Source of the DNA: a virus
Length of the DNA stretch: 43,894 nt
Strand: one strand, 5' to 3'
Virus record (IMG/VR): IMGVR_UViG_3300028920_000125
Coordinates: 1 to 43,894 of that record
Numbering within the stretch: the stretch's first letter is position 1; every line of letters begins with the position of its first letter. The translations under genes were made by a program, and so were the position numbers. Below the pieces are notes generated by a model. That model searched no databases, was not told the DNA's origin, and was given only the letters and a program-made list of their open reading frames with translations. This document shows, piece after piece, positions 1-43,894 of the stretch.

Positions 1-53
1 TGACAACCGGAAGCTCGGAAAACGTAAAAATTTGGGTACCGCTTTATGGTACC

Positions 54-512
54 TTGGGACTAGCCCTGGTACCACCTATCCTTGCGCTGGTAGCTATAGG
101 CTGCCTGTCAACGACCATAGAGCCCGCTCCCCGGGCGGACGGGCGGACGTACGAGGTCGCTACCCGGAAGCTATGCGGAATGACGCTGTCTAAGACCGAG
201 AGCCCGGTCCAGACCCAGACGCAGAAGGCCCGCGCGCGCGCGTCAAGTAGTTATCGATGGCTCGGTACAACCTGCGGGATCGCCGCGGTTGTCGCGTTCG
301 TTGTTGGGTATATCACGCATCTGAGGGAGGCTGCTGGCGCCGGTGTGATCCTCGGGCTGGGGTCTGTCGGGTTTATGTGGCTGTCGATTGCCGGGCTGTC
401 CTGGTGGGCTATTGCCGCGGGGCTGGGCGCGTGTATTGTAGCTGTGCTGCTACATTTCAGGCTCATCAATTTCGACATAATCCAAAAACTGCGAGATCGG
501 AACCATGACTGA
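54..512 (+). CDS. Multi-pass membrane protein, holin/lysis candidate (5' end lies across the contig junction)
   Basis: Inside the window the frame is open from the left edge, and TTG at 54 is only the first usable internal start. If the 12-base terminal repeat is collapsed, translation starts at ATG 43878, behind AAGAGGT, and the protein is 171 residues. It shows a first hydrophobic segment (LALVPPILALVAIGC), a hydrophilic stretch with the motif QTQTQK, and about three further membrane segments in the C-terminal half, ending in a charged cytoplasm-like tail. LVAIGC resembles a lipobox, but with the extended N-terminus it sits too deep for a normal lipoprotein signal. It overlaps the next membrane gene by 8 bases and follows the tail fibre and glycosyltransferase genes, a common place for lysis genes. 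Holin is an inference from topology and position only. Confidence 0.6.
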   Translation: MGLALVPPILALVAIGCLSTTIEPAPRADGRTYEVATRKLCGMTLSKTESPVQTQTQKARARASSSYRWLGTTCGIAAVVAFVVGYITHLREAAGAGVILGLGSVGFMWLSIAGLSWWAIAAGLGACIVAVLLHFRLINFDIIQKLRDRNHD

Positions 513-816
513 CGAAGAACGCGGAAAAATTGAGCATCTGTTGCCCATTTTGAAGCAGATGCAGGACATCCACGGCGTTTTGGTCGATATGTCCTCAAAA
601 CTGGAAGGCGTGTGCATCCTGGCCAAGGCTCACGAAAAGGACCTGAACGGAAACGGCCAGCCGGGCTTGAAAACGCGCCTGGATACTGTCCAGGTGACGC
701 AAGAGACGTGCCCGGCGCGAGAACGCAGCCGCCCGGCGAACATGATCGCTTACATGGCCTTGGGTCTGTCCGCCCTTGCGCTGATCGGTAGCGCTGTCGC
801 CAAGTTTTTGCAATAA
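505..816 (+). CDS. Coiled-coil protein with C-terminal membrane anchor (XhlA-like architecture)
   Basis: This 103-residue protein has a charged, helical N-terminal half (EERGKIEHLLPILKQMQDIH) and one hydrophobic segment at about residues 78-100 (MIAYMALGLSALALIGSAVA), then a short KFLQ tail. A soluble coiled coil plus a C-terminal anchor is the architecture of XhlA-type haemolysin/lysis helper proteins and of some tail-anchored phage proteins; no specific sequence motif proves either. It overlaps the preceding multi-pass membrane gene by 8 bases, suggesting translational coupling. A promoter candidate overlaps its 3' end, and the strong terminator at 857-895 closes this transcription unit. 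Confidence 0.6.
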   Translation: MTDEERGKIEHLLPILKQMQDIHGVLVDMSSKLEGVCILAKAHEKDLNGNGQPGLKTRLDTVQVTQETCPARERSRPANMIAYMALGLSALALIGSAVAKFLQ

Positions 817-836
817 GCCTCGGCTGGTGCTATAGT
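808..836 (+). promoter_or_regulatory. Sigma70-like promoter with extended -10
   Basis: TTGCAA (808-813), a 17-base spacer, and TATAGT (831-836) preceded by TGC, which is an extended -10. The predicted +1 is near 843, only about 14 bases before the terminator stem at 857, so its transcript would be about 45-50 nt unless readthrough occurs. The -35 matches consensus at four of six positions. Confidence 0.4.
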
Positions 837-856
837 ATAGTTCTATGTTTGATCCT

Positions 857-895
857 GCCTCCCGCTACTCTCCTCGGGAGGCTTTTTCATTTTTC
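857..895 (+). terminator. Strong rho-independent terminator
   Basis: GCCTCCCG (857-864) pairs perfectly with CGGGAGGC (875-882) around a 10-base loop and is followed by TTTTTCATTTTT. It closes the transcription unit that ends with the two membrane genes and insulates the early promoter at 929-957. Confidence 0.9.
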
Positions 896-900
896 TGCAA

Positions 901-964
901 AAATACGCCAAAAAAGAGCAGAACGCCCTTGAAATGTACCTCGAAATGGCGTATATTGTAGGTA
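901..964 (+). promoter_or_regulatory. Early promoter copy 1 with inverted operator half-sites; +1 on the start codon
   Basis: TTGAAA (929-934), a spacer of exactly 17 bases, and TATATT (952-957), then six bases and the ATG at 964. With the usual spacing, +1 is the A of that ATG, so the message would be leaderless. The half-site ATACGCCA (903-910) is repeated inverted as TGGCGTAT (947-954), overlapping the -10, as expected for a repressor or activator operator. The same arrangement recurs at 7614-7676. Confidence 0.8.
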
Positions 965-1356
965 TGGAAAGAGCAACCACAACTTGCGAGCCGACCGACG
1001 ACGGAGTGAATGTCGTCGGAAATGAAGTGCTCGCCGCGATGAGCCGCGGCGGTCATCCGACCGTGCCACGACAGGTCAAGGTGTTTTTCTTCGAAACCGA
1101 CGACGGTTTCGAAAAGGGATGCTGCGACGTCGTGGGAAACAGCGCGGTTATTCGTGTGAGTACCCGCAATGGCGATGGTTCTGCAATGGCGACGTCGCAC
1201 ATTGTCGAATTTCTTGCCCACGAACTGTGTCACGCGTTCGATGGGCTAGAATTTGATTTTTCCGCACAGTACGCGGAACGCCGCCAGGAAAAACTGGCTC
1301 GTCGCATCGGCGCGAAGGTTGCGAGAAGGTTTCGCAGAAAACGATTCACACTCTAG
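964..1356 (+). CDS. HExxH putative zinc metallopeptidase-like protein, first early gene
   Basis: This 130-residue protein has the zinc-binding signature HELCH at residues 86-90 in the context HIVEFLAHELCHAFD, the classic metallopeptidase helix, and a very basic C-terminus (RRFRRKR). The two His residues would bind zinc and the Glu would activate water. A third ligand is not obvious; Glu or His residues downstream (AQYAERRQEK) are candidates. The frame extends upstream to 934, but ATG 964 is chosen because the promoter's predicted +1 falls on it and because its first codons (MER-TTT) match the gene behind the second promoter copy at 7676. No Shine-Dalgarno sequence precedes it. As the first-transcribed gene it may act on a host protein; that is inference. 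Confidence 0.75.
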   Translation: MERATTTCEPTDDGVNVVGNEVLAAMSRGGHPTVPRQVKVFFFETDDGFEKGCCDVVGNSAVIRVSTRNGDGSAMATSHIVEFLAHELCHAFDGLEFDFSAQYAERRQEKLARRIGAKVARRFRRKRFTL

Positions 1357-1366
1357 GAGAGAGACC

Positions 1367-1576
1367 ATGACAACCAAGATCAGCGTCGCTGAGATCGCAA
1401 ACAAATGCGGACTTAGCGAGCCGATGCCTGAAGAAAACTTGACCGATTGGGCATTGAATGCCCTTATCTACGTCGAGACAAGAACAGTAGGCGAGGCTGA
1501 ACTAGGATTCGCCTACGAGGCGTCCCAAACTTTCGGGAAATGGTTTGACGACCATTTCGACATCGTCGCAAAGTAA
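1367..1576 (+). CDS. Small acidic hypothetical protein
   Basis: This 69-residue acidic protein starts at ATG 1367 behind AGGAGAGAGACC, a start context shared with several other genes here (ATGACAACCAAG). No family is recognised. The composition suggests a compact helical soluble protein (VAEIANKCGL, ENLTDWALNALIYVE). It lies 10 bases after the HExxH gene in the same early operon and is followed by three more unknowns of similar size. Confidence 0.7.
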   Translation: MTTKISVAEIANKCGLSEPMPEENLTDWALNALIYVETRTVGEAELGFAYEASQTFGKWFDDHFDIVAK

Positions 1577-1592
1577 ATACGGAGTGAAGACC

Positions 1593-1913
1593 ATGACAAC
1601 CATCGAGAAACGCCTCCACGAAATCGCAGCCGCCGGTTGCGGGATTGTCACCGACGACGCCGGAAACGGATGCGCCGGTCCCGCGTACCTGGACGCCGAG
1701 ACGCTCTCGGACATGCTTGGATCTGGCGCGTTTTCAGACGCCACGATCGAAACCGACTTTTACACAAATGAAGCCATCTGCGAAACGGGCCGGGCTCAGT
1801 ACGCGTTTGAATCGCTTGGGATGGCCGATCAGTTTGCCGGAACCGACTGGATCCAAGTCAGCCTGCGGTCCAACTCGCAGGGCTGGAGCCAAGTTGGCTG
1901 GATCTGGAACTAA
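1593..1913 (+). CDS. Hypothetical protein of the early operon
   Basis: This 106-residue acidic protein starts at ATG 1593, preceded by GGAGTGAAGACC, the same leader that precedes the next gene at 1955. No catalytic motif or membrane segment is visible. The C-terminal part is aromatic-rich (GTDWIQVSLRSNSQGWSQVGWIWN) and looks like a folded beta-rich domain. Overlapping frames in this stretch lack ribosome binding sites and were treated as shadows. Confidence 0.7.
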   Translation: MTTIEKRLHEIAAAGCGIVTDDAGNGCAGPAYLDAETLSDMLGSGAFSDATIETDFYTNEAICETGRAQYAFESLGMADQFAGTDWIQVSLRSNSQGWSQVGWIWN

Positions 1914-1954
1914 AGGAAGCCACGAAGGCAAGCCTAACAAATGGAGTGAAGACC

Positions 1955-2314
1955 ATGATCTTAAACCTCACCCAGCACGCCGCCAGCCCCGAGCAAATCG
2001 AAGCAGGGGTAATCGAGCCCAAGAACAAGGAGGCCGTCAAAAGCCTCCTCACCTTCAAGACCCTGCCAACGGTGACTGATGTCGCCGAAAGAGCAGGGAA
2101 GCTGGCGATAATCGCCAGCGAAAGCGGATGCAAGTCCGCAATGATCGGCGGTGCCCCGTTCTTAATGGGGGCCCTTCAAGAAACCCTCGCTGGCTTCGGA
2201 GTTAATCCCGTCTACGCGTTTTCTCAACGCGAGAGCGTCGACCAGACGCAGGCGGACGGTAGCGTTCGCAAGGTCGCCGTGTTCCGCCACCTCGGATTCG
2301 TGGAGGTGAACTGA
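1955..2314 (+). CDS. Conserved phage/mobile-element protein of the NLTQH family (possible nucleotide-binding Rossmann-like protein)
   Basis: This 119-residue protein has an N-terminal NLTQHAASPEQIEAGV, a central AMIGGAPFLM and a C-terminal YAFSQRES...GSVRK...FRHLGFVEV. I recognise this pattern as a widespread small phage and conjugative-element protein annotated as hypothetical. Predicted alternation (short strand, H/Q near the N-terminus, Gly-rich turn, helix, strand) fits a Rossmann-like fold. The NxTQHxxxxEQ start loosely recalls CRISPR-accessory Csx20-like proteins, but I cannot show homology. Start ATG 1955 is chosen over GTG 1946 because GGAG sits 8-11 bases upstream. It is coupled to the next gene by an ATGA overlap. 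Confidence 0.75.
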   Translation: MILNLTQHAASPEQIEAGVIEPKNKEAVKSLLTFKTLPTVTDVAERAGKLAIIASESGCKSAMIGGAPFLMGALQETLAGFGVNPVYAFSQRESVDQTQADGSVRKVAVFRHLGFVEVN

Positions 2315-2739
2315 TGAAGACCATGACCTCCAACGAGATGAAAGCCTTGCTTGAAAGCAAGGGCCTCGCCGTCCACACGCTGAAGTGGACGCACAGCTAC
2401 CGCGGAGGGGCGACGTTTATCGCCTGCCCCAAGGCGGACTTCGGGGATGCTATCCCCACCGAAGAGCACGGGATAACCGTGCGCCCGTTCCCGTCGACCA
2501 CGTTCGACGGAACGGGTTACGACGGCCGCGGGCGCCGCGGCGAATGGTTCGCCGTCACCCTGGCAGAAGAGAGCGATGAGGACGCCGTATTCTTGACCGC
2601 TGACGACGGATGGGAAGGGGTTGAGGGCGCCAAGACCCTGTGCTCCGACAGGGACTCAACGTGGAGCCTTGTGCCGTGCAGGCTCGCCCAAGAAGCCCCA
2701 GAGGAGGCCTGGAATAGCCTCGCAGGGCTCTTTGAGTAA
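2314..2739 (+). CDS. Hypothetical acidic protein
   Basis: This 141-residue acidic protein overlaps the upstream stop codon (ATGA), so translation is coupled. It has an N-terminal helix (SNEMKALLESKGL) followed by a beta-rich, Gly- and Asp-rich middle (STTFDGTGYDGRGRRGEWFAV) and a Trp-rich C-terminus. I do not recognise a family and see no catalytic motif. A GC-rich UUCG hairpin follows its stop codon. Confidence 0.7.
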   Translation: MKTMTSNEMKALLESKGLAVHTLKWTHSYRGGATFIACPKADFGDAIPTEEHGITVRPFPSTTFDGTGYDGRGRRGEWFAVTLAEESDEDAVFLTADDGWEGVEGAKTLCSDRDSTWSLVPCRLAQEAPEEAWNSLAGLFE

Positions 2740-2748
2740 CTTCACTCC

Positions 2749-2775
2749 AGCCCCCTTCGGGGGGCTTCTACCTTA
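2749..2775 (+). terminator. UUCG-tetraloop hairpin, partial terminator or processing site
   Basis: AGCCCCC (2749-2755) pairs with GGGGGCT (2760-2766) around TTCG and is followed by the weak U-tract TCTACCTT. It is very stable but lacks a full U run, so attenuation or 3'-end protection is as likely as full termination. Confidence 0.5.
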
Positions 2776-2787
2776 AAGGAGAGGACC

Positions 2788-2982
2788 ATGACCAACACAA
2801 TCACAATCACACGCCCACCCCTAGTGCCAACCGTCGCCAGCAAATGGCTGCGCCGGACCTTGCCGGTCGCGTTGCCGGTTGCCGAGGTCCGCAACGTCGC
2901 GGGGGGCAAAGGTTTTGTGGCAAATCTCGCCACAGAGAAAGCTTCGCCGGCAAAAACCCAAACCCAAAAAATAGAGGTATGA
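2788..2982 (+). CDS. Small basic hypothetical protein with KTQTQK tail
   Basis: This 64-residue protein starts at ATG 2788 behind AAAGGAGAGG. It is rich in Pro, Val and Ala with scattered basic residues and ends KTQTQKIEV. The TQTQK coding module recurs in the membrane gene at 54-512 and, untranslated, after the stop at 9200. No fold or function is recognised. Confidence 0.6.
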   Translation: MTNTITITRPPLVPTVASKWLRRTLPVALPVAEVRNVAGGKGFVANLATEKASPAKTQTQKIEV

Positions 2983-2983
2983 T

Positions 2984-3136
2984 ATGAGGAAAAGGCAAGT
3001 CCACGCGTCAATCGACGAAGAAACCAAAGCCAAGCTCAAAAAGCTGGCAAAACGTGAGAACCGGAGCTTATCTGGCCAGCTTCGCCATCTCATCAAGCGT
3101 GCGCTGATGGCCGTCAGCGAGTCAAAAGGAGAGTAG
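2984..3136 (+). CDS. Ribbon-helix-helix (CopG/Arc-type) DNA-binding protein
   Basis: This 50-residue gene is preceded by AGAGGT. The protein begins with a short basic strand (RKRQVHASI), then helix one (DEETKAKLKKLAKREN), the turn RSLSG, and helix two (QLRHLIKRALMAV), the layout of a minimal ribbon-helix-helix dimer in which the strand reads the DNA. Such proteins repress phage or plasmid promoters. Plausible targets are the inverted half-sites at the two early promoters or the perfect palindromes at 15480-15493 and 24020-24036, but target assignment is inference. It is flanked by unknown small genes in the same operon. Confidence 0.75.
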   Translation: MRKRQVHASIDEETKAKLKKLAKRENRSLSGQLRHLIKRALMAVSESKGE

Positions 3137-3139
3137 GGC

Positions 3140-3358
3140 ATGAACTGGATTGAGAATCACCTGCTAATCCTGGTGGTGCTGACATGCGTAGCGTGGATTG
3201 CCGGGCTCGCATCTATCGCGCTGAACACACTGTGCAAAAAAGTGGGCTATAAGCTCATCACTTTCATCCCACTATGTGGCAGCGCCGCTGCGTTTGTGGG
3301 CTTGGTGGTAGCCTGTATCATCAGCATTGTCCTGAAAATCACACACGTGCAGGGATAG
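3140..3358 (+). CDS. Small two-span membrane protein
   Basis: This 72-residue protein has hydrophobic segments at about residues 8-29 (LLILVVLTCVAWIAGLASIA) and 42-66 (FIPLCGSAAAFVGLVVACII), with a short basic loop (CKKVGYK) between them and a tiny polar C-terminus. Shine-Dalgarno GGAGAG lies 8 bases upstream, overlapping the end of the ribbon-helix-helix gene. Two-span small proteins can be holins or superinfection-exclusion proteins. Its place in an early operon, far from other lysis genes, argues mildly against holin. Confidence 0.65.
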   Translation: MNWIENHLLILVVLTCVAWIAGLASIALNTLCKKVGYKLITFIPLCGSAAAFVGLVVACIISIVLKITHVQG

Positions 3359-3360
3359 CC

Positions 3361-3615
3361 ATGAGCATCAAATCCTACGTAAGGCAGCCAGGTGCGACTA
3401 TCCGAAAACTCCGCACAGCTTACGGCAAGGCGCGTCTACTGGTCGACGTCCTCGAATCCGACGGCAGCCCGGCGCAAGCCGAGGCGCGTCAGCGGATGTA
3501 CGAGCTATTAGACCAACTTCGCGAACACGACCCGGACTTCCACGAGGCAATTGAAGCCTACATGGAAGAAGACGTCCGGCAATTCAACGAAATGCTGGAG
3601 CATGGCGTCATATAG
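3361..3615 (+). CDS. Small helical hypothetical protein
   Basis: This 84-residue acidic protein starts at ATG 3361, two bases after the previous stop, behind AGGGAT. It is almost entirely helical and charged (ARLLVDVLESDGSPAQAEAR, MYELLDQLREHDPDFHEAIE) without Cys or membrane segments. No family is recognised. A perfect GGCCGC-type palindrome follows its stop codon. Confidence 0.65.
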   Translation: MSIKSYVRQPGATIRKLRTAYGKARLLVDVLESDGSPAQAEARQRMYELLDQLREHDPDFHEAIEAYMEEDVRQFNEMLEHGVI

Positions 3616-3616
3616 G

Positions 3617-3632
3617 AGGCCGCTGGCGGCCT
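3617..3632. promoter_or_regulatory. Perfect GC-rich palindrome after a stop codon
   Basis: AGGCCGC (3617-3623) and GCGGCCT (3626-3632) are perfect inverted arms around TG. There is no U-tract, so it is not a canonical terminator. It may stabilise the 3' end of the upstream message or act as a binding site. Confidence 0.35.
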
Positions 3633-3664
3633 GAGCGAGGACAAGGGCCTCCAGCCTTAACATC

Positions 3665-3742
3665 ATGAAGGCGATTTTACAACGGATATGGGAATGGCTC
3701 ATTCGCGACTTCCCACACCACCAAGGAGGCTGTCAGAAATGA
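3665..3742 (+). CDS. Possible 25-residue amphipathic peptide
   Basis: ATG 3665 opens a 25-codon frame (MKAILQRIWEWLIRDFPHHQ then GGCQK) whose stop overlaps the start of the zinc-ribbon gene (ATGA). The N-terminal 16 residues are amphipathic and Trp-rich. No good Shine-Dalgarno sequence is visible, so it may be fortuitous. If translated, it would couple the next gene. Confidence 0.25.
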   Translation: MKAILQRIWEWLIRDFPHHQGGCQK

Positions 3743-3927
3743 GTAACGAATGCGGAGGCGTTCTGTGCCAACTGTGCAAGGAATCGCCGGTCGTTATCTA
3801 CGGTGAAAAGCTGTGCGTCGAATGCGCGGAGAAGGCTAAGAGGTGCCGCGTATGCCAGGAGCCCGGCAAGGACCTGTGCGATACGTGCCTCGCCGTGATG
3901 CGCGGCGACCGGAGTGTGATGAAGTGA
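3739..3927 (+). CDS. Four-CxxC zinc-ribbon protein
   Basis: This 62-residue protein contains four CxxC pairs (CQLC, CVEC, CRVC, CDTC), enough for two treble-clef or ribbon zinc sites. ATG 3739 is preferred over the upstream ATG at 3688 because AAGGAGG lies just upstream and because the Cys-rich domain begins here. It overlaps the NinB-like gene by four bases (GTGA). It may be a small nucleic-acid or protein adaptor working with the recombination genes; this is inferred from position. Confidence 0.75.
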   Translation: MSNECGGVLCQLCKESPVVIYGEKLCVECAEKAKRCRVCQEPGKDLCDTCLAVMRGDRSVMK

Positions 3928-4337
3928 AGCTCAACCTAGAAACCGAACACGACCGGAACAAGGCCGCTGAATACCTCGCAACGCTCACAAAGCGCAAGGC
4001 GTTCATCGAGCTGAAAGAGGTAAAGAAAAGCAGGACCAACCGCCAGAACGCCTATTTACATGCAATGATAGCCGAATGGGCAATGCAAGCAGGCTACACG
4101 CTGGAGGAAATGAAATACGCCATCAAGGCGGCGCTCGGATACACGTACGAAAAGAAGGGCGTTGTGATGTACCGTCCAACGTCCGCGATGGACAGCGGCG
4201 AACTGACAACCTTCATCGACAAGATGCGCATGCTGTCCGCAGAATACGGCGTGGATCTGATGAGCGCCGAGCAGTTTGAGCGCGGCGGCTGGAAGGACAT
4301 CGAGAAACGAAAACAGGCCATGAAGGCCTACCTATAG
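3924..4337 (+). CDS. ninB: NinB/Orf-like recombination mediator
   Basis: This 137-residue protein carries the NinB-type signature: RTNRQNAYLHAMIAEWA near residue 38, then EEMKYAIKAALGY, and ELTTFIDKMRMLSAEYGVDL near the C-terminus. Lambda NinB (Orf) binds single-stranded DNA and helps load annealing proteins past SSB. Start GTG 3924 overlaps the upstream stop (GTGA); an upstream extension to 3843 would overlap the zinc-ribbon gene fully and has no ribosome binding site. The next genes are a Rad52-like annealing protein and an SSB-like protein, which fits a recombination module. Confidence 0.75.
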   Translation: MKLNLETEHDRNKAAEYLATLTKRKAFIELKEVKKSRTNRQNAYLHAMIAEWAMQAGYTLEEMKYAIKAALGYTYEKKGVVMYRPTSAMDSGELTTFIDKMRMLSAEYGVDLMSAEQFERGGWKDIEKRKQAMKAYL

Positions 4338-4346
4338 GAGAGAACC

Positions 4347-4973
4347 ATGGTCAACCTAGAACACTGGAACGCACTATGCAGACCGCCGGAAGGCGCGTTG
4401 AAACAGATCAAGGGCGGCAGGCTCAAGGGCATGACCGACATCAACCCCCAATGGCGCTACAAGGTAATGACCGAGCACTTTGGGCCGGTCGGCATTGGCT
4501 GGGCGTTCGAGATCGTGCGGACTTGGTGCGAAGGCGCTACGGACGAAGTATGCGCCTTTGCTGAGATCAAGCTCTTCATCAAGCACGACGGCGAGTGGTC
4601 GCAACCTATTCCTGGAATGGGGGGCTCAAAGCTACTGGCCCAGGAAACCAACGGGCGACACGTATCGGATGAGTGCTTCAAGATGGCTGTCACCGACGCG
4701 TTGAGCGTAGCGATGAAGACGGTCGGCGTTGCTGCTGACATCTATGCAGGCTTCTTCGACGGCTCAAAGTACACAGTTGCCCCGCCCAACGAACAGCATC
4801 AGCAACAGCAGCAACAGCAGCCGGACCCTAAGCAGGATGATGCGGCGTTCAAGGCGGCGGAGAAGCTGCTGAGCGCCAAACAGCAGGCACTGGCCCCAGA
4901 GCAGTTGGACTGGTGCATCGCAAATATCCAGCAATTCCCGCAGGACGTAATCGACTACCTCAACAAATTCTAG
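4347..4973 (+). CDS. Rad52-superfamily single-strand annealing protein (phage recombinase)
   Basis: This 208-residue protein has an N-terminal region typical of phage Rad52-like annealing proteins: LKQIKGGRLKGMTDINPQWR, then HFGPVGIGWAFEIV, a beta-strand block with FAEIKLFIK, and SDECFKMAVTDALSVAMKTV with VGVAADIYAG. These proteins form rings on single-stranded DNA and anneal complementary strands during phage recombination and replication. A Gln-rich linker (HQQQQQQQP) separates the core from a short helical tail (residues ~165-208). It starts at ATG 4347 behind AGGAGAG. NinB-like and SSB-like neighbours support the role. Confidence 0.8.
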   Translation: MVNLEHWNALCRPPEGALKQIKGGRLKGMTDINPQWRYKVMTEHFGPVGIGWAFEIVRTWCEGATDEVCAFAEIKLFIKHDGEWSQPIPGMGGSKLLAQETNGRHVSDECFKMAVTDALSVAMKTVGVAADIYAGFFDGSKYTVAPPNEQHQQQQQQQPDPKQDDAAFKAAEKLLSAKQQALAPEQLDWCIANIQQFPQDVIDYLNKF

Positions 4974-4982
4974 GAGATAATC

Positions 4983-5648
4983 ATGGCCGAATACCCGTCA
5001 GAAGACGAAATGTGGCTGGAAGAAGAAACCGATGTGCGTTATCAAGACAGCCCATACCAACGTGGTTCTTATCTCAGGAACAAAGCTGACGAGTACGAAG
5101 ACATGGACTACAACGAGCAGCTGAGGCGGTTTAACGACCCGCATGGATTGACGACTACTGACGTATTTTACGTAAGGACCCCAAAAAAGGAGATAATCAT
5201 GGCAGACCCCACATTCCCAGATGGAATCCGCGTGTACGCGCCAAACGACCGCGCGCCGGACTATGTCATCGCCGATCTAGTGATCAACGTCCAGCAGTTC
5301 GAGCAGTACATGCGTGCAGCTCACGTCCAGGGCGAGCTGCGCCTGGAGTTAAAGCGCTCAAAGAAAGGCAACCTGTACCTGCAGGTCGACGACTGGCGCC
5401 CAAAACCTCGCACGTACGACCCGGACGAACGCCCGCAACGCACGTACAATCCCAAGGCGGGCCCGCCATTTCCGCCAAGCCGCTGCCCATCGCCGCCTCC
5501 CCCAGTTTCCACACGTCGCGCGCCAGAAGAGCCGCCCGGCTATTACCCCGGCTCTGGTCTAGGGGCCAACGGCGCAGAAATAAACCCGCCGGATGTGATT
5601 CCCGGGCTTGAGTGCAACGATGACGAAATCGACTCAATCCGATTTTGA
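4983..5648 (+). CDS. SSB-like protein: OB-like core, Pro-rich linker, acidic tip ending in Phe; internal start likely
   Basis: This is a 221-codon frame. Residues 1-72 are acidic and low-complexity; residues 73-140 form a compact beta-rich domain (GIRVYAPNDRAPDYVIADLV, LRLELKRSKKGNLYLQVDDW); residues ~145-195 are Pro-rich; and the end is NDDEIDSIRF. A core, a flexible linker and an acidic tip ending in an aromatic residue is the architecture of bacterial and phage SSBs, whose tip recruits partners. ATG 5199 (residue 73) has its own AGGAGATAATC leader, identical to that of ATG 4983, so a 149-residue short form is likely. It sits directly after the annealing protein. The OB fold is inferred. 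Confidence 0.6.
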   Translation: MAEYPSEDEMWLEEETDVRYQDSPYQRGSYLRNKADEYEDMDYNEQLRRFNDPHGLTTTDVFYVRTPKKEIIMADPTFPDGIRVYAPNDRAPDYVIADLVINVQQFEQYMRAAHVQGELRLELKRSKKGNLYLQVDDWRPKPRTYDPDERPQRTYNPKAGPPFPPSRCPSPPPPVSTRRAPEEPPGYYPGSGLGANGAEINPPDVIPGLECNDDEIDSIRF

Positions 5649-5827
5649 TGAAACGCAAACACGCAATCAAATGCGCCGACTGCCAGAACTGGCCTACCGA
5701 GAAACAGTACTGGCAACAACGAGCAGGACACTGCCCGGTCGATGGTAAATACAGATGGCCGCAATGGCTTAGATACTGCCCGAACTACCAAAAACGCGAG
5801 GAAGACAATGAACCAACCAACATATGA
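5648..5827 (+). CDS. Small Cys-containing basic protein
   Basis: This 59-residue protein's ATG overlaps the previous stop codon. Four cysteines (CADC, then single Cys in GHCPVDG and RYCPNYQ) could form one zinc site. Trp/Tyr/Gln-rich spacing (NWPTEKQYWQQ) resembles small phage zinc-finger proteins of unknown role. No family assignment is made. Confidence 0.6.
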   Translation: MKRKHAIKCADCQNWPTEKQYWQQRAGHCPVDGKYRWPQWLRYCPNYQKREEDNEPTNI

Positions 5828-6053
5828 GCAATGGGTGATCTCCTGGATGGGCCGCGAGCCGTGGGTTCCGTGCGAGACCGGACGAGACGCCCCGGCGCAC
5901 GTGGGATCCGTGATATACTGGAAAGGCGACAAGTATCGGATCTTTGGCTTCACAGATTTCCACGAGTGGCGGCCAGAGTACAAGTACCATCAACAGCCAT
6001 GCGATGACCGGCATAATCGGCTGTTTGCCCTTGGCCGCAAGGAGAACGATTGA
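5808..6053 (+). CDS. Hypothetical protein, aromatic-rich
   Basis: This 81-residue protein starts at ATG 5808 behind CGAGGAAGAC, overlapping the previous gene by 20 bases. It is rich in Trp, Tyr and His (YEQWVISWMGREPWVPCETG, VIYWKGDKYRIFGFTDFHEW), suggesting a small beta-barrel. No motif is recognised. The upstream in-frame extension to 5742 lacks a ribosome binding site. Confidence 0.6.
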   Translation: MNQPTYEQWVISWMGREPWVPCETGRDAPAHVGSVIYWKGDKYRIFGFTDFHEWRPEYKYHQQPCDDRHNRLFALGRKEND

Positions 6054-6259
6054 TGAGACAAAAATTGCAACTGTATCCTACCCTAAACAAGCCCGTAACG
6101 CTGGAGCTGAAAGACACAGAAGAGCTGAAAGACTTTTCGGACCTGTTGCTGTGCACAGCGCTCGTGTCCGCGGCAGACTCCGTCATGAACGAAGACGGGA
6201 CATGGTCACACACCATCACGCTTACACCAGAGCCCGGCCACATATGGCACGAAAATTAG
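6053..6259 (+). CDS. Small hypothetical protein
   Basis: This 68-residue acidic protein's ATG 6053 overlaps the previous TGA. It has a strand-helix-strand pattern (QLYPTLNKPVTLELKDTEEL, then WSHTITLTPEPGHIW). Its 3' end overlaps the RusA-like gene by 16 bases, so the two are translationally coupled. No family is recognised. Confidence 0.6.
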   Translation: MRQKLQLYPTLNKPVTLELKDTEELKDFSDLLLCTALVSAADSVMNEDGTWSHTITLTPEPGHIWHEN

Positions 6260-6639
6260 ACCTGAAGAGGTTACTCCGTGACGGATCAGAAACATTCAGA
6301 CGGCTCAACGCCGGTGCTGAAGCTCAGCTTGCCCGACTTGCGGATACCAAGCAGAAACGAAGTGGACAAAATGCATTGGCGGCTGAAGACCCAGATTCGC
6401 CGGGCGTGGTCGATATACCTGGTTCGCTGCATGTACGGATTGTTCGGTACATACCAGACCGACGCCACGAACAAGACGATGACAATACGTCGGGGGGCTG
6501 CAAGAGCCTTCGTGACGCAATCGCCGAGTTCCTCTGCCGCAAAGGTGATTCTGAGGAAGACGGGCTTAGCTGGGAATACGCCACAGTAGTCGGCGAACCG
6601 TTCAGAGTTGATATCGAAATCTACGAGGTAACCGAATGA
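6244..6639 (+). CDS. RusA-like Holliday-junction resolvase family protein
   Basis: This 131-residue protein has a central DDDNTSGGCKSLRDAIAEFL followed by an acidic stretch (GDSEEDG) and a C-terminal strand with EPFRVDIEIYE. RusA and its phage relatives share an acidic D-x-D-N metal-binding motif ahead of K...RD.I and a second acidic motif, and cut Holliday junctions formed in phage recombination. ATG 6244 is chosen because the conserved part starts nearby; upstream in-frame sequence to 5944 runs through two other genes. Two overlapping out-of-frame reading frames cover the same bases but carry no motif. Position between SSB-like and methyltransferase genes fits DNA metabolism. Confidence 0.6.
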   Translation: MARKLDLKRLLRDGSETFRRLNAGAEAQLARLADTKQKRSGQNALAAEDPDSPGVVDIPGSLHVRIVRYIPDRRHEQDDDNTSGGCKSLRDAIAEFLCRKGDSEEDGLSWEYATVVGEPFRVDIEIYEVTE

Positions 6640-7313
6640 AGCAATACGGAAAGCTTGACCTGCGCAACATGGACTGCATGGACCTACTGCGCGATGCGCC
6701 GGATAACGCGTGGGATCTGGCTATCGTCGATCCGCCATACGGGATTGATGTTGCAAATATGAATATGGGCGTTGGTAAAGGCAAGAGATGTTCAAACCCA
6801 AACAACCGAAAATGGTCTGCAAAAGATTGGGACGTAGCCCCATGTGGCGCCTTTTTTGATAGTCTGTTTCGCGTATCTCTCAATCAAATTATCTGGGGCG
6901 GAAACTATTTCAGCTTGCCGCCGAGTCAATACTTTGCTGTATGGGACAAGGGCGAAGGTATGCGCGGCCGCTCATTCGCAGAGGGAGAGTTTGCCTGGGT
7001 TCGAAGTGGAGGAACTAGGATTCATCGGCTTTCCCCTGTAGACAAGCATCGCATTCATCCCACACAAAAGCCCGTCGCCCTATACCGCTGGCTCTTGCAG
7101 AACTACGCAAAGCCGGGAGATACAATCCTGGACACGCACGGCGGAAGTATGAGCATAGCGATAGCGTGCGGTGAGAAGAAACATGATCTTACCCTGTGCG
7201 AGCTTGACGAGGACTATTTCAAGGCGGGCGTTGACCGCGTGCAAGGCTATTTCTGCCAAATGGACATGTTCTATGACCAGCCGAGACTGATAATCAATGG
7301 AGAAGAAGTATGA
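6636..7313 (+). CDS. DNA N6-adenine or N4-cytosine methyltransferase (DPPY class)
   Basis: This 225-residue protein has the catalytic motif DPPY at residues 32-35 (LAIVDPPYGID), the target-approach motif HPTQKPV at 141-147 and the S-adenosylmethionine-binding motif I as DTHGGS at 166-171. Motif IV preceding motif I is the beta-class arrangement. The Asn-first version (NPPY) is absent. It modifies host-like recognition sites in phage DNA, commonly as protection from restriction. It overlaps the upstream gene by 4 bases and the HNH gene downstream by 4 bases. No specificity can be read; no separate target-recognition domain is obvious at this length. Confidence 0.9.
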   Translation: MKQYGKLDLRNMDCMDLLRDAPDNAWDLAIVDPPYGIDVANMNMGVGKGKRCSNPNNRKWSAKDWDVAPCGAFFDSLFRVSLNQIIWGGNYFSLPPSQYFAVWDKGEGMRGRSFAEGEFAWVRSGGTRIHRLSPVDKHRIHPTQKPVALYRWLLQNYAKPGDTILDTHGGSMSIAIACGEKKHDLTLCELDEDYFKAGVDRVQGYFCQMDMFYDQPRLIINGEEV

Positions 7314-7612
7314 TCACACGCCTGACCCAAAAGCAACGCTCAGCCAAGCGCCGACTGAAAGACAACGAAATGTCGCGCAAATGCAGAGACCGGGCCGACG
7401 GCTACTGTGAGCGCTGCTGTGAATATTGCCCGTACAGGGGCGCTGCTCATCACGACTACCGCCGAAACAACTACCCACACCTGCGCCACGAGCTGGCAAA
7501 CCTTACCTGGCTGTGCGTAGAATGCCACCGCGCCGTCCACGCCCAGGTAGAAATGGGCCACGAAGACATGCGCGCCATCCGGATAGAGCGCGGCGACTCA
7601 AAATATTTGTAA
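7310..7612 (+). CDS. HNH-type zinc endonuclease-like protein
   Basis: This 100-residue protein has a basic N-terminus (TQKQRSAKRRLKDNEMSRKC), CERC and CEYC pairs, then AHHDYRRNNYPHLRHELANL and CVECHRAVH. Paired His, an Asn in the middle and a terminal CxxCH...H match the HNH (beta-beta-alpha metal) core. HNH proteins nick or cut DNA in packaging, homing or restriction. It overlaps the methyltransferase by 4 bases (ATGA), so a methylase/nuclease pair is conceivable, but small HNH proteins near recombination genes are common. A leaderless promoter follows immediately. Confidence 0.75.
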   Translation: MITRLTQKQRSAKRRLKDNEMSRKCRDRADGYCERCCEYCPYRGAAHHDYRRNNYPHLRHELANLTWLCVECHRAVHAQVEMGHEDMRAIRIERGDSKYL

Positions 7613-7613
7613 A

Positions 7614-7676
7614 ATACGCCAAAATACGCCAAAACAGCCCTTGAAATGTACTCTGAAATGGCGTATATTTATAGTA
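7614..7676 (+). promoter_or_regulatory. Early promoter copy 2 with duplicated operator half-site; +1 on the start codon
   Basis: TTGAAA (7641-7646), a 17-base spacer, and TATATT (7664-7669), then six bases and ATG 7676, exactly the geometry of copy 1 at 929-964. Half-site ATACGCCA occurs twice in tandem (7614-7621, 7624-7631) and inverted as TGGCGTAT (7659-7666), overlapping the -10. The core GCCCTTGAAATGTAC and the first coding bases ATGGAAAGA are conserved between copies. Confidence 0.8.
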
Positions 7677-7936
7677 TGGAAAGAAACACCACAACCCAAG
7701 CGGAGAGAGAAAAGATGGTAACGAAAGAAATGCAGGCTTACATGACTGAGATCGTCAAAGAGCGCGGAATCACGCAGGAAACGTTCACCAAGGAAGTTTG
7801 CGGCGACGTCATGAAAGAGGCTGTCCGCCGGATGGACCGCGCAATCAGCCGGGCCAAACAGTCTGAGACGTTTTATCACAACTTTACTAGCGTGCTTTAT
7901 CTGAAGATTGTGGCTCGCGCTGCACTGAACGCCTAA
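7676..7936 (+). CDS. Helical hypothetical protein, first gene of second early operon (leaderless start, internal start possible)
   Basis: From ATG 7676 this gives an 86-residue protein beginning MERNTTTQ, matching the MERATTT start of the HExxH gene at 964. A second in-frame ATG at 7715 follows GGAGAGAGAAAAG, a good Shine-Dalgarno, so both a leaderless and a leadered start are possible; the short form is 73 residues. The body is helical and charged (EMQAYMTEIVKERGITQETF, EAVRRMDRAISRAKQS). No DNA-binding or enzyme motif is certain. It opens the second early operon. Confidence 0.65.
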   Translation: MERNTTTQAEREKMVTKEMQAYMTEIVKERGITQETFTKEVCGDVMKEAVRRMDRAISRAKQSETFYHNFTSVLYLKIVARAALNA

Positions 7937-7946
7937 CCCCTTCAAC

Positions 7947-7962
7947 CCCCTCTCCGGAGGGG
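7947..7962 (+). terminator. GC-rich hairpin after the first gene of the second operon
   Basis: CCCCTC (7947-7952) pairs with GAGGGG (7957-7962) around TCCG and is followed by CTTCC rather than a U run. A similar C-rich/G-rich hairpin lies at 2749-2766. Attenuation or 3'-end stabilisation is likely; full termination is unlikely, since genes follow directly. Confidence 0.4.
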
Positions 7963-7981
7963 CTTCCAACAGGAGAGAGAC

Positions 7982-8185
7982 ATGGCAAGCAAGAAAGACG
8001 CTTACAACACAGCAGCCCACCTCTACTACGTAGACCACACCGAAAAGACGTGTGAGGAACTTGAGGCCGAGGGGTATCACCGGTTCAACTGGGCAGACGC
8101 CGTTGACCAGGGCGAATTCTTTAATATTGACGACGCGATTGCGTGTGGCGAAGAGGCCGCGCGCCAAGCCGTCGAAGCCGAGTAA
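7982..8185 (+). CDS. Small acidic hypothetical protein
   Basis: This 67-residue acidic protein (many Asp and Glu) starts at ATG 7982 behind AGGAGAGAGAC. It contains ELEAEGYHRFNWADAVDQGE and ends in an Ala/Glu-rich helix. No family is recognised. An acidic early small protein could be an inhibitor or DNA mimic, but nothing in the sequence proves this. Confidence 0.6.
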   Translation: MASKKDAYNTAAHLYYVDHTEKTCEELEAEGYHRFNWADAVDQGEFFNIDDAIACGEEAARQAVEAE

Positions 8186-8195
8186 GGAGAGAGAC

Positions 8196-8447
8196 ATGAC
8201 AACCAAGCGTGAGCTGACAATCGCAAACGCCAAGCTCCAGACAGAAACCGCGCGCCTAGAGGCCAGGATTCGCCGCCAGGACAAGGCAATCAAGGCGCTT
8301 GAGAAAGCGCTGCAGGCCTGCTGGGAATACGTCAAAATCGTAAGGGAGGAAAAAGACGTGAGCAAGTACAATGACACACTATACCGGTTTGCGTCAGAAA
8401 ACGGGTTATCCTGTGTCCACTTCTTCGAGGAGAAGGAAGCCAAATGA
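8196..8447 (+). CDS. Coiled-coil hypothetical protein
   Basis: This 83-residue protein starts at ATG 8196 with the recurrent AAGGAGAGAGAC leader and ATGACAACCAAG start. Residues ~5-50 form a heptad-type coiled coil (LQTETARLEARIRRQDKAIK), and the C-terminal part is mixed. It overlaps the next membrane gene by 4 bases. Function unknown. Confidence 0.65.
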   Translation: MTTKRELTIANAKLQTETARLEARIRRQDKAIKALEKALQACWEYVKIVREEKDVSKYNDTLYRFASENGLSCVHFFEEKEAK

Positions 8448-8686
8448 GCACAAACCTCAAAGGCGTGTTGGCAATAATTGGATCCGCCCTTATGGCTTTC
8501 GTCATGTGGATCGCCTTGGCCGTCACCTGGCAGCGCTCCAAAGTAGAGCCGTGCCAATGCAAGCAGCTTCTGCAGATGATCCAGCGAGCGAACCGCCGGA
8601 TTGCGGTCCTAGAGGCCAATCAACGCCAGCCCTTGCCGCCGTGCGACCTGCAAGGCTTCGAATTCCAGCCGGAGGACTACAGGTGA
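8444..8686 (+). CDS. N-terminally anchored coiled-coil protein (inner spanin-like architecture)
   Basis: This 80-residue protein has one membrane segment (residues ~7-28, GVLAIIGSALMAFVMWIALA) followed by a short helical region (KQLLQMIQRANRRIAVLEAN) and a Pro-rich tail (QRQPLPPCDL). One N-terminal span and an exposed coiled coil is the layout of Rz-type inner spanins, and a secreted hydrolase gene lies 550 bases downstream. No embedded outer spanin with a lipobox was found in other frames, so spanin is only a suggestion. It overlaps genes on both sides by 4 bases. Confidence 0.55.
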   Translation: MSTNLKGVLAIIGSALMAFVMWIALAVTWQRSKVEPCQCKQLLQMIQRANRRIAVLEANQRQPLPPCDLQGFEFQPEDYR

Positions 8687-8814
8687 AACCGGTTGACGAA
8701 GAGACGATCAAAGCCCACCGCAAAATCGAACAAAAAATGAAAGAGGAGGCCAAACGCAGACACGAACGCTGGAAGAAGAGAGGGAAAATCAACACCAAAA
8801 AGGAGAGAAAGTAA
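8683..8814 (+). CDS. Very basic 43-residue protein
   Basis: GTG 8683 overlaps the previous stop (GTGA), with GGAGG just upstream. The product is 43 residues and strongly basic (AHRKIEQKMKEEAKRRHERW, KKRGKINTKKERK), probably one long helix. A long upstream extension in this frame overlaps two genes and was rejected. It could bind nucleic acid; this is inference from charge. Confidence 0.5.
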   Translation: MKPVDEETIKAHRKIEQKMKEEAKRRHERWKKRGKINTKKERK

Positions 8815-9200
8815 TGCCAAGCATCAAAAAAGCAGTCTGGGAAAAAGCACTCAAAACCATCGAGGAGCTGACGCGCGAGAAGCGAGAGTTGTTCGAAGAG
8901 CTTGAAACTGTGAAAGAATGGTATACACGCGAAAAAAAAGGAAACGACGCCCGTCGCAGCCGCGAAGTCAAAACGTGGGAGGGTTTGAGGACCGCGCTAC
9001 GCCTTGCCAAGCCGGATCTGTGTACGTGCAAGATCGCAGGCATGACAAACGACCAGATGCTGGAACGCCTTCACGACTCGATAAATTGCATGCAGGAAGC
9101 GTTGGCTGATACCAAAAAGGAGCTGGAATACAGTCAACTCCAAATGCGCAGCGTGGCCGAGCAGGCGTTGCATCGATTCCTCGAAAAACCAAGCCGGTAG
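8814..9200 (+). CDS. Coiled-coil hypothetical protein
   Basis: This 128-residue protein starts at ATG 8814 behind AAGGAGAG, overlapping the previous stop. Two coiled-coil stretches (ALKTIEELTREKRELFEELE and MQEALADTKKELEYSQLQMR) flank a middle with CTCK and NDQMLERLHDS. It resembles the Pro-rich coiled-coil protein at 14948 in having a CTC motif before the second coil. Function unknown. Confidence 0.65.
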   Translation: MPSIKKAVWEKALKTIEELTREKRELFEELETVKEWYTREKKGNDARRSREVKTWEGLRTALRLAKPDLCTCKIAGMTNDQMLERLHDSINCMQEALADTKKELEYSQLQMRSVAEQALHRFLEKPSR

Positions 9201-9238
9201 AAACCCAAACCCAGAAACCTCACACAAGGAACCACATC

Positions 9239-9916
9239 ATGAAACACATCATCATAAGCATCATGCTCCTAACGGGGCTCTTCACCTACGCAACCGACTA
9301 CACCCCCATGGACGGAGACATCGTCTTCGCCCGCGGCTACCAGAACGCACCGCCCTTCATTGCTCCGGACGGAACACCGTTCGGCACAACCGGCCCAATG
9401 ATCGAGTCAGTACAGGGCAGCGACATCATGCACTGTGGAATTGTCATCGTCGAGAGCGAGGGCGTATTTGTCATCGAAGCTGGCGGCGCCGGGCCGTTCG
9501 TCGCCAAGACGCCCTTGGACGAATGGATTGCACGCTCCGGCGTCTGGGAAGTCAAGCGATTGTGGTTCGCGGAGTGGATTCCGGGAATCATGCGGACATG
9601 GGCCGAGACCGCAGAGACCCGCGTTGGCGAGCCGTATGACTTCGGTTGGTCGCCAGGGCCGGAACTCATGTACTGCTCTGAGATCGTCGATTGGGCGTTC
9701 CCATTCAAGGAGTTCGGATTGCCCTTGGCATGTTGGCAGCCGTTCGACGAACTGGTTGAAGGAACGCCGGTCGACCCGTACACGTCGGCGCTGTTCGGGC
9801 TGCCCACTGGCATGATGCTGTCGCAGTTCTTGCCGATGCTCGGCTTTGACCTGTCGGTTGACGTGCTCACCCCAGAGAAACTGTACAGATCGTATTTGCT
9901 GAGGAGTGTGCAATGA
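9239..9916 (+). CDS. Secreted permuted papain-like hydrolase (NlpC/P60 superfamily, YiiX-like), lysin candidate
   Basis: This 225-residue protein has a clear Sec signal peptide (residues 1-19, IIISIMLLTGLFTYA). The mature part opens with GDIVFARG (26-33), then HCGIVIVE with His65, VFVIEAGG and, much later, YCSEIV with Cys146. His before Cys, with D-x-V first, is the circularly permuted order of YiiX/YebB-like papain-fold hydrolases and amidases. In a phage, a secreted papain-like enzyme could be a signal-peptide endolysin, a wall-remodelling enzyme or a lipid/peptide hydrolase. It is the only enzyme with a cell-envelope signature that I find, so it is the best lysin candidate, though it lies in an early-type cluster. 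Confidence 0.7.
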   Translation: MKHIIISIMLLTGLFTYATDYTPMDGDIVFARGYQNAPPFIAPDGTPFGTTGPMIESVQGSDIMHCGIVIVESEGVFVIEAGGAGPFVAKTPLDEWIARSGVWEVKRLWFAEWIPGIMRTWAETAETRVGEPYDFGWSPGPELMYCSEIVDWAFPFKEFGLPLACWQPFDELVEGTPVDPYTSALFGLPTGMMLSQFLPMLGFDLSVDVLTPEKLYRSYLLRSVQ

Positions 9917-10203
9917 TAGTCTGCCTATGCGGATCAACGAGGTTTCGCGATGAATTCGCGGCATGGAATTACGAAGAAACCATGGCAGGTAACATCGTTC
10001 TGGCACCTGGTGTATTTGGCCACTCTGGCGATCCTTTAACCGACGAAGACAAGGAGCGGCTGGACGAATTGCATTTACGCAAAATCGACATGTGCTCCAA
10101 GGTGTTGGTGATCAACCCAGATGGATACATCGGCGATAGCACAAGAGCCGAAATCAAGTACGCGCGCAAAAAAGGCAAGCTAGTCCGTTACGCCTACGAA
10201 TAA
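9913..10203 (+). CDS. Nucleoside 2-deoxyribosyltransferase-like protein
   Basis: This 96-residue protein begins VCLCGSTRF, then GNIVLAPGVFGHSGDPLTDE, LDELHLRKIDMCSKVLVIN and GYIGDSTRAEIKYARKKGK. This matches the small Rossmann-like nucleoside 2-deoxyribosyltransferase superfamily (DUF4406-like), with the N-terminal Gly-Ser-Thr-Arg phosphate/sugar loop and the catalytic-type Asp/Glu region (GDSTRAEI). Family members cleave or exchange the base of deoxynucleosides or nucleotides, consistent with nucleotide metabolism in infection. It overlaps the hydrolase gene by 4 bases. Confidence 0.75.
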   Translation: MIVCLCGSTRFRDEFAAWNYEETMAGNIVLAPGVFGHSGDPLTDEDKERLDELHLRKIDMCSKVLVINPDGYIGDSTRAEIKYARKKGKLVRYAYE

Positions 10204-10224
10204 CCCGACCCGGCAAATGTCCTG

Positions 10225-10241
10225 CCCGCCTTGGTGGCGGG
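10225..10241 (+). terminator. GC-rich intergenic hairpin
   Basis: CCCGCC (10225-10230) pairs with GGCGGG (10236-10241) around TTGGT, followed by TGGGGCTTTCT, a poor U-tract. It separates the deoxyribosyltransferase-like gene from a series of small genes with repeated ribosome-binding modules. Probably an attenuator or 3'-end stabiliser. Confidence 0.45.
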
Positions 10242-10273
10242 TGGGGCTTTCTAACCCAACCAGTAGAGTAACG

Positions 10274-10438
10274 ATGACGGCAAGTGAGTTGATACGCGAA
10301 CTGACAAATCTCGACCAGGACAAGGTTGTGATCTGCGCCGACGAGGACGGCGGCTGGGACAACATCCAAGAGGTTAAAGAGGTCGATGGACACATACAGA
10401 TTGTTTTCGGCGGTGGAAGCCCGTTCAGAGATGAGTAA
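10274..10438 (+). CDS. Small conserved-type phage protein
   Basis: This 54-residue acidic protein (MTASELIRELTNLDQDKVVI...) starts at ATG 10274, the first copy of the CCAACCAGTAGAGTAACG leader module. A helix followed by strands with DEDGGWDNIQEVKEVDGHIQ is a common small phage pattern of unknown role. An upstream in-frame start at 10217 would run through the intergenic hairpin. Confidence 0.6.
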   Translation: MTASELIRELTNLDQDKVVICADEDGGWDNIQEVKEVDGHIQIVFGGGSPFRDE

Positions 10439-10460
10439 CCCAACCATCAGGAGAGTAACA

Positions 10461-10706
10461 ATGAGCTATATACGCCTAGCAAACGGAACTGTCTGGCCGC
10501 ACCCGCGGCCTATGACAGAAGACCAGGGAACATCACTCGAATGGAGGCTGAGGCGTTCAAAAGATCCGCTGACGCGCCCAGAACGGCTGGTGGCCGCAAG
10601 CGTTCTCGAGGCCTATCGTTCGCTGATCATGCACCCGTTTCAGACAGATCAGCACATCGCCCGGATTGTAGGCGAAATCAGGGAGAAACTGGAGAAATCA
10701 CAATGA
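10461..10706 (+). CDS. Hypothetical protein
   Basis: This 81-residue protein starts at ATG 10461 behind the second CCAACCATCAGGAGAGTAACA module. It has an N-terminal Trp/Pro segment (LANGTVWPHPRPMTEDQG) and a helical, Arg-rich C-terminus ending KLEKSQ. No family is recognised. It overlaps the next mini-gene by 4 bases. Confidence 0.6.
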   Translation: MSYIRLANGTVWPHPRPMTEDQGTSLEWRLRRSKDPLTRPERLVAASVLEAYRSLIMHPFQTDQHIARIVGEIREKLEKSQ

Positions 10707-10780
10707 AAGACACCTGCCCATCTTGCGGCGCTCAAAGGTTTGAAGGGAATCCCCAACCATCAGGAGAGACAGGAGAGTAA
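10703..10780 (+). CDS. 25-residue single-zinc-knuckle peptide ending in a translated ribosome-binding module
   Basis: ATG 10703 overlaps the previous stop (ATGA). The product is MKDTCPSCGAQRFEG plus NPQPSGETGE, with one CxxC. Its last ten codons are the CCCAACCATCAGGAGAG leader repeat itself, so the module is both coding and ribosome binding site for the next gene. It may be a truncated zinc-ribbon gene left by recombination at that repeat. Confidence 0.45.
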   Translation: MKDTCPSCGAQRFEGNPQPSGETGE

Positions 10781-10783
10781 CGA

Positions 10784-11017
10784 ATGACAGCAGAGCAATG
10801 GAACAAACGGTACCAGGTCGGCATGGATGTTGCGTACATCCCAATAATAGGCGAAGAATCCTACGTGCTCACAAAAACCAAATCAAGTGCGTGGGAGCTG
10901 GCCCCAGGCCAAGCAGTGGTTATGATCGAGGCAACGGCTTACTGTGTGAGCCTTGACAACCTTGTGACGGATGACGATTTGAACCCCTACCAGGAGAGTA
11001 ACGATGAAAGCCTGTAA
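10784..11017 (+). CDS. Small protein, paralogue A of a tandem pair
   Basis: This 77-residue protein's N-terminal ~60 residues align with the gene at 11225: AEQWN-RY-VG-DV-Y-PI-G in both, then Y-VL/I-KT-S-AWELxxGxxVV-IE. The tail NPYQESNDESL is the translation of the leader module that precedes the next gene. Beta-rich, function unknown. Duplication with an intervening zinc-ribbon gene indicates recent rearrangement. Confidence 0.65.
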   Translation: MTAEQWNKRYQVGMDVAYIPIIGEESYVLTKTKSSAWELAPGQAVVMIEATAYCVSLDNLVTDDDLNPYQESNDESL

Positions 11018-11228
11018 CACCTGCAACGGCACGATGGACCTGATCATGGAAGGCGAGTGCGGGAACTGGTATGACACCGTGTATTGGTGCCCCCATTGCG
11101 GCACGATGAGGACGTCTCGCACAGACGGATATGCCGAGAGAAAAGTCCAATATCAGACGCCGGCAACCCTATCAGAAGCCTTGAAAGTACCCGGAAGTAA
11201 CCCCAACCACCAGGAGAGTAACGAATGA
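11004..11228 (+). CDS. Small zinc-ribbon protein
   Basis: This 74-residue protein has two CxxC pairs (CNTC, CPHC) about 25 residues apart with aromatic residues between (NWYDTVYW), a standard zinc ribbon. Its C-terminal tail SNPNHQESNE again reads the leader module of the next gene. It overlaps paralogue A by 14 bases and paralogue B by 4. Possible adaptor or nucleic-acid-binding protein. Confidence 0.65.
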   Translation: MKACNTCNGTMDLIMEGECGNWYDTVYWCPHCGTMRTSRTDGYAERKVQYQTPATLSEALKVPGSNPNHQESNE

Positions 11229-11425
11229 ACGCAGAGCAATGGAATGAAAGGTACCCAGTCGGCACAGACGTGATCTATTACCCAATCGCCGGACGCAAAT
11301 ATCCCTACGTGATCGCAAAGACCCGATCAAAGGCGTGGGAGCTGGGTTCAGGTCATCCAGTCGTCAAAATCGAAGGAAAGCCGGGCGGCGTCAGTCTAAG
11401 ACACATTGAAATCACCAGGAAGTAA
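11225..11425 (+). CDS. Small protein, paralogue B of a tandem pair
   Basis: This 66-residue protein (MNAEQWNERYPVGTDVIYYP...) is clearly related to the product of 10784-11017 along its first ~60 residues. Its end overlaps the promoter at 11406-11433, so this gene closes the second early operon while the next unit starts inside it. Function unknown. Confidence 0.65.
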   Translation: MNAEQWNERYPVGTDVIYYPIAGRKYPYVIAKTRSKAWELGSGHPVVKIEGKPGGVSLRHIEITRK

Positions 11426-11433
11426 CGTATAGT
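11406..11433 (+). promoter_or_regulatory. Sigma70-like promoter for the replication unit
   Basis: TTGAAA (11406-11411), a 16-base spacer, and TATAGT (11428-11433). The predicted +1 is near 11440, at the base of a long imperfect stem. It lies within the 3' end of the preceding gene. Confidence 0.6.
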
Positions 11434-11435
11434 AA

Positions 11436-11545
11436 GAGAGGCGCGGCTTACTGCGGCTTGATCACCGTAGGACAGCCCACGACCCGGCAGGGTTGCCGCC
11501 GCCTCTTCTTAGCCGGGATAATGCCGGGAATTCTTTCCCGCCTCA
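11436..11545 (+). ncRNA. Structured RNA / 5' leader candidate upstream of the replication genes
   Basis: About 110 bases without a gene. AGAGGCGCGGC (from 11436) can pair with GCCGCCGCCTCT (ending near 11515), enclosing smaller helices such as CTGCGG/CCGTAG and ACCC/GGGT. Further down, CGGGAA (11525-11530) pairs perfectly with TTCCCG (11535-11540). The promoter's +1 lies at the foot of the closing stem and the next ribosome binding site (GGAGG, ~11549) follows the last hairpin. A cis-regulatory leader or an excised small RNA both fit; no known class is recognised. Confidence 0.45.
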
Positions 11546-11561
11546 ATCGGAGGCAAAAGCG

Positions 11562-11879
11562 ATGCCTAAGAAAGCTGAAGTGCGCCAGATTTGGCGCTGT
11601 GTCTATTGCAACAAGTACTACTTAGTCCGCCACGCATGCGAGACACACGAACGCTACTGTGGCAAAAACCCTACCAACGATCACAAGTGCCTCAAGTACT
11701 GCAAGCACCTGCGGGATGGCGGAATTGGTATCGAGCGGTTTTGGTGTGCGTCCCTACGTGAGCCCTTGTACTCGTTTGGAGCAGAGCGTAGTCCGAGCAT
11801 GCATGGGCATCTAGGCAACATGGTGCGCATGCCGCACGAGTGTGAGCATTACATCTGCGATTTGGGGGAGGACCAATGA
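11562..11879 (+). CDS. Zinc-finger protein upstream of the replication initiator
   Basis: This 105-residue protein starts at ATG 11562 behind GGAGG. It opens with a C2H2/C2HC-like finger (WRCVYCNKYYLVRHACETHE, then RYC), followed by more Cys/His pairs (HKCLKYCKH, CEHYICD). It overlaps the replication initiator by 4 bases. Likely a nucleic-acid or protein-interaction module in the replication operon. The upstream in-frame extension into the structured leader was rejected. Confidence 0.7.
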   Translation: MPKKAEVRQIWRCVYCNKYYLVRHACETHERYCGKNPTNDHKCLKYCKHLRDGGIGIERFWCASLREPLYSFGAERSPSMHGHLGNMVRMPHECEHYICDLGEDQ

Positions 11880-12628
11880 ACTGGCTTAACCTTGAACTGA
11901 CAACCCTCCGCTCTGAGCGGTTCCTTGGCTCTGAACCCGTCGAGCGTGCGACATGGCTGTGTCTGATGGCCTATTGCGCGGACCAGGAAAACGGCGGGGT
12001 ATTCGAGAGCTGCGGAGAATGGGGCGACCGCAAGTGGATGCAGCTTGTAGGCGTCACCGCGAAAGAGGTTAGAGCACCGTCCGACCTATGGAGCTGGGAC
12101 GGCCACACCTTGATCGTTTGGGGCTACCCCGAGAAGAAACAGGCAGAGGTCCAGCGACTTCGTGATCAGGCAAGGAATGCCGCGGCTAAGCGGTGGGGCA
12201 ATGCCAAGCCTATGCCACAAGGCATGCCAGCAGGCATCCAGAAAGGCAATGGGGTAGGCAATGCGGAATTAGAATTAGAATTAGAAGTAGAAGTAGAAGG
12301 GAATAAGAAGAAGAAAAGACGGATTGAATACAATCCTCAGTTTGATGCTTTGTGGAAACTCTATGGACTCAAGGGCAATAAGAAGCCTGCCTATGCAGAA
12401 TGGCAGAAGCTCGACGAAGCCGACAAGGATGCGGCGGCGGAGGGCATCGCCCCTTACCTTCAGGAAACGCCAAACAGAACCCTGCGGAAAGACATGGAGA
12501 GGTATTTCAGCAATCGCGTTTGGGAGGGCGTCTTGGAACGCAAGCGAGAGGGCTGTCTGAACATCCCGCAACGTCCCAACGAATTCGGAACCCCAGAACC
12601 CCAAGAGGAGAGAGATTATTCACTATGA
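11876..12628 (+). CDS. Replication initiation protein (lambda O-like / replisome organiser)
   Basis: This 250-residue protein has a winged-helix-like N-terminal domain (residues 1-~95, MNWLNLELTTLRSERFLGSE...), a middle linker, and a conserved C-terminal domain with FDALWKLYGLKGNKKPAYAE, WQKLDEADKDAAAEGIAPYL and RKDMERYFSNRVWEG, the usual form in phage replication initiators. The linker is encoded by GGCAATG-type repeats and an AT-rich purine tract, as in lambdoid O genes, where the origin lies inside the gene. A DnaC-like loader 1.5 kb downstream completes an O/P-type system. The tail PQEERDYSL is read from a junction module shared with later genes. Confidence 0.8.
   Translation: MNWLNLELTTLRSERFLGSEPVERATWLCLMAYCADQENGGVFESCGEWGDRKWMQLVGVTAKEVRAPSDLWSWDGHTLIVWGYPEKKQAEVQRLRDQARNAAAKRWGNAKPMPQGMPAGIQKGNGVGNAELELELEVEVEGNKKKKRRIEYNPQFDALWKLYGLKGNKKPAYAEWQKLDEADKDAAAEGIAPYLQETPNRTLRKDMERYFSNRVWEGVLERKREGCLNIPQRPNEFGTPEPQEERDYSL
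12197..12315. other. Candidate replication origin inside the initiator gene
   Basis: GGCAATGCC (12197-12205), TATGCC (12211-12216), GGCATGCC (12221-12228), GGCATCC (12233-12239), GGCAATG (12245-12251) and GGCAATGC (12257-12264) form an iteron-like series at roughly 12-base steps. They are followed by the AT-rich tract GAATTAGAATTAGAATTAG and GAAGTAGAAGTAGAAG, then AATAAGAAGAAG (12265-12315). Iterons plus an AT-rich unwinding region within the initiator gene is the lambda-type origin layout. Confidence 0.55.
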
Positions 12629-12762
12629 GCCCTAAGATTTTCCCGACAGTATTGATTCTATTGGATATCGCCGCGTCAATTGTGTACACATGCCATGGAG
12701 ACTGGCGAAAGGCGGTCTATTGGCTAGCAGCAGCGATACTGACCGTAACCGTAACCTTTTAA
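12625..12762 (+). CDS. Small two-span membrane protein
   Basis: This 45-residue protein (MSPKIFPTVLILLDIAASIV...) has two hydrophobic helices joined by the loop TCHGDWRKA. I recognise the LDI-A-IVY-HGDWR-A-YWLAA pattern as a recurrent small membrane protein next to phage replication genes. Its ATG overlaps the initiator stop codon. Role unknown. Confidence 0.65.
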   Translation: MSPKIFPTVLILLDIAASIVYTCHGDWRKAVYWLAAAILTVTVTF

Positions 12763-12777
12763 CCACGGAGATACAAA

Positions 12778-13059
12778 ATGATTACAGGCCACGCGAAATT
12801 CCTGTACGAGGATGGCTCAACGGTTGTGATACGGGCGATGGCGTCACTCAAAGGGTTGCGCCGTCGCGGCGAGATGCCATGCGCGGTGAAGTTAAATTGC
12901 CACGCATCTACGCAACCAGAAAGGGCACGACTGGCGACATGGAAGCTGAGTGCCCGCAATGTAGTCCCAATGGGAAACGCCACGTGGACCATTCCGACTG
13001 AATATCGAGCAGGGACCACCCAACCCCCCGAACCAGAGGAGAGAGACTTTGGACTCTAG
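12778..13059 (+). CDS. Hypothetical protein with junction-module tail
   Basis: This 93-residue protein starts at ATG 12778 after CACGGAGATACAAA. No domain is recognised; the composition is basic in the middle (SLKGLRRRGEMPCAVKLNCH) and the tail PPEPEERDFGL is read from the repeated junction module. The TTG start of the next gene lies within the last codons. Competing frames over the same bases have no ribosome binding site. Confidence 0.5.
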   Translation: MITGHAKFLYEDGSTVVIRAMASLKGLRRRGEMPCAVKLNCHASTQPERARLATWKLSARNVVPMGNATWTIPTEYRAGTTQPPEPEERDFGL

Positions 13060-13261
13060 TGTATCAGACGGAATTTTGGCGGCGTTGAAATGGCGCGAGG
13101 AACACGCGGCCCACGTCCAGATGCTTGAGGAACTGGCAACGCATTGGTTCCCGCCGAGCGACGAAGATTTCGGCGACCCAGAGCTGTGGAAGCCTGGAAG
13201 CTGGCTTTGGCTGCGTGAGTTTTGGCCAACCCCACCAGAACAGAGAGAGGACTCACTATGA
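13049..13261 (+). CDS. Trp-rich hypothetical protein with TTG start
   Basis: This 70-residue protein starts at TTG 13049, directly after GAGGAGAGAGACT; the same GAGAGACTTTGGACTCTA start occurs at 13671. It is acidic and Trp-rich (HWFPPSDEDFGDPELWKPGS, WLWLREFWPT) and ends PPEQREDSL, read from the next copy of the junction module. Function unknown. Confidence 0.55.
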   Translation: MDSSVSDGILAALKWREEHAAHVQMLEELATHWFPPSDEDFGDPELWKPGSWLWLREFWPTPPEQREDSL

Positions 13262-13392
13262 ACCTGACGCAATTACAACAAGAGCGGCTGGAAGATCTCC
13301 GGCTAGACATGAAGGCAATGCATGGGTATTTGCAGAGCAAGTTTCACGTTGCGGACAACCTCGACCGGGAGAAGGTGGTATTAACGCTGTAG
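13258..13392 (+). CDS. Small helical protein, possibly frameshift-truncated
   Basis: This 44-residue protein (MNLTQLQQERLEDLRLDMKA...) starts at ATG 13258, overlapping the previous stop. It ends at a TAG while another frame stays open to 13475 and ends TTQPEPKEREYGL, a typical junction-module tail. The natural gene may therefore have continued in the other frame, with an indel near 13380. Confidence 0.4.
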   Translation: MNLTQLQQERLEDLRLDMKAMHGYLQSKFHVADNLDREKVVLTL

Positions 13393-13519
13393 CAACTCCA
13401 ATCCGTGCTGAACGTTTTTGGATTCGTCGCATCACTACACAACCAGAACCAAAGGAGAGAGAGTATGGACTCTGAAGAAATGAGCCTACCAAACGGTACT
13501 TGACCTCAGAATTCTATGT

Positions 13520-13681
13520 ATGGAGCTACTGCTCAGAATCGCAGAGCTGGAGACTGCGGCCATGTCAGACGAGGAGATGGAAGACGAGCTGAGGAATAAC
13601 GGCATAGATGTCGACGGAACTGTTGAACGCTGCCACGCGATCTACCAACCCGAACCAGAGGAGAGAGACTTTGGACTCTAA
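13520..13681 (+). CDS. Small acidic protein with junction-module tail, possibly missing its start by frameshift
   Basis: ATG 13520 gives 53 residues (MELLLRIAELETAAMSDEEM...), ending QPEPEERDFGL. No Shine-Dalgarno precedes this ATG. A well-placed start with AAAGGAGAGAGAGT exists at 13465 (MDSEEMSLPNGT, then stop) in another frame; a one-base shift between them would give one gene of about 70 residues. Either the start is weak or the locus carries an indel. SDEEMEDELRNNGI resembles small phage helical proteins. Confidence 0.4.
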   Translation: MELLLRIAELETAAMSDEEMEDELRNNGIDVDGTVERCHAIYQPEPEERDFGL

Positions 13682-14102
13682 AGAACAACTGAACACAGCC
13701 ATATACACTTGCAAGGCGAAGGCGAGTAACGCGGAATTTGGCAGAGAAGGTCAATGGGTGACTGGCTTTTTCAAGTGCTATATCACGCCCAAAATCTGCG
13801 TGTTTGACGAGCGCTACGGTTGGGACTATGTCCACATAGTCCCGGATACGGTATGCAGATGCACCGGGCTCAAGGACGTCAACGGCGACCTGATCTACGA
13901 GGGCGACAAGGTACAATGGGTCGACGACAGCACCGTGTGGGTGGATTCCCCGAGGGTGCGGGCTGTCGTCTGGCAGTACAACCGCTGGGCACTAATGCGC
14001 GTGGACCACAAAAAAGCCAACGCCTATACGAATCTGATAGACACAGACGAGCTGGAAATCGTCGGCAACATCCACGACACAGAACAGAGGCGAGACCAAT
14101 GA
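13671..14102 (+). CDS. YopX-like conserved phage protein
   Basis: This 143-residue protein starts at TTG 13671 in the GAGGAGAGAGACT-TTGGACTCT context. The body matches the YopX/TIGR01671 type: WVTGFFKCYI near the N-terminus, YVHIVPDTVCRCTGLKDVNG, then LIYEGDKVQWV and a C-terminal DELEIVGNIHD. YopX-like proteins are widespread in phages; their role is unknown, and the beta-rich C-terminal part resembles a small barrel. It overlaps the helicase-loader gene by 4 bases. Confidence 0.7.
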   Translation: MDSKEQLNTAIYTCKAKASNAEFGREGQWVTGFFKCYITPKICVFDERYGWDYVHIVPDTVCRCTGLKDVNGDLIYEGDKVQWVDDSTVWVDSPRVRAVVWQYNRWALMRVDHKKANAYTNLIDTDELEIVGNIHDTEQRRDQ

Positions 14103-14923
14103 ACATCAGAGCAACAGTTGAACGGACCTTCACCTGCAAAGACTGCGGCGCGACGGAGGTTGTCCAGATGCCCGCGATATTCCCGAGTGTCCGACTGACT
14201 CGGTGTACGCCGTGTCAGCATGCCGCAAACGAGCGTGACCTTCTCGCCGCCCGACAGAATCTGATCCGGGAGATGGTCAAGAATTCCGGTATTCCCGCGA
14301 AGTACCAGAGATGGGACGCCGAGAAGGCGAGAGAGGTCGGCAGCAATCGAGTGCTGCAGTGGATTTTGCAACGCCAGGGCGCGTCCATGTGGCTAGGCGG
14401 CGAAAACGGCATCGGCAAGACGCACGCAACGCACTACGCAGCATATCAGCGCATCCTCCAGAATCGTGAGCCTGTCCGCGCTATCCGGTGCAGTGAGTTT
14501 CTGAAGGACGCGGTCCACCTCAGCATGGGAAACTATGAAGAGAGGCGGCTGTCGCGCCAGATGGTCGCTGATGCGGCGAACGTCTCCTTGCTCATAATTG
14601 ACGATATTGGGATGGAAAACACCTCTGCTGATGGCCAAATCTCATCGGCAAAGGCGCAAATCCTGTACGACATTGTCAACGGGCGTCATATAGCAGACAA
14701 ACGGATGTGGATCACGACCAATCTATCAGGCGCAAAATTACGGCGTCGCCTTGGCGATGAACACGGGCGTTCGGTCCTGAAGCGGCTGACCAACATGATA
14801 CCCAAGGACAACATACTCAAAGGACAGGAGGACAATGACAGCAAAACTAGGCGGTGTCAGAGAACCAGACCCAGAGTCAGCGCAGATCTTAGAGGATCAC
14901 CTGTGGGATCTGGTAGGAGGTGA
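14099..14923 (+). CDS. DnaC/IstB-like helicase loader ATPase
   Basis: This 274-residue protein has an N-terminal zinc ribbon (CKDC, CTPC, residues ~12-41), then an AAA+ core: Walker A GGENGIGKTH (~100-109), Walker B LLIIDDIGMEN (~163-173) and a sensor-1-like WITTNLSG. This is the DnaC/DnaI-type organisation, which loads host replicative helicase at the phage origin. The last ~26 residues (RCQRTRPRVSADLRG...) are basic, and their coding sequence overlaps the 14835 mini-gene. Together with the O-like initiator it forms the replication pair. Confidence 0.85.
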   Translation: MNIRATVERTFTCKDCGATEVVQMPAIFPSVRLTRCTPCQHAANERDLLAARQNLIREMVKNSGIPAKYQRWDAEKAREVGSNRVLQWILQRQGASMWLGGENGIGKTHATHYAAYQRILQNREPVRAIRCSEFLKDAVHLSMGNYEERRLSRQMVADAANVSLLIIDDIGMENTSADGQISSAKAQILYDIVNGRHIADKRMWITTNLSGAKLRRRLGDEHGRSVLKRLTNMIPKDNILKGQEDNDSKTRRCQRTRPRVSADLRGSPVGSGRR

Positions 14924-14951
14924 CCAATACAAACCGAGGAAAGCAAAATGA
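14835..14951 (+). CDS. 38-residue protein overlapping the helicase-loader 3' end
   Basis: ATG 14835 behind ACAGGAGGAC gives MTAKLGGVREPDPESAQILE plus a Trp-containing C-terminus (DHLWDLVGGDQYKPRKAK). It is read in a different frame from the loader's last 29 codons and overlaps the next ATG (ATGA). The strong Shine-Dalgarno and tight coupling support translation; function unknown. Confidence 0.5.
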   Translation: MTAKLGGVREPDPESAQILEDHLWDLVGGDQYKPRKAK

Positions 14952-15475
14952 GCAAGAAAGAATCAAACCCGCCGCCTCCAAAAAACGGCAAACCACCGCC
15001 ACCGCCGCCACCGCCCCAGGTAGGTCGTAAATATTGCGACGACATCTGCGAGAAGAGCGACCGGGCGCTGTGCACGTGCAACATGCCATCGGCACAGGAG
15101 CAGATAGCGCGGCTACAAAGAGAGCTGGACGAATTGCGCGGTGACTTGGCCGAAAAGCGATCCCTGATGGACCTCCAACACCGGCGCACGCTGGAGGCTC
15201 AGCGACTGTGGCAGACAGAGACAGGCAATACCCACTGGCCGGACCTAGGAACATTAATCGAATGGTTGACCGAAAGGGGTAACAGGGAAGAGGGTGAACT
15301 CGATACGCTCCACGGCGCAGCAACTGAGGCGCTGGTGTACCTGACAGACTTAACAGCATGTAACGCGCTGGACAGGGAGAGGCTTGGACTGATCAAATCG
15401 GCCAATGATCTACGCCAAAAGCTTGAGGAAGCGCTAGAGCTGGAGATAGTAACAAAAAACACAGAAACGACTTGA
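14948..15475 (+). CDS. Pro-rich N-terminus and coiled-coil protein
   Basis: This 175-residue protein has residues 1-25 as an oligoproline region (NPPPPKNGKPPPPPPPPQ), then a Cys cluster (YCDDICEKSDRALCTCN), a coiled coil (~50-85, QEQIARLQRELDELRGDLAE) and a second helical part ending in a Glu/Leu-rich coil. The CTC motif before the coil also occurs at 8814-9200. Long proline runs usually stall ribosomes without EF-P. Function unknown. A promoter for the next unit overlaps its stop codon. Confidence 0.65.
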   Translation: MSKKESNPPPPKNGKPPPPPPPPQVGRKYCDDICEKSDRALCTCNMPSAQEQIARLQRELDELRGDLAEKRSLMDLQHRRTLEAQRLWQTETGNTHWPDLGTLIEWLTERGNREEGELDTLHGAATEALVYLTDLTACNALDRERLGLIKSANDLRQKLEEALELEIVTKNTETT

Positions 15476-15500
15476 CGCCCATAACAGGTTATGGTATTGT
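15472..15500 (+). promoter_or_regulatory. Sigma70-like promoter with palindromic operator in the spacer
   Basis: TTGACG (15472-15477), a 17-base spacer, and TATTGT (15495-15500). The spacer contains the perfect palindrome CATAAC-AG-GTTATG (15480-15493), well placed for repression. The predicted +1 is near 15507, at the 5' edge of the tRNA-like element. Confidence 0.7.
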
Positions 15501-15506
15501 ATTCGC

Positions 15507-15580
15507 TACAGCGTGGGAACGCAGCCAGGAAGCTGGCGGGCCGAGACGCCTTGCGGGTTCGACTCCCGCAGTGGGGACCA
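15507..15580 (+). ncRNA. tRNA-like element: canonical T arm and CCA end, non-canonical 5' half
   Basis: GCGGG-TTCGACT-CCCGC (15553-15569) is a perfect T arm with a seven-base loop, followed by seven bases, A and CCA (15578-15580). Upstream hairpins GCGT/ACGC (15511-15522) and GCCAG/CTGGC (15524-15537) have four-base loops, so no normal anticodon loop exists, and only about five of seven acceptor pairs can form with CGCTACA. A dedicated promoter starts transcription at its 5' edge. It could be a degenerate tRNA, a tRNA or tmRNA mimic, or a stable regulatory RNA. Confidence 0.45.
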
Positions 15581-15624
15581 ACCTTAACCCAAACCAGGGA
15601 AAAAGAGAATTGATTGCGAAAAGG

Positions 15625-15636
15625 GACGTTAACGTC
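15625..15636. promoter_or_regulatory. Perfect 12-base palindrome just before a start codon
   Basis: GACGTTAACGTC lies two bases upstream of ATG 15639, where a ribosome binding site would be expected; only a weak AGGGA is present. A binding site that blocks translation or transcription is possible. Confidence 0.35.
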
Positions 15637-15638
15637 AA

Positions 15639-15977
15639 ATGAAATGCCCCAAGTGCCAACACGAGTTCAAAGACCCCGCCAAGGTAGCGGGCGGCAAAGC
15701 GTCGCGGCGCAAGGCCGGGCCGCGGTGTCCGGTGCACGGTACGTTCCTCAAAAACGGCAAATGCAAGCGCTGTGATGCCGACACGGTATACCTCATCCGC
15801 GAAGCCGGGGCTTTTACGTGGCACATCGCGCGGAGCCTGGACGCGATACATGCCGACTGCGGGGAGGCCGTGCCCGAGTTTCGAGAAACGTTTACATTTT
15901 CGGTAAAAGAGCTTCAGGCCCCACTGAAAAATTGGGAGATCGTTTGCAAGCAATGCAAGGAGGTAACTGATGTCTGA
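15639..15977 (+). CDS. Zinc-ribbon protein
   Basis: This 112-residue basic protein has CPKC at the N-terminus (MKCPKCQHEFKD), a Gly/Lys-rich basic stretch (KVAGGKASRRKAGPRC), CKRC in the middle and CKQC near the C-terminus, so two or three zinc sites are possible. The KAGGxAS-type basic segment plus ribbon is common in small phage DNA-associated proteins. It is the first gene behind the tRNA-like element and overlaps the next gene by 8 bases. Confidence 0.65.
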   Translation: MKCPKCQHEFKDPAKVAGGKASRRKAGPRCPVHGTFLKNGKCKRCDADTVYLIREAGAFTWHIARSLDAIHADCGEAVPEFRETFTFSVKELQAPLKNWEIVCKQCKEVTDV

Positions 15978-16194
15978 ATATGAAGATGGCTATAAGGCGG
16001 GGCGCAGAGACGCTGCTCAGCGTATGCTGCACTTAGCGCACGAACTGACCGGGAACCACCCTTTGACCGGCATTATAACAATGTCAGTAGAGCGAAATGA
16101 AGCCATCGCCGCTTTGCGCGAAGTTTGTGCCGACAACGACTGGCCGGACAATTTGAGCCTTGCCGATATTATTCGAAAGCATGTTAGGAGGTAA
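15970..16194 (+). CDS. Small helical hypothetical protein
   Basis: This 74-residue protein starts at ATG 15970 behind AAGGAGGTAACTG. It is helical (YKAGRRDAAQRMLHLAHELT, NEAIAALREVCADND) without Cys pairs or membrane segments. The same GGAGGTAACTG leader precedes the next gene, another duplicated junction. Function unknown. Confidence 0.6.
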   Translation: MSEYEDGYKAGRRDAAQRMLHLAHELTGNHPLTGIITMSVERNEAIAALREVCADNDWPDNLSLADIIRKHVRR

Positions 16195-16197
16195 CTG

Positions 16198-16383
16198 ATG
16201 AGTGACCAAGTCGAATGTTTGGAGTGCTACTGGTCGGGCTTGCCGTGTGAGCTGGCGTGCTCTGACGGGGAGTATGAAATGATCGGGGAAGAGCGGTTTC
16301 TGCATATGGTACGCAACCGCTGTCCGGATTGCGGCTCAACCAACATCGAGGACATTGACGATGAACAAGACGAAGACTGTTGA
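16198..16383 (+). CDS. Small zinc-ribbon protein
   Basis: This 61-residue acidic protein with CLEC...C..C and CPDC (VRNRCPDCGST) starts at ATG 16198 behind TAGGAGGTAACTG. Its acidic tail (IEDIDDEQDEDC) overlaps the next gene by 23 bases. Typical small phage zinc ribbon; function unknown. Confidence 0.6.
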   Translation: MSDQVECLECYWSGLPCELACSDGEYEMIGEERFLHMVRNRCPDCGSTNIEDIDDEQDEDC

Positions 16384-16690
16384 GGCGCTCAAGGCGCTAA
16401 AAATGGACGGGTTGGCAAACACCCGGATCGGCTGCGGTTGCGGCGTCGACGATCTCATCCCGTGCGTTGACGAGCACAGCGGCGATTGTCGACCGGGCTA
16501 CAAATGGGAGTGCGCAAAATGCGTTGACTCTGCCACGTGCGACAATTTTACATGGCCGTATGGACATCAAGAGGCGTGCTGCTACCAGCTCATTCCGCAG
16601 GAAAAGGTGTCCGACCACTGCCGCCGGACGGGTCGACGGAACTGCCACATTTGCGAAGATACGCGATGCGGTGACAACCTCAAGAGGTAA
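16361..16690 (+). CDS. Cys-rich hypothetical protein
   Basis: This 109-residue protein contains about 17 Cys, including CGCG, CAKC, ACC and CHIC, pointing to several zinc sites or a knotted Cys-rich fold. ATG 16361 is preferred over TTG 16355; GAGGA lies upstream. No family is recognised. It follows a zinc-ribbon gene and precedes another. Confidence 0.6.
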   Translation: MNKTKTVEALKALKMDGLANTRIGCGCGVDDLIPCVDEHSGDCRPGYKWECAKCVDSATCDNFTWPYGHQEACCYQLIPQEKVSDHCRRTGRRNCHICEDTRCGDNLKR

Positions 16691-16692
16691 AC

Positions 16693-16899
16693 ATGAACGC
16701 AGAACAACTAATGACGCACGTCCTGAGCGACCCATATCTATGGCGCATGCACCAGCGGCGTGAGAACCTACGTAGATCGAGGTACGATCGCGACCGAACC
16801 ACGTGCATACGGTGCGGACAACCAAAGAGCCCCGACAAGGCGTTTTGTAGCGCCGAGTGTTGTAAGGCGTCGAAAACGGAGAGAAATAATGGCAACTAA
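16693..16899 (+). CDS. Small basic zinc-ribbon protein
   Basis: This 68-residue protein has a very basic helical first half (HQRRENLRRSRYDRDRT) followed by CIRC...CSAEC. A basic helix plus a single zinc knuckle suggests nucleic-acid binding. Its end overlaps the next coding start by 11 bases. Confidence 0.6.
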   Translation: MNAEQLMTHVLSDPYLWRMHQRRENLRRSRYDRDRTTCIRCGQPKSPDKAFCSAECCKASKTERNNGN

Positions 16900-17044
16900 G
16901 CAAACACTGATCAACGAAATCAACCGGCTTCGGGCGCTACGGGACCAACACCAGCGCACGGCGAACCGCTTCGCCGATCAGCTCGACAGGGCGTTGGAAC
17001 GTTTGGCAAAGCACCTGGAAGAAACCAAAGAGGCAAAAGTATGA
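16889..17044 (+). CDS. Small coiled-coil protein
   Basis: This 51-residue, fully helical protein (INEINRLRALRDQHQRTANR, DQLDRALERLAKHLEE) starts at ATG 16889 behind GGAGAG. It is probably a coiled-coil oligomer. It overlaps the next membrane-coil gene by 4 bases; the pair (free coil plus anchored coil) may interact. Confidence 0.55.
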   Translation: MATKQTLINEINRLRALRDQHQRTANRFADQLDRALERLAKHLEETKEAKV

Positions 17045-17238
17045 ACGTACTATTTTGGATCATTGCAGTCGCGACAGTTGTGTCGCTAGTCAATTTTGTT
17101 TTGGAGACCAGGCGGCTGGTCAAGACACGTGGTCAACTGATCAATGAAGTAAACCGCGAGCTTCAACGGCTGGCCGAGATGCGCCAACGGCTGGCCGAGA
17201 TGCGCCAACGACTGGCCGAGATGGAGAAAAGGAAATGA
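17041..17238 (+). CDS. N-terminally anchored coiled-coil protein with heptad repeats
   Basis: This 65-residue protein has a membrane segment at residues 3-21 (VLFWIIAVATVVSLVNFVL), then a coil whose end is three copies of the heptad QRLAEMR/E, encoded by 21-base tandem repeats. It resembles an inner spanin or a DUF-type phage membrane coil in layout, but is short for a spanin, and no outer-spanin partner is found. The heptad number probably varies among relatives by slippage. Confidence 0.6.
   Translation: MNVLFWIIAVATVVSLVNFVLETRRLVKTRGQLINEVNRELQRLAEMRQRLAEMRQRLAEMEKRK
17164..17223 (+). repeat. 21-base tandem repeat encoding a coiled-coil heptad
   Basis: Two identical 21-base units (17164-17184, 17185-17205) and a third diverged partial copy (17206-17223), each coding the heptad QRLAEMR or QRLAEME. 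Unit length equals exactly one heptad, so copy-number change keeps frame and coil register. Confidence 0.85.
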
Positions 17239-17540
17239 CAACCAAGGCCACGACCAAAGCTGAACTGGAGAAAATAGTCACCTCTTTCACGGATTTTGCC
17301 AGTTGTTTGTATGTACATGGAAAGCAATACCCGAGGAACACGTGTCCGCTTGAGTGGATCAAAGCGTGGTATGGCTACACCACGAAAGAAGAAAGCGTGG
17401 TTCGCGAGCGAGCAGATCGCTTAGAGCGAGCCATACACGACCTAGAGGACGAGCGGGACCGATTAAATGCCGAAATCGAAGAAACTAAGGTAAAGGCGTT
17501 TGACATGCTTTTGGCTGCGAGCCTGGAGGTAAAGTTATGA
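17235..17540 (+). CDS. Coiled-coil hypothetical protein
   Basis: This 101-residue protein starts ATGACAACCAAG, the recurrent start, overlapping the previous gene by 4 bases. The first half is mixed (LYVHGKQYPRNTCPLEWIKA) and the second half is a coil (ERADRLERAIHDLEDERDRL). Function unknown. Confidence 0.6.
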   Translation: MTTKATTKAELEKIVTSFTDFASCLYVHGKQYPRNTCPLEWIKAWYGYTTKEESVVRERADRLERAIHDLEDERDRLNAEIEETKVKAFDMLLAASLEVKL

Positions 17541-17728
17541 CAACACCCGAACTCGTAGCAATGCTGATCCTGCTGGCGCTCGCTATCCTGGTGATATTGC
17601 CTGCACTTTGGAAGGATCACGAGGCGTGTCAGCCGCTGTGCGTCAAGTGCAACCGCGAGCCTGGATACGTCGACATCGACGGGATCAAACTCTGCGTCAA
17701 GTGCGCTGAAACATGGAGCGTCCAATGA
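17537..17728 (+). CDS. Membrane-anchored zinc-ribbon protein
   Basis: This 63-residue protein has one membrane helix (residues 5-24, ELVAMLILLALAILVILPAL), then a zinc ribbon with CVKC (residue ~35) and CVKC (~54) around GYVDIDGIKL. The unusual combination suggests a membrane-tethered adaptor. The ribbon resembles that of the 3739 gene (LCVECAEKA versus LCVKCAETW). It overlaps both neighbours by 4 bases. Confidence 0.6.
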   Translation: MTTPELVAMLILLALAILVILPALWKDHEACQPLCVKCNREPGYVDIDGIKLCVKCAETWSVQ

Positions 17729-17898
17729 GCCTGCAGCGACTCTGGAAATACGTCTGGCGGACAGTGGTGGTCCTCGTGTTTGGCTTTCTGTTTGTCCGGG
17801 CAAACGTGATTCGGTGGAGTGACCCGTCGCTTACTGACACGGAGATATTCATCGAGATTTTTAGGTGGAAACGCCAACACGAGGACCAAGACAACTAG
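17725..17898 (+). CDS. Small single-span membrane protein
   Basis: This 57-residue protein starts at ATG 17725, overlapping the previous stop. One hydrophobic segment (residues ~9-24, YVWRTVVVLVFGFLFVRANV) is followed by an acidic, charged C-terminus (KRQHEDQDN). It ends directly before the small terminase ATG. Function unknown. Confidence 0.55.
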   Translation: MSLQRLWKYVWRTVVVLVFGFLFVRANVIRWSDPSLTDTEIFIEIFRWKRQHEDQDN

Positions 17899-18393
17899 AT
17901 GGGGAAGCCGATTTCTATAGGCGGGCTCAGCGAGCAAGATGCCCGAAAAGCGCTGAACATCGGGAAAATGACCCTGTACCGCTACCGCAAAGCGCCGGAC
18001 TGGCCGGGCGATGACAAGCCTATCGCCGTACTCGCCATGCACGTTGCGGCAAAAAAGGGCGTTCAGGGCCGGTCGCCAAAGCCCACCAAGCCCAAACAGC
18101 CAGCCCGCCCGCCAGCCGAGTCGCAAGAATATGACGAGGACTGGGCAGAGTACGCTGACGCGATGAGCCTGGACAAAGAAATGAAGCTGACTATGATTGA
18201 GGTGAAGAAAGCAACCATCAGGGAATACCAGCTCAAATGTATGCAGGAATACAGAGACGCGCTTGTGTCTCAGATCAACGCGGCGCTGGACAAGGCAATC
18301 GAGGCGCTGGCGGAATGGATGGAACCGGATCAAATCGAGAACGTGCGCAAGGCATTCGGCCAAGCGCAAAGCCAAATCAGCAAGGCAAAATAG
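17899..18393 (+). CDS. Terminase small subunit (Nu1-like), putative
   Basis: This 164-residue protein has an N-terminal helix-turn-helix-like segment (residues ~8-35, GLSEQDARKALNIGKMTLYR), a basic Pro-rich linker (RSPKPTKPKQPARPPAESQE), and a long helical C-terminal half for oligomerisation and large-subunit contact. Nu1/gp1-type small terminases have this order and bind the packaging site. Its place one gene upstream of a GpA-type large subunit supports the call. There is no close Shine-Dalgarno; the ATG follows the previous TAG without a gap. Confidence 0.65.
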   Translation: MGKPISIGGLSEQDARKALNIGKMTLYRYRKAPDWPGDDKPIAVLAMHVAAKKGVQGRSPKPTKPKQPARPPAESQEYDEDWAEYADAMSLDKEMKLTMIEVKKATIREYQLKCMQEYRDALVSQINAALDKAIEALAEWMEPDQIENVRKAFGQAQSQISKAK

Positions 18394-18402
18394 GAGAGGA
18401 CC

Positions 18403-19356
18403 ATGAGCAAGCTATGCATGGAATGCAAGCACCATCGCGCGGTATGCGTCGACACTGGCGTTGTCCGCCACGTGCCCCCCGCCAATCAGGTTGTTTCTAG
18501 ATGCGTGCGGAATCAGGCACATTACGTTGTCAACAACTCTGGCGAGGAAGTCGTGATCGGCGCGCCGACATGTACGGATGAGCGCCAAGGCGAGTGTACT
18601 GCAGCGGCTATCTACTGGGAGCCGAAACAGCCGGAAGAGCCGAAAAAAGAGCTAAAGATTGAGCTCTTGCAACAACGGATTGAGCTTCTGCAACAGAAGG
18701 CAGAAGTAATGAACGGAGCCGTTGAGATTTTAGAGGATAAGTGTCAACAACTACGCGAATCCCACGAGCAAGTCGCCGAGCACTGGCACCTTGTCCGCGA
18801 ATACTCACTCGAACAACTGCGCGAAATCTGCAAGTCTATACCGCCGCCAGAAGACCTGGAGGGCTACAAGCTGGAAATTCGACAAGCCAAATGTGGCGAT
18901 GAATATTGGCTTGGTCGTCACTGGGAAACGTGCTATGCCGACAGGATGCAGCACGAATACCTTGTCCGCGTCCCGATAGCCGAAGAACCCGAGTACATCG
19001 AAGGCGACGAGATCACCGACGAACTGCTGAAGCGCGGACGTGTGATTTGTGAGGTCTTTGACCCGCTTGTCGAAGAATGGCTTCAAACGCTACTTTTAAT
19101 GGTCGATTGCTCCTACAACAATGAACCTTCTTTCGTGACAAAACCGGTAGGCTGTGACAACCGCGTGCTCTGGAAGCAATGCCGCATCAAGAGATCGGAC
19201 ATACCACAGCCCGAAGGCAAAAAATGGGCGATCATCCGGCACGATGGCACACCGTTGACGGTAAACGGTCACACACTCAAAGAAGGCCAAGTACTCAGAC
19301 TCACAGATGGGGAATTGGTAATCGAGGAGACGGCCCCAAACGGCGATGAACGCTAA
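18403..19356 (+). CDS. Unknown protein inserted between terminase subunits
   Basis: This 317-residue protein starts at ATG 18403 behind AGGAGAGGACC. An N-terminal Cys domain (LCMECKHHRAVC ... residues 4-64, with CVRN, CTDE and ECTA) is followed by a coiled coil (~80-130, ELLQQRIELLQQKAEVMNGA) and a C-terminal region with three similar segments of about 60 residues rich in Trp/Glu (KSIPPPEDLEGYKLE, RSDIPQPEGKKWAIIRHDG). It overlaps TerL by 11 bases. It is not a known terminase component; it may be a packaging accessory or a moron gene. Confidence 0.6.
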   Translation: MSKLCMECKHHRAVCVDTGVVRHVPPANQVVSRCVRNQAHYVVNNSGEEVVIGAPTCTDERQGECTAAAIYWEPKQPEEPKKELKIELLQQRIELLQQKAEVMNGAVEILEDKCQQLRESHEQVAEHWHLVREYSLEQLREICKSIPPPEDLEGYKLEIRQAKCGDEYWLGRHWETCYADRMQHEYLVRVPIAEEPEYIEGDEITDELLKRGRVICEVFDPLVEEWLQTLLLMVDCSYNNEPSFVTKPVGCDNRVLWKQCRIKRSDIPQPEGKKWAIIRHDGTPLTVNGHTLKEGQVLRLTDGELVIEETAPNGDER

Positions 19357-21274
19357 ACGGTCAACGTGGAAGACAAACATTCGCTACCGCTTCGGCATTG
19401 ACGAGGCGGTAGACGATGACGTCCGGCGCGTGTTCACGAGGGCCGACGACCGGCTGAAATCGTATGTGCCGGCAAACATTGTTGATTGGGTGCAGGAGAA
19501 CTACACGCCGGATTGGTCAGACGAGCCGATCCAGCTCGAACCCTACCAGATAGAGCCGATGCAGGCACAGGTAACGCCTGGCGTCGAAGAAGTGATAATC
19601 GTCGGGCCGGAGCGGTTCGGAAAGTCGACAATTCCCAGATGCGGCATGCTGTACAAGATGGTCTTCCATCGAGGGCCAAAACTGATCATCTACGAGGAGA
19701 AGAACAAGGCCGCAAGCATCAACATGCGCGAATTTCATCCAGCGGTGTTGAGCGTCCCGGAGCTGCGGCGGCAGATCGAGGGCAAGTGGAAGGCACGGGC
19801 CAAATCGTACGACCTGAAAAGCTGCACGGTCGACTTTACCGGCGCTGGGGCAGATATTACGTCAACCTCGGCGCGCGACGTGTGGGCAGACGAGTATGAC
19901 ACGTGGCCGTTAGTCGATGAAAAACGTCGCGCGCAGATGCAGAACGTCCGCAAGCGTATGAGGCTATGGCGCAACCGCGGCGAGGGCTCGCTCGTGATCT
20001 GTTCGTCCGCGAAAGGAACGGAAGACGACTCGTCTATTTGGCTGGAATACGCGCCAATGCGCGACGGCGACAACCTGATTCCGCAATCGTCCATGGGCCT
20101 ATGGCATCTACGCTGCCAGGGCTGCGGGGAATTGATCGACTCGACACAGATCGACGGTGTCTATGACAAGCAAAAATCAGAATTCCGCGGGGGTCTGCAT
20201 TGGGAGAAGAACGGGCAAATCATCATTGAGGAATCTATCCGGCTCGTGTGCAGGCATTGCAAGCATGAGCACAAACAGCACGAATCCGCAAAGATGAACG
20301 CCGAGGGCGAATACGTCCACGCCTACCCGGAACTTGTTGGAAGGCGTCCCGGATATCTGTTTGGCTCGCTGTCATCGTTGCGGGCGCTGTCCTGGCTACA
20401 GATCGCCGAAGCTCGCCGGAGTGCTGCACATGACAAATCGTTTGAGACGCAGCGGACGTTCCACAACTCATTCCGGGGCGTGGCCATGCCGTTGGGCGAC
20501 GCGTTGCGCCAGGCAGACAAGCAGGCGCTGATGCAGCATTGTCGACCGGTTGCGATTACGGCAGACGAAATCATGGCAGTCATCGCAGCGGCGGACACGC
20601 AGGAATCTCCATGGGGCTGGTTCTGGATTGTCCGGGCGATCGATAAGGATTGGAACACTCACCTACTCGCCGTAGGATTTGCACCGTCGAAGGCGCAGAT
20701 TGAAGAAGTGCTCTGCAACGCGCGTTATCACGGGCGGCCGGTGGACTATGCAATTATCGACCAGGGCGGAACCAATGCCGACGACGTCAAGGCACTGGCA
20801 GAAGCGCACAGCAATATCTACCAGTACAAAGGCTCGTCTAATCCAAGATCGCTGTGGCATTGGTCGAAAAGCTCAGATCAATGCAAGCTTCTCATGTGCG
20901 ACGCGTCGCGCCTTCAGGTCATGCTTCTTCGGAGTCTCTACGATCAGGCAGAGACCAAAGAAAACCATTACATGTTTTTGCCCCCAGCGACCGACGTGCC
21001 GAGCGATGACGATCCGGTCTATGACTATCTTACGCACGTTGTCGCGGTGCGCGACCTTGCGAACGGCGTCCATTCACATCTCCGCCAGAATTGGACTTGC
21101 GGCGGCCGGGAGAGGCGCGACTTTTTCGACGCGGAGAAGATGATTCAAGTTTTGCCGTTGGTGTTCCAGCGGGAGATCCAAAACATGATCGACAACGGCG
21201 GCCAGCGGAAGCCGGTCAAGCTTTCCGAAGTCCAAGCCGCCAAACGCGCACAGCAGAGGAGAACAGGGCCATGA
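19346..21274 (+). CDS. Terminase large subunit, lambda GpA family
   Basis: This 642-residue protein matches GpA-type size and layout. The ATPase part has Walker A GPERFGKST (residues 87-95) and a Walker B-like DVWADE (178-183), followed by a motor coupling region (CSSAKGTEDD). A zinc-binding insert (CQGCG ... CRHCKHEH, ~254-312) is usual for this family. The C-terminal nuclease part contains the acidic strand YAIIDQGG near residue 470. The enzyme packages concatemeric DNA into the prohead and cuts it; lambda relatives make cohesive ends. The short matching ends of this contig would suit such cutting but do not prove it. Confidence 0.9.
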   Translation: MNAKRSTWKTNIRYRFGIDEAVDDDVRRVFTRADDRLKSYVPANIVDWVQENYTPDWSDEPIQLEPYQIEPMQAQVTPGVEEVIIVGPERFGKSTIPRCGMLYKMVFHRGPKLIIYEEKNKAASINMREFHPAVLSVPELRRQIEGKWKARAKSYDLKSCTVDFTGAGADITSTSARDVWADEYDTWPLVDEKRRAQMQNVRKRMRLWRNRGEGSLVICSSAKGTEDDSSIWLEYAPMRDGDNLIPQSSMGLWHLRCQGCGELIDSTQIDGVYDKQKSEFRGGLHWEKNGQIIIEESIRLVCRHCKHEHKQHESAKMNAEGEYVHAYPELVGRRPGYLFGSLSSLRALSWLQIAEARRSAAHDKSFETQRTFHNSFRGVAMPLGDALRQADKQALMQHCRPVAITADEIMAVIAAADTQESPWGWFWIVRAIDKDWNTHLLAVGFAPSKAQIEEVLCNARYHGRPVDYAIIDQGGTNADDVKALAEAHSNIYQYKGSSNPRSLWHWSKSSDQCKLLMCDASRLQVMLLRSLYDQAETKENHYMFLPPATDVPSDDDPVYDYLTHVVAVRDLANGVHSHLRQNWTCGGRERRDFFDAEKMIQVLPLVFQREIQNMIDNGGQRKPVKLSEVQAAKRAQQRRTGP

Positions 21275-21942
21275 ATCGCGAGCGGCAAAAAAAAATCACC
21301 GAGCTGAAAAAACAAATACACCAGGAATGTATGGAAATCGAAGAAGCGGCAAAAGCGGACATTGCAGAAATACGCGAGGATGCACGCCGTAAAAAGGCGG
21401 TTTTGCAGCGCCGCGTCACGCAGCTACGGCGAAAAATGGAAAAGGAAGATGCCGTAGAGCGAGCTATAGAACAAGCAACTGCCAGCGGGGCAAGGTGGGG
21501 CATAAGTGGCGGCGTGCGGCATCTTGTCAGGGGGAAACGGGCGGGGGCAAATTACGAATACTATACAGCATGCGGCAAACGGTATTATCGTTCGATAGTA
21601 GCAAGTTATGCCTCAGAAGCGATTGTGTGCAAAGACTGCTTACGCGTGGCAAAAGTCAAAGGCTGGCGGGAAGCGTGGCAGGACAAAACGGAGGGCATCC
21701 CAGATTACCTTTGGGATTGGCACGTTGAAGAGTTGGACGATATTAGCGATTGGGCAGTCGCCAAACGCGCAATAGGAGCGATGGGCGAACGATGCCAACG
21801 TGTAATAAAAATGCGATGGGGGCTTGAAGGTCAGCCAAGAAGTTTGCTTGAAATTGCGTCAGAAATAGGCGTCAGCACCAGCCGCGCGTGGCAAATCTAC
21901 CAGAACGTGCTAAAGCAGTTGTCCAAAACGCTGGAGGTCTGA
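21271..21942 (+). CDS. Sigma region 4-like HTH protein with coiled coil and zinc ribbon, candidate late regulator
   Basis: This 223-residue protein has a coiled coil at residues 1-70 (ITELKKQIHQECMEIEEAAK), a zinc-ribbon-like part at 84-123 (H84, CGK at 101, CKDC at 120-123) and, at 168-222, a segment matching sigma70 region 4: RCQRVIKMRWGLEG, then LLEIASEIGVSTSRAWQIYQ. Region 4 contacts the -35 element. Regions 2 and 3 are absent, so it is not a complete sigma factor; an activator that works with host polymerase, or an ArpU-like late regulator, is more likely. ATG 21271 overlaps the TerL stop. It precedes the late promoter by 2 kb. Confidence 0.7.
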   Translation: MNRERQKKITELKKQIHQECMEIEEAAKADIAEIREDARRKKAVLQRRVTQLRRKMEKEDAVERAIEQATASGARWGISGGVRHLVRGKRAGANYEYYTACGKRYYRSIVASYASEAIVCKDCLRVAKVKGWREAWQDKTEGIPDYLWDWHVEELDDISDWAVAKRAIGAMGERCQRVIKMRWGLEGQPRSLLEIASEIGVSTSRAWQIYQNVLKQLSKTLEV

Positions 21943-21944
21943 CT

Positions 21945-21983
21945 ATGTTTATTCGAAACGCCAAACGCGCACAGCGCAGATAA
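21945..21983 (+). CDS. 12-codon leader frame, duplicate of the TerL 3' end
   Basis: MFIRNAKRAQRR and stop. Its coding bases CGCCAAACGCGCACAGC and the following GGAGAACAGGACC repeat the TerL 3' end and leader at 21239-21270. It looks like a by-product of junction duplication, though translation could couple the next gene. Confidence 0.25.
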   Translation: MFIRNAKRAQRR

Positions 21984-21996
21984 GGAGAACAGGACC

Positions 21997-22200
21997 ATGT
22001 TCATCACATTGCACCGCGACGGCAAGCCTTTCTACATCAAGGTCGACGCAATCATTGCGATCGAGCCATACAAGGCTAATCCGTATCCGTCATATCAATC
22101 AACGGTCTACCTAGCGCATCGCCATTGGGATGCCGACGAGACACCCGAAGAGATCCTGAAGATACTGACTGCCGCCAATGATTGGATCGAGGAGATATAG
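21997..22200 (+). CDS. Small FlbD-like beta protein
   Basis: This 67-residue protein (MFITLHRDGKPFYIKVDAII..., ending PEEILKILTAANDWIEEI) has a strand-strand-strand-helix pattern with the GKP and DAI-AIE features of the small FlbD-type family seen in phages and flagellar loci. ATG 21997 has AAGGAGAACAGGACC upstream, a duplicated leader. Role in a phage unknown. Confidence 0.65.
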   Translation: MFITLHRDGKPFYIKVDAIIAIEPYKANPYPSYQSTVYLAHRHWDADETPEEILKILTAANDWIEEI

Positions 22201-22204
22201 GCTA

Positions 22205-22381
22205 ATGCCCGGCATCGAGTGCCCACGCTGCGGCTGTAAGGACCTACGCGACGATCGCGGACTCCCTGCATGGGAGGTCATCAAGACAATGAAAGGCAAC
22301 GGGCATATTCGGCGGCGTCGGCGCTGTCGGCATTGCGGCAAATACGTATACACACGAGAAAAACTGGAGCAAGATCAATGA
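22205..22381 (+). CDS. NrdR-like zinc-ribbon protein
   Basis: This 58-residue protein shows CPRCGC, then DDRG...W, HIRRRRRCRHCGKYVYTRE. CPxCG, a D-R pair, RRRRxCxxCG and T-x-E match the N-terminal zinc ribbon of NrdR, the ribonucleotide-reductase repressor, but the ATP-cone that follows in NrdR is absent. A stand-alone ribbon could bind DNA or compete with host NrdR at its boxes; this is inference. It overlaps the next gene by 4 bases. Confidence 0.6.
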   Translation: MPGIECPRCGCKDLRDDRGLPAWEVIKTMKGNGHIRRRRRCRHCGKYVYTREKLEQDQ

Positions 22382-22599
22382 GCAAAGACAAGCGCAAAGC
22401 ATACATCTATCCTGTCATCTATTGCGAATGCGGGAGTGCAATGTACTACGAGCCACCAGCGCCGAAGACAATAGCGTGTCAGAATCGGCTATGTGAGTTT
22501 TTTATGCGCCCATACAAGGCACCGACCATCGAACTGGAGCCGATAGAAGAGCTCATCGTCGTAGCGAGGAGACCAACCAAAAGACTGATAGCAAGATAA
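22378..22599 (+). CDS. Small Cys-containing hypothetical protein
   Basis: This 73-residue protein has four Cys (CECG, then AC...LC) that may form one zinc site (YPVIYCECGSAMYY ... IACQNRLCEFFMR). The C-terminal half is basic (ARRPTKRLIAR). ATG 22378 overlaps the previous stop. Function unknown. Confidence 0.6.
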   Translation: MSKDKRKAYIYPVIYCECGSAMYYEPPAPKTIACQNRLCEFFMRPYKAPTIELEPIEELIVVARRPTKRLIAR

Positions 22600-22860
22600 A
22601 TGAAGATAACCATAGACCGCATATTTACCGGGAACGACCCGCGCTGCATAACCTTGCGCGCCGGAACATGCGTCCATGCTAGGCGCATGAGTATCGTCAT
22701 CAAAACCCGCCCGTTTTGGCAACGACTTCTCCGCACACCGGCGACATTCTTCAGGTTGTGTCGGTCTGGCGGCAGCTGGAGTGAGATTGCAGGCTGTGTT
22801 TGGTGGCTATTGACCACAAAAAAGACCAACCAAAAGACGGACATGGAGGCTGGAGAATGA
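22600..22860 (+). CDS. Hypothetical protein
   Basis: This 86-residue basic protein starts one base after the previous stop and overlaps the glycosyltransferase by 4 bases. It has several Cys and Trp residues in a moderately hydrophobic segment (EIAGCVWWLLTTKK). No motif is recognised; start choice is uncertain because no strong Shine-Dalgarno is visible and internal ATG 22687 is possible. Confidence 0.5.
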   Translation: MKITIDRIFTGNDPRCITLRAGTCVHARRMSIVIKTRPFWQRLLRTPATFFRLCRSGGSWSEIAGCVWWLLTTKKTNQKTDMEAGE

Positions 22861-23810
22861 AAATCCTACATTTATGCAATCGGTTCACCGGGCGCGTATG
22901 GAAAGAGGCGTCGGTACTACAGGCAGACGGCCACAAGATCGTGGTACTGTTTCGCGAAATGGCTGTCCGCGGGACAGACTCAGATATCCTGTATATGTCC
23001 AGATGGGACACGCCCGAAAGGCTGCACCAAAAACTGGCGGCGATCTGTCCGGGGATGGACGCTGTGCATGTGCACACGTCCTTGACGGCATTGGACATGC
23101 CTGCGTATGCGCTAAATCATCACGATAGGGTCGTGTGGGACGTACACGACTGGAGCGCCGAGGTCAAAGCGGCAGTTGAGGGAATCGGGCCGGGCGTGAC
23201 CTATATTGCGCCAGGCTCAAAACTGGCGGCGACTGTTGGCGCGACTGCACGAACTACGCACACGCACATTGTCGCGTCGAAAGTTCCACGGCGTTACCAC
23301 ATCACGCCGTCGAAGCAAGACGCGCGAACAATCGCGCTAAACTCGGATATTGACATCGCTCCAGCGTGGCGCAACTATCAGCCGGTACAGAAGATGTTTC
23401 TTGAGCACGGGTTTCGGTTTGACATTTTCCCGGCGACACAGAGCCCGCGCATGCAGGCGCACTATTCAAGACTGATGCAATCGCTGAACTATCTGTCACT
23501 TCTTCAGGAATTGAGTCAGTACGGATGGAATTACGTCGGGGCGGCGAACCGGACGGTACGGATTGACAATTGCGTGACCCATAAATTCTGGGAATCGTTG
23601 GCGGTGGGCGTGCCTGTCATCACCTGGCAGTCGGCTGAGATGCGCTTCTTAGCGCTCGGAATAAGCGTGGATCTTGCAGAGCCAGAAGCGCTGGAGAAGA
23701 TTGCCGATCCAGGCGTCCGGGCTGAGTGCGCCGCGGAGCTGACGCACCGCCAGCACGAGTTCGCCATGGAATGTGAAATACCGAAAATCATCCAAGCATA
23801 TGGAGGATAG
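22857..23810 (+). CDS. GT-B glycosyltransferase (family GT4-like)
   Basis: This 317-residue protein begins with the Rossmann start MKILHLCNRFTGRVWKEASV. It carries DAVHVHTSLTALDM in the N-terminal domain and the donor-side signature HKFWESLAVGVPVITW near residue 245, in which the Glu of the E-x-x-A-x-G-x-P motif contacts the nucleotide sugar in GT4 enzymes. It could glycosylate phage DNA, a virion protein or a host surface glycan. A second glycosyltransferase lies in the late operon (41907). It ends the middle unit, just before the control region. Confidence 0.8.
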   Translation: MKILHLCNRFTGRVWKEASVLQADGHKIVVLFREMAVRGTDSDILYMSRWDTPERLHQKLAAICPGMDAVHVHTSLTALDMPAYALNHHDRVVWDVHDWSAEVKAAVEGIGPGVTYIAPGSKLAATVGATARTTHTHIVASKVPRRYHITPSKQDARTIALNSDIDIAPAWRNYQPVQKMFLEHGFRFDIFPATQSPRMQAHYSRLMQSLNYLSLLQELSQYGWNYVGAANRTVRIDNCVTHKFWESLAVGVPVITWQSAEMRFLALGISVDLAEPEALEKIADPGVRAECAAELTHRQHEFAMECEIPKIIQAYGG

Positions 23811-23811
23811 T

Positions 23812-23865
23812 ATGGCAATCGCCATCGTGTCGGGAGTCGCGGCCTATTTTTGGGCACAGACATAA
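23812..23865 (+). CDS. 17-residue hydrophobic micropeptide
   Basis: MAIAIVSGVAAYFWAQT. The start has an excellent Shine-Dalgarno (TGGAGGATAGT) formed by the last codons of the glycosyltransferase gene. The peptide is a short hydrophobic helix. It is the last frame before the late control region, followed after three bases by a hairpin. Confidence 0.45.
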   Translation: MAIAIVSGVAAYFWAQT

Positions 23866-23868
23866 AAA

Positions 23869-23887
23869 GGCCGTCTAAATGACGGCC
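23869..23887 (-). terminator. Hairpin with U-tract on the minus strand
   Basis: GGCCGTC (23869-23875) pairs with GACGGCC (23881-23887) around TAAAT. Read on the minus strand it is followed by TTTTTAT, a proper rho-independent terminator; on the plus strand there is no U run. It could stop antisense transcripts entering from the late region. Confidence 0.55.
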
Positions 23888-23956
23888 AAGGGACATGGGG
23901 AGGGGTTTGGCGATAAAAGAGCGCAAATTCCGCGCCAATGCAAGGGGAATTAATAT

Positions 23957-23978
23957 TTTTGGCTACATATAGCCAAAA
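23957..23978. promoter_or_regulatory. Perfect 9-base-arm palindrome in the late control region
   Basis: TTTTGGCTA (23957-23965), CATA, TAGCCAAAA (23970-23978). It is AT-flanked and lies 25 bases upstream of the late promoter's -35, a normal place for an activator site. No gene covers it. Confidence 0.55.
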
Positions 23979-24002
23979 TCGTAGGGCGGGCCGCTTAAAA
24001 GG

Positions 24003-24036
24003 TTGACGTGTCGCGAAATACTGCAAATATTGCAGT
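24003..24036 (+). promoter_or_regulatory. Late promoter with palindrome over the -10; start codon at +1
   Basis: TTGACG (24003-24008), a 17-base spacer, and AATATT (24026-24031), with ATG 24037 five bases beyond. The palindrome ACTGCAA-ATA-TTGCAGT (24020-24036) covers the -10 and touches the start codon. No Shine-Dalgarno precedes ATG 24037, so a leaderless or one-base-leader message is indicated. Confidence 0.7.
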
Positions 24037-24267
24037 ATGCCTACAGCAGCAACAATGATTAGCGCGATCGATACAGCGATCTATGAGATCACTGTCAAAA
24101 AGGCCGAAAGCTGGGAAATCGGCGACACGCGTTATACTGCGTTAGATCTGGACCACTTGCGTCGGCTACGCAATGAGTATCTGCAGGAAAAGGCATCTAC
24201 CGATGCGACCGCCAGCAATAACGCACCGTTTGGCATCACAGGCCTATCAGCAGGGAGCGGGAAATGA
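24037..24267 (+). CDS. gpW-like head-tail joining protein
   Basis: This 76-residue protein has an N-terminal helix (SAIDTAIYEITVKKAESWEI), the hairpin GDTRYTALDLDHLRRLRNEY, and a disordered Ser/Thr/Ala tail. Helix, beta-hairpin (with the Y-T-ALDL pattern) and second helix is the fold and signature of lambda gpW and related DUF6148-type proteins. In lambda, W lies between terminase A and portal B, and here the gene directly precedes the portal, overlapping it by 4 bases. gpW binds the portal after packaging so that tails can attach. It is the first gene of the late operon. Confidence 0.75.
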   Translation: MPTAATMISAIDTAIYEITVKKAESWEIGDTRYTALDLDHLRRLRNEYLQEKASTDATASNNAPFGITGLSAGSGK

Positions 24268-26090
24268 GCAAGCTTCTCAGGGCGCGGGCAAATCAACTGC
24301 GCAAAACCAAGCCGCGGCAAGTGGTAAGGGTCGGCTTTGACTCGACGGCGGACAACCGCAACACCGCCAACCATTGGGCAGACGCAAACGGGCAAGACCT
24401 GAACACGCTGATTTACGGCAGCCGCAAGGCGATGGTGAAGCGCTGCACGTATGAGTACCGCAACAACACCTACGCCAAGGCCATTATTGATCAGCTTGCA
24501 AATCACGTCGTGGGGCGGCACGGACCAACGCTCCAGATGCAAACGGAAAATCCGGAATTCAACGCCGAGGTTGAGGAGAAGTGGCAGGCGTTCGCGAAGA
24601 AGCTTGATTCGCGCGGCCGTCAAGATCTTGGGGCAATGCTGAGGACCGACATTAAAGAGACCTGCGTCCGCGGCGAATCCCTGGCGACCCAAAAGTCAGC
24701 CAAAACGACGCAGCAAGCACCCGCTCTCCGGATCATGAGCATCTCACCGGACCGGCTAGACAGCCCGATGGGCGACCCAATGACCGCAGATGTTCAGGAC
24801 GGGATCAAATACGACATGGACACCGGCGCGCCAGTCGCATACTCAATCCTGAAGAGCAACCCGAACAACATGCTGCTGACGCCAAACCTGGACGTTGATT
24901 GGGTACCTGCCGAGAAGATGAACCATATCTTTTTTGAAGACGAAGCCGAGCAGGGCCGCGGCGCGCCGCCGCTACAGGCAGCGCTGCCGATACTCGCCTA
25001 CCTCCGCCGGTACACGCTGGCAACCGTCGCCGCTGCAGAGCAAGCCGCGAACATCTCCGGCATCGTCTATACTACGCTTGGGCAGGTCGATCAGGACATG
25101 ATATCCGCGATGGACGAAATAGAGATCCCCAGGAACGCCATGCTGACTATGCCGCGCGGTTGGCAGATGGACCAGATGGACGCCAAGCACCCGACGACGC
25201 AATACAAAGATTTCAAGGCCGAATTGGTCGCGGAGGCCGCGCGATGTGTTATGATGCCCTATTTGGTCGCTGCCGGAAACGCCGCTGGCTACAACTACAG
25301 CTCGGGCCGCCTAGACATGCAGGAGTTCTGGTCAGCAACAGAGATTATCCAAGACATGCTGGCGACTCGTAAATGTGACTGGATTTTTGCTGCGTGGCTG
25401 CGTGAGGGGCTGATGATTCCTGGCTATTTCCAACACGCAAACGCGGACATTCGTCGTGCGCCGGCCGAGACCATATCACACGTGTGGAATTGGGCCGGCG
25501 CACGGCATGTGGACCCACAGAAGGAAGCAAATGCCGCGCAAACGCGACTCGAATCCGGGCTGACTACGCTCGCTGCAGAATACGGCGCTCAAGGCAAAGA
25601 TTGGGAGCGCGAAATGGAGCAGCGGTTACGCGAAGAAGCACGCGAAAAGGAACTCCGCGAAGAGCTTGGGTTGACAGAAGAACCAGAACCAGAGCCAGAG
25701 CCAGAGACCGAACCAGAGACCGAAGAAGAGACGCAAGAGCCCGAACGCAACAGCGACGAGCTGCAAAGCCTACGTGCCGAGATCGAAGAGCTGCAGGCGT
25801 TACGCGACGAAATCAAAGAGCTGAAGAACCAGCCGGAACTGGTGCCATCCATGCAGCGGGCCGAGCTGCAAGCATTACAGGAAGAGCTGGAAGCAGTCAA
25901 ACAACAGAGATCGGCCGCCGCGTCATTCGCCTATCAGGGCGGCACAATCTACCGCAACGAAGATGGCGTATGTTTTCACACGGTCAACGGCGAAATTGAG
26001 CAGGTACCGGATGGAATGGTTTGTATTGACGACACCGGAACGCACTACGAAGTCATCGGCGGCAAGATGGAGGAAATCAAGTGCCACTAG
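24264..26090 (+). CDS. Portal protein, lambda GpB family, with long C-terminal extension
   Basis: This 608-residue protein's first ~430 residues follow lambda-type portals: basic N-terminus, YRNNTYAKAIIDQLANHVVG, SPDRLDSPMGDPM, NHIFFEDEAEQGRGAPPLQA and the clip/crown region ending at MIPGYFQHANADIRRAPA. After ~460 comes an unusual tail: an acidic Glu/Pro repeat (EEPEPEPEPETEPETEEET), a coiled coil (SLRAEIEELQALRDEIKELK) and a small beta domain (YQGGTIYRNEDGVCFHTVNG). Portal forms the dodecameric DNA gate. The extension may project inside the capsid or bind scaffold. No separate scaffold gene is evident. Confidence 0.9.
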   Translation: MSKLLRARANQLRKTKPRQVVRVGFDSTADNRNTANHWADANGQDLNTLIYGSRKAMVKRCTYEYRNNTYAKAIIDQLANHVVGRHGPTLQMQTENPEFNAEVEEKWQAFAKKLDSRGRQDLGAMLRTDIKETCVRGESLATQKSAKTTQQAPALRIMSISPDRLDSPMGDPMTADVQDGIKYDMDTGAPVAYSILKSNPNNMLLTPNLDVDWVPAEKMNHIFFEDEAEQGRGAPPLQAALPILAYLRRYTLATVAAAEQAANISGIVYTTLGQVDQDMISAMDEIEIPRNAMLTMPRGWQMDQMDAKHPTTQYKDFKAELVAEAARCVMMPYLVAAGNAAGYNYSSGRLDMQEFWSATEIIQDMLATRKCDWIFAAWLREGLMIPGYFQHANADIRRAPAETISHVWNWAGARHVDPQKEANAAQTRLESGLTTLAAEYGAQGKDWEREMEQRLREEAREKELREELGLTEEPEPEPEPETEPETEEETQEPERNSDELQSLRAEIEELQALRDEIKELKNQPELVPSMQRAELQALQEELEAVKQQRSAAASFAYQGGTIYRNEDGVCFHTVNGEIEQVPDGMVCIDDTGTHYEVIGGKMEEIKCH

Positions 26091-26773
26091 CGCCAACCGC
26101 ACTAAAAATGATCGGCGTCAAGCCACTGCAGGGCAAGCGAGGACTACCGCCGGAGCACGAAATTTGCGACGGCCGGATCCGATTTGCTAATCCTGATGGA
26201 TCTTGGGGCGAGTGGGAAACTATCCGCGGCGAAAACGGCCCCCAAGGTCGGCAAGGTCTACAAGGCGTGAAAGGCGACAAGGGGGACCGCGGACCGCGCG
26301 GCTTAAAAGGGCCGAAGGGCGATAAGGGACCAAAAGGCGACAAAGGGGACAAAGGCGACACCGGCCCAATGCCGCCGCATGAAATCGACGACAACGGTCG
26401 AATCCGATTCAAGAAACCCAACGGAAGATGGGGCGACTGGCTGACGGTCAAACAGGGCGGCGGCGGTCACCAGGGCGTCGTATTGCTCGCTGACGGCGAC
26501 ATGCGGCAATATGTCGAGCTGAAAGAGCTGCGCAAGTTCGCGAAATCATCGCACTATGTAGAAAGAGTGTTTGACGGCAGCGACCAGCCCACAAGTATTG
26601 AGGTATGGGAAGACGCCACGAAGGCGATCAAGCTTTTCACCCAGACGCTGACTTGGGTCAGCGGCAACTGTACGTCTATCGTCACAGTAGACGAACTCAA
26701 AAGCAAAACGCTTACAGTCACGCACACGTATACAGGCAGCAACGCAACTTCAACAACCGAAGTACTCACATAA
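26081..26773 (+). CDS. Collagen-like structural protein
   Basis: This 230-residue protein starts at GTG 26081 within the portal 3' end. Residues ~50-98 are uninterrupted Gly-X-Y triplets (GENGPQGRQGLQGVKGDKGD...), which trimerise as a collagen helix. Similar short motifs flank them: GRIRFANPDGSWGEWETI before and GRIRFKKPNGRWGDWLTV after, a duplicated carbohydrate- or capping-type module. The C-terminal ~100 residues are beta-rich. Collagen-like stalks are usual in fibres, so a position between portal and capsid is unexpected; a head fibre is plausible. Confidence 0.75.
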   Translation: MPLAPTALKMIGVKPLQGKRGLPPEHEICDGRIRFANPDGSWGEWETIRGENGPQGRQGLQGVKGDKGDRGPRGLKGPKGDKGPKGDKGDKGDTGPMPPHEIDDNGRIRFKKPNGRWGDWLTVKQGGGGHQGVVLLADGDMRQYVELKELRKFAKSSHYVERVFDGSDQPTSIEVWEDATKAIKLFTQTLTWVSGNCTSIVTVDELKSKTLTVTHTYTGSNATSTTEVLT

Positions 26774-26783
26774 AGGAGTCATC

Positions 26784-27113
26784 ATGGCATTTGAAAAATA
26801 CATCCTCCCAGAGTCCGGCGTCGCAAAGATGCCGGTGCACGCATTTGTCGGAATCCTTTCCGAGAATTTGCAAGGCGAAAAGACCGGCGCAGAGTGCAAA
26901 ACGGCGATTGAGGACTATCTCGGCGTCACCCTGACAACCGACGAAACGACCGACATCACTGATACCCTGTCATACATCCAGGCAGGCTCGGATCTTGCCA
27001 ACAAATCGCGACGGATGGACGAAGTTTATCGCGCGTGCATCCTGGCAGAAACAGGGATTTGGTACACCACGCAGGCTCTTCTGCGGTCCCGTTTGAGTTG
27101 GTCAACCCCATAA
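26784..27113 (+). CDS. Hypothetical protein of the head module
   Basis: This 109-residue protein starts at ATG 26784 behind AAGGAGTCATC. A helical, slightly acidic protein (AIEDYLGVTLTTDETTDITD, DEVYRACILAETGIWYTTQA). No family is recognised. It lies between two repeat-rich structural genes, so it may be an assembly partner of the collagen-like fibre. Confidence 0.6.
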   Translation: MAFEKYILPESGVAKMPVHAFVGILSENLQGEKTGAECKTAIEDYLGVTLTTDETTDITDTLSYIQAGSDLANKSRRMDEVYRACILAETGIWYTTQALLRSRLSWSTP

Positions 27114-27121
27114 GGCAATAA

Positions 27122-28363
27122 ATGGCGCTGACGTGTAAAGTAGGAAGTTTTGCGGTAGGCACATCTGCAAGTTCAGATGTGTCTGTAACCGGCATTGGCT
27201 GGCAGCCTGATCTCGTCCTGTTTGCATCAACGCCGCTTACATCTGCGAATTCCAGTCAGGCCGACGCGAATATGGGAACGGGCGTAGGGATATCGGCGAG
27301 CGAGCAAACATCAGTATCGTCAAATTCAGAAGACAACCAAGGCATAAGCGACAGCAGCACTGTAACCAATGATGCTTCGGTTGGCCGCATATGCGCGGCT
27401 GGGACAACGGCAGATGTCTATAGCATTGTACTAAAATCTCTCGACAGCGACGGATTTACAGTTACGACGGGATCAACTGCGCCAAACAACGAACTCGTGT
27501 TTTACATGGCCATGGGCGGCTTTGACAATGTCGACCAGTCCAATTTTACGATTACAGCCAGCGGCGGAACAGTATCAGACTCGGGCTGGAGCTTCCAACC
27601 AGACGCATTGATAGTCAATCACGGCGCGCAATCGTATAATCAAACGGGACCTAATGCTAGGTTGAATCTTCATTTTGCCACAGGGGCAAGCGAGGAGGGT
27701 GGGGCTGGCTGGGGAGATAACAATGGCGAAGCGACTCAGGATGCAAACGGGTATATTTCAAATAGTACAGTATGGACGCAACAACTCGTAGACGGGTCAG
27801 CGCAAGGGCGGCCGACGGCCGAACTTCAATCATTTGACTCAAACGGGTTTACGCTGAATGTACTAAGTACCCCTGGCAGCAATCGCAATTGCTATGCCTA
27901 CGGCTTGAAAGGGGGATCGCTCAAAACCGGATTTGACAACACGCGCACGTCGACGGGGAACTTTTCAGTAACCGGTTTAGGATTCCAGCCTGTCGGATTG
28001 GCTATCTTGAGCATAAACTCCACATCATTTGGAGACCAGGCGGGCATAAGCTTCAGCCTAGGCTTCACAGACGGGACGTCTGAATATATGATCGCCGTGT
28101 GGTGCGACAACGGCGTGGCTACGACGAACGCCGGGACAAGGTTTGACGATGATATGTTGCAAGCCACAATGGATGTCGCAGCGGCTAACACAATACTCGG
28201 GAGCATCTCTTTTGTCAGCTTTGACTCAGACGGCTTTACGCTCAGCCAAGACGATGCCGATACGGCGCTGAACAAAATTGTGTACTTTGCATTTGGCAAT
28301 GAGGCGGCTGGAGGCGGAGACATCCCAATCTTTATGCACCATTACACGAAAAACGCAGGATAA
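27122..28363 (+). CDS. Triple-repeat beta-sandwich structural protein
   Basis: This 413-residue protein has three copies of a ~130-residue domain, each with ...VTG(I/L)G(W/F)QPD(L/V).. near its start and SxDSDGFT(V/L)...VxYxA.G near its end (GIGWQPDLVLF, SFQPDALIV, GLGFQPVGLAIL; LDSDGFTVTT, FDSNGFTLNV, FDSDGFTLSQ). The pattern suggests jelly-roll or galactose-binding-like sandwiches used as decoration or adhesin. It lies between portal and capsid, so a head decoration or head-fibre role is plausible. Gly/Ser/Asn-rich and low in Lys, as typical of exposed phage proteins. Confidence 0.65.
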   Translation: MALTCKVGSFAVGTSASSDVSVTGIGWQPDLVLFASTPLTSANSSQADANMGTGVGISASEQTSVSSNSEDNQGISDSSTVTNDASVGRICAAGTTADVYSIVLKSLDSDGFTVTTGSTAPNNELVFYMAMGGFDNVDQSNFTITASGGTVSDSGWSFQPDALIVNHGAQSYNQTGPNARLNLHFATGASEEGGAGWGDNNGEATQDANGYISNSTVWTQQLVDGSAQGRPTAELQSFDSNGFTLNVLSTPGSNRNCYAYGLKGGSLKTGFDNTRTSTGNFSVTGLGFQPVGLAILSINSTSFGDQAGISFSLGFTDGTSEYMIAVWCDNGVATTNAGTRFDDDMLQATMDVAAANTILGSISFVSFDSDGFTLSQDDADTALNKIVYFAFGNEAAGGGDIPIFMHHYTKNAG

Positions 28364-28366
28364 CGC

Positions 28367-29902
28367 ATGCGCGAACTACAAGCAAATACTGAGGTAAAGG
28401 TGGTCATAGGGCCATTTGTTGACGTCACGGACGGGTACACGCCGGAAACGGGGATCACGTTGGGTGCAGCAGATGAAGCGGAACTGATGAAGCATGACGC
28501 GGCGTCGGTAACTGACATATCCTCCAATACGTGGGCGGCGATCACGTCAATGGATGGCTATTACAATTTGACGTTGACGGCAACAGACACGAACACCGAG
28601 GGGATGATGGTTATTGCGATCCAGGACGACTCGGTTTGCCTGCCTGTTCGGGCTGAGTTTATGGTGTTGGCGCAGGCTGCGTATACGTCGAAGTACACCG
28701 CCAAAGACACTGGGTACATGGACATCAACGTCAAAGCTGTCAGCGAAGACACAACTGCCGCAGACAACATAGAAGCAGACTACGACGGCACGGGCTACAA
28801 TAAATCAGCGTCGACCATTGGCACGTGTACGACGAACACAGACATGCGCGGCACGGACAGCGCATTGCTGGCCGCTTCGGCTCCGGCCAATTTTGGCGAC
28901 CTTGCGATTACCGCGACGACCGGTCAAACGACAGTCGGAACAAACAACGACAAGGCGGGCTATTCGATTTCTGGCACGCTCACTACATTGGATGCACTTG
29001 ACACCCAACAAGATGCTCAGCACGCTGCGACACAAGCGGACATCGCAGCGCTCAACGATCTGTCAGCAGCAGACGTCAACGCGGAAGTTGACACGGCATT
29101 GACCGATTACGACGGGCCGACCAAGACGGAGATGGATGCAGCGTTTACCGAAATCAAGGGCGCGACGTGGAGCGACACAACTGACACCCTCGAAGATATC
29201 CGTGACGCCGTCGACACAAAAGCCAGTCAGTCAAGCGTCGATACGGTTGATGGCAACGTTGACTCTATCCTCGAAGATACCGGCACAACGTTACCCGCAT
29301 CACTCACAACGATTGAAGGTAAAATTGATACGGTCGACGGAAACGTAGACGCTATCCTAGTGGACACCGGGACCACACTGCCCGCGACGTTAACCACGAT
29401 TGAAGGCAAAATTGATACGGTCGACACGAATGTTGATTCTGTGCTGGAAGATACCGGCACAACTTTACCCGCAACGTTGACGACAATCGAAGGAAAGGTT
29501 GACACGGTGGATACAAATGTTGACGCCGTGCTGGTCGATACGCAGCGAGTTGACGGGCTCATCGAAGATTCAGGCGGCGACAGGTTCACCACCAAGGCCT
29601 TGGAACAGGCTGCTGCAGGTTCCGGATTGTCAGCTCAAGAGGTCCGCGACGCAATGAAGCTTGCGCCAACTGTTGGCGCACCAGCGGCTGGGTCTGTCGA
29701 TGAAGCGTTGGACGATATTTATACGGACACGCAGCGCGTTGACGGACTGATCGAAGACGATAGCGGCGACCAGTACACGGCAAAAGCGCTGTCCCAAGCG
29801 CCGGGAGGCGCTGTAGCTACAGACGTCAATGTGGTATCCGTCGGGGGAACGGCGGTAACAAGTCCATCAGATCTCAGAGCAAAAGCAACCATTAGCCTAT
29901 AG
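28367..29902 (+). CDS. Fibre-like protein with 29-residue tandem repeats
   Basis: This 511-residue protein's N-terminal domain (VKVVIGPFVDVTDGYTPETG, ~residues 8-105) resembles an Ig-like module found in several phage structural proteins. The middle is helical. From ~290 come three full and one partial copies of a 29-residue unit (DTVDGNVDSILEDTGTTLPA, SLTTIEGKI), a likely trimeric coiled coil, then DTQRVDGLIED twice, and a small beta domain (VNVVSVGGTAVTSPSDL). It closes a three-gene insertion between portal and protease-capsid and may form a head fibre or whisker. Confidence 0.65.
   Translation: MRELQANTEVKVVIGPFVDVTDGYTPETGITLGAADEAELMKHDAASVTDISSNTWAAITSMDGYYNLTLTATDTNTEGMMVIAIQDDSVCLPVRAEFMVLAQAAYTSKYTAKDTGYMDINVKAVSEDTTAADNIEADYDGTGYNKSASTIGTCTTNTDMRGTDSALLAASAPANFGDLAITATTGQTTVGTNNDKAGYSISGTLTTLDALDTQQDAQHAATQADIAALNDLSAADVNAEVDTALTDYDGPTKTEMDAAFTEIKGATWSDTTDTLEDIRDAVDTKASQSSVDTVDGNVDSILEDTGTTLPASLTTIEGKIDTVDGNVDAILVDTGTTLPATLTTIEGKIDTVDTNVDSVLEDTGTTLPATLTTIEGKVDTVDTNVDAVLVDTQRVDGLIEDSGGDRFTTKALEQAAAGSGLSAQEVRDAMKLAPTVGAPAAGSVDEALDDIYTDTQRVDGLIEDDSGDQYTAKALSQAPGGAVATDVNVVSVGGTAVTSPSDLRAKATISL
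29240..29560 (+). repeat. 87-base tandem repeats in the fibre-like gene
   Basis: Units of 87 bases begin at 29240, 29327 and 29414, with a partial unit from 29501. Each encodes a 29-residue DTVD-NVD--L-DTGTTLPA-LTTIEGK block. Synonymous differences between copies argue against an assembly artefact. Confidence 0.8.
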
Positions 29903-29910
29903 GAGCAATC

Positions 29911-32034
29911 ATGGCAAGCGAACTGACATACGTCCGATCAGCACAAGTCAGGGCGTCGACGCTAGACGAAGAGACTCGAAGCGTGGAGGCTGTAATCGCT
30001 ACGGAAGAGCCCGTTCTTGCGTTCGACACACAGCGGTGGGAGCCAATCCTTGAAGTGCTGAGGATTGACGGCGTCGAGCATCCTGAGCAAGTGCCCTTCC
30101 TGGACACCCACGACCGCAGTTCTATCCGGAACCAGATCGGCAGCACGCGAAGCATTAGGTCCGAAGACGGTATCTTGATTGCCCGCAATTTCTATGCCGA
30201 AACCGAGCTCGGCAATCATGCGTGGGAGCTTGCCCGCGGCGGACATCTGACCGACAACTCGGTCGGCTATCAGGTATTGCAATACCGCGACGTCCGGCCA
30301 GGGAAGACGGAGGAAATCATGGGGCGCAGTTATACAGCGCCGTCGGATAGGGCGCTTCGCGTTACGACCAGATGGAGGATCAAGGAAAATTCCTCTTGTG
30401 CGATCGGGGCAGACCCGTCAGCAAAAAATAGATCTCTCGACGACCAAGGACCAAAAACACCACATGGAGCAAAAGCCATGGAACTCACAGCAGCCATGCG
30501 TGCCTGGATGATCAATCATTCTGGTCTGCGCAAGGACGCCAGCGAAGAAGATGCGATGACGCATTTTGAGGCGCTCGGCGACGACGAACAGGCAGCCTGC
30601 AGGGCTGCAGAGGGCGGAAGCGAAAGCGTCCGCACTGAACCCAAACCCCAAAACGAAGACGCCGCAATCCAGGCAGCCAGAGCCGCCGCGGTCGAGGAAG
30701 TCCAACGTCATGCGCGTGTCGAAAACGCACGCATCGAGGCGATCCGGACGGAAGGCGCGACGCACGGCATCGACGCCGCAACCATTACGCGTTGCATCAG
30801 CGAAGGGCACAGCATCGAGCAGGCGCGCGGCGAATTCCTGAACGCGATCCGCTCGCAGCAATCCTCGATGGTACTGCCACAGATCCGTATCAGCAATGTC
30901 AAGCACAGCACGCGCCATCTGGAAGCCTCCATGTTGTTGCGCGCGGATGCTGCAGACGTAGCCGAAAAGGCGTTCGGCGAAGACATCACGCAGCAGGCCG
31001 ACGAACAGTTCCGCGACATCTCGCTGATCGACATGACCAGGATGGCGCTGCAGCTCCACGGGCACCCCGTGCCTCATGGACGCGACGACACCATCCGCGC
31101 GGGATTTTCGACTGGCTCACTCAGCACAATCCTAGGCAACACTGCGAACAAAATGATGCTGAAAGGCTATCAGGCGAACACCGGCTCTTGGCGGCGGTGG
31201 TGCAACATCAAGAACCTCAAGGACTTCAAATCGACGCCGATGGCGCGACTGAACGACCTTGGCGAGTTCGAGCAAATCGGCAACGACGGCGAAATCAAGA
31301 CGGGCAAACGTTCGGAAACGTACGAGACCATCAAGATTGACACGTACGCCAAGAATTTCGGCGTTACTCGTCAGGACTTGATCAACGACGACATGGGCGC
31401 GTTCACCGCCGTTCCGAAAGGACATGGCACCAAGGCAGCGCAGAGCGTGACCAAGCTCGTTTATACCACGTTCTTGTCAAATCCGACAATGACGGACGGC
31501 GAATCGTTGTTTACCGCTGCGACAGGCGACCGGCTGGAGACGAACCTGCGCACCAGCCTCGCGCTGTCAAGCGACAACCTGACCACGGCGCTTCGGTATT
31601 TTATGGAAATGACCGGGCCGGACGGCGAGCCGGTTGAGGTTCCGGCCGCGTTCATCCTTGGCCCGCCAGCGCTCAGGGGATTGATGCAGCAGCTCATCAA
31701 CTCACAGGTGATCATGCCCGTTGGCGACACTGACGCGAAATATCCGACGTACAACCCGCACGCCAAAGGCCGGGAACTGCAGGACTACATTGCAGAACCT
31801 CGCCTCGGGATGTCCGCCTATACGGGCTCCAGCGCCACCACGTGGTACCTGATCGGCGACCCGGCGCGCGTGGATACGATGGCGGTTGGTTTCCTCAACG
31901 GCAACGAGAACCCGACGCTGAATACATTCGGGCTGGACAGCGACCCGAATCGTCTCGGCATCACATACCAGGCATACCTGGATTTCGGCGTCGCCGCCGC
32001 AGATCACCGCGGTATGGCCCAACACACAGCATAA
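29911..32034 (+). CDS. Prohead protease fused to major capsid protein
   Basis: This is a 707-residue protein. Residues 1-~170 match the S78/U35-type prohead protease: FLDTHDRSSIRNQIGSTRSI carries the catalytic-type His, and HLTDNSVGYQV the nucleophile Ser. From ~190 (MELTAAMRAWMINHSG) a helical linker/delta-like region leads to the capsid domain: WRRWCNIKNLKDFKSTPMAR, YETIKIDTYAKNFGVTRQDL and PAAFILGPPALRGLMQQLIN, as in Mu gpT-like HK97-fold subunits. ATG 30478 has a GGAG site, so free capsid protein may also start inside the gene. Fusion couples protease dose to shell assembly; self-cleavage would release mature capsid. Confidence 0.85.
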   Translation: MASELTYVRSAQVRASTLDEETRSVEAVIATEEPVLAFDTQRWEPILEVLRIDGVEHPEQVPFLDTHDRSSIRNQIGSTRSIRSEDGILIARNFYAETELGNHAWELARGGHLTDNSVGYQVLQYRDVRPGKTEEIMGRSYTAPSDRALRVTTRWRIKENSSCAIGADPSAKNRSLDDQGPKTPHGAKAMELTAAMRAWMINHSGLRKDASEEDAMTHFEALGDDEQAACRAAEGGSESVRTEPKPQNEDAAIQAARAAAVEEVQRHARVENARIEAIRTEGATHGIDAATITRCISEGHSIEQARGEFLNAIRSQQSSMVLPQIRISNVKHSTRHLEASMLLRADAADVAEKAFGEDITQQADEQFRDISLIDMTRMALQLHGHPVPHGRDDTIRAGFSTGSLSTILGNTANKMMLKGYQANTGSWRRWCNIKNLKDFKSTPMARLNDLGEFEQIGNDGEIKTGKRSETYETIKIDTYAKNFGVTRQDLINDDMGAFTAVPKGHGTKAAQSVTKLVYTTFLSNPTMTDGESLFTAATGDRLETNLRTSLALSSDNLTTALRYFMEMTGPDGEPVEVPAAFILGPPALRGLMQQLINSQVIMPVGDTDAKYPTYNPHAKGRELQDYIAEPRLGMSAYTGSSATTWYLIGDPARVDTMAVGFLNGNENPTLNTFGLDSDPNRLGITYQAYLDFGVAAADHRGMAQHTA

Positions 32035-32046
32035 GGAGTCAAAATC

Positions 32047-32766
32047 ATGGCTACTGAAGCAGCATATTTCGGCGAAGGCGAAGTCATCCGCGAAACCGCG
32101 GCTGCAGCCGTCACCGCCGGACAAGTGGAACTCAAGGCCGGGCAACCGTCCTTTGCAAACAACGACTACGCCGCGGCGGATATCGCGAATTACGGTATCG
32201 GCAAGGAAGTGGCTGGCACGTTCACAGCCGTTGCGGTCGCTGCAAATGCGGGCGACCCAGTCTGGTGGGACGCATCCGCCAACACGTTCACGATCAGCCC
32301 GGTGTCAGCGGCAGGCGATTTCATGGCTGGGACGTTAACCCGCGCCATGGCCGCCAGCGCCACGACCGGTTATGTCAAACTCGGCGGCGTGAACAACGCA
32401 ATTCCCGCGCATCTGTGGGAAGGTAAGGCGTTCGAAGTCCTCACCGACGACAAGACCCTGGATGCGCAGGATGTCGGCAAGGTCATGTGTATGGACGCTG
32501 ACGCCAAGACGTTTACCGTGCCAGCGACGGTTGCCGGGCTGGAATTCATCCTGTGCAACATCGCCGCTGACGGCACAGCGCTTCTGTCGGTCTCGCCCAA
32601 TGCGAGCGACAAGCTCATGGGCGCTGATGTCGCTGGCGTCGACGACAAGGACTACCAGAACATCAAAGCCACCCAGAACCGCTGGGACTGGATGCGGATC
32701 GTTGGCGACGGTGCAGACGGCTTCTTTGTGACCGACACCAACGGCACCTGGGCGCAAGAGCAATAA
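32047..32766 (+). CDS. Capsid cement/decoration protein (DUF2190-like N-terminal domain)
   Basis: This 239-residue protein's N-terminal ~110 residues (EVIRETAAAAVTAGQVELKA, GDPVWWDASANTFTISPVSA) match DUF2190-type small capsid cement proteins that cap capsomer junctions. A second beta-rich domain (~125-239, EVLTDDKTLDAQDVGKVMCM ... WDWMRIVGDGADGFFVTDTN) is found at the C-terminus of some head or fibre proteins. Placement right after the capsid gene is standard. ATG follows AAGGAGTCAAAATC. Confidence 0.75.
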   Translation: MATEAAYFGEGEVIRETAAAAVTAGQVELKAGQPSFANNDYAAADIANYGIGKEVAGTFTAVAVAANAGDPVWWDASANTFTISPVSAAGDFMAGTLTRAMAASATTGYVKLGGVNNAIPAHLWEGKAFEVLTDDKTLDAQDVGKVMCMDADAKTFTVPATVAGLEFILCNIAADGTALLSVSPNASDKLMGADVAGVDDKDYQNIKATQNRWDWMRIVGDGADGFFVTDTNGTWAQEQ

Positions 32767-32772
32767 TCTGGC

Positions 32773-32800
32773 TGGGGCTGGTCATAAAAGACCAGCCCCA
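32773..32800 (+). terminator. Strong hairpin after the cement gene (attenuator-like)
   Basis: TGGGGCTGGTC (32773-32783) pairs perfectly with GACCAGCCCCA (32790-32800) around ATAAAA; only CCATCAACCTTTT follows, so the U-tract is displaced. It is likely a partial terminator or RNA stabiliser that keeps capsid and cement mRNA more abundant than downstream tail mRNA. Confidence 0.6.
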
Positions 32801-32825
32801 CCATCAACCTTTTAGAGAGGATCAT

Positions 32826-33053
32826 ATGGACACGACAAAACTCACAATCCGCCTTCACGAGGCGACGGCTAAGAAGCGGGAACGTTTGGCTTTGAAGGAC
32901 CGGAACGGCGTGTTGGTACAGAGCGGCTACATTCGCTGTTTAACGGAACTGTTGGCAGAAGAGCAACCCGCAGCACAGCCCGCGGAAGAAGCGCCTGAAC
33001 AACCAGAAGAACAACCCAAAAGGCGCGGACGTCGGCCGAAGGCTAAAGCATGA
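32826..33053 (+). CDS. Small head-region protein with acidic-Pro linker and basic tail
   Basis: This 75-residue protein has a basic helical first half (RLHEATAKKRERLALKDRNG) and LTELLAEEQPAAQP. A Glu/Pro/Ala repeat leads to a basic end (KRRGRRPKAKA) resembling an AT-hook/KRGRP-type DNA-binding tail. It sits where lambdoid phages carry small head-completion genes. Function unknown. Confidence 0.6.
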   Translation: MDTTKLTIRLHEATAKKRERLALKDRNGVLVQSGYIRCLTELLAEEQPAAQPAEEAPEQPEEQPKRRGRRPKAKA

Positions 33054-33382
33054 GAGGATACTCACAGGTAGTACACAGGGCGCGTCCCAAGCTACACGTC
33101 ACCTACAAAAAGGCGATCGACGCAACGTCGCCGCTTGAGACGATTCTCGGTGAGGCATTGCCATCGAACGTCGCTATGGTGCGCGTTATGAACGAAAGCG
33201 CCGCGGTGATCCGGTTTCAAAACAACGCAGCGGCTGACGCAAACTCCGCCGGCCTTGCCGCTGTCGGCGCGACAAACGACAGCGCAGAACGCGAGTTCTG
33301 GGGTACCAAGGCCGAGCTGGACCTACTCCAGTTTTACAGCGGCGGCGCCAACAATGCCTCGATTGAGGTGTATGTCTTTTGA
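33050..33382 (+). CDS. Head-region hypothetical protein
   Basis: This 110-residue protein overlaps the previous gene by 4 bases. A basic start (RGYSQVVHRARPKLHVTYKK) is followed by a beta-rich domain (VAMVRVMNESAAVIRFQNNA ... NNASIEVYVF). No family is recognised. It lies between cement protein and connector genes, so a minor head or connector role is likely. Confidence 0.6.
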   Translation: MRGYSQVVHRARPKLHVTYKKAIDATSPLETILGEALPSNVAMVRVMNESAAVIRFQNNAAADANSAGLAAVGATNDSAEREFWGTKAELDLLQFYSGGANNASIEVYVF

Positions 33383-33726
33383 GCGCTCAGGATACATTGC
33401 GCGAACTCATGGGCGAGTGCGTGTTTGACGTTGACGACGCCGAGACGCCATCGGAAACTGTCGTGTATCGCCCGAGCGGCGGCGATGCCCGTACGATCCA
33501 GGCAATAGTCAGGCGTCAGAGTAACGAACAGATCGGCATGGCTCGCGCGCCGTCCATCACGCTCACCGTCCCAAACGACGACACGGACGGGATCTCGGCA
33601 ACGGAACTGGACGACGGCGCGGACCAAATCGACGTAGCCGTGAAGCCTGGCGGAACCGCAACGACGCGCAATGTGTACAGGGTCGTGTCAAGCAATGTCG
33701 CTTTTATTACGCTGGAGGTCAAATAA
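33379..33726 (+). CDS. Head-tail connector protein, putative
   Basis: This 115-residue protein starts at TTG 33379 overlapping the previous stop. The beta-barrel-like sequence (YRPSGGDARTIQAIVRRQ, APSITLTVPNDDTDGISATE, VYRVVSSNVAFITLEVK) resembles small head-tail joining proteins that occupy this slot, e.g. gpFII-like proteins. The family call rests on size, order and beta pattern. Confidence 0.55.
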   Translation: MSAQDTLRELMGECVFDVDDAETPSETVVYRPSGGDARTIQAIVRRQSNEQIGMARAPSITLTVPNDDTDGISATELDDGADQIDVAVKPGGTATTRNVYRVVSSNVAFITLEVK

Positions 33727-34316
33727 TGGCAACTCCATTAGTTGACGTGACGTTCAACCAACAGCAACTTGAAGCGCTACAGCGTGAGTTCCGCGCAGCT
33801 CCGAACAAGATCAACAGAATCCAGGCCGGAGCCGTAAACGATACGTTGAAGAATCTTCGCACATACGTCTCGCAAGAACTTCGCGCCGATCTGGCTGTGA
33901 AAGCGCGAGACTTGAAGACGCGCAATTTGGTAGTGCTGCAAAGGGCAAACCGCTTCAACCCGGCTGCGCATCTGCGGGTAACAGGATCACGGATCCCGCT
34001 AAAGTATTTTGACGTGCGGCAGGGGAAAAACGTCACGTCCTGGAAAATCTACAGAGCTGGGCCGCGGAAGAAGGCGCGCGACGTCTTTTTTGCAACTATG
34101 CCGAGCGGTCACTTTGGCGTGTTCCACCGAAGCGCCACCAAGAAAATGCAGCGCAAGCCAAGGCGTGCAGCCATCACCGAAATGTACGGGCCATCTGTGC
34201 CTTACGTAGCCAACAAAATTCCATCACTTTCACAGACAGCATTGGACGCAAAAGTAGGCGCGCGCCTACAAGCAAATCTTGACCAAAGAATACGGTTCGA
34301 ACTGACCAAAGACTAA
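33726..34316 (+). CDS. Minor tail protein Z-like / tail completion protein
   Basis: This 196-residue protein's N-terminal helix (QQLEALQREFRAAPNKINRI, QAGAVNDTLKNLRTYVSQEL) and basic core (KYFDVRQGKNVTSWKIYRAG, FGVFHRSATKKMQRKPRRAA) are typical of prophage minor tail protein Z-like connector proteins, whose ends read VPxxVxxKxxxL like SVPYVANKIPSLSQ here. In lambda, Z is needed for correct tail-end assembly. One-base overlaps with both neighbours. Confidence 0.7.
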   Translation: MATPLVDVTFNQQQLEALQREFRAAPNKINRIQAGAVNDTLKNLRTYVSQELRADLAVKARDLKTRNLVVLQRANRFNPAAHLRVTGSRIPLKYFDVRQGKNVTSWKIYRAGPRKKARDVFFATMPSGHFGVFHRSATKKMQRKPRRAAITEMYGPSVPYVANKIPSLSQTALDAKVGARLQANLDQRIRFELTKD

Positions 34317-34798
34317 TGGCACTATCTATCCTGGAGCAAATCATAGCGCTCATCGTGACAGCCATTGAAGGCGTGACGACCGGCAACGGCTATCAGGTAG
34401 ACGTGACAGGAGTCTACCGCCCGTCAACGCTTGGCGGACAGGACCGGGATTCGCCAGGATCTTACGACGTCCAGCTTGCGCGGGGCGTGTTGGTGCGCAA
34501 TGAAGAAATCGACTTGCTCGGCAATCCGCCGCGGCAGGGCTGGACTGTCCCTGTAGAGATAGACTGTCTGTACCGCCCAAGCTCCAGCAACACAGACCCG
34601 ATCGAACGTGAGCTTGACACGTTCTGGAGCGAAGTCTCGAAGGCGGTAATGACGGACATCCAATGGGGCGGACTGGCGATCGATTCAGAGCTTGGCGCGC
34701 CGAATGATTGGATTGACATGGACGACGGGACGTGTGGCAAAACGGGCGTCCTCAACGTTCACTATCGAGTCCAAGAAACAAACCCATACGCACAATAG
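34316..34798 (+). CDS. Tail terminator/completion protein U-like, putative
   Basis: This 160-residue protein has the order and fold pattern of tail-terminator proteins: N-terminal helix (SILEQIIALIVTAIEGVTTG), strands (DVTGVYRPSTLGG), PVEIDCLYRPSS, a helix (DPIERELDTFWSEVSKAVM) and a final strand (GVLNVHYRVQ). It would cap the tail tube and bind the connector. It overlaps the Z-like gene by one base. Confidence 0.6.
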   Translation: MALSILEQIIALIVTAIEGVTTGNGYQVDVTGVYRPSTLGGQDRDSPGSYDVQLARGVLVRNEEIDLLGNPPRQGWTVPVEIDCLYRPSSSNTDPIERELDTFWSEVSKAVMTDIQWGGLAIDSELGAPNDWIDMDDGTCGKTGVLNVHYRVQETNPYAQ

Positions 34799-34805
34799 GA
34801 CCATC

Positions 34806-35195
34806 ATGAACCTGACAAAGAAAGACATTCTGCAATTCTCAGGAGCCTTCCCAACCCTTCCCAAGGGGAGCGAGCGGTACAACTACGCCATGGCGTTCAA
34901 TTTTCGGCGACTGCTGCCAACGTTTCAGGAGCTGTCCATAGAGCTTAACCCGTCGCCGCGCTATCGCGAATATGCCGCCAAGCTGCAAGCCGACCCGAAC
35001 GGATCTCACGATGAATACGCCGAGGAAATTGCACTGCATCGGCAGAAGGTACTGGACCGCCCGACAATCCTGGCCGAAACGGTCGAGGTAACGCTCCGAA
35101 CAGTCGACTACACAGACGCACCAATCTCTGAACTCACCCCGGCTCAATTGGCCGCAATCATGCCAATGATCAACGAAAAGGAGGAAGAAGTATGA
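34806..35195 (+). CDS. Tail-region hypothetical protein
   Basis: This 129-residue acidic protein starts at ATG 34806 behind AGGACCATC; an upstream in-frame extension overlaps the previous gene and lacks a binding site. Helical (AMAFNFRRLLPTFQELSIEL, YAEEIALHRQKVLDRPTILA), ending ELTPAQLAAIMPMINEKEEE. Directly before the tail tube gene, overlapping it by 4 bases; possibly a tail assembly factor. Confidence 0.6.
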   Translation: MNLTKKDILQFSGAFPTLPKGSERYNYAMAFNFRRLLPTFQELSIELNPSPRYREYAAKLQADPNGSHDEYAEEIALHRQKVLDRPTILAETVEVTLRTVDYTDAPISELTPAQLAAIMPMINEKEEEV

Positions 35196-36133
35196 CGCTT
35201 CTCGCAAAACGCCAAGTCCTCGCGGCCAAGGTCGAATCGACCATCGGGACCGCGGAAACCCTTGCCGCCGCTGATGCGGATTATTTGATTCGGAACCTGG
35301 AAGTCAACATTGACGCCGAAGAGGCTCCACGCGAATACCAGGGGACCGCTTCACCGAACACCGACGCAATCGGCGCGCGTATGGTTACGTTCACGTTCGA
35401 TCTGGAATGTCACGGCAAAGGATCGGCAGGCGTGCCCGACTGGGCGTCTGTATTCCTCACAGCGTGCAGCATGTATGACGATTCGAATACCATGAAGCTT
35501 GTAACCGCTGTTCCCGACACGGCAGGCAACGTTGGGCGCACAATCACTATCGGCGCATACCACGACGGTAGGCGAATTCTTGCTGCCGGATGCATGGGGA
35601 ATGCAATCTTGACGCTGGCAAATGGCATGCCGATGATGGCGCGGTTCAGCTTCCAGGGCAAGCTGTCGGCGATTGACGACACAGCGCTTTTGTCTCCGAC
35701 CCCGCCCGCAGTCATTCCGCCATCGTGCGCCAATCTCACATGGTCGTGGAATTCGCAGAGCCCAAGCGCGGCGTCGCTGGAAATTGATCTGCAGAACGAA
35801 GTCTATATGCGCCCGGACTACGGATCAGGCGCTGGTGCATCTGGCTACGTGGCGGCGTGTGTCGTTAACCGACGCCCGGTGATCCGTGTATCTCCAGAAG
35901 CGACGTTGGTCGCGACTCACGACGTGTATGGAAACTGGCTCAGCTCCACGGCTGGGGCGTTCTCCGTCGCAGTAGGCGGGACACAATACAACATTATGAC
36001 CATCGCCGCGCCAAAGGTGCAGACCCTCTCGCCGAACATGGAAACGACGGACGGGATCATTCGAGACGGCGTGACCCTGCTCTGTACGCGTTCGGCGGCA
36101 GACGACGACGAGCTGACTATCGCGTTTACTTAG
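35192..36133 (+). CDS. Major tail tube protein
   Basis: This 313-residue protein starts MTLLAKRQVLAAKVESTIGT with AADADYLIRNLEVNID and REYQGTASPNTDAIGARMVT, the pattern of siphophage tail-tube proteins ('...E.tyGt...l...da.l..n.e.......r.....lg....v...r...f'). Most of the rest is beta-strand with a C-terminal Ig-like tail. Placement before a frameshifted chaperone and the tape measure is diagnostic. It polymerises as hexameric rings around the tape measure. Confidence 0.8.
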   Translation: MTLLAKRQVLAAKVESTIGTAETLAAADADYLIRNLEVNIDAEEAPREYQGTASPNTDAIGARMVTFTFDLECHGKGSAGVPDWASVFLTACSMYDDSNTMKLVTAVPDTAGNVGRTITIGAYHDGRRILAAGCMGNAILTLANGMPMMARFSFQGKLSAIDDTALLSPTPPAVIPPSCANLTWSWNSQSPSAASLEIDLQNEVYMRPDYGSGAGASGYVAACVVNRRPVIRVSPEATLVATHDVYGNWLSSTAGAFSVAVGGTQYNIMTIAAPKVQTLSPNMETTDGIIRDGVTLLCTRSAADDDELTIAFT

Positions 36134-36142
36134 GGGAAAGAC

Positions 36143-36418
36143 ATGGCCAAGAAACAGCCAAAGCACCTGCAAAAGTTCGCAGATCAGAAGCAAGAAATCA
36201 CGGAACGAATCAAGGCGTTGGGCGTGAATGCGTCCTATGCCATCACAGGCGACCGAAACTATGTCCTGGAGGATGACGGGAGCCTATATATAGAGTCCAG
36301 CCACACCCGGACACCCGTCTCGCGGTGGACAGCACAGCAGTGGGACCAGTACAAAGAAGACTGCTCGCGCGGACTCTGGACCAAGTTGACCACTCGCTTC
36401 GGCGACGGCGGCCGTTAA
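36143..36418 (+). CDS. Tail-region small protein
   Basis: This 91-residue basic protein starts at ATG 36143 behind TTAGGGGAAAGAC. N-terminal helix (LQKFADQKQEITERIKALG), then beta strands (YAITGDRNYVLEDDGSLYIE) and a Trp-rich end (VSRWTAQQWDQYKED). Between tail tube and chaperone; not recognised. Confidence 0.6.
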   Translation: MAKKQPKHLQKFADQKQEITERIKALGVNASYAITGDRNYVLEDDGSLYIESSHTRTPVSRWTAQQWDQYKEDCSRGLWTKLTTRFGDGGR

Positions 36419-36468
36419 TGGTCCGCGACTGCCCGAGCCGAAGCATTATAAAAAGGACCATACCATGA
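36418..36468 (+). CDS. 16-residue coupling frame
   Basis: ATG 36418 overlaps the previous stop (TAATG) and its TGA overlaps the chaperone ATG (ATGA). MVRDCPSRSIIKRTIP has no recognised function. A chain of coupled starts would keep ribosomes moving through this gap, although the chaperone also has its own AAAAAGGACC site. Confidence 0.25.
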   Translation: MVRDCPSRSIIKRTIP

Positions 36469-36848
36469 GCGAAGCCACAACCAAGAGCAGCCTGTTTGCT
36501 CCGACGTTCAGCGTTGAGCTGCCATCCCAGGCAGCCGACCCCAACCGCCCAAAGTTCACCTTCCGCAAAGCTACGGTGTTGGAGATCCTCGGGATAGAGG
36601 ATGCGGTTACCCAAATTCAGAACAGCCAGGCGGATCACGCGGGCATTATTCGTGCGCTCAAGGGGTATGTTGAAGACATGCTCGTTGATGACGCGGCCGC
36701 TGAGATTTTACAGCTTACGTTCGAGCAGTTTGTCGAGCTGTTCTGGTTGATGAAGAATGGCCAGGACGTGAGCCTTGACGAAAAAAAAGAATCCGGGTCG
36801 CCGTCGCCGTCAGATACGGAGATTTGCGACCCCACCAACAGCCAATAG
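36465..36848 (+). CDS. Tail assembly chaperone, G-like unshifted product
   Basis: This 127-residue protein (SSLFAPTFSVELPSQAADPN, FRKATVLEILGIEDAVTQIQ, TFEQFVELFWLMKNGQDVSL) is acidic and helical, with the size and position of lambda gpG-type chaperones between tail tube and tape measure. A run of eight A (36781-36788) reading GAA AAA AAA GAA provides a -1 slip site; shifted ribosomes continue in the frame that ends at 37153. G and GT coat the tape measure and recruit tube protein. Confidence 0.8.
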   Translation: MSEATTKSSLFAPTFSVELPSQAADPNRPKFTFRKATVLEILGIEDAVTQIQNSQADHAGIIRALKGYVEDMLVDDAAAEILQLTFEQFVELFWLMKNGQDVSLDEKKESGSPSPSDTEICDPTNSQ

Positions 36849-37153
36849 ATGAAAATGGCGGAATCGTTGAAATCCTATGCCCAAACTGCAACGGCAAGGC
36901 GAATAGCGAAGGCAAGTACTGCGGCCAATGCGACCGCGGCAACTTCGCCCTGGACTCTACGCCGCTGGAGTTCTGCGGTTGGTGGCCGTTCCGCCTTCTG
37001 GACATCGAGGAAGCGTGGCGCCGGGGGGTGCCAGCCACATCCGGCGGATACCTGGACCAGCCAAACCATATCGCCAGTGCGGTACAGTTCGCGACGACCG
37101 ACTCGGATGTCTATCGGGCGAAGCAACTTGGACCGCTTTCTCAACTCATGTGA
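36465..37153 (+). CDS. Tail assembly chaperone, GT-like -1 frameshift product with zinc-ribbon T domain
   Basis: Expected by a -1 slip at A-AAA-AAA (36782-36788). The product keeps residues 1-108 of the G-like protein, then reads AGA ATC CGG..., reaching the frame that contains CPNCNGKANSEGKYCGQC and WPFRLLDIEEAWRRGVPATS, about 230 residues in total. The two frames overlap from 36782 to 36848 without stops. The T-part has a CxxC...CxxC zinc ribbon and an aromatic helical tail. An independent start for the T frame (TTG 36824) has no ribosome binding site, which supports the frameshift. Confidence 0.75.
36782..36788 (+). promoter_or_regulatory. Slippery heptamer for programmed -1 frameshift
   Basis: A-AAA-AAA in zero frame (codons GAA AAA AAA GAA), within eight consecutive A. 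A GC-rich stretch (GGGTCGCCGTCGCCGTC) a few bases downstream could slow the ribosome. This is the expected location in siphophage tail chaperone genes. Confidence 0.75.
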
Positions 37154-37161
37154 GGTGATCT

Positions 37162-38835
37162 ATGGCGCGTAGACTGGACATCCTGATCAACGCAAAGGGC
37201 GGCACACAAGCCATGTCGACGTTCCGCCAGGTCGGCCAAAGCATCAGCCGGATGGGAATGATGGCGTCTGCGGCGGTGCCTGTCGCGTTGCTGAAAGCGA
37301 CTAATGAGGCGGTCAAGTTCGAGCATCAGATGGCAGGCGTCGGGACGATGCTGAAAGACAACGTTGGGCCGCAAGTCGCCGCGTTCAGTGACCAGATCCA
37401 AGACATGTCGGTTGAGTTTGGGCAGAGTAAAGAAACGCTGAGCAAAGGACTGTATGACATCCTCTCGGCAGGCGTGGACGCAAGCCAGGCGATAGACGTG
37501 CTAAAAAACGCGACCAAGGCGGCGATTGGCGGATTCACTGAGGCTGAGGTGGCGGTCGACGGCGTGACGACCGTGCTTAATGCGTTCCGGTTAAGCGGCA
37601 AAAAATCAAGCCACGTGCTGGACTTGATGTTTAACACGGTGCGGGAGGGCAAGATTACCTTCCAAGAGCTCGCGGAGAACATCTCAAAGCTCGCGCCGTT
37701 GGCTGAAGCGGCTGGTCTGGATGTGCGGGACATGTTTGCCGCTGTCGCGACTGCTGTCAAGATCGAAAAGCCTGAGCGCGCAATGACGGCGATACGGGCA
37801 GCGCTGGTATCTGCAGCCAAAAAAGGCGAAGACTTTTTGGATGTGTTGCGTGACCTTAGAGGCGCAAGCCTCGACCAAATCCTGGCGGCGGGCTACGACA
37901 AACAGGCAGCCCAAGGGATTACTCTATTGGCAGGGAATTATAAAGAGTTCGTCAAGCAGATAGGGCTTAGCCGCAGCGCTGCTGGGGCCGCGGAAGAGGC
38001 GTTTAAGAAGATGTCTGCGACGTCACAGATGCAAGTCAATCAAATGAAGCAAGCGTTCAATTCTGCGTTCACCGACATGGGGCAGGCGATCGTCGATACA
38101 GGGCTTTTGGCGCACCTGAAAGACATCGCCGTGGCAATTTCCGACATTTCGAAAGAAAGCAGGAGAATGGGGCGGCCGGTTGGCGCGGAAATGTCAGGGA
38201 AAAGCGTCGACCCGTCAAGAAAGCCTGACGTGATCCCGATGTGGCGGCACATTGTGCAGGGCTACATGGAGACGATTAACGACGCGTTGTCAGAGACGCC
38301 AATGGACCTGACAAAATTGCCATGGGCTATGAAACAGCCGGGGCACCGGATGGACCTGGAAAGAAGCCGGGCATTGTGGGAAAAGCAGCAGCAAGCCGCC
38401 GAGGAGAAAGCCAGCAAAAAGCAACTCGCCGCACTACTTGGCAGGCTCGACAAAGATGCGGCTGATTTCGCCGCCGGACAAGAAAAAACGCGAGAAGCGG
38501 AAGGCAGGGCCAACTGGCAGGAATTCCGCGCAAAGATGCGTAAACAACTCGGGCTTGACGAGCCGGAAATCAATCTGCCCAAGATGGTCATTCCAGGCGC
38601 TGGCGAAAAGGTGGCGCCCATGATGCAGCAAGGTCCGCAGCAAGGTTTTACGACCCGCTTCCTCTCTGGGCTGTCTGGGCTGACAAACACGCCAGCGAAA
38701 AAGACCGAACAGAACACACGCGCGATCGCCAGCAACACGGCAGAGGCCAACAACATACTCGAAAAGGCAGTGGAAAGCGTCAAGGGCATGCGCGAGGATC
38801 TGAAGTCATTCACCCCAATGTTTGCGTCGCTCTAG
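37162..38835 (+). CDS. Tape measure protein
   Basis: This 557-residue protein starts with INAKGGTQAMSTFRQVGQSI, then a long helical, Ala-rich body with the TP901/PhageMin_Tail-type segment (KETLSKGLYDILSAGVDASQ, AVDGVTTVLNAFRLSGKKSS, FQELAENISKLAPLAEAAGL). A coiled-coil part (residues ~405-460) and a C-terminal region with TRFLSGLSGLTNTP follow. It sets tail length and is ejected with DNA. At about 0.15 nm per residue the tail would be near 80-85 nm, short for a siphovirus. No lysozyme or peptidase insert is seen. Confidence 0.85.
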   Translation: MARRLDILINAKGGTQAMSTFRQVGQSISRMGMMASAAVPVALLKATNEAVKFEHQMAGVGTMLKDNVGPQVAAFSDQIQDMSVEFGQSKETLSKGLYDILSAGVDASQAIDVLKNATKAAIGGFTEAEVAVDGVTTVLNAFRLSGKKSSHVLDLMFNTVREGKITFQELAENISKLAPLAEAAGLDVRDMFAAVATAVKIEKPERAMTAIRAALVSAAKKGEDFLDVLRDLRGASLDQILAAGYDKQAAQGITLLAGNYKEFVKQIGLSRSAAGAAEEAFKKMSATSQMQVNQMKQAFNSAFTDMGQAIVDTGLLAHLKDIAVAISDISKESRRMGRPVGAEMSGKSVDPSRKPDVIPMWRHIVQGYMETINDALSETPMDLTKLPWAMKQPGHRMDLERSRALWEKQQQAAEEKASKKQLAALLGRLDKDAADFAAGQEKTREAEGRANWQEFRAKMRKQLGLDEPEINLPKMVIPGAGEKVAPMMQQGPQQGFTTRFLSGLSGLTNTPAKKTEQNTRAIASNTAEANNILEKAVESVKGMREDLKSFTPMFASL

Positions 38836-38844
38836 GAGAATTAT

Positions 38845-39780
38845 ATGGCAGTTCAGCAAGTAACCCAGCGAAACAACGATAGAGTCCTGCGGTCCGTAAA
38901 AAGCGGGGGCCAGTGGTACGCGGTCGAGGCCGTGCGCGAGTTTGAAGTCTTGATGGACAACATGACCGACGACCCCACACTGGCATTGAACGCGGACGAT
39001 GGGACAACCGCCATCCCAGCGCCGGCCGCAGTCTGGAACGTGTCCAACACCTACCTCAAGGCCCAAGCGCCGACCGTGCGCCGGATGAAAAAGAGTGGAC
39101 TTTTCGAGGTTGTTTGTAACTATCGGGCGCAAGACTTTACGTTGGGCGGGCGGCAATCAGTACCGCCGTTGGACCGGGACATACTGTACAATGAGTACGG
39201 CCAACCGACGATGGTCGAAGTGGACCGTGATAACGGCGGGAACTTGCTCAAGACGGCAGCCGATCAAGTGATTTACGTCCATCTCAAGCACGCCGATCTC
39301 TACATTCAGGCCATCCGCAACGACGACGCGAACACCGACTATACTGCATACTTCATGCACACCAATAACGCGTCCTTCAGCCTTAACGGCAAGTCGTATC
39401 CAGCCGAAACTCTACTTCTTTCGCACGTCGACAAGATCTGGCAGGAAGAAAAATTCGAAGACGAAGTCACCGAGTATTTTCAGTACCAATATCACTTTTA
39501 CGTCCGGTTCGCGCGCGGGACCAACGACCCAACAATCTGGGACGAAAAGATTCTCAACCGTGGCACGGTACATCTGGACGACGACGACGAGCAGGTCGCC
39601 AACACCGATACGGAAGGGAACATAATCACAGAACCGCTGAACCTTGGCGAGCAGGGCGAACTGCTCGCGCCTGGCGCTACTCCGTATTGGCTGGCGTCGG
39701 CGTCGACGTATTCCACATCTGCCTCGTCAAGCGTGCAAATGTATAACACAGCAGACTTTAGCGGACTCGGTCTATCATGA
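38845..39780 (+). CDS. Minor tail protein, unrecognised
   Basis: This 311-residue protein starts at ATG 38845 behind TAGGAGAATT. It is beta-rich with an Asp/Glu-rich middle (VHLDDDDEQVANTDTEGNII) and a Ser-rich end (ASTYSTSASSSVQMYN). It lies where distal-tail or hub proteins occur, but no Dit/Tal motif is visible. Pro-rich DDPTLALNADDGTTAIPAPA suggests an extended strap. It overlaps the next gene by 4 bases. Confidence 0.6.
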   Translation: MAVQQVTQRNNDRVLRSVKSGGQWYAVEAVREFEVLMDNMTDDPTLALNADDGTTAIPAPAAVWNVSNTYLKAQAPTVRRMKKSGLFEVVCNYRAQDFTLGGRQSVPPLDRDILYNEYGQPTMVEVDRDNGGNLLKTAADQVIYVHLKHADLYIQAIRNDDANTDYTAYFMHTNNASFSLNGKSYPAETLLLSHVDKIWQEEKFEDEVTEYFQYQYHFYVRFARGTNDPTIWDEKILNRGTVHLDDDDEQVANTDTEGNIITEPLNLGEQGELLAPGATPYWLASASTYSTSASSSVQMYNTADFSGLGLS

Positions 39781-41405
39781 CGCAAAACTACGGATTGACA
39801 AAAGAGCAGCACAGACGCGTCGGCGCGTCCGTGAGGTATACTGAGTCAATGACCGCCGGTGTCCAAAAGTTTGCGGCAAATGCGAAGGGCAAAGAGACCC
39901 GACTGTGCTACGTGTACGAGAGGATCTATCCCGGCAACATTGCATATCGCGCCAAGCTTGCGCGGCTGGTTGACGGGGAGCTAGAAGTTGACGACGACAA
40001 GACATTTACAGTTTACGACATTACCAACACGCTCCAATACACGAATCATACAACTGCAACGGCGGCAGCTCAATACTGCATAGCAATACTGGTTAATGGC
40101 CAATGGGTTATAGACGCCAGCGCGCCGGCGGCCAGGATGGTATATGTATATGAAGTTCTTGCTGGCGCGACGCATAACGCACAGCCGGCATATTACTATA
40201 GCGGCGGCATTTTTCACGACCCAATGGCACTAGATATCGAGGTGATAGAGATCAACGGGTACTCGATTCAATCAATAATCGACGATGTTGGCCCGCAATA
40301 CTATATGGCGTGGCGCATGCCGTGGGATGATGGGACAGCCGGAGAATGGATTTTTGATAGCAAGACGTCCTTGAGAGATCCGGACACGTACAAAGTGAAG
40401 ATCTCCGCCGCAGACACGACAGAATCGTATTTGGACGATGCCATTGCCGAAGGCGACGCGATCGAAACAACTATTGTAGACCCGGGCGCTGACGAGACGC
40501 TAGAGATCAAGGTGCTGTTTCAAAACTCGATCACCTTGGACGGCGGGGCGAATGCGCTACAGCTCGACGGGGACGAACTCGCACCCGGAAACAATCATTT
40601 CTACGGGACGGACGGGGCCGGGAGTAAGGGCTGGATTGACCTGGACAACTACCTCGACGTCAATCTGGTAGCTGGCGATGCCATGGATATCACCCACGCC
40701 GGAACGGAGTTTACCTTTGACGTACTTTTCACCAATTCGATTGAGCTAAACACCAACCAACTACAGTTGGTCAACGACGTCGACGCTCCAGGGAACAATT
40801 ATGTATATTCGACCAGCAACGCAGGGGTGAAAGGCTGGTATAGCCTCGACGACTATATGCGTGATGCTCTTGTCGCGGGCGATGCGATGGACATTACAGA
40901 GGACCCGACGAGCGTTTTTACGTTTGACGTGCTCTATCAAAATTCGATAACGCTAGACGGAGTGACAAACAAGCTGGAGCTTGACAACGACGAAAACGCA
41001 CCAGGCGATTACACCGTTTATGGCTCGCTGACTCTGGGGGCAAAGGGCTGGCAAGACATATATGACTATGCCACGTCGTCAACGTCTATCGCCAAAAACA
41101 GCATCATAGGGGATCCAATTTCCTTTTCCATAATCGAGCAAATGTCAATCGATGTAGACGCCAACGGCGTCAAGTTGGTCAATGACGAAGCGTCGCCAGG
41201 AAGTTACACGTTTTACGGATGCGACGGTAGCGGCACGAAAGAATGGAACGATTTCACATCGATCACAGTGATCACGGCCGTGCAACTTGACGGCAGCGAC
41301 AATTTGCAATATAAATACGTCGACGCGTACGTATTCCAGCCAACGTCGGAATCCGGATGGGTAACTGTCGACGGCTGGACAACTACTGCATGCACAGATC
41401 CGTAA
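39777..41405 (+). CDS. Tail fibre protein with repeated domain
   Basis: This 542-residue protein has an N-terminal attachment part (residues 1-~190) followed by at least four copies of a ~60-residue unit: N(S/T)I-L-----LQL-(N/D)D--APGN--(V/F)Y-----G-KGW (for example NSITLDGGANALQL, NSIELNTNQLQLVND, NSITLDGVTNKLELDN, ANGVKLVNDEASPG). Repeats of this kind form a trimeric beta fibre with the tip at the C-terminus (VFQPTSESGWVTVDGWT). It is the most likely receptor-binding fibre. Asp/Gly/Asn-rich composition fits. Confidence 0.7.
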   Translation: MTQNYGLTKEQHRRVGASVRYTESMTAGVQKFAANAKGKETRLCYVYERIYPGNIAYRAKLARLVDGELEVDDDKTFTVYDITNTLQYTNHTTATAAAQYCIAILVNGQWVIDASAPAARMVYVYEVLAGATHNAQPAYYYSGGIFHDPMALDIEVIEINGYSIQSIIDDVGPQYYMAWRMPWDDGTAGEWIFDSKTSLRDPDTYKVKISAADTTESYLDDAIAEGDAIETTIVDPGADETLEIKVLFQNSITLDGGANALQLDGDELAPGNNHFYGTDGAGSKGWIDLDNYLDVNLVAGDAMDITHAGTEFTFDVLFTNSIELNTNQLQLVNDVDAPGNNYVYSTSNAGVKGWYSLDDYMRDALVAGDAMDITEDPTSVFTFDVLYQNSITLDGVTNKLELDNDENAPGDYTVYGSLTLGAKGWQDIYDYATSSTSIAKNSIIGDPISFSIIEQMSIDVDANGVKLVNDEASPGSYTFYGCDGSGTKEWNDFTSITVITAVQLDGSDNLQYKYVDAYVFQPTSESGWVTVDGWTTTACTDP

Positions 41406-41406
41406 A

Positions 41407-41910
41407 ATGGCAATCTATACAATAGACGGAAAGATTCTCACCGAAGGCGGCGCCATCGCGGTCCACGAGGATTGTTGTTGCCCAACCCCTACGCCGACGC
41501 CAACTCCCACCCCCACACCAACGCCCACACCAACACCAACGCCGACTGACCCGACGCCGGATTGCAACGGTTGCTCGCCCGCTATCCCGTACACCCTGCA
41601 AGTAACGTTTGGCTCAGCCTGTTCGGTCACCGGTTGCACGTCAGGCTTTACATGGTCCGGATCGTATATTGTGACGTGGTGCGTTAGCTGCGGTTGGCAA
41701 TGGACGGATGGGACTGCATTGATCAATCTGCAGTGGTACCCCAGTTCCACAGATTGGAACCTAGACATGCACCCATCGGTCGGGGATGATTGTTATGCAC
41801 GCTACAAAAAAGCCGCAAATACGCCTTGCATGCCACAGGGAGCCTATACCTTCAACAACCACCAGGGTGGCGCGTCAGGCTGCACAGGCATCGCCATAAG
41901 CGTCTCATGA
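41407..41910 (+). CDS. Cys-rich protein with Pro-Thr linker, tail tip or adhesin candidate
   Basis: This 167-residue protein has a short N-terminal beta part (AIYTIDGKILTEGGAIAVHE), DCCCP, a Pro-Thr repeat (~residues 26-48), then a Cys-rich C-terminal domain with about ten Cys (CNGCSP, CSVTGC, WCVSCGWQW, DDCYAR, PCMP, GCTG) and many aromatic residues. Many Cys in an extracellular-type domain suggests disulfides, or zinc. The linker-plus-domain plan resembles carbohydrate-binding or adhesive modules. It starts one base after the fibre gene's stop and so may form its tip or a cap. Confidence 0.65.
   Translation: MAIYTIDGKILTEGGAIAVHEDCCCPTPTPTPTPTPTPTPTPTPTPTDPTPDCNGCSPAIPYTLQVTFGSACSVTGCTSGFTWSGSYIVTWCVSCGWQWTDGTALINLQWYPSSTDWNLDMHPSVGDDCYARYKKAANTPCMPQGAYTFNNHQGGASGCTGIAISVS
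41480..41547 (+). repeat. Pro-Thr-coding hexamer repeat
   Basis: About eleven CCNACN units (CCAACCCCTACGCCGACGCC...) encode Pro-Thr dipeptides. On the opposite strand this reads as Gly-Val, a shadow. Low-complexity, probably length-variable. Confidence 0.85.
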
Positions 41911-43829
41911 AACAGAAATTTACAGAAACTATATGCCCGCAGGCGAACGAGCGGCTGTGTGCCATGTGCCGCAAAAGCCAGCCATGGCGAGACGAGCATC
42001 GGGTATTTTATGACGTGCCTGCAGATTGGGATACGCGTTGCCCGTTTGCCACATTTCCGCCATTCACGACCCAACTAAAGACAGCAGCAAAAGCCGTCGC
42101 CAGAATTGCCGAAGCAGCAGTGTCAGGGAAGCCGATTACCGTGAAATCGGCGGAAGTGGAAAGGCGTGCAAGTATCTGCGGGACGTGCGACGAATACCAC
42201 AAGGGCCGATGCCGACTGTGCGGATGCAGGCTGAAAGCCAAGCGACGTCTTGCAACAGAAAAGTGCCCGGCTGGGAAATGGGAGATAAACGTATCCATCG
42301 TCATACCTGCTCGCGGGGAACAGGAAGAACTGCAGAAGACAATTGACTCAGCCAGGGCGGCCGGAGCGCAGGAAATCATTGTAGTCGATGACGGGGAAAA
42401 CGGGCCGTACCAGGGCGAAGACGTCAGTATCGTCAACGACCCGCCAGGGCAAGGACCAGCATTAAGCCGGAACGCCGGGCTCAATGCAGCAAAGGGCCAC
42501 GTGATCACCTTCAGCGATTCGCATGTTCGATTCCCTGCCAACAGTTTTCAGGAGTTCGCCGCTTGGGTAACAGACAAAAAGTGCCTCGGATCTGCCGCAA
42601 TACAGTCGCTCGACGGCCAACGCAACTGGACCGGATTTGGCGGCAGACTCATCAAGATCGACGCAGGATACGACGCGAGGCCGGTACAGAGGCCGGGCGA
42701 AACATGCACTGCGCTATATGGCTCTGTCTATGCCGCAACCCGTGAAACGTGGGGCCGAGTAGGTGGATGGCCGAAAACTCTGGCCTGGGGGTACAACGAA
42801 CAAGCACTATCCCTCGCTGCTCTCTTCGCCAACGTAGAAATCCGACCATATGAGCGCATGACGATATTGCATCGGTTCAAGAAGCGTTTCGGATACGCGA
42901 CATCAAATCGAAAATCCCACGCGAACAGAGTGCTCACTCACTGGTATCTGTTTGACGACTTCGCGGACAAGTGGGAAGCTATTTTCCGCGAACATCTGCC
43001 GCACGGTTGGAGGATCGCGGAACAATGCATGCAGCAAGACGAGTTTATCCAGGAGCGCGAGAAGTACCAAAACCTGAAGCGTGTATCAACAGAAGACGTC
43101 TATGAGACGATAGAAAGCAACAACGGGCAAGCGTTCCGTGCCTCACGAAGGCTGGATTCGCCGAGCGACAGGACGGTAGCGCTATTCACCCCGCATGCAC
43201 CAGGGCGGGAATCATTACTGCCAGGATACACCAAAGCAGTTGAGGAAGCAGGCTACCCAATTACACAGGCGTTCATGGTGGCTGATACACCACGGCCGGA
43301 CGTCAGGGAAGCGTTTCTTACAGCCGTCCACCTTAACGCTGACCCATTGTCTGAACGCTCCGCCCCAATTATGGCGCAACACATGGCCAACCTATGGAAC
43401 ATCGCAATCAACGCAGGGCTAGCCGATTCGTGCCAATGGGTGTGGAGCCTGGAAGACGACGTGGCACCAGAGCCCAACACATTGCAGCGCATGCTTGCAG
43501 CCGCACAACCAGGCGTGGGCATAGTAACGATAGGGCTACGGTCGAGGCAAGGGCATCTTATGGTGTATCCAATCAAGAGCGTTGACCCGTTCGCTATCGA
43601 CCGCAAGCGCAAGTACAAAAAGCAATCAGGCGTCGGCGAAGTGGGAAGCTGCCACGTCGGATGCACATTGATAAGGGCTGATCTACTGCGTAACTTTCGC
43701 TTCACCGCAACACCAAATAACGGCAGCGGCGGATACGGCCACGAATGGAGCTTGATGAAGGCGTGCCACCTACGACAGCTCAAGATCGTATGCGATTGGG
43801 ATATAGCAGCCACTCACCACGACACGTAA
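41907..43829 (+). CDS. Two-domain glycosyltransferase with N-terminal zinc-binding region
   Basis: This 640-residue protein starts at ATG 41907 overlapping the previous stop (ATGA). Residues 1-125 have Cys groups (CAMC; CGTCDEYHKGRCRLCGC ... CPAGKW) typical of a small phage zinc module. Residues ~127-340 form a GT2-type GT-A domain (VSIVIPARGEQEEL, EIIVVDDGENG, LSRNAGLNAAKGHVITF). Residues ~420-640 form a second nucleotide-sugar-transferase-like domain (TVALFTPHAPGRESLLPGYT, VWSLEDDVAPEPNTLQRMLA) with an EDD metal-binding-type motif. It probably glycosylates fibre or capsid proteins or modifies host surface sugar; late position favours virion proteins. Specificity unknown. Confidence 0.75.
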   Translation: MKQKFTETICPQANERLCAMCRKSQPWRDEHRVFYDVPADWDTRCPFATFPPFTTQLKTAAKAVARIAEAAVSGKPITVKSAEVERRASICGTCDEYHKGRCRLCGCRLKAKRRLATEKCPAGKWEINVSIVIPARGEQEELQKTIDSARAAGAQEIIVVDDGENGPYQGEDVSIVNDPPGQGPALSRNAGLNAAKGHVITFSDSHVRFPANSFQEFAAWVTDKKCLGSAAIQSLDGQRNWTGFGGRLIKIDAGYDARPVQRPGETCTALYGSVYAATRETWGRVGGWPKTLAWGYNEQALSLAALFANVEIRPYERMTILHRFKKRFGYATSNRKSHANRVLTHWYLFDDFADKWEAIFREHLPHGWRIAEQCMQQDEFIQEREKYQNLKRVSTEDVYETIESNNGQAFRASRRLDSPSDRTVALFTPHAPGRESLLPGYTKAVEEAGYPITQAFMVADTPRPDVREAFLTAVHLNADPLSERSAPIMAQHMANLWNIAINAGLADSCQWVWSLEDDVAPEPNTLQRMLAAAQPGVGIVTIGLRSRQGHLMVYPIKSVDPFAIDRKRKYKKQSGVGEVGSCHVGCTLIRADLLRNFRFTATPNNGSGGYGHEWSLMKACHLRQLKIVCDWDIAATHHDT

Positions 43830-43842
43830 GCAACTGAACACC

Positions 43843-43862
43843 AAGGACTTAGCGGGGTCCTT
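43843..43862 (+). other. Small hairpin before the junction gene
   Basis: AAGGAC (43843-43848) pairs with GTCCTT (43857-43862) around TTAGCGGG. It precedes the AAGAGGT ribosome binding site of the gene at 43878; no U-tract, so not a terminator. Confidence 0.3.
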
Positions 43863-43877
43863 CCAAGAGGTAAGCAA

Positions 43878-43894
43878 ATGCGGACAACCGGAAG
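43878..43894 (+). CDS. 5' end of the membrane protein gene that continues at the left edge
   Basis: ATG 43878 lies seven bases after AAGAGGT. Its first codons ATG CGG ACA ACC GGA AG join in frame to the 54-512 gene once one copy of the 12-base terminal repeat is removed (MRTTGSSENVKIWVPLYGT, then the residue at 54). Without collapsing the repeat the frame does not match, which supports a shared end or circular join. Confidence 0.65.
43883..43894 (+). repeat. 12-base right-end copy of the left end
   Basis: GACAACCGGAAG at 43883-43894 is identical to positions 2-13; position 1 (T) does not match the corresponding base (G). Either an assembly overlap of a circular or circularly permuted genome, or the trace of a short cohesive end. 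Confidence 0.7.

Follow-up and report, generated by a model that had tools for sequence, protein, structure and literature searches.

The window analysed here, a viral DNA of 43,894 nucleotides (IMG/VR record IMGVR_UViG_3300028920_000125), carries two near-identical promoter-like sites on its + strand, each running almost directly into an ATG. In copy 1, the -35 element TTGAAA (929-934), detected by both pattern search and a sigma70 scan, is followed after 17 nt by the -10 element TATATT (952-957), and the ATG at 964 opens gene 1 (964-1356, + strand). This gene encodes a 130 a.a. protein with a HELCH motif, a putative zinc metallopeptidase, which had no significant match in Pfam or PHROG, no match in the PDB and no confident family. 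In copy 2, the same elements were found in the same way at 7641-7646 and, 17 nt further, at 7664-7669, and the ATG at 7676 lies in the frame of gene 2, for which no family match was obtained. The unit behind copy 1 contains NinB, an exonuclease/recombination-family protein, a RusA-like resolvase, a DNA methyltransferase and an HNH nuclease. Copy 2 follows directly after the HNH gene, and its run leads to a replication initiator and a DnaC-like loader. Because of this gene order, with recombination first and then genes toward replication, we infer that both units are early.

Just upstream of copy 1, after small genes, lies an intrinsic terminator (855-892, + strand) with an 8-bp stem, GCCTCCCG/CGGGAGGC, and a T run (-17.2 kcal/mol, z -4.1); from their size and position, the small genes would be lysis genes. 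Within 808-892, a promoter-like sequence, TTGCAA-17-TATAGT (12.5 bits, with TG before the -10), was also found ahead of this terminator, which follows its predicted start within ~15 nt. This site would give an RNA of ~50 nt, or would be an attenuated or antiterminated promoter. The last 12 bases of the window (43883-43894) repeat bases 2-13, and the frame 54-512 reads through the joined ends to ATGCGGACAACC, indicating that the genome is probably complete, as a circle or a circular permutation. Elsewhere, two small genes 441 nt apart (10770-10845 and 11211-11286) are duplicated, with 78% identity over 76 nt at their starts, and an ORF after the terminase gene (21091-21942) encodes a C-terminal sigma70 region 4 domain (Pfam PF04545, E 3e-7), a possible late regulator.

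Direct reading of the window showed that six nucleotides separate the -10 from the ATG in both copies, GTAGGT before 964 and TATAGT before 7676, the whole promoter-to-ATG spans being 929-966 and 7641-7678. All of the strings described in an earlier sequence-only reading (TTGAAA, 17 bases, TATATT, six bases, ATG) were thus present as claimed, by window reading and by pattern search, and the conservation it reported into the first codons was also borne out, the ATG being followed by ATGGAAAGAnnnACCACAAC in both copies. A 44-nt promoter-ATG pattern with three mismatches allowed matched exactly twice in the window and not at all in 100 shuffles. The TTGAAA-17-TATATT arrangement has 10 of the 12 consensus bases, with a spacing inside the 16-18 nt range of sigma70, and the two copies outscored every other sigma70-like site on the + strand, with 15.9 bits each by a weight matrix of our own approximate E. 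coli frequencies. They are very likely promoters. From the geometry, transcription is predicted to start most likely on the A of the ATG in both copies, with an uncertainty of 1-2 nt, so a leader of 1-2 nt is possible. Being paralogous DNA, the two copies amount to a single observation. A sigma54 site was considered and set aside (TGGC present, GC element absent), as was a promoter for a phage-encoded RNA polymerase, since the PHROG matches of the scanned proteins included no gene of this kind.

At the predicted +1, Shine-Dalgarno (SD) pairing is weak: the SD energy is -1.5 kcal/mol at 964 and likewise at 7676, and the median for the best starts of 68 ORFs is -6.6 kcal/mol. An SD precedes most of the phage's other genes, and this includes further genes of these early units. 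The earlier claim that copy 1 lacks an SD-led start further downstream in frame holds for canonical SDs, as GTG 1006 and ATG 1039 have none, but needs qualification at GTG 1063, also in frame in gene 1, which reaches -6.2 kcal/mol, only via a non-canonical GGCGGU stretch. The segment 964-1062 carries a coding signal in the gene 1 frame that only 0.5% of off-frame windows exceed, the coding score near the start being modest; translation is therefore likely to start before the weak 1063 candidate. The lack of a canonical SD downstream, combined with this coding signal, suggests that translation of gene 1 most likely begins at 964, the predicted +1, and we consider a leaderless start likely for this gene, at about two in three. 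In the predicted RNA fold, AUG 964 is unpaired. The A+C content of codons 2-7 is 0.78 and 0.89 in the two copies versus a mean of 0.63, and CA repeats downstream of the start codon have been reported to enhance leaderless translation (PMC9031893).

Copy 2 has a further start. The ATG at its predicted +1 opens a 13-codon in-frame extension (7676-7714, + strand), which can equally be read as a 39-nt 5' leader with an SD, and ATG 7715, in frame with 7676 and 39 nt downstream, is preceded by an SD typical of the phage (GGAGAGAG, -6.6 kcal/mol), from which gene 2 (7715-7936, + strand) would be translated. This start was omitted from the sequence-only reading. Since an SD-led ATG lies 39 nt into the transcript, leaderless initiation is unneeded at copy 2, and the shared ATG may be kept there only as initially transcribed DNA. 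Copy 2 thus looks like a promoter of the usual leadered kind whose 5' AUG is optional, a leaderless start being possible there but not required. The idea that the two operons form a leaderless pair is consequently sustained for copy 1, with coding from 964 and no canonical SD in an SD-dominated genome, but not for copy 2, with its SD-led ATG 7715.

A somewhat unlikely but serious alternative is that both copies are ordinary leadered promoters, with the ATG at +1 arising only because the initially transcribed sequence is conserved, gene 2 read from 7715 and gene 1 from a weak internal start at 1039 or 1063. Gene 1 would then perhaps be coupled to a 10-codon leader ORF (ATG 1010, stop TGA 1040) or controlled by a hairpin, CCGACGAC-GGAGUGAAU-GUCGUCGG (995-1019, + strand, -14.8 kcal/mol, z -3.7), which begins at ~+32 within the gene and has GGAGUGAAU as its loop, where the GGAG near the start sits. 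The short ORF (1010-1042) lies beside this hairpin, and its stop overlaps the in-frame ATG 1039. The strong hairpin in an RNA that is more structured than shuffles across 964-1050 (z -2.85), the typical SD of ATG 7715 and the SD energy at GTG 1063 are all consistent with such a leadered arrangement. However, GGAG is only 3 nt from ATG 1010, tighter than the usual spacing in this phage, ATG 1039 is without an SD and the match at 1063 is not a purine-rich one; moreover, 964-1062 scores as coding, and both ATGs share the reading frame of the gene that follows.

The similarity of the two copies extends over 59 nt (925-983 and 7637-7695, 83% identity), and an A-rich AAAATACGCC region upstream is also common to both. 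The differences fall into three clusters, located in the middle of the spacer, just downstream of the -10 (four bases) and in codon 4. The four bases after the -10 all differ (GTAG vs TATA) with the gap length unchanged, and there is an indel further upstream. In a comparison of codons -13 to +6 in the frame of the ATG, 15 were identical, four differed nonsynonymously and one synonymously, pointing to constraint on the DNA, not on the protein.

The block also contains operator-like boxes, all on the + strand, which were absent from the sequence-only reading. In copy 1, TGGCGTATATT overlaps the -10 (947-957) and AAAATACGCCA, inverted relative to it, lies upstream (900-910), the two 11-nt arms being 91% complementary. 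In copy 2, TGGCGTATATT again overlaps the -10 (7659-7669), and two tandem 10-bp boxes, AAAATACGCC AAAATACGCC A, are located upstream (7611-7631). The 8-mer TGGCGTAT overlaps the -10 at 947-954 and 7659-7666, and its inverse lies upstream, with a single occurrence in copy 1 (903-910) and two in copy 2 (7614 and 7624, an exact 10-bp spacing); in total it was found eight times versus 1.24 expected, with five of the eight inside the two blocks. Their position over the -10 suggests that the boxes are sites for a regulator, of the phage or the host. An Arc/CopG-like ribbon-helix-helix protein encoded in operon 1 (2984-3136, + strand) is a candidate binder of the TGGCGTAT boxes, by kind only. Conserved as DNA and not as protein, the block is probably a duplicated early promoter cassette under regulation.

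It is very unlikely that the block is instead conserved coding sequence, from two proteins sharing an N-terminal segment that starts at ATG 934/7646 or upstream. Both copies do read KYAK..ALEMYxEMAYIxxMERxTTT in frame. No stop interrupts this frame, which scores as coding over 901-963 and 7613-7675, and one alignment makes the 9-nt difference between the upstream boxes an in-frame one. Nevertheless, there is no ATG, GTG or TTG before 934/7646 in either copy and no SD at these positions (-2.1 and +1.2 kcal/mol), a stop TAA (7610) lies just upstream of copy 2, and the block encloses a near-consensus sigma70 site with a 17-nt spacer. Shared coding sequence is also disfavoured by the codon-by-codon comparison, since 15 base-identical codons and a ratio of four nonsynonymous to one synonymous difference reflect a DNA-level constraint.

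The sigma70 scan revealed a third site with the same geometry, TTGACG-17-AATATT-5-ATG(24037), at 24003-24039 on the + strand. Its promoter sequence is unrelated to copies 1 and 2 and weaker (AATATT, 5-nt gap), and a perfect 9+3+9 palindrome of 21 bp, ATACTGCAA-ATA-TTGCAGTAT (24018-24038), overlaps it. The gene at 24037-24267 has no SD (+1.4 kcal/mol) and precedes the portal gene; like 964 and 7676, it has AUG as the start codon. A 9-bp hairpin, TTTTGGCTA/TAGCCAAAA, is located before this site at 23957-23978. Counting only ATGs that open a frame of at least 60 codons, an ATG lies 5-7 nt after the -10 in three of the nine + strand sites scoring at least 11 bits (964, 7676 and 24037), and in none of the minus strand sites. 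When the promoter track was slid against the ATG track, 0.21 such cases were expected, giving P(>=3) = 0.001, or P(>=2) = 0.014 when the duplicate pair is treated as one site, although the three-site statistic is post hoc and the null does not allow for the general placement of promoters ahead of genes. Since a third promoter also places an ATG at its predicted +1, a one-off accident is unlikely.

Leaderless initiation, which bypasses the usual ribosome-binding signal, is uncommon, but leaderless phage messages are already known, and it is plausible that this phage is a further example rather than a new mechanism. The lambda cI message from PRM is leaderless, as is that of PaaR2 from an E. coli O157:H7 cryptic prophage, demonstrated by 5' RACE and N-terminal sequencing (PMC8630535). 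The present sites resemble these in having a phage sigma70 promoter, a +1 on the A of the start codon (predicted here) and operator boxes around the promoter (operator-like here). In contrast, the known cases encode repressors, whereas here a HELCH-motif gene 1 and an unassigned gene 2 head early operons, neither of them matching a DNA-binding repressor as first gene in the manner of lambda PRM-cI (gene 1 having no Pfam/PHROG match and gene 2 none); in addition, copy 2 retains an SD start, and the +1 is predicted from sequence. Most middle and late messages of the Thermus phage phiYS40 are leaderless (PMC3594737). As in that genome, several genes of our phage would have leaderless messages, but there would be only 1-3 such sites, including two at early genes, in a phage that is otherwise SD-led. 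Leaderless (TA-led) genes are widespread in some bacterial phyla (PMC3160421), and ORFs adjacent to the -10 occur in Deinococcus-Thermus (PMC12340547). As in those genes, only a short gap separates the -10 from the start codon here, agreeing with the TA-led distance of ~10 bp (gaps of 6 nt in both copies and 5 nt at 24037), and copy 1 likewise has no canonical SD, unlike copy 2 with its SD-led ATG 7715; however, the published genes belong to hosts from groups rich in leaderless genes, often having a TAnnnT box, whereas a strong -35 and an operator-like box over the -10 are also present here. That both copies are leaderless by design, with 5'-AUG recognition keeping early translation going when SD-led initiation is blocked, is very unlikely, as the geometry kept in both copies and at 24037 and the phiYS40 precedent (PMC3594737) are offset by the SD start 39 nt downstream in copy 2 and by the SD-led majority of the phage genes, through which an SD block would still stop the phage; a deliberate resistance to anti-SD control and the use of 70S ribosomes, earlier proposed as the purpose, are unsupported.

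Searches for the cassette and its first genes in IMG/VR, GTDB species genomes, INPHARED and PLSDB returned no usable relatives. The exact block and relaxed promoter patterns produced five viral and 27 genome matches in IMG/VR and GTDB species genomes, all in pattern only and in non-homologous contexts. As IMG/VR protein queries, gene 1, the head protein, the portal and the terminase retrieved no relatives, leaving gene 1 with no homologue to anchor its N-terminus, and the 4347-4973 protein retrieved two distant loci (L003 and L004), both without the block; INPHARED and PLSDB yielded only structural proteins with 20-30% identity, or nothing. Two Lentisphaerae contigs matching the relaxed pattern (L027 3449-3477 and L032 772-800) show TATATT, five bases and ATG (ATGAACAA...); the gene may belong to a mobile element and start without a leader.

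Taken together, we favour, with a probability of roughly 0.62, a duplicated sigma70-type early cassette in which gene 1 is leaderless, or has a leader of 1-2 nt, and copy 2 is leadered with an optional 5' AUG. The cassette would drive two consecutive early units, the recombination genes from 964 and those toward replication from 7676, and the boxes in each copy (TGGCGTAT over the -10 and inverted AAAATACGCC upstream) are most likely recognised by a regulator from the phage or its host. The most likely transcription start is the A of the ATG. From copy 1, the HELCH-motif protein would then be translated from a message with no leader, or one of 1-2 nt, through recognition of the 5'-terminal AUG, and copy 2 would produce a message with a 39-nt leader and a normal SD for ATG 7715, whose in-frame 5'-terminal AUG could add a form 13 residues longer.

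A broader proposal, which we regard as speculative and unlikely, is that the early programme is opened by leaderless messages from a duplicated, operator-controlled promoter, that the +1-on-ATG arrangement is reused before the head genes and that copy 2 gives two protein forms from one message. If true, this programme would be the reverse of that in phiYS40, where the middle and late messages are leaderless. The favoured reading, if true, would itself add a non-repressor, early-gene case to the few leaderless phage messages. The two copies would also constitute a natural pair, alike in promoter and first codons but differing in whether an SD lies downstream, in which the two modes of initiation could be compared.

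Follow-up and report, generated by a model that had tools for sequence, protein, structure and literature searches.

NrdR is the repressor of the ribonucleotide reductase (RNR) operons and combines a zinc ribbon with an ATP-cone, and the Ogr/Delta proteins of the P2-type phages are zinc-finger late activators, which act from an upstream dyad site. The sites of NrdR are 16-bp palindromes bound by pairs of ribbons, in which two key GC pairs lie 10 positions apart, while specificity is set by residues D15 and R17 at the recognition turn of the protein (PMC9110341, PMC12051234), and these boxes are arranged in pairs, 15–16 or 25–26 bp apart, before the RNR genes (PMC12051234). At the T4 genes e, soc, 49, and I-TevI, start-site hairpins delay translation through the silencing of the read-through RNA (PMC3014915). 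No earlier description of late-gene control in planctomycete-group phages was found in the open-access literature, and this control appears to be undescribed so far.

The DNA analyzed here, referred to as the window, is a virus record of 43,894 nucleotides, and the coordinates of its main features are collected in Table 1. No close phage was found in the annotated phage collection, where portal identity reached at most about 27%, a DNA similarity search against phage records returned no match to the window, and no viral sequence close to the portal, terminase, or capsid turned up in single-protein scans. Relatives were found only by profile searches of IMG/VR and of Planctomycetota, Kiritimatiellae, and Lentisphaerae genomes, with a portal identity of 38–45%, and given the presence of these relatives in the genomes of the three groups, the host probably belongs to one of them. 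The comparison set consists of 198 non-redundant loci (L numbers in the text). The gpW-like gene was identified by a weak profile match (4e-4 to 1e-3), a co-linear alignment, and its place between terL and the portal. The HTH gene listed between terL and gpW had no homologue among the 89 loci compared, and it may possibly encode a second regulator. The same interval contains a gene (22857–23810) for a 317-aa protein, which is glycosyltransferase-like by eye and had no Pfam match. The intergenic region before gpW is 171 nt long and includes two palindromes. We consider it likely, from comparisons of sequence, that the promoter before gpW drives the late genes of a planctomycete/PVC-group phage under an NrdR-like ribbon-and-box activator, with a gpW that is probably leaderless and with the palindrome over the -10 as a lineage-specific extra.

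Table 1. Coordinates of the features discussed in the text.
Feature	Position	Strand	Remarks
Virus record IMGVR_UViG_3300028920_000125	1-43,894		uncultivated, 43.9 kb
terL	19346-21274
Gene with C-terminal sigma-70 region-4-like HTH, terL-gpW interval	21271..21942	+	PF04545 E=2.2e-7
Free-standing zinc ribbon of the NrdR type, 58 aa (CPRCGC...RRRRRCRHCGKYVYTRE), putative activator of the late operon	22205..22381	+
Intrinsic-terminator-like hairpin GGCCGTC-ATTTA-GACGGCC-TTTTT	23869..23887	-	would stop leftward, not rightward, transcription
16-bp late box TGGCTACATATAGCCA, proposed operator	23960..23975		pattern NNNCTANNNNTAGNNN; leave-one-out profile
-35 hexamer TTGACG	24003..24008	+	35.5 bp from late-box centre
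Perfect palindrome ATACTGCAA-ATA-TTGCAGTAT spanning the -10 and the AT of the ATG	24018..24038		lineage-specific
-10 hexamer AATATT (4/6)	24026..24031	+
gpW-like head-tail joining gene	24037..24267	+	weak matches to PHROG 118 and 5774; alignments; synteny with terL and portal
Portal, second late-operon gene	24264..26090	+	phrog_21 portal 7.5e-63

The late box is found upstream of gpW in the closest relatives, where it presents the core CTANNNNTAG and arms that are self-complementary but variable (for example, GTGCTATATATAGCAC, ATGCTACATGTAGCAT, and GGTCTATATATAGACC). In the window, the inverted repeat around the box extends to 23957–23978 (TTTTGGCTA-CATA-TAGCCAAAA). The pattern NNNCTANNNNTAGNNN, with at least seven of eight pairs, occurs upstream of gpW in 20 of the 198 loci (80.5 kb, searched 180–600 nt before the gpW stop) and nowhere in the 2.32 Mb elsewhere in the loci; it was drawn from about a dozen loci, and roughly half of the 20 matches are independent of the definition, an origin which leaves the zero elsewhere unaffected. 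With a leave-one-out weight matrix, the box took first place among all sites of its locus in 15 of the 18 clade phages and second place in two more, and that of the window ranks first among the 43,878 sites in the record. Enrichment was likewise observed for related cores, at 19-fold for CCA, 29-fold for ACA, and 5-fold for CGA. The exact GGTCTATATATAGACC sequence has seven matches in viral contigs, of which three are copies of phages of the set and four lie outside the system, and these therefore contribute no new independent members. No second NrdR box was seen by eye 31–32 bp from the first.

This box, which was not mentioned in the earlier note, appears from these comparisons to be the conserved control element of the late promoter, rather than the palindrome over the -10. 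The latter lies outside the conserved switch, given that it is missing in L252, the closest relative, in which the box and a -35-like hexamer are retained with an identical spacing and gpW has a leader and a GAGG Shine-Dalgarno; the palindrome is also missing from the other close relatives compared.

The promoter is organized as TTGACG-17-AATATT-5-ATG (24003–24039), with GCAGT between the -10 and the ATG, and the bases of both hexamers, of the spacer of 17 nt, and of a gpW ATG without a Shine-Dalgarno are all as they had been described. A consensus match of 9 of 12 is weak when taken alone, with 16 such sites in 19 kb against 9.9 expected, and the late promoter is credible because of the comparative data and not of the consensus score. 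The presence of a promoter before the structural operon is supported, and its -35 has a phased offset from a box that related phages share. This offset, measured from the centre of the box to the first T of the -35, is 35.5 bp in the window, L016, L098, L253, and L101, and also in L252, with a weaker TTGCGC; it is 45.5 bp in L099, L105, L044, L049, and L131, 46.5 in L102, 44.5 in L100, and 23.5 in L264, which has an 18-nt spacer. A TTGAC motif lies at 34.5–36.5 or 44.5–46.5 bp in 10 of the 20 loci, against a mean of 0.14 and a maximum of 3 in shuffled downstream sequences, and many GC-rich relatives have no TTGAC at the phased distance. One-turn steps in the offset are expected of a protein that stays on one face of the helix while in contact with the RNA polymerase, and in different promoters the box was found upstream of the -35 on the same face of the DNA, as for a class I activator. 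Given this position and helical phasing, an activator fits better than a repressor.

The start of gpW at 24037 aligns column for column with the gpW starts of the relatives (for example, MADYAAIITAID in L016 against MPTAATMISAID), and this alignment ruled out an alternative start codon at 24055. The start codon, which is also the predicted +1, lacks a Shine-Dalgarno, a signal found in 71 of the 88 modelled genes when counted at four bases or more. The leaderless geometry that had been proposed for this promoter recurs in three relatives, given that the start codon, counted from the first T of the -35, is reached after 34 nt in the window, L101, and L104 (with TTGCTT, a poor -35, in L104) and, as a GTG, after 35 nt in L253, and all four of these gpW starts are without a Shine-Dalgarno. 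Leaderless expression of gpW is thus a plausible reading of the window; it is no rule of the group, because other relatives have the same box and promoter 150–250 nt farther upstream, before a leader with a terminator-like hairpin.

Hairpins of this type, followed by a run of T, were observed in the leaders of L016, L097–L100, L102, L103, L105, L131, L162, L264, and L282, and in some leaders, such as that of L103, the 5′ strand of the hairpin (GTGTGG) has two CCACAC strands downstream as alternative partners, in the manner of an attenuator. The leader hairpins had no Rfam match among the members searched, and Rfam searches of the window region and of 12 relatives were likewise empty. The strong minus-strand hairpin of the window (Table 1) faces leftward, though all the modelled genes are on the plus strand, and it was ruled out as a forward terminator, its plus side being without a U-run; it is possible that it marks an antisense RNA, or that it acts as a guard against antisense transcription. 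Two near-identical early promoters (929–966 and 7641–7678) present the arrangement TTGAAA-17-TATATT-6-ATG, without a Shine-Dalgarno, and are flanked by ATACGCC / GGCGTAT repeats, the starts at 964 and 7676 being predicted to be leaderless. At the start of the record, a hairpin with a T-rich tail (858–895) follows the presumed lysis genes, which suggests that the contig is circularly permuted and that the late operon ends there.

The proposed activator ends after its zinc ribbon and has no C-terminal ATP-cone. It matches PF22811 (Zn_ribbon_NrdR) with an E-value of 6.6e-5, below the curated cut-off, and the same family is matched by 21 of the 28 aligned homologues, the best at 2.5e-12, with 19 of the 28 matching the NCBIfam NrdR. 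A profile search of the PDB returned NrdR chains among the best matches, second only to a ribosomal L33 chain, and the top 12 matches of a fold search were all NrdR, with probabilities of 0.99–1.00 and E-values of only 0.02–0.2, obtained with so short a model (pLDDT 74). In the window, the ribbon has diverged from the family and carries an insert in its recognition turn, and the Ogr/Delta family is absent from the 13 Pfam families matched by the 28 ribbon members. Homologues are present in 120 of the 198 loci, mostly upstream of gpW, and each of the 19 clade loci that extend far enough upstream encodes the ribbon; L252 is truncated in this part, and the copy in L131 is weaker and apparently broken. 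The box lies 9–45 bp after the stop of the ribbon gene in several clade loci, and 1.6 kb from this gene in the window.

The ribbon and the box also vary together. All 11 ribbons with a Y[LVI][KR] recognition turn are paired with the CGA core, which is found with none of the 40 others, and the LPV ribbons pair with the ACA core in five of six cases, these classes having been defined after a first look at the list of boxes. On the portal tree, the trait changes at least five times, and the five independent contrasts all agree (sign test 0.0625, the smallest value that five pairs can give); as the ribbon gene and the box are often neighbours, their joint exchange could yield co-variation without direct recognition. 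More than half of the ribbon-bearing loci are boxless by the criteria used (68 “none” rows, with duplicates removed, from 120 loci). The phage boxes share the length and the two GC pairs of the NrdR box. On balance, the evidence leans toward a recognition turn and an operator core that diverged together, with the free-standing NrdR-type ribbon as the late activator in a large set of planctomycete, kiritimatiellote, and related phages.

The reading as an NrdR-like activator is preferred because of the conserved box, the phased -35, the ribbon in every covered clade phage, and the co-variation. The ribbon encoded at 22205–22381 would bind as a dimer to the box at 23960–23975, the centre of which lies about 70 bp before the start point, and beyond binding it would help the RNA polymerase to use the promoter at 24003–24031, which would drive gpW, the portal, and the structural operon, presumably late in infection. 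The transcript probably starts at or next to the gpW ATG, and gpW would then be read from a leaderless mRNA, while the palindrome over the -10, a lineage-specific extra, may form a hairpin that keeps the read-through RNA from being translated.

This palindrome is perfect and covers the -10, as the earlier note had stated, and it is longer than was described there, with 9-bp arms, a length of 21 bp, and an end inside the ATG. Inverted repeats with fully matched 9-bp arms and a loop of 3–8 occur in 0.29% of the 48-nt stretches of the window and four related sequences, and the placement of this one is thus unlikely to have arisen by chance, though not astronomically so. Its most likely role is that of an RNA hairpin that silences the read-through, a private repressor site being less likely. 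The palindrome may, tentatively, act as RNA, whereby the hairpin hides the start codon in the read-through transcript and the RNA started at the promoter, without the 5′ arm, is translated, which is compatible with the ribbon activator as an added layer. When the read-through RNA is folded, the stem takes up the A and U of the ATG (unpaired probability 0.02–0.07), and in the leaderless RNA the A is free (0.997); there is no convincing forward terminator between the upstream genes and gpW, and T4 gene e provides a precedent (PMC3014915). However, the three start-codon nucleotides of the window are no more occluded than in the range given by upstream-shuffled sequences, 18% of which are as low. 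In L253, a different inverted repeat (AGTATAA-N7-TTATACT) lies over the -10 and touches the GTG start, which is fully occluded when the read-through RNA is folded, and the same placement with a different sequence suggests an RNA structure, although L101, L104, and L017 have no start-site inverted repeats.

The earlier note had placed on this palindrome a repressor that holds the late genes off; such a repressor, of the phage or of the host and acting early in infection, we regard as unlikely. A perfect and rare 21-bp palindrome over the -10 is what would be expected of a repressor site, and the early region encodes a candidate repressor, a 50-aa ribbon-helix-helix protein of the Arc/CopG-like type (2984–3136). 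The palindrome is, however, single-copy in the record, and its absence from L252, despite the kept box and spacing, and from the other close relatives leaves the proposal unsupported. The exact 18-base pattern has five matches in viral contigs, and the three examined (L002–L004) are unrelated phages, unlinked to the system.

It is very improbable that the NrdR of the host reads the late box, so that late expression follows the dNTP level of the cell. The length of the box and its two GC pairs resemble those of NrdR boxes (PMC9110341, PMC12051234), but a single box is found here in place of the known pairs, the outer arms and cores vary among the phages and track the phage ribbon, and NrdR boxes overlap or adjoin the promoter and repress it. 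A DNA-bending or packaging site beside the terminase and head genes that plays no part in transcription is scarcely probable, given the fixed and helically phased distance from the box to the -35-like hexamer and the gpW start in several phages, even though the box lies between terL and gpW and NrdR ribbons kink DNA sharply.

If the ribbon-activator reading is true, the DNA-reading half of a repressor of nucleotide synthesis was turned into a phage switch, the co-varying pairs of ribbon and box would offer a ready code for the choice of DNA by NrdR-type ribbons, i.e., a natural specificity series, and the late box would be a simple marker for late promoters in uncultured phages.

The phage system is like NrdR in its zinc-ribbon DNA-binding domain, with an RRRR-like motif and a specificity turn around residues 15–17, and in its palindromic site of 16 bp, in which the GC pairs are spaced by 10 positions. 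It differs from NrdR in that the phage ribbon has no ATP-cone and the target is a structural operon, with one box and not a pair, located upstream of the -35, in the position of an activator, and not over the promoter. Like Ogr/Delta, the phage ribbon is a small zinc protein and, as proposed here, would switch on late structural operons from an upstream dyad, but the zinc domain and the site are different, and the position is about -70/-80. The window resembles the T4 e, soc, 49, and I-TevI genes, whose hairpins have a late promoter inside, in that its promoter is set in a palindrome, which may hide the start codon in the read-through RNA only, whereas the promoter of the window is sigma-70-like, its start has no Shine-Dalgarno and is probably leaderless, and the read-through is putative. 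Finally, the order of terL, gpW, portal, and protease/capsid is that of the lambda-type gpW/portal head operon. Among phages whose capsids are related, gpW starts within about 15 nt of terL in those of Rhodobacter, Pseudomonas, and Microcystis, and one small gene lies between the two in a Stenotrophomonas phage, whereas in the window an insert of about 2.8 kb, with additional genes and a new promoter, stands between them.
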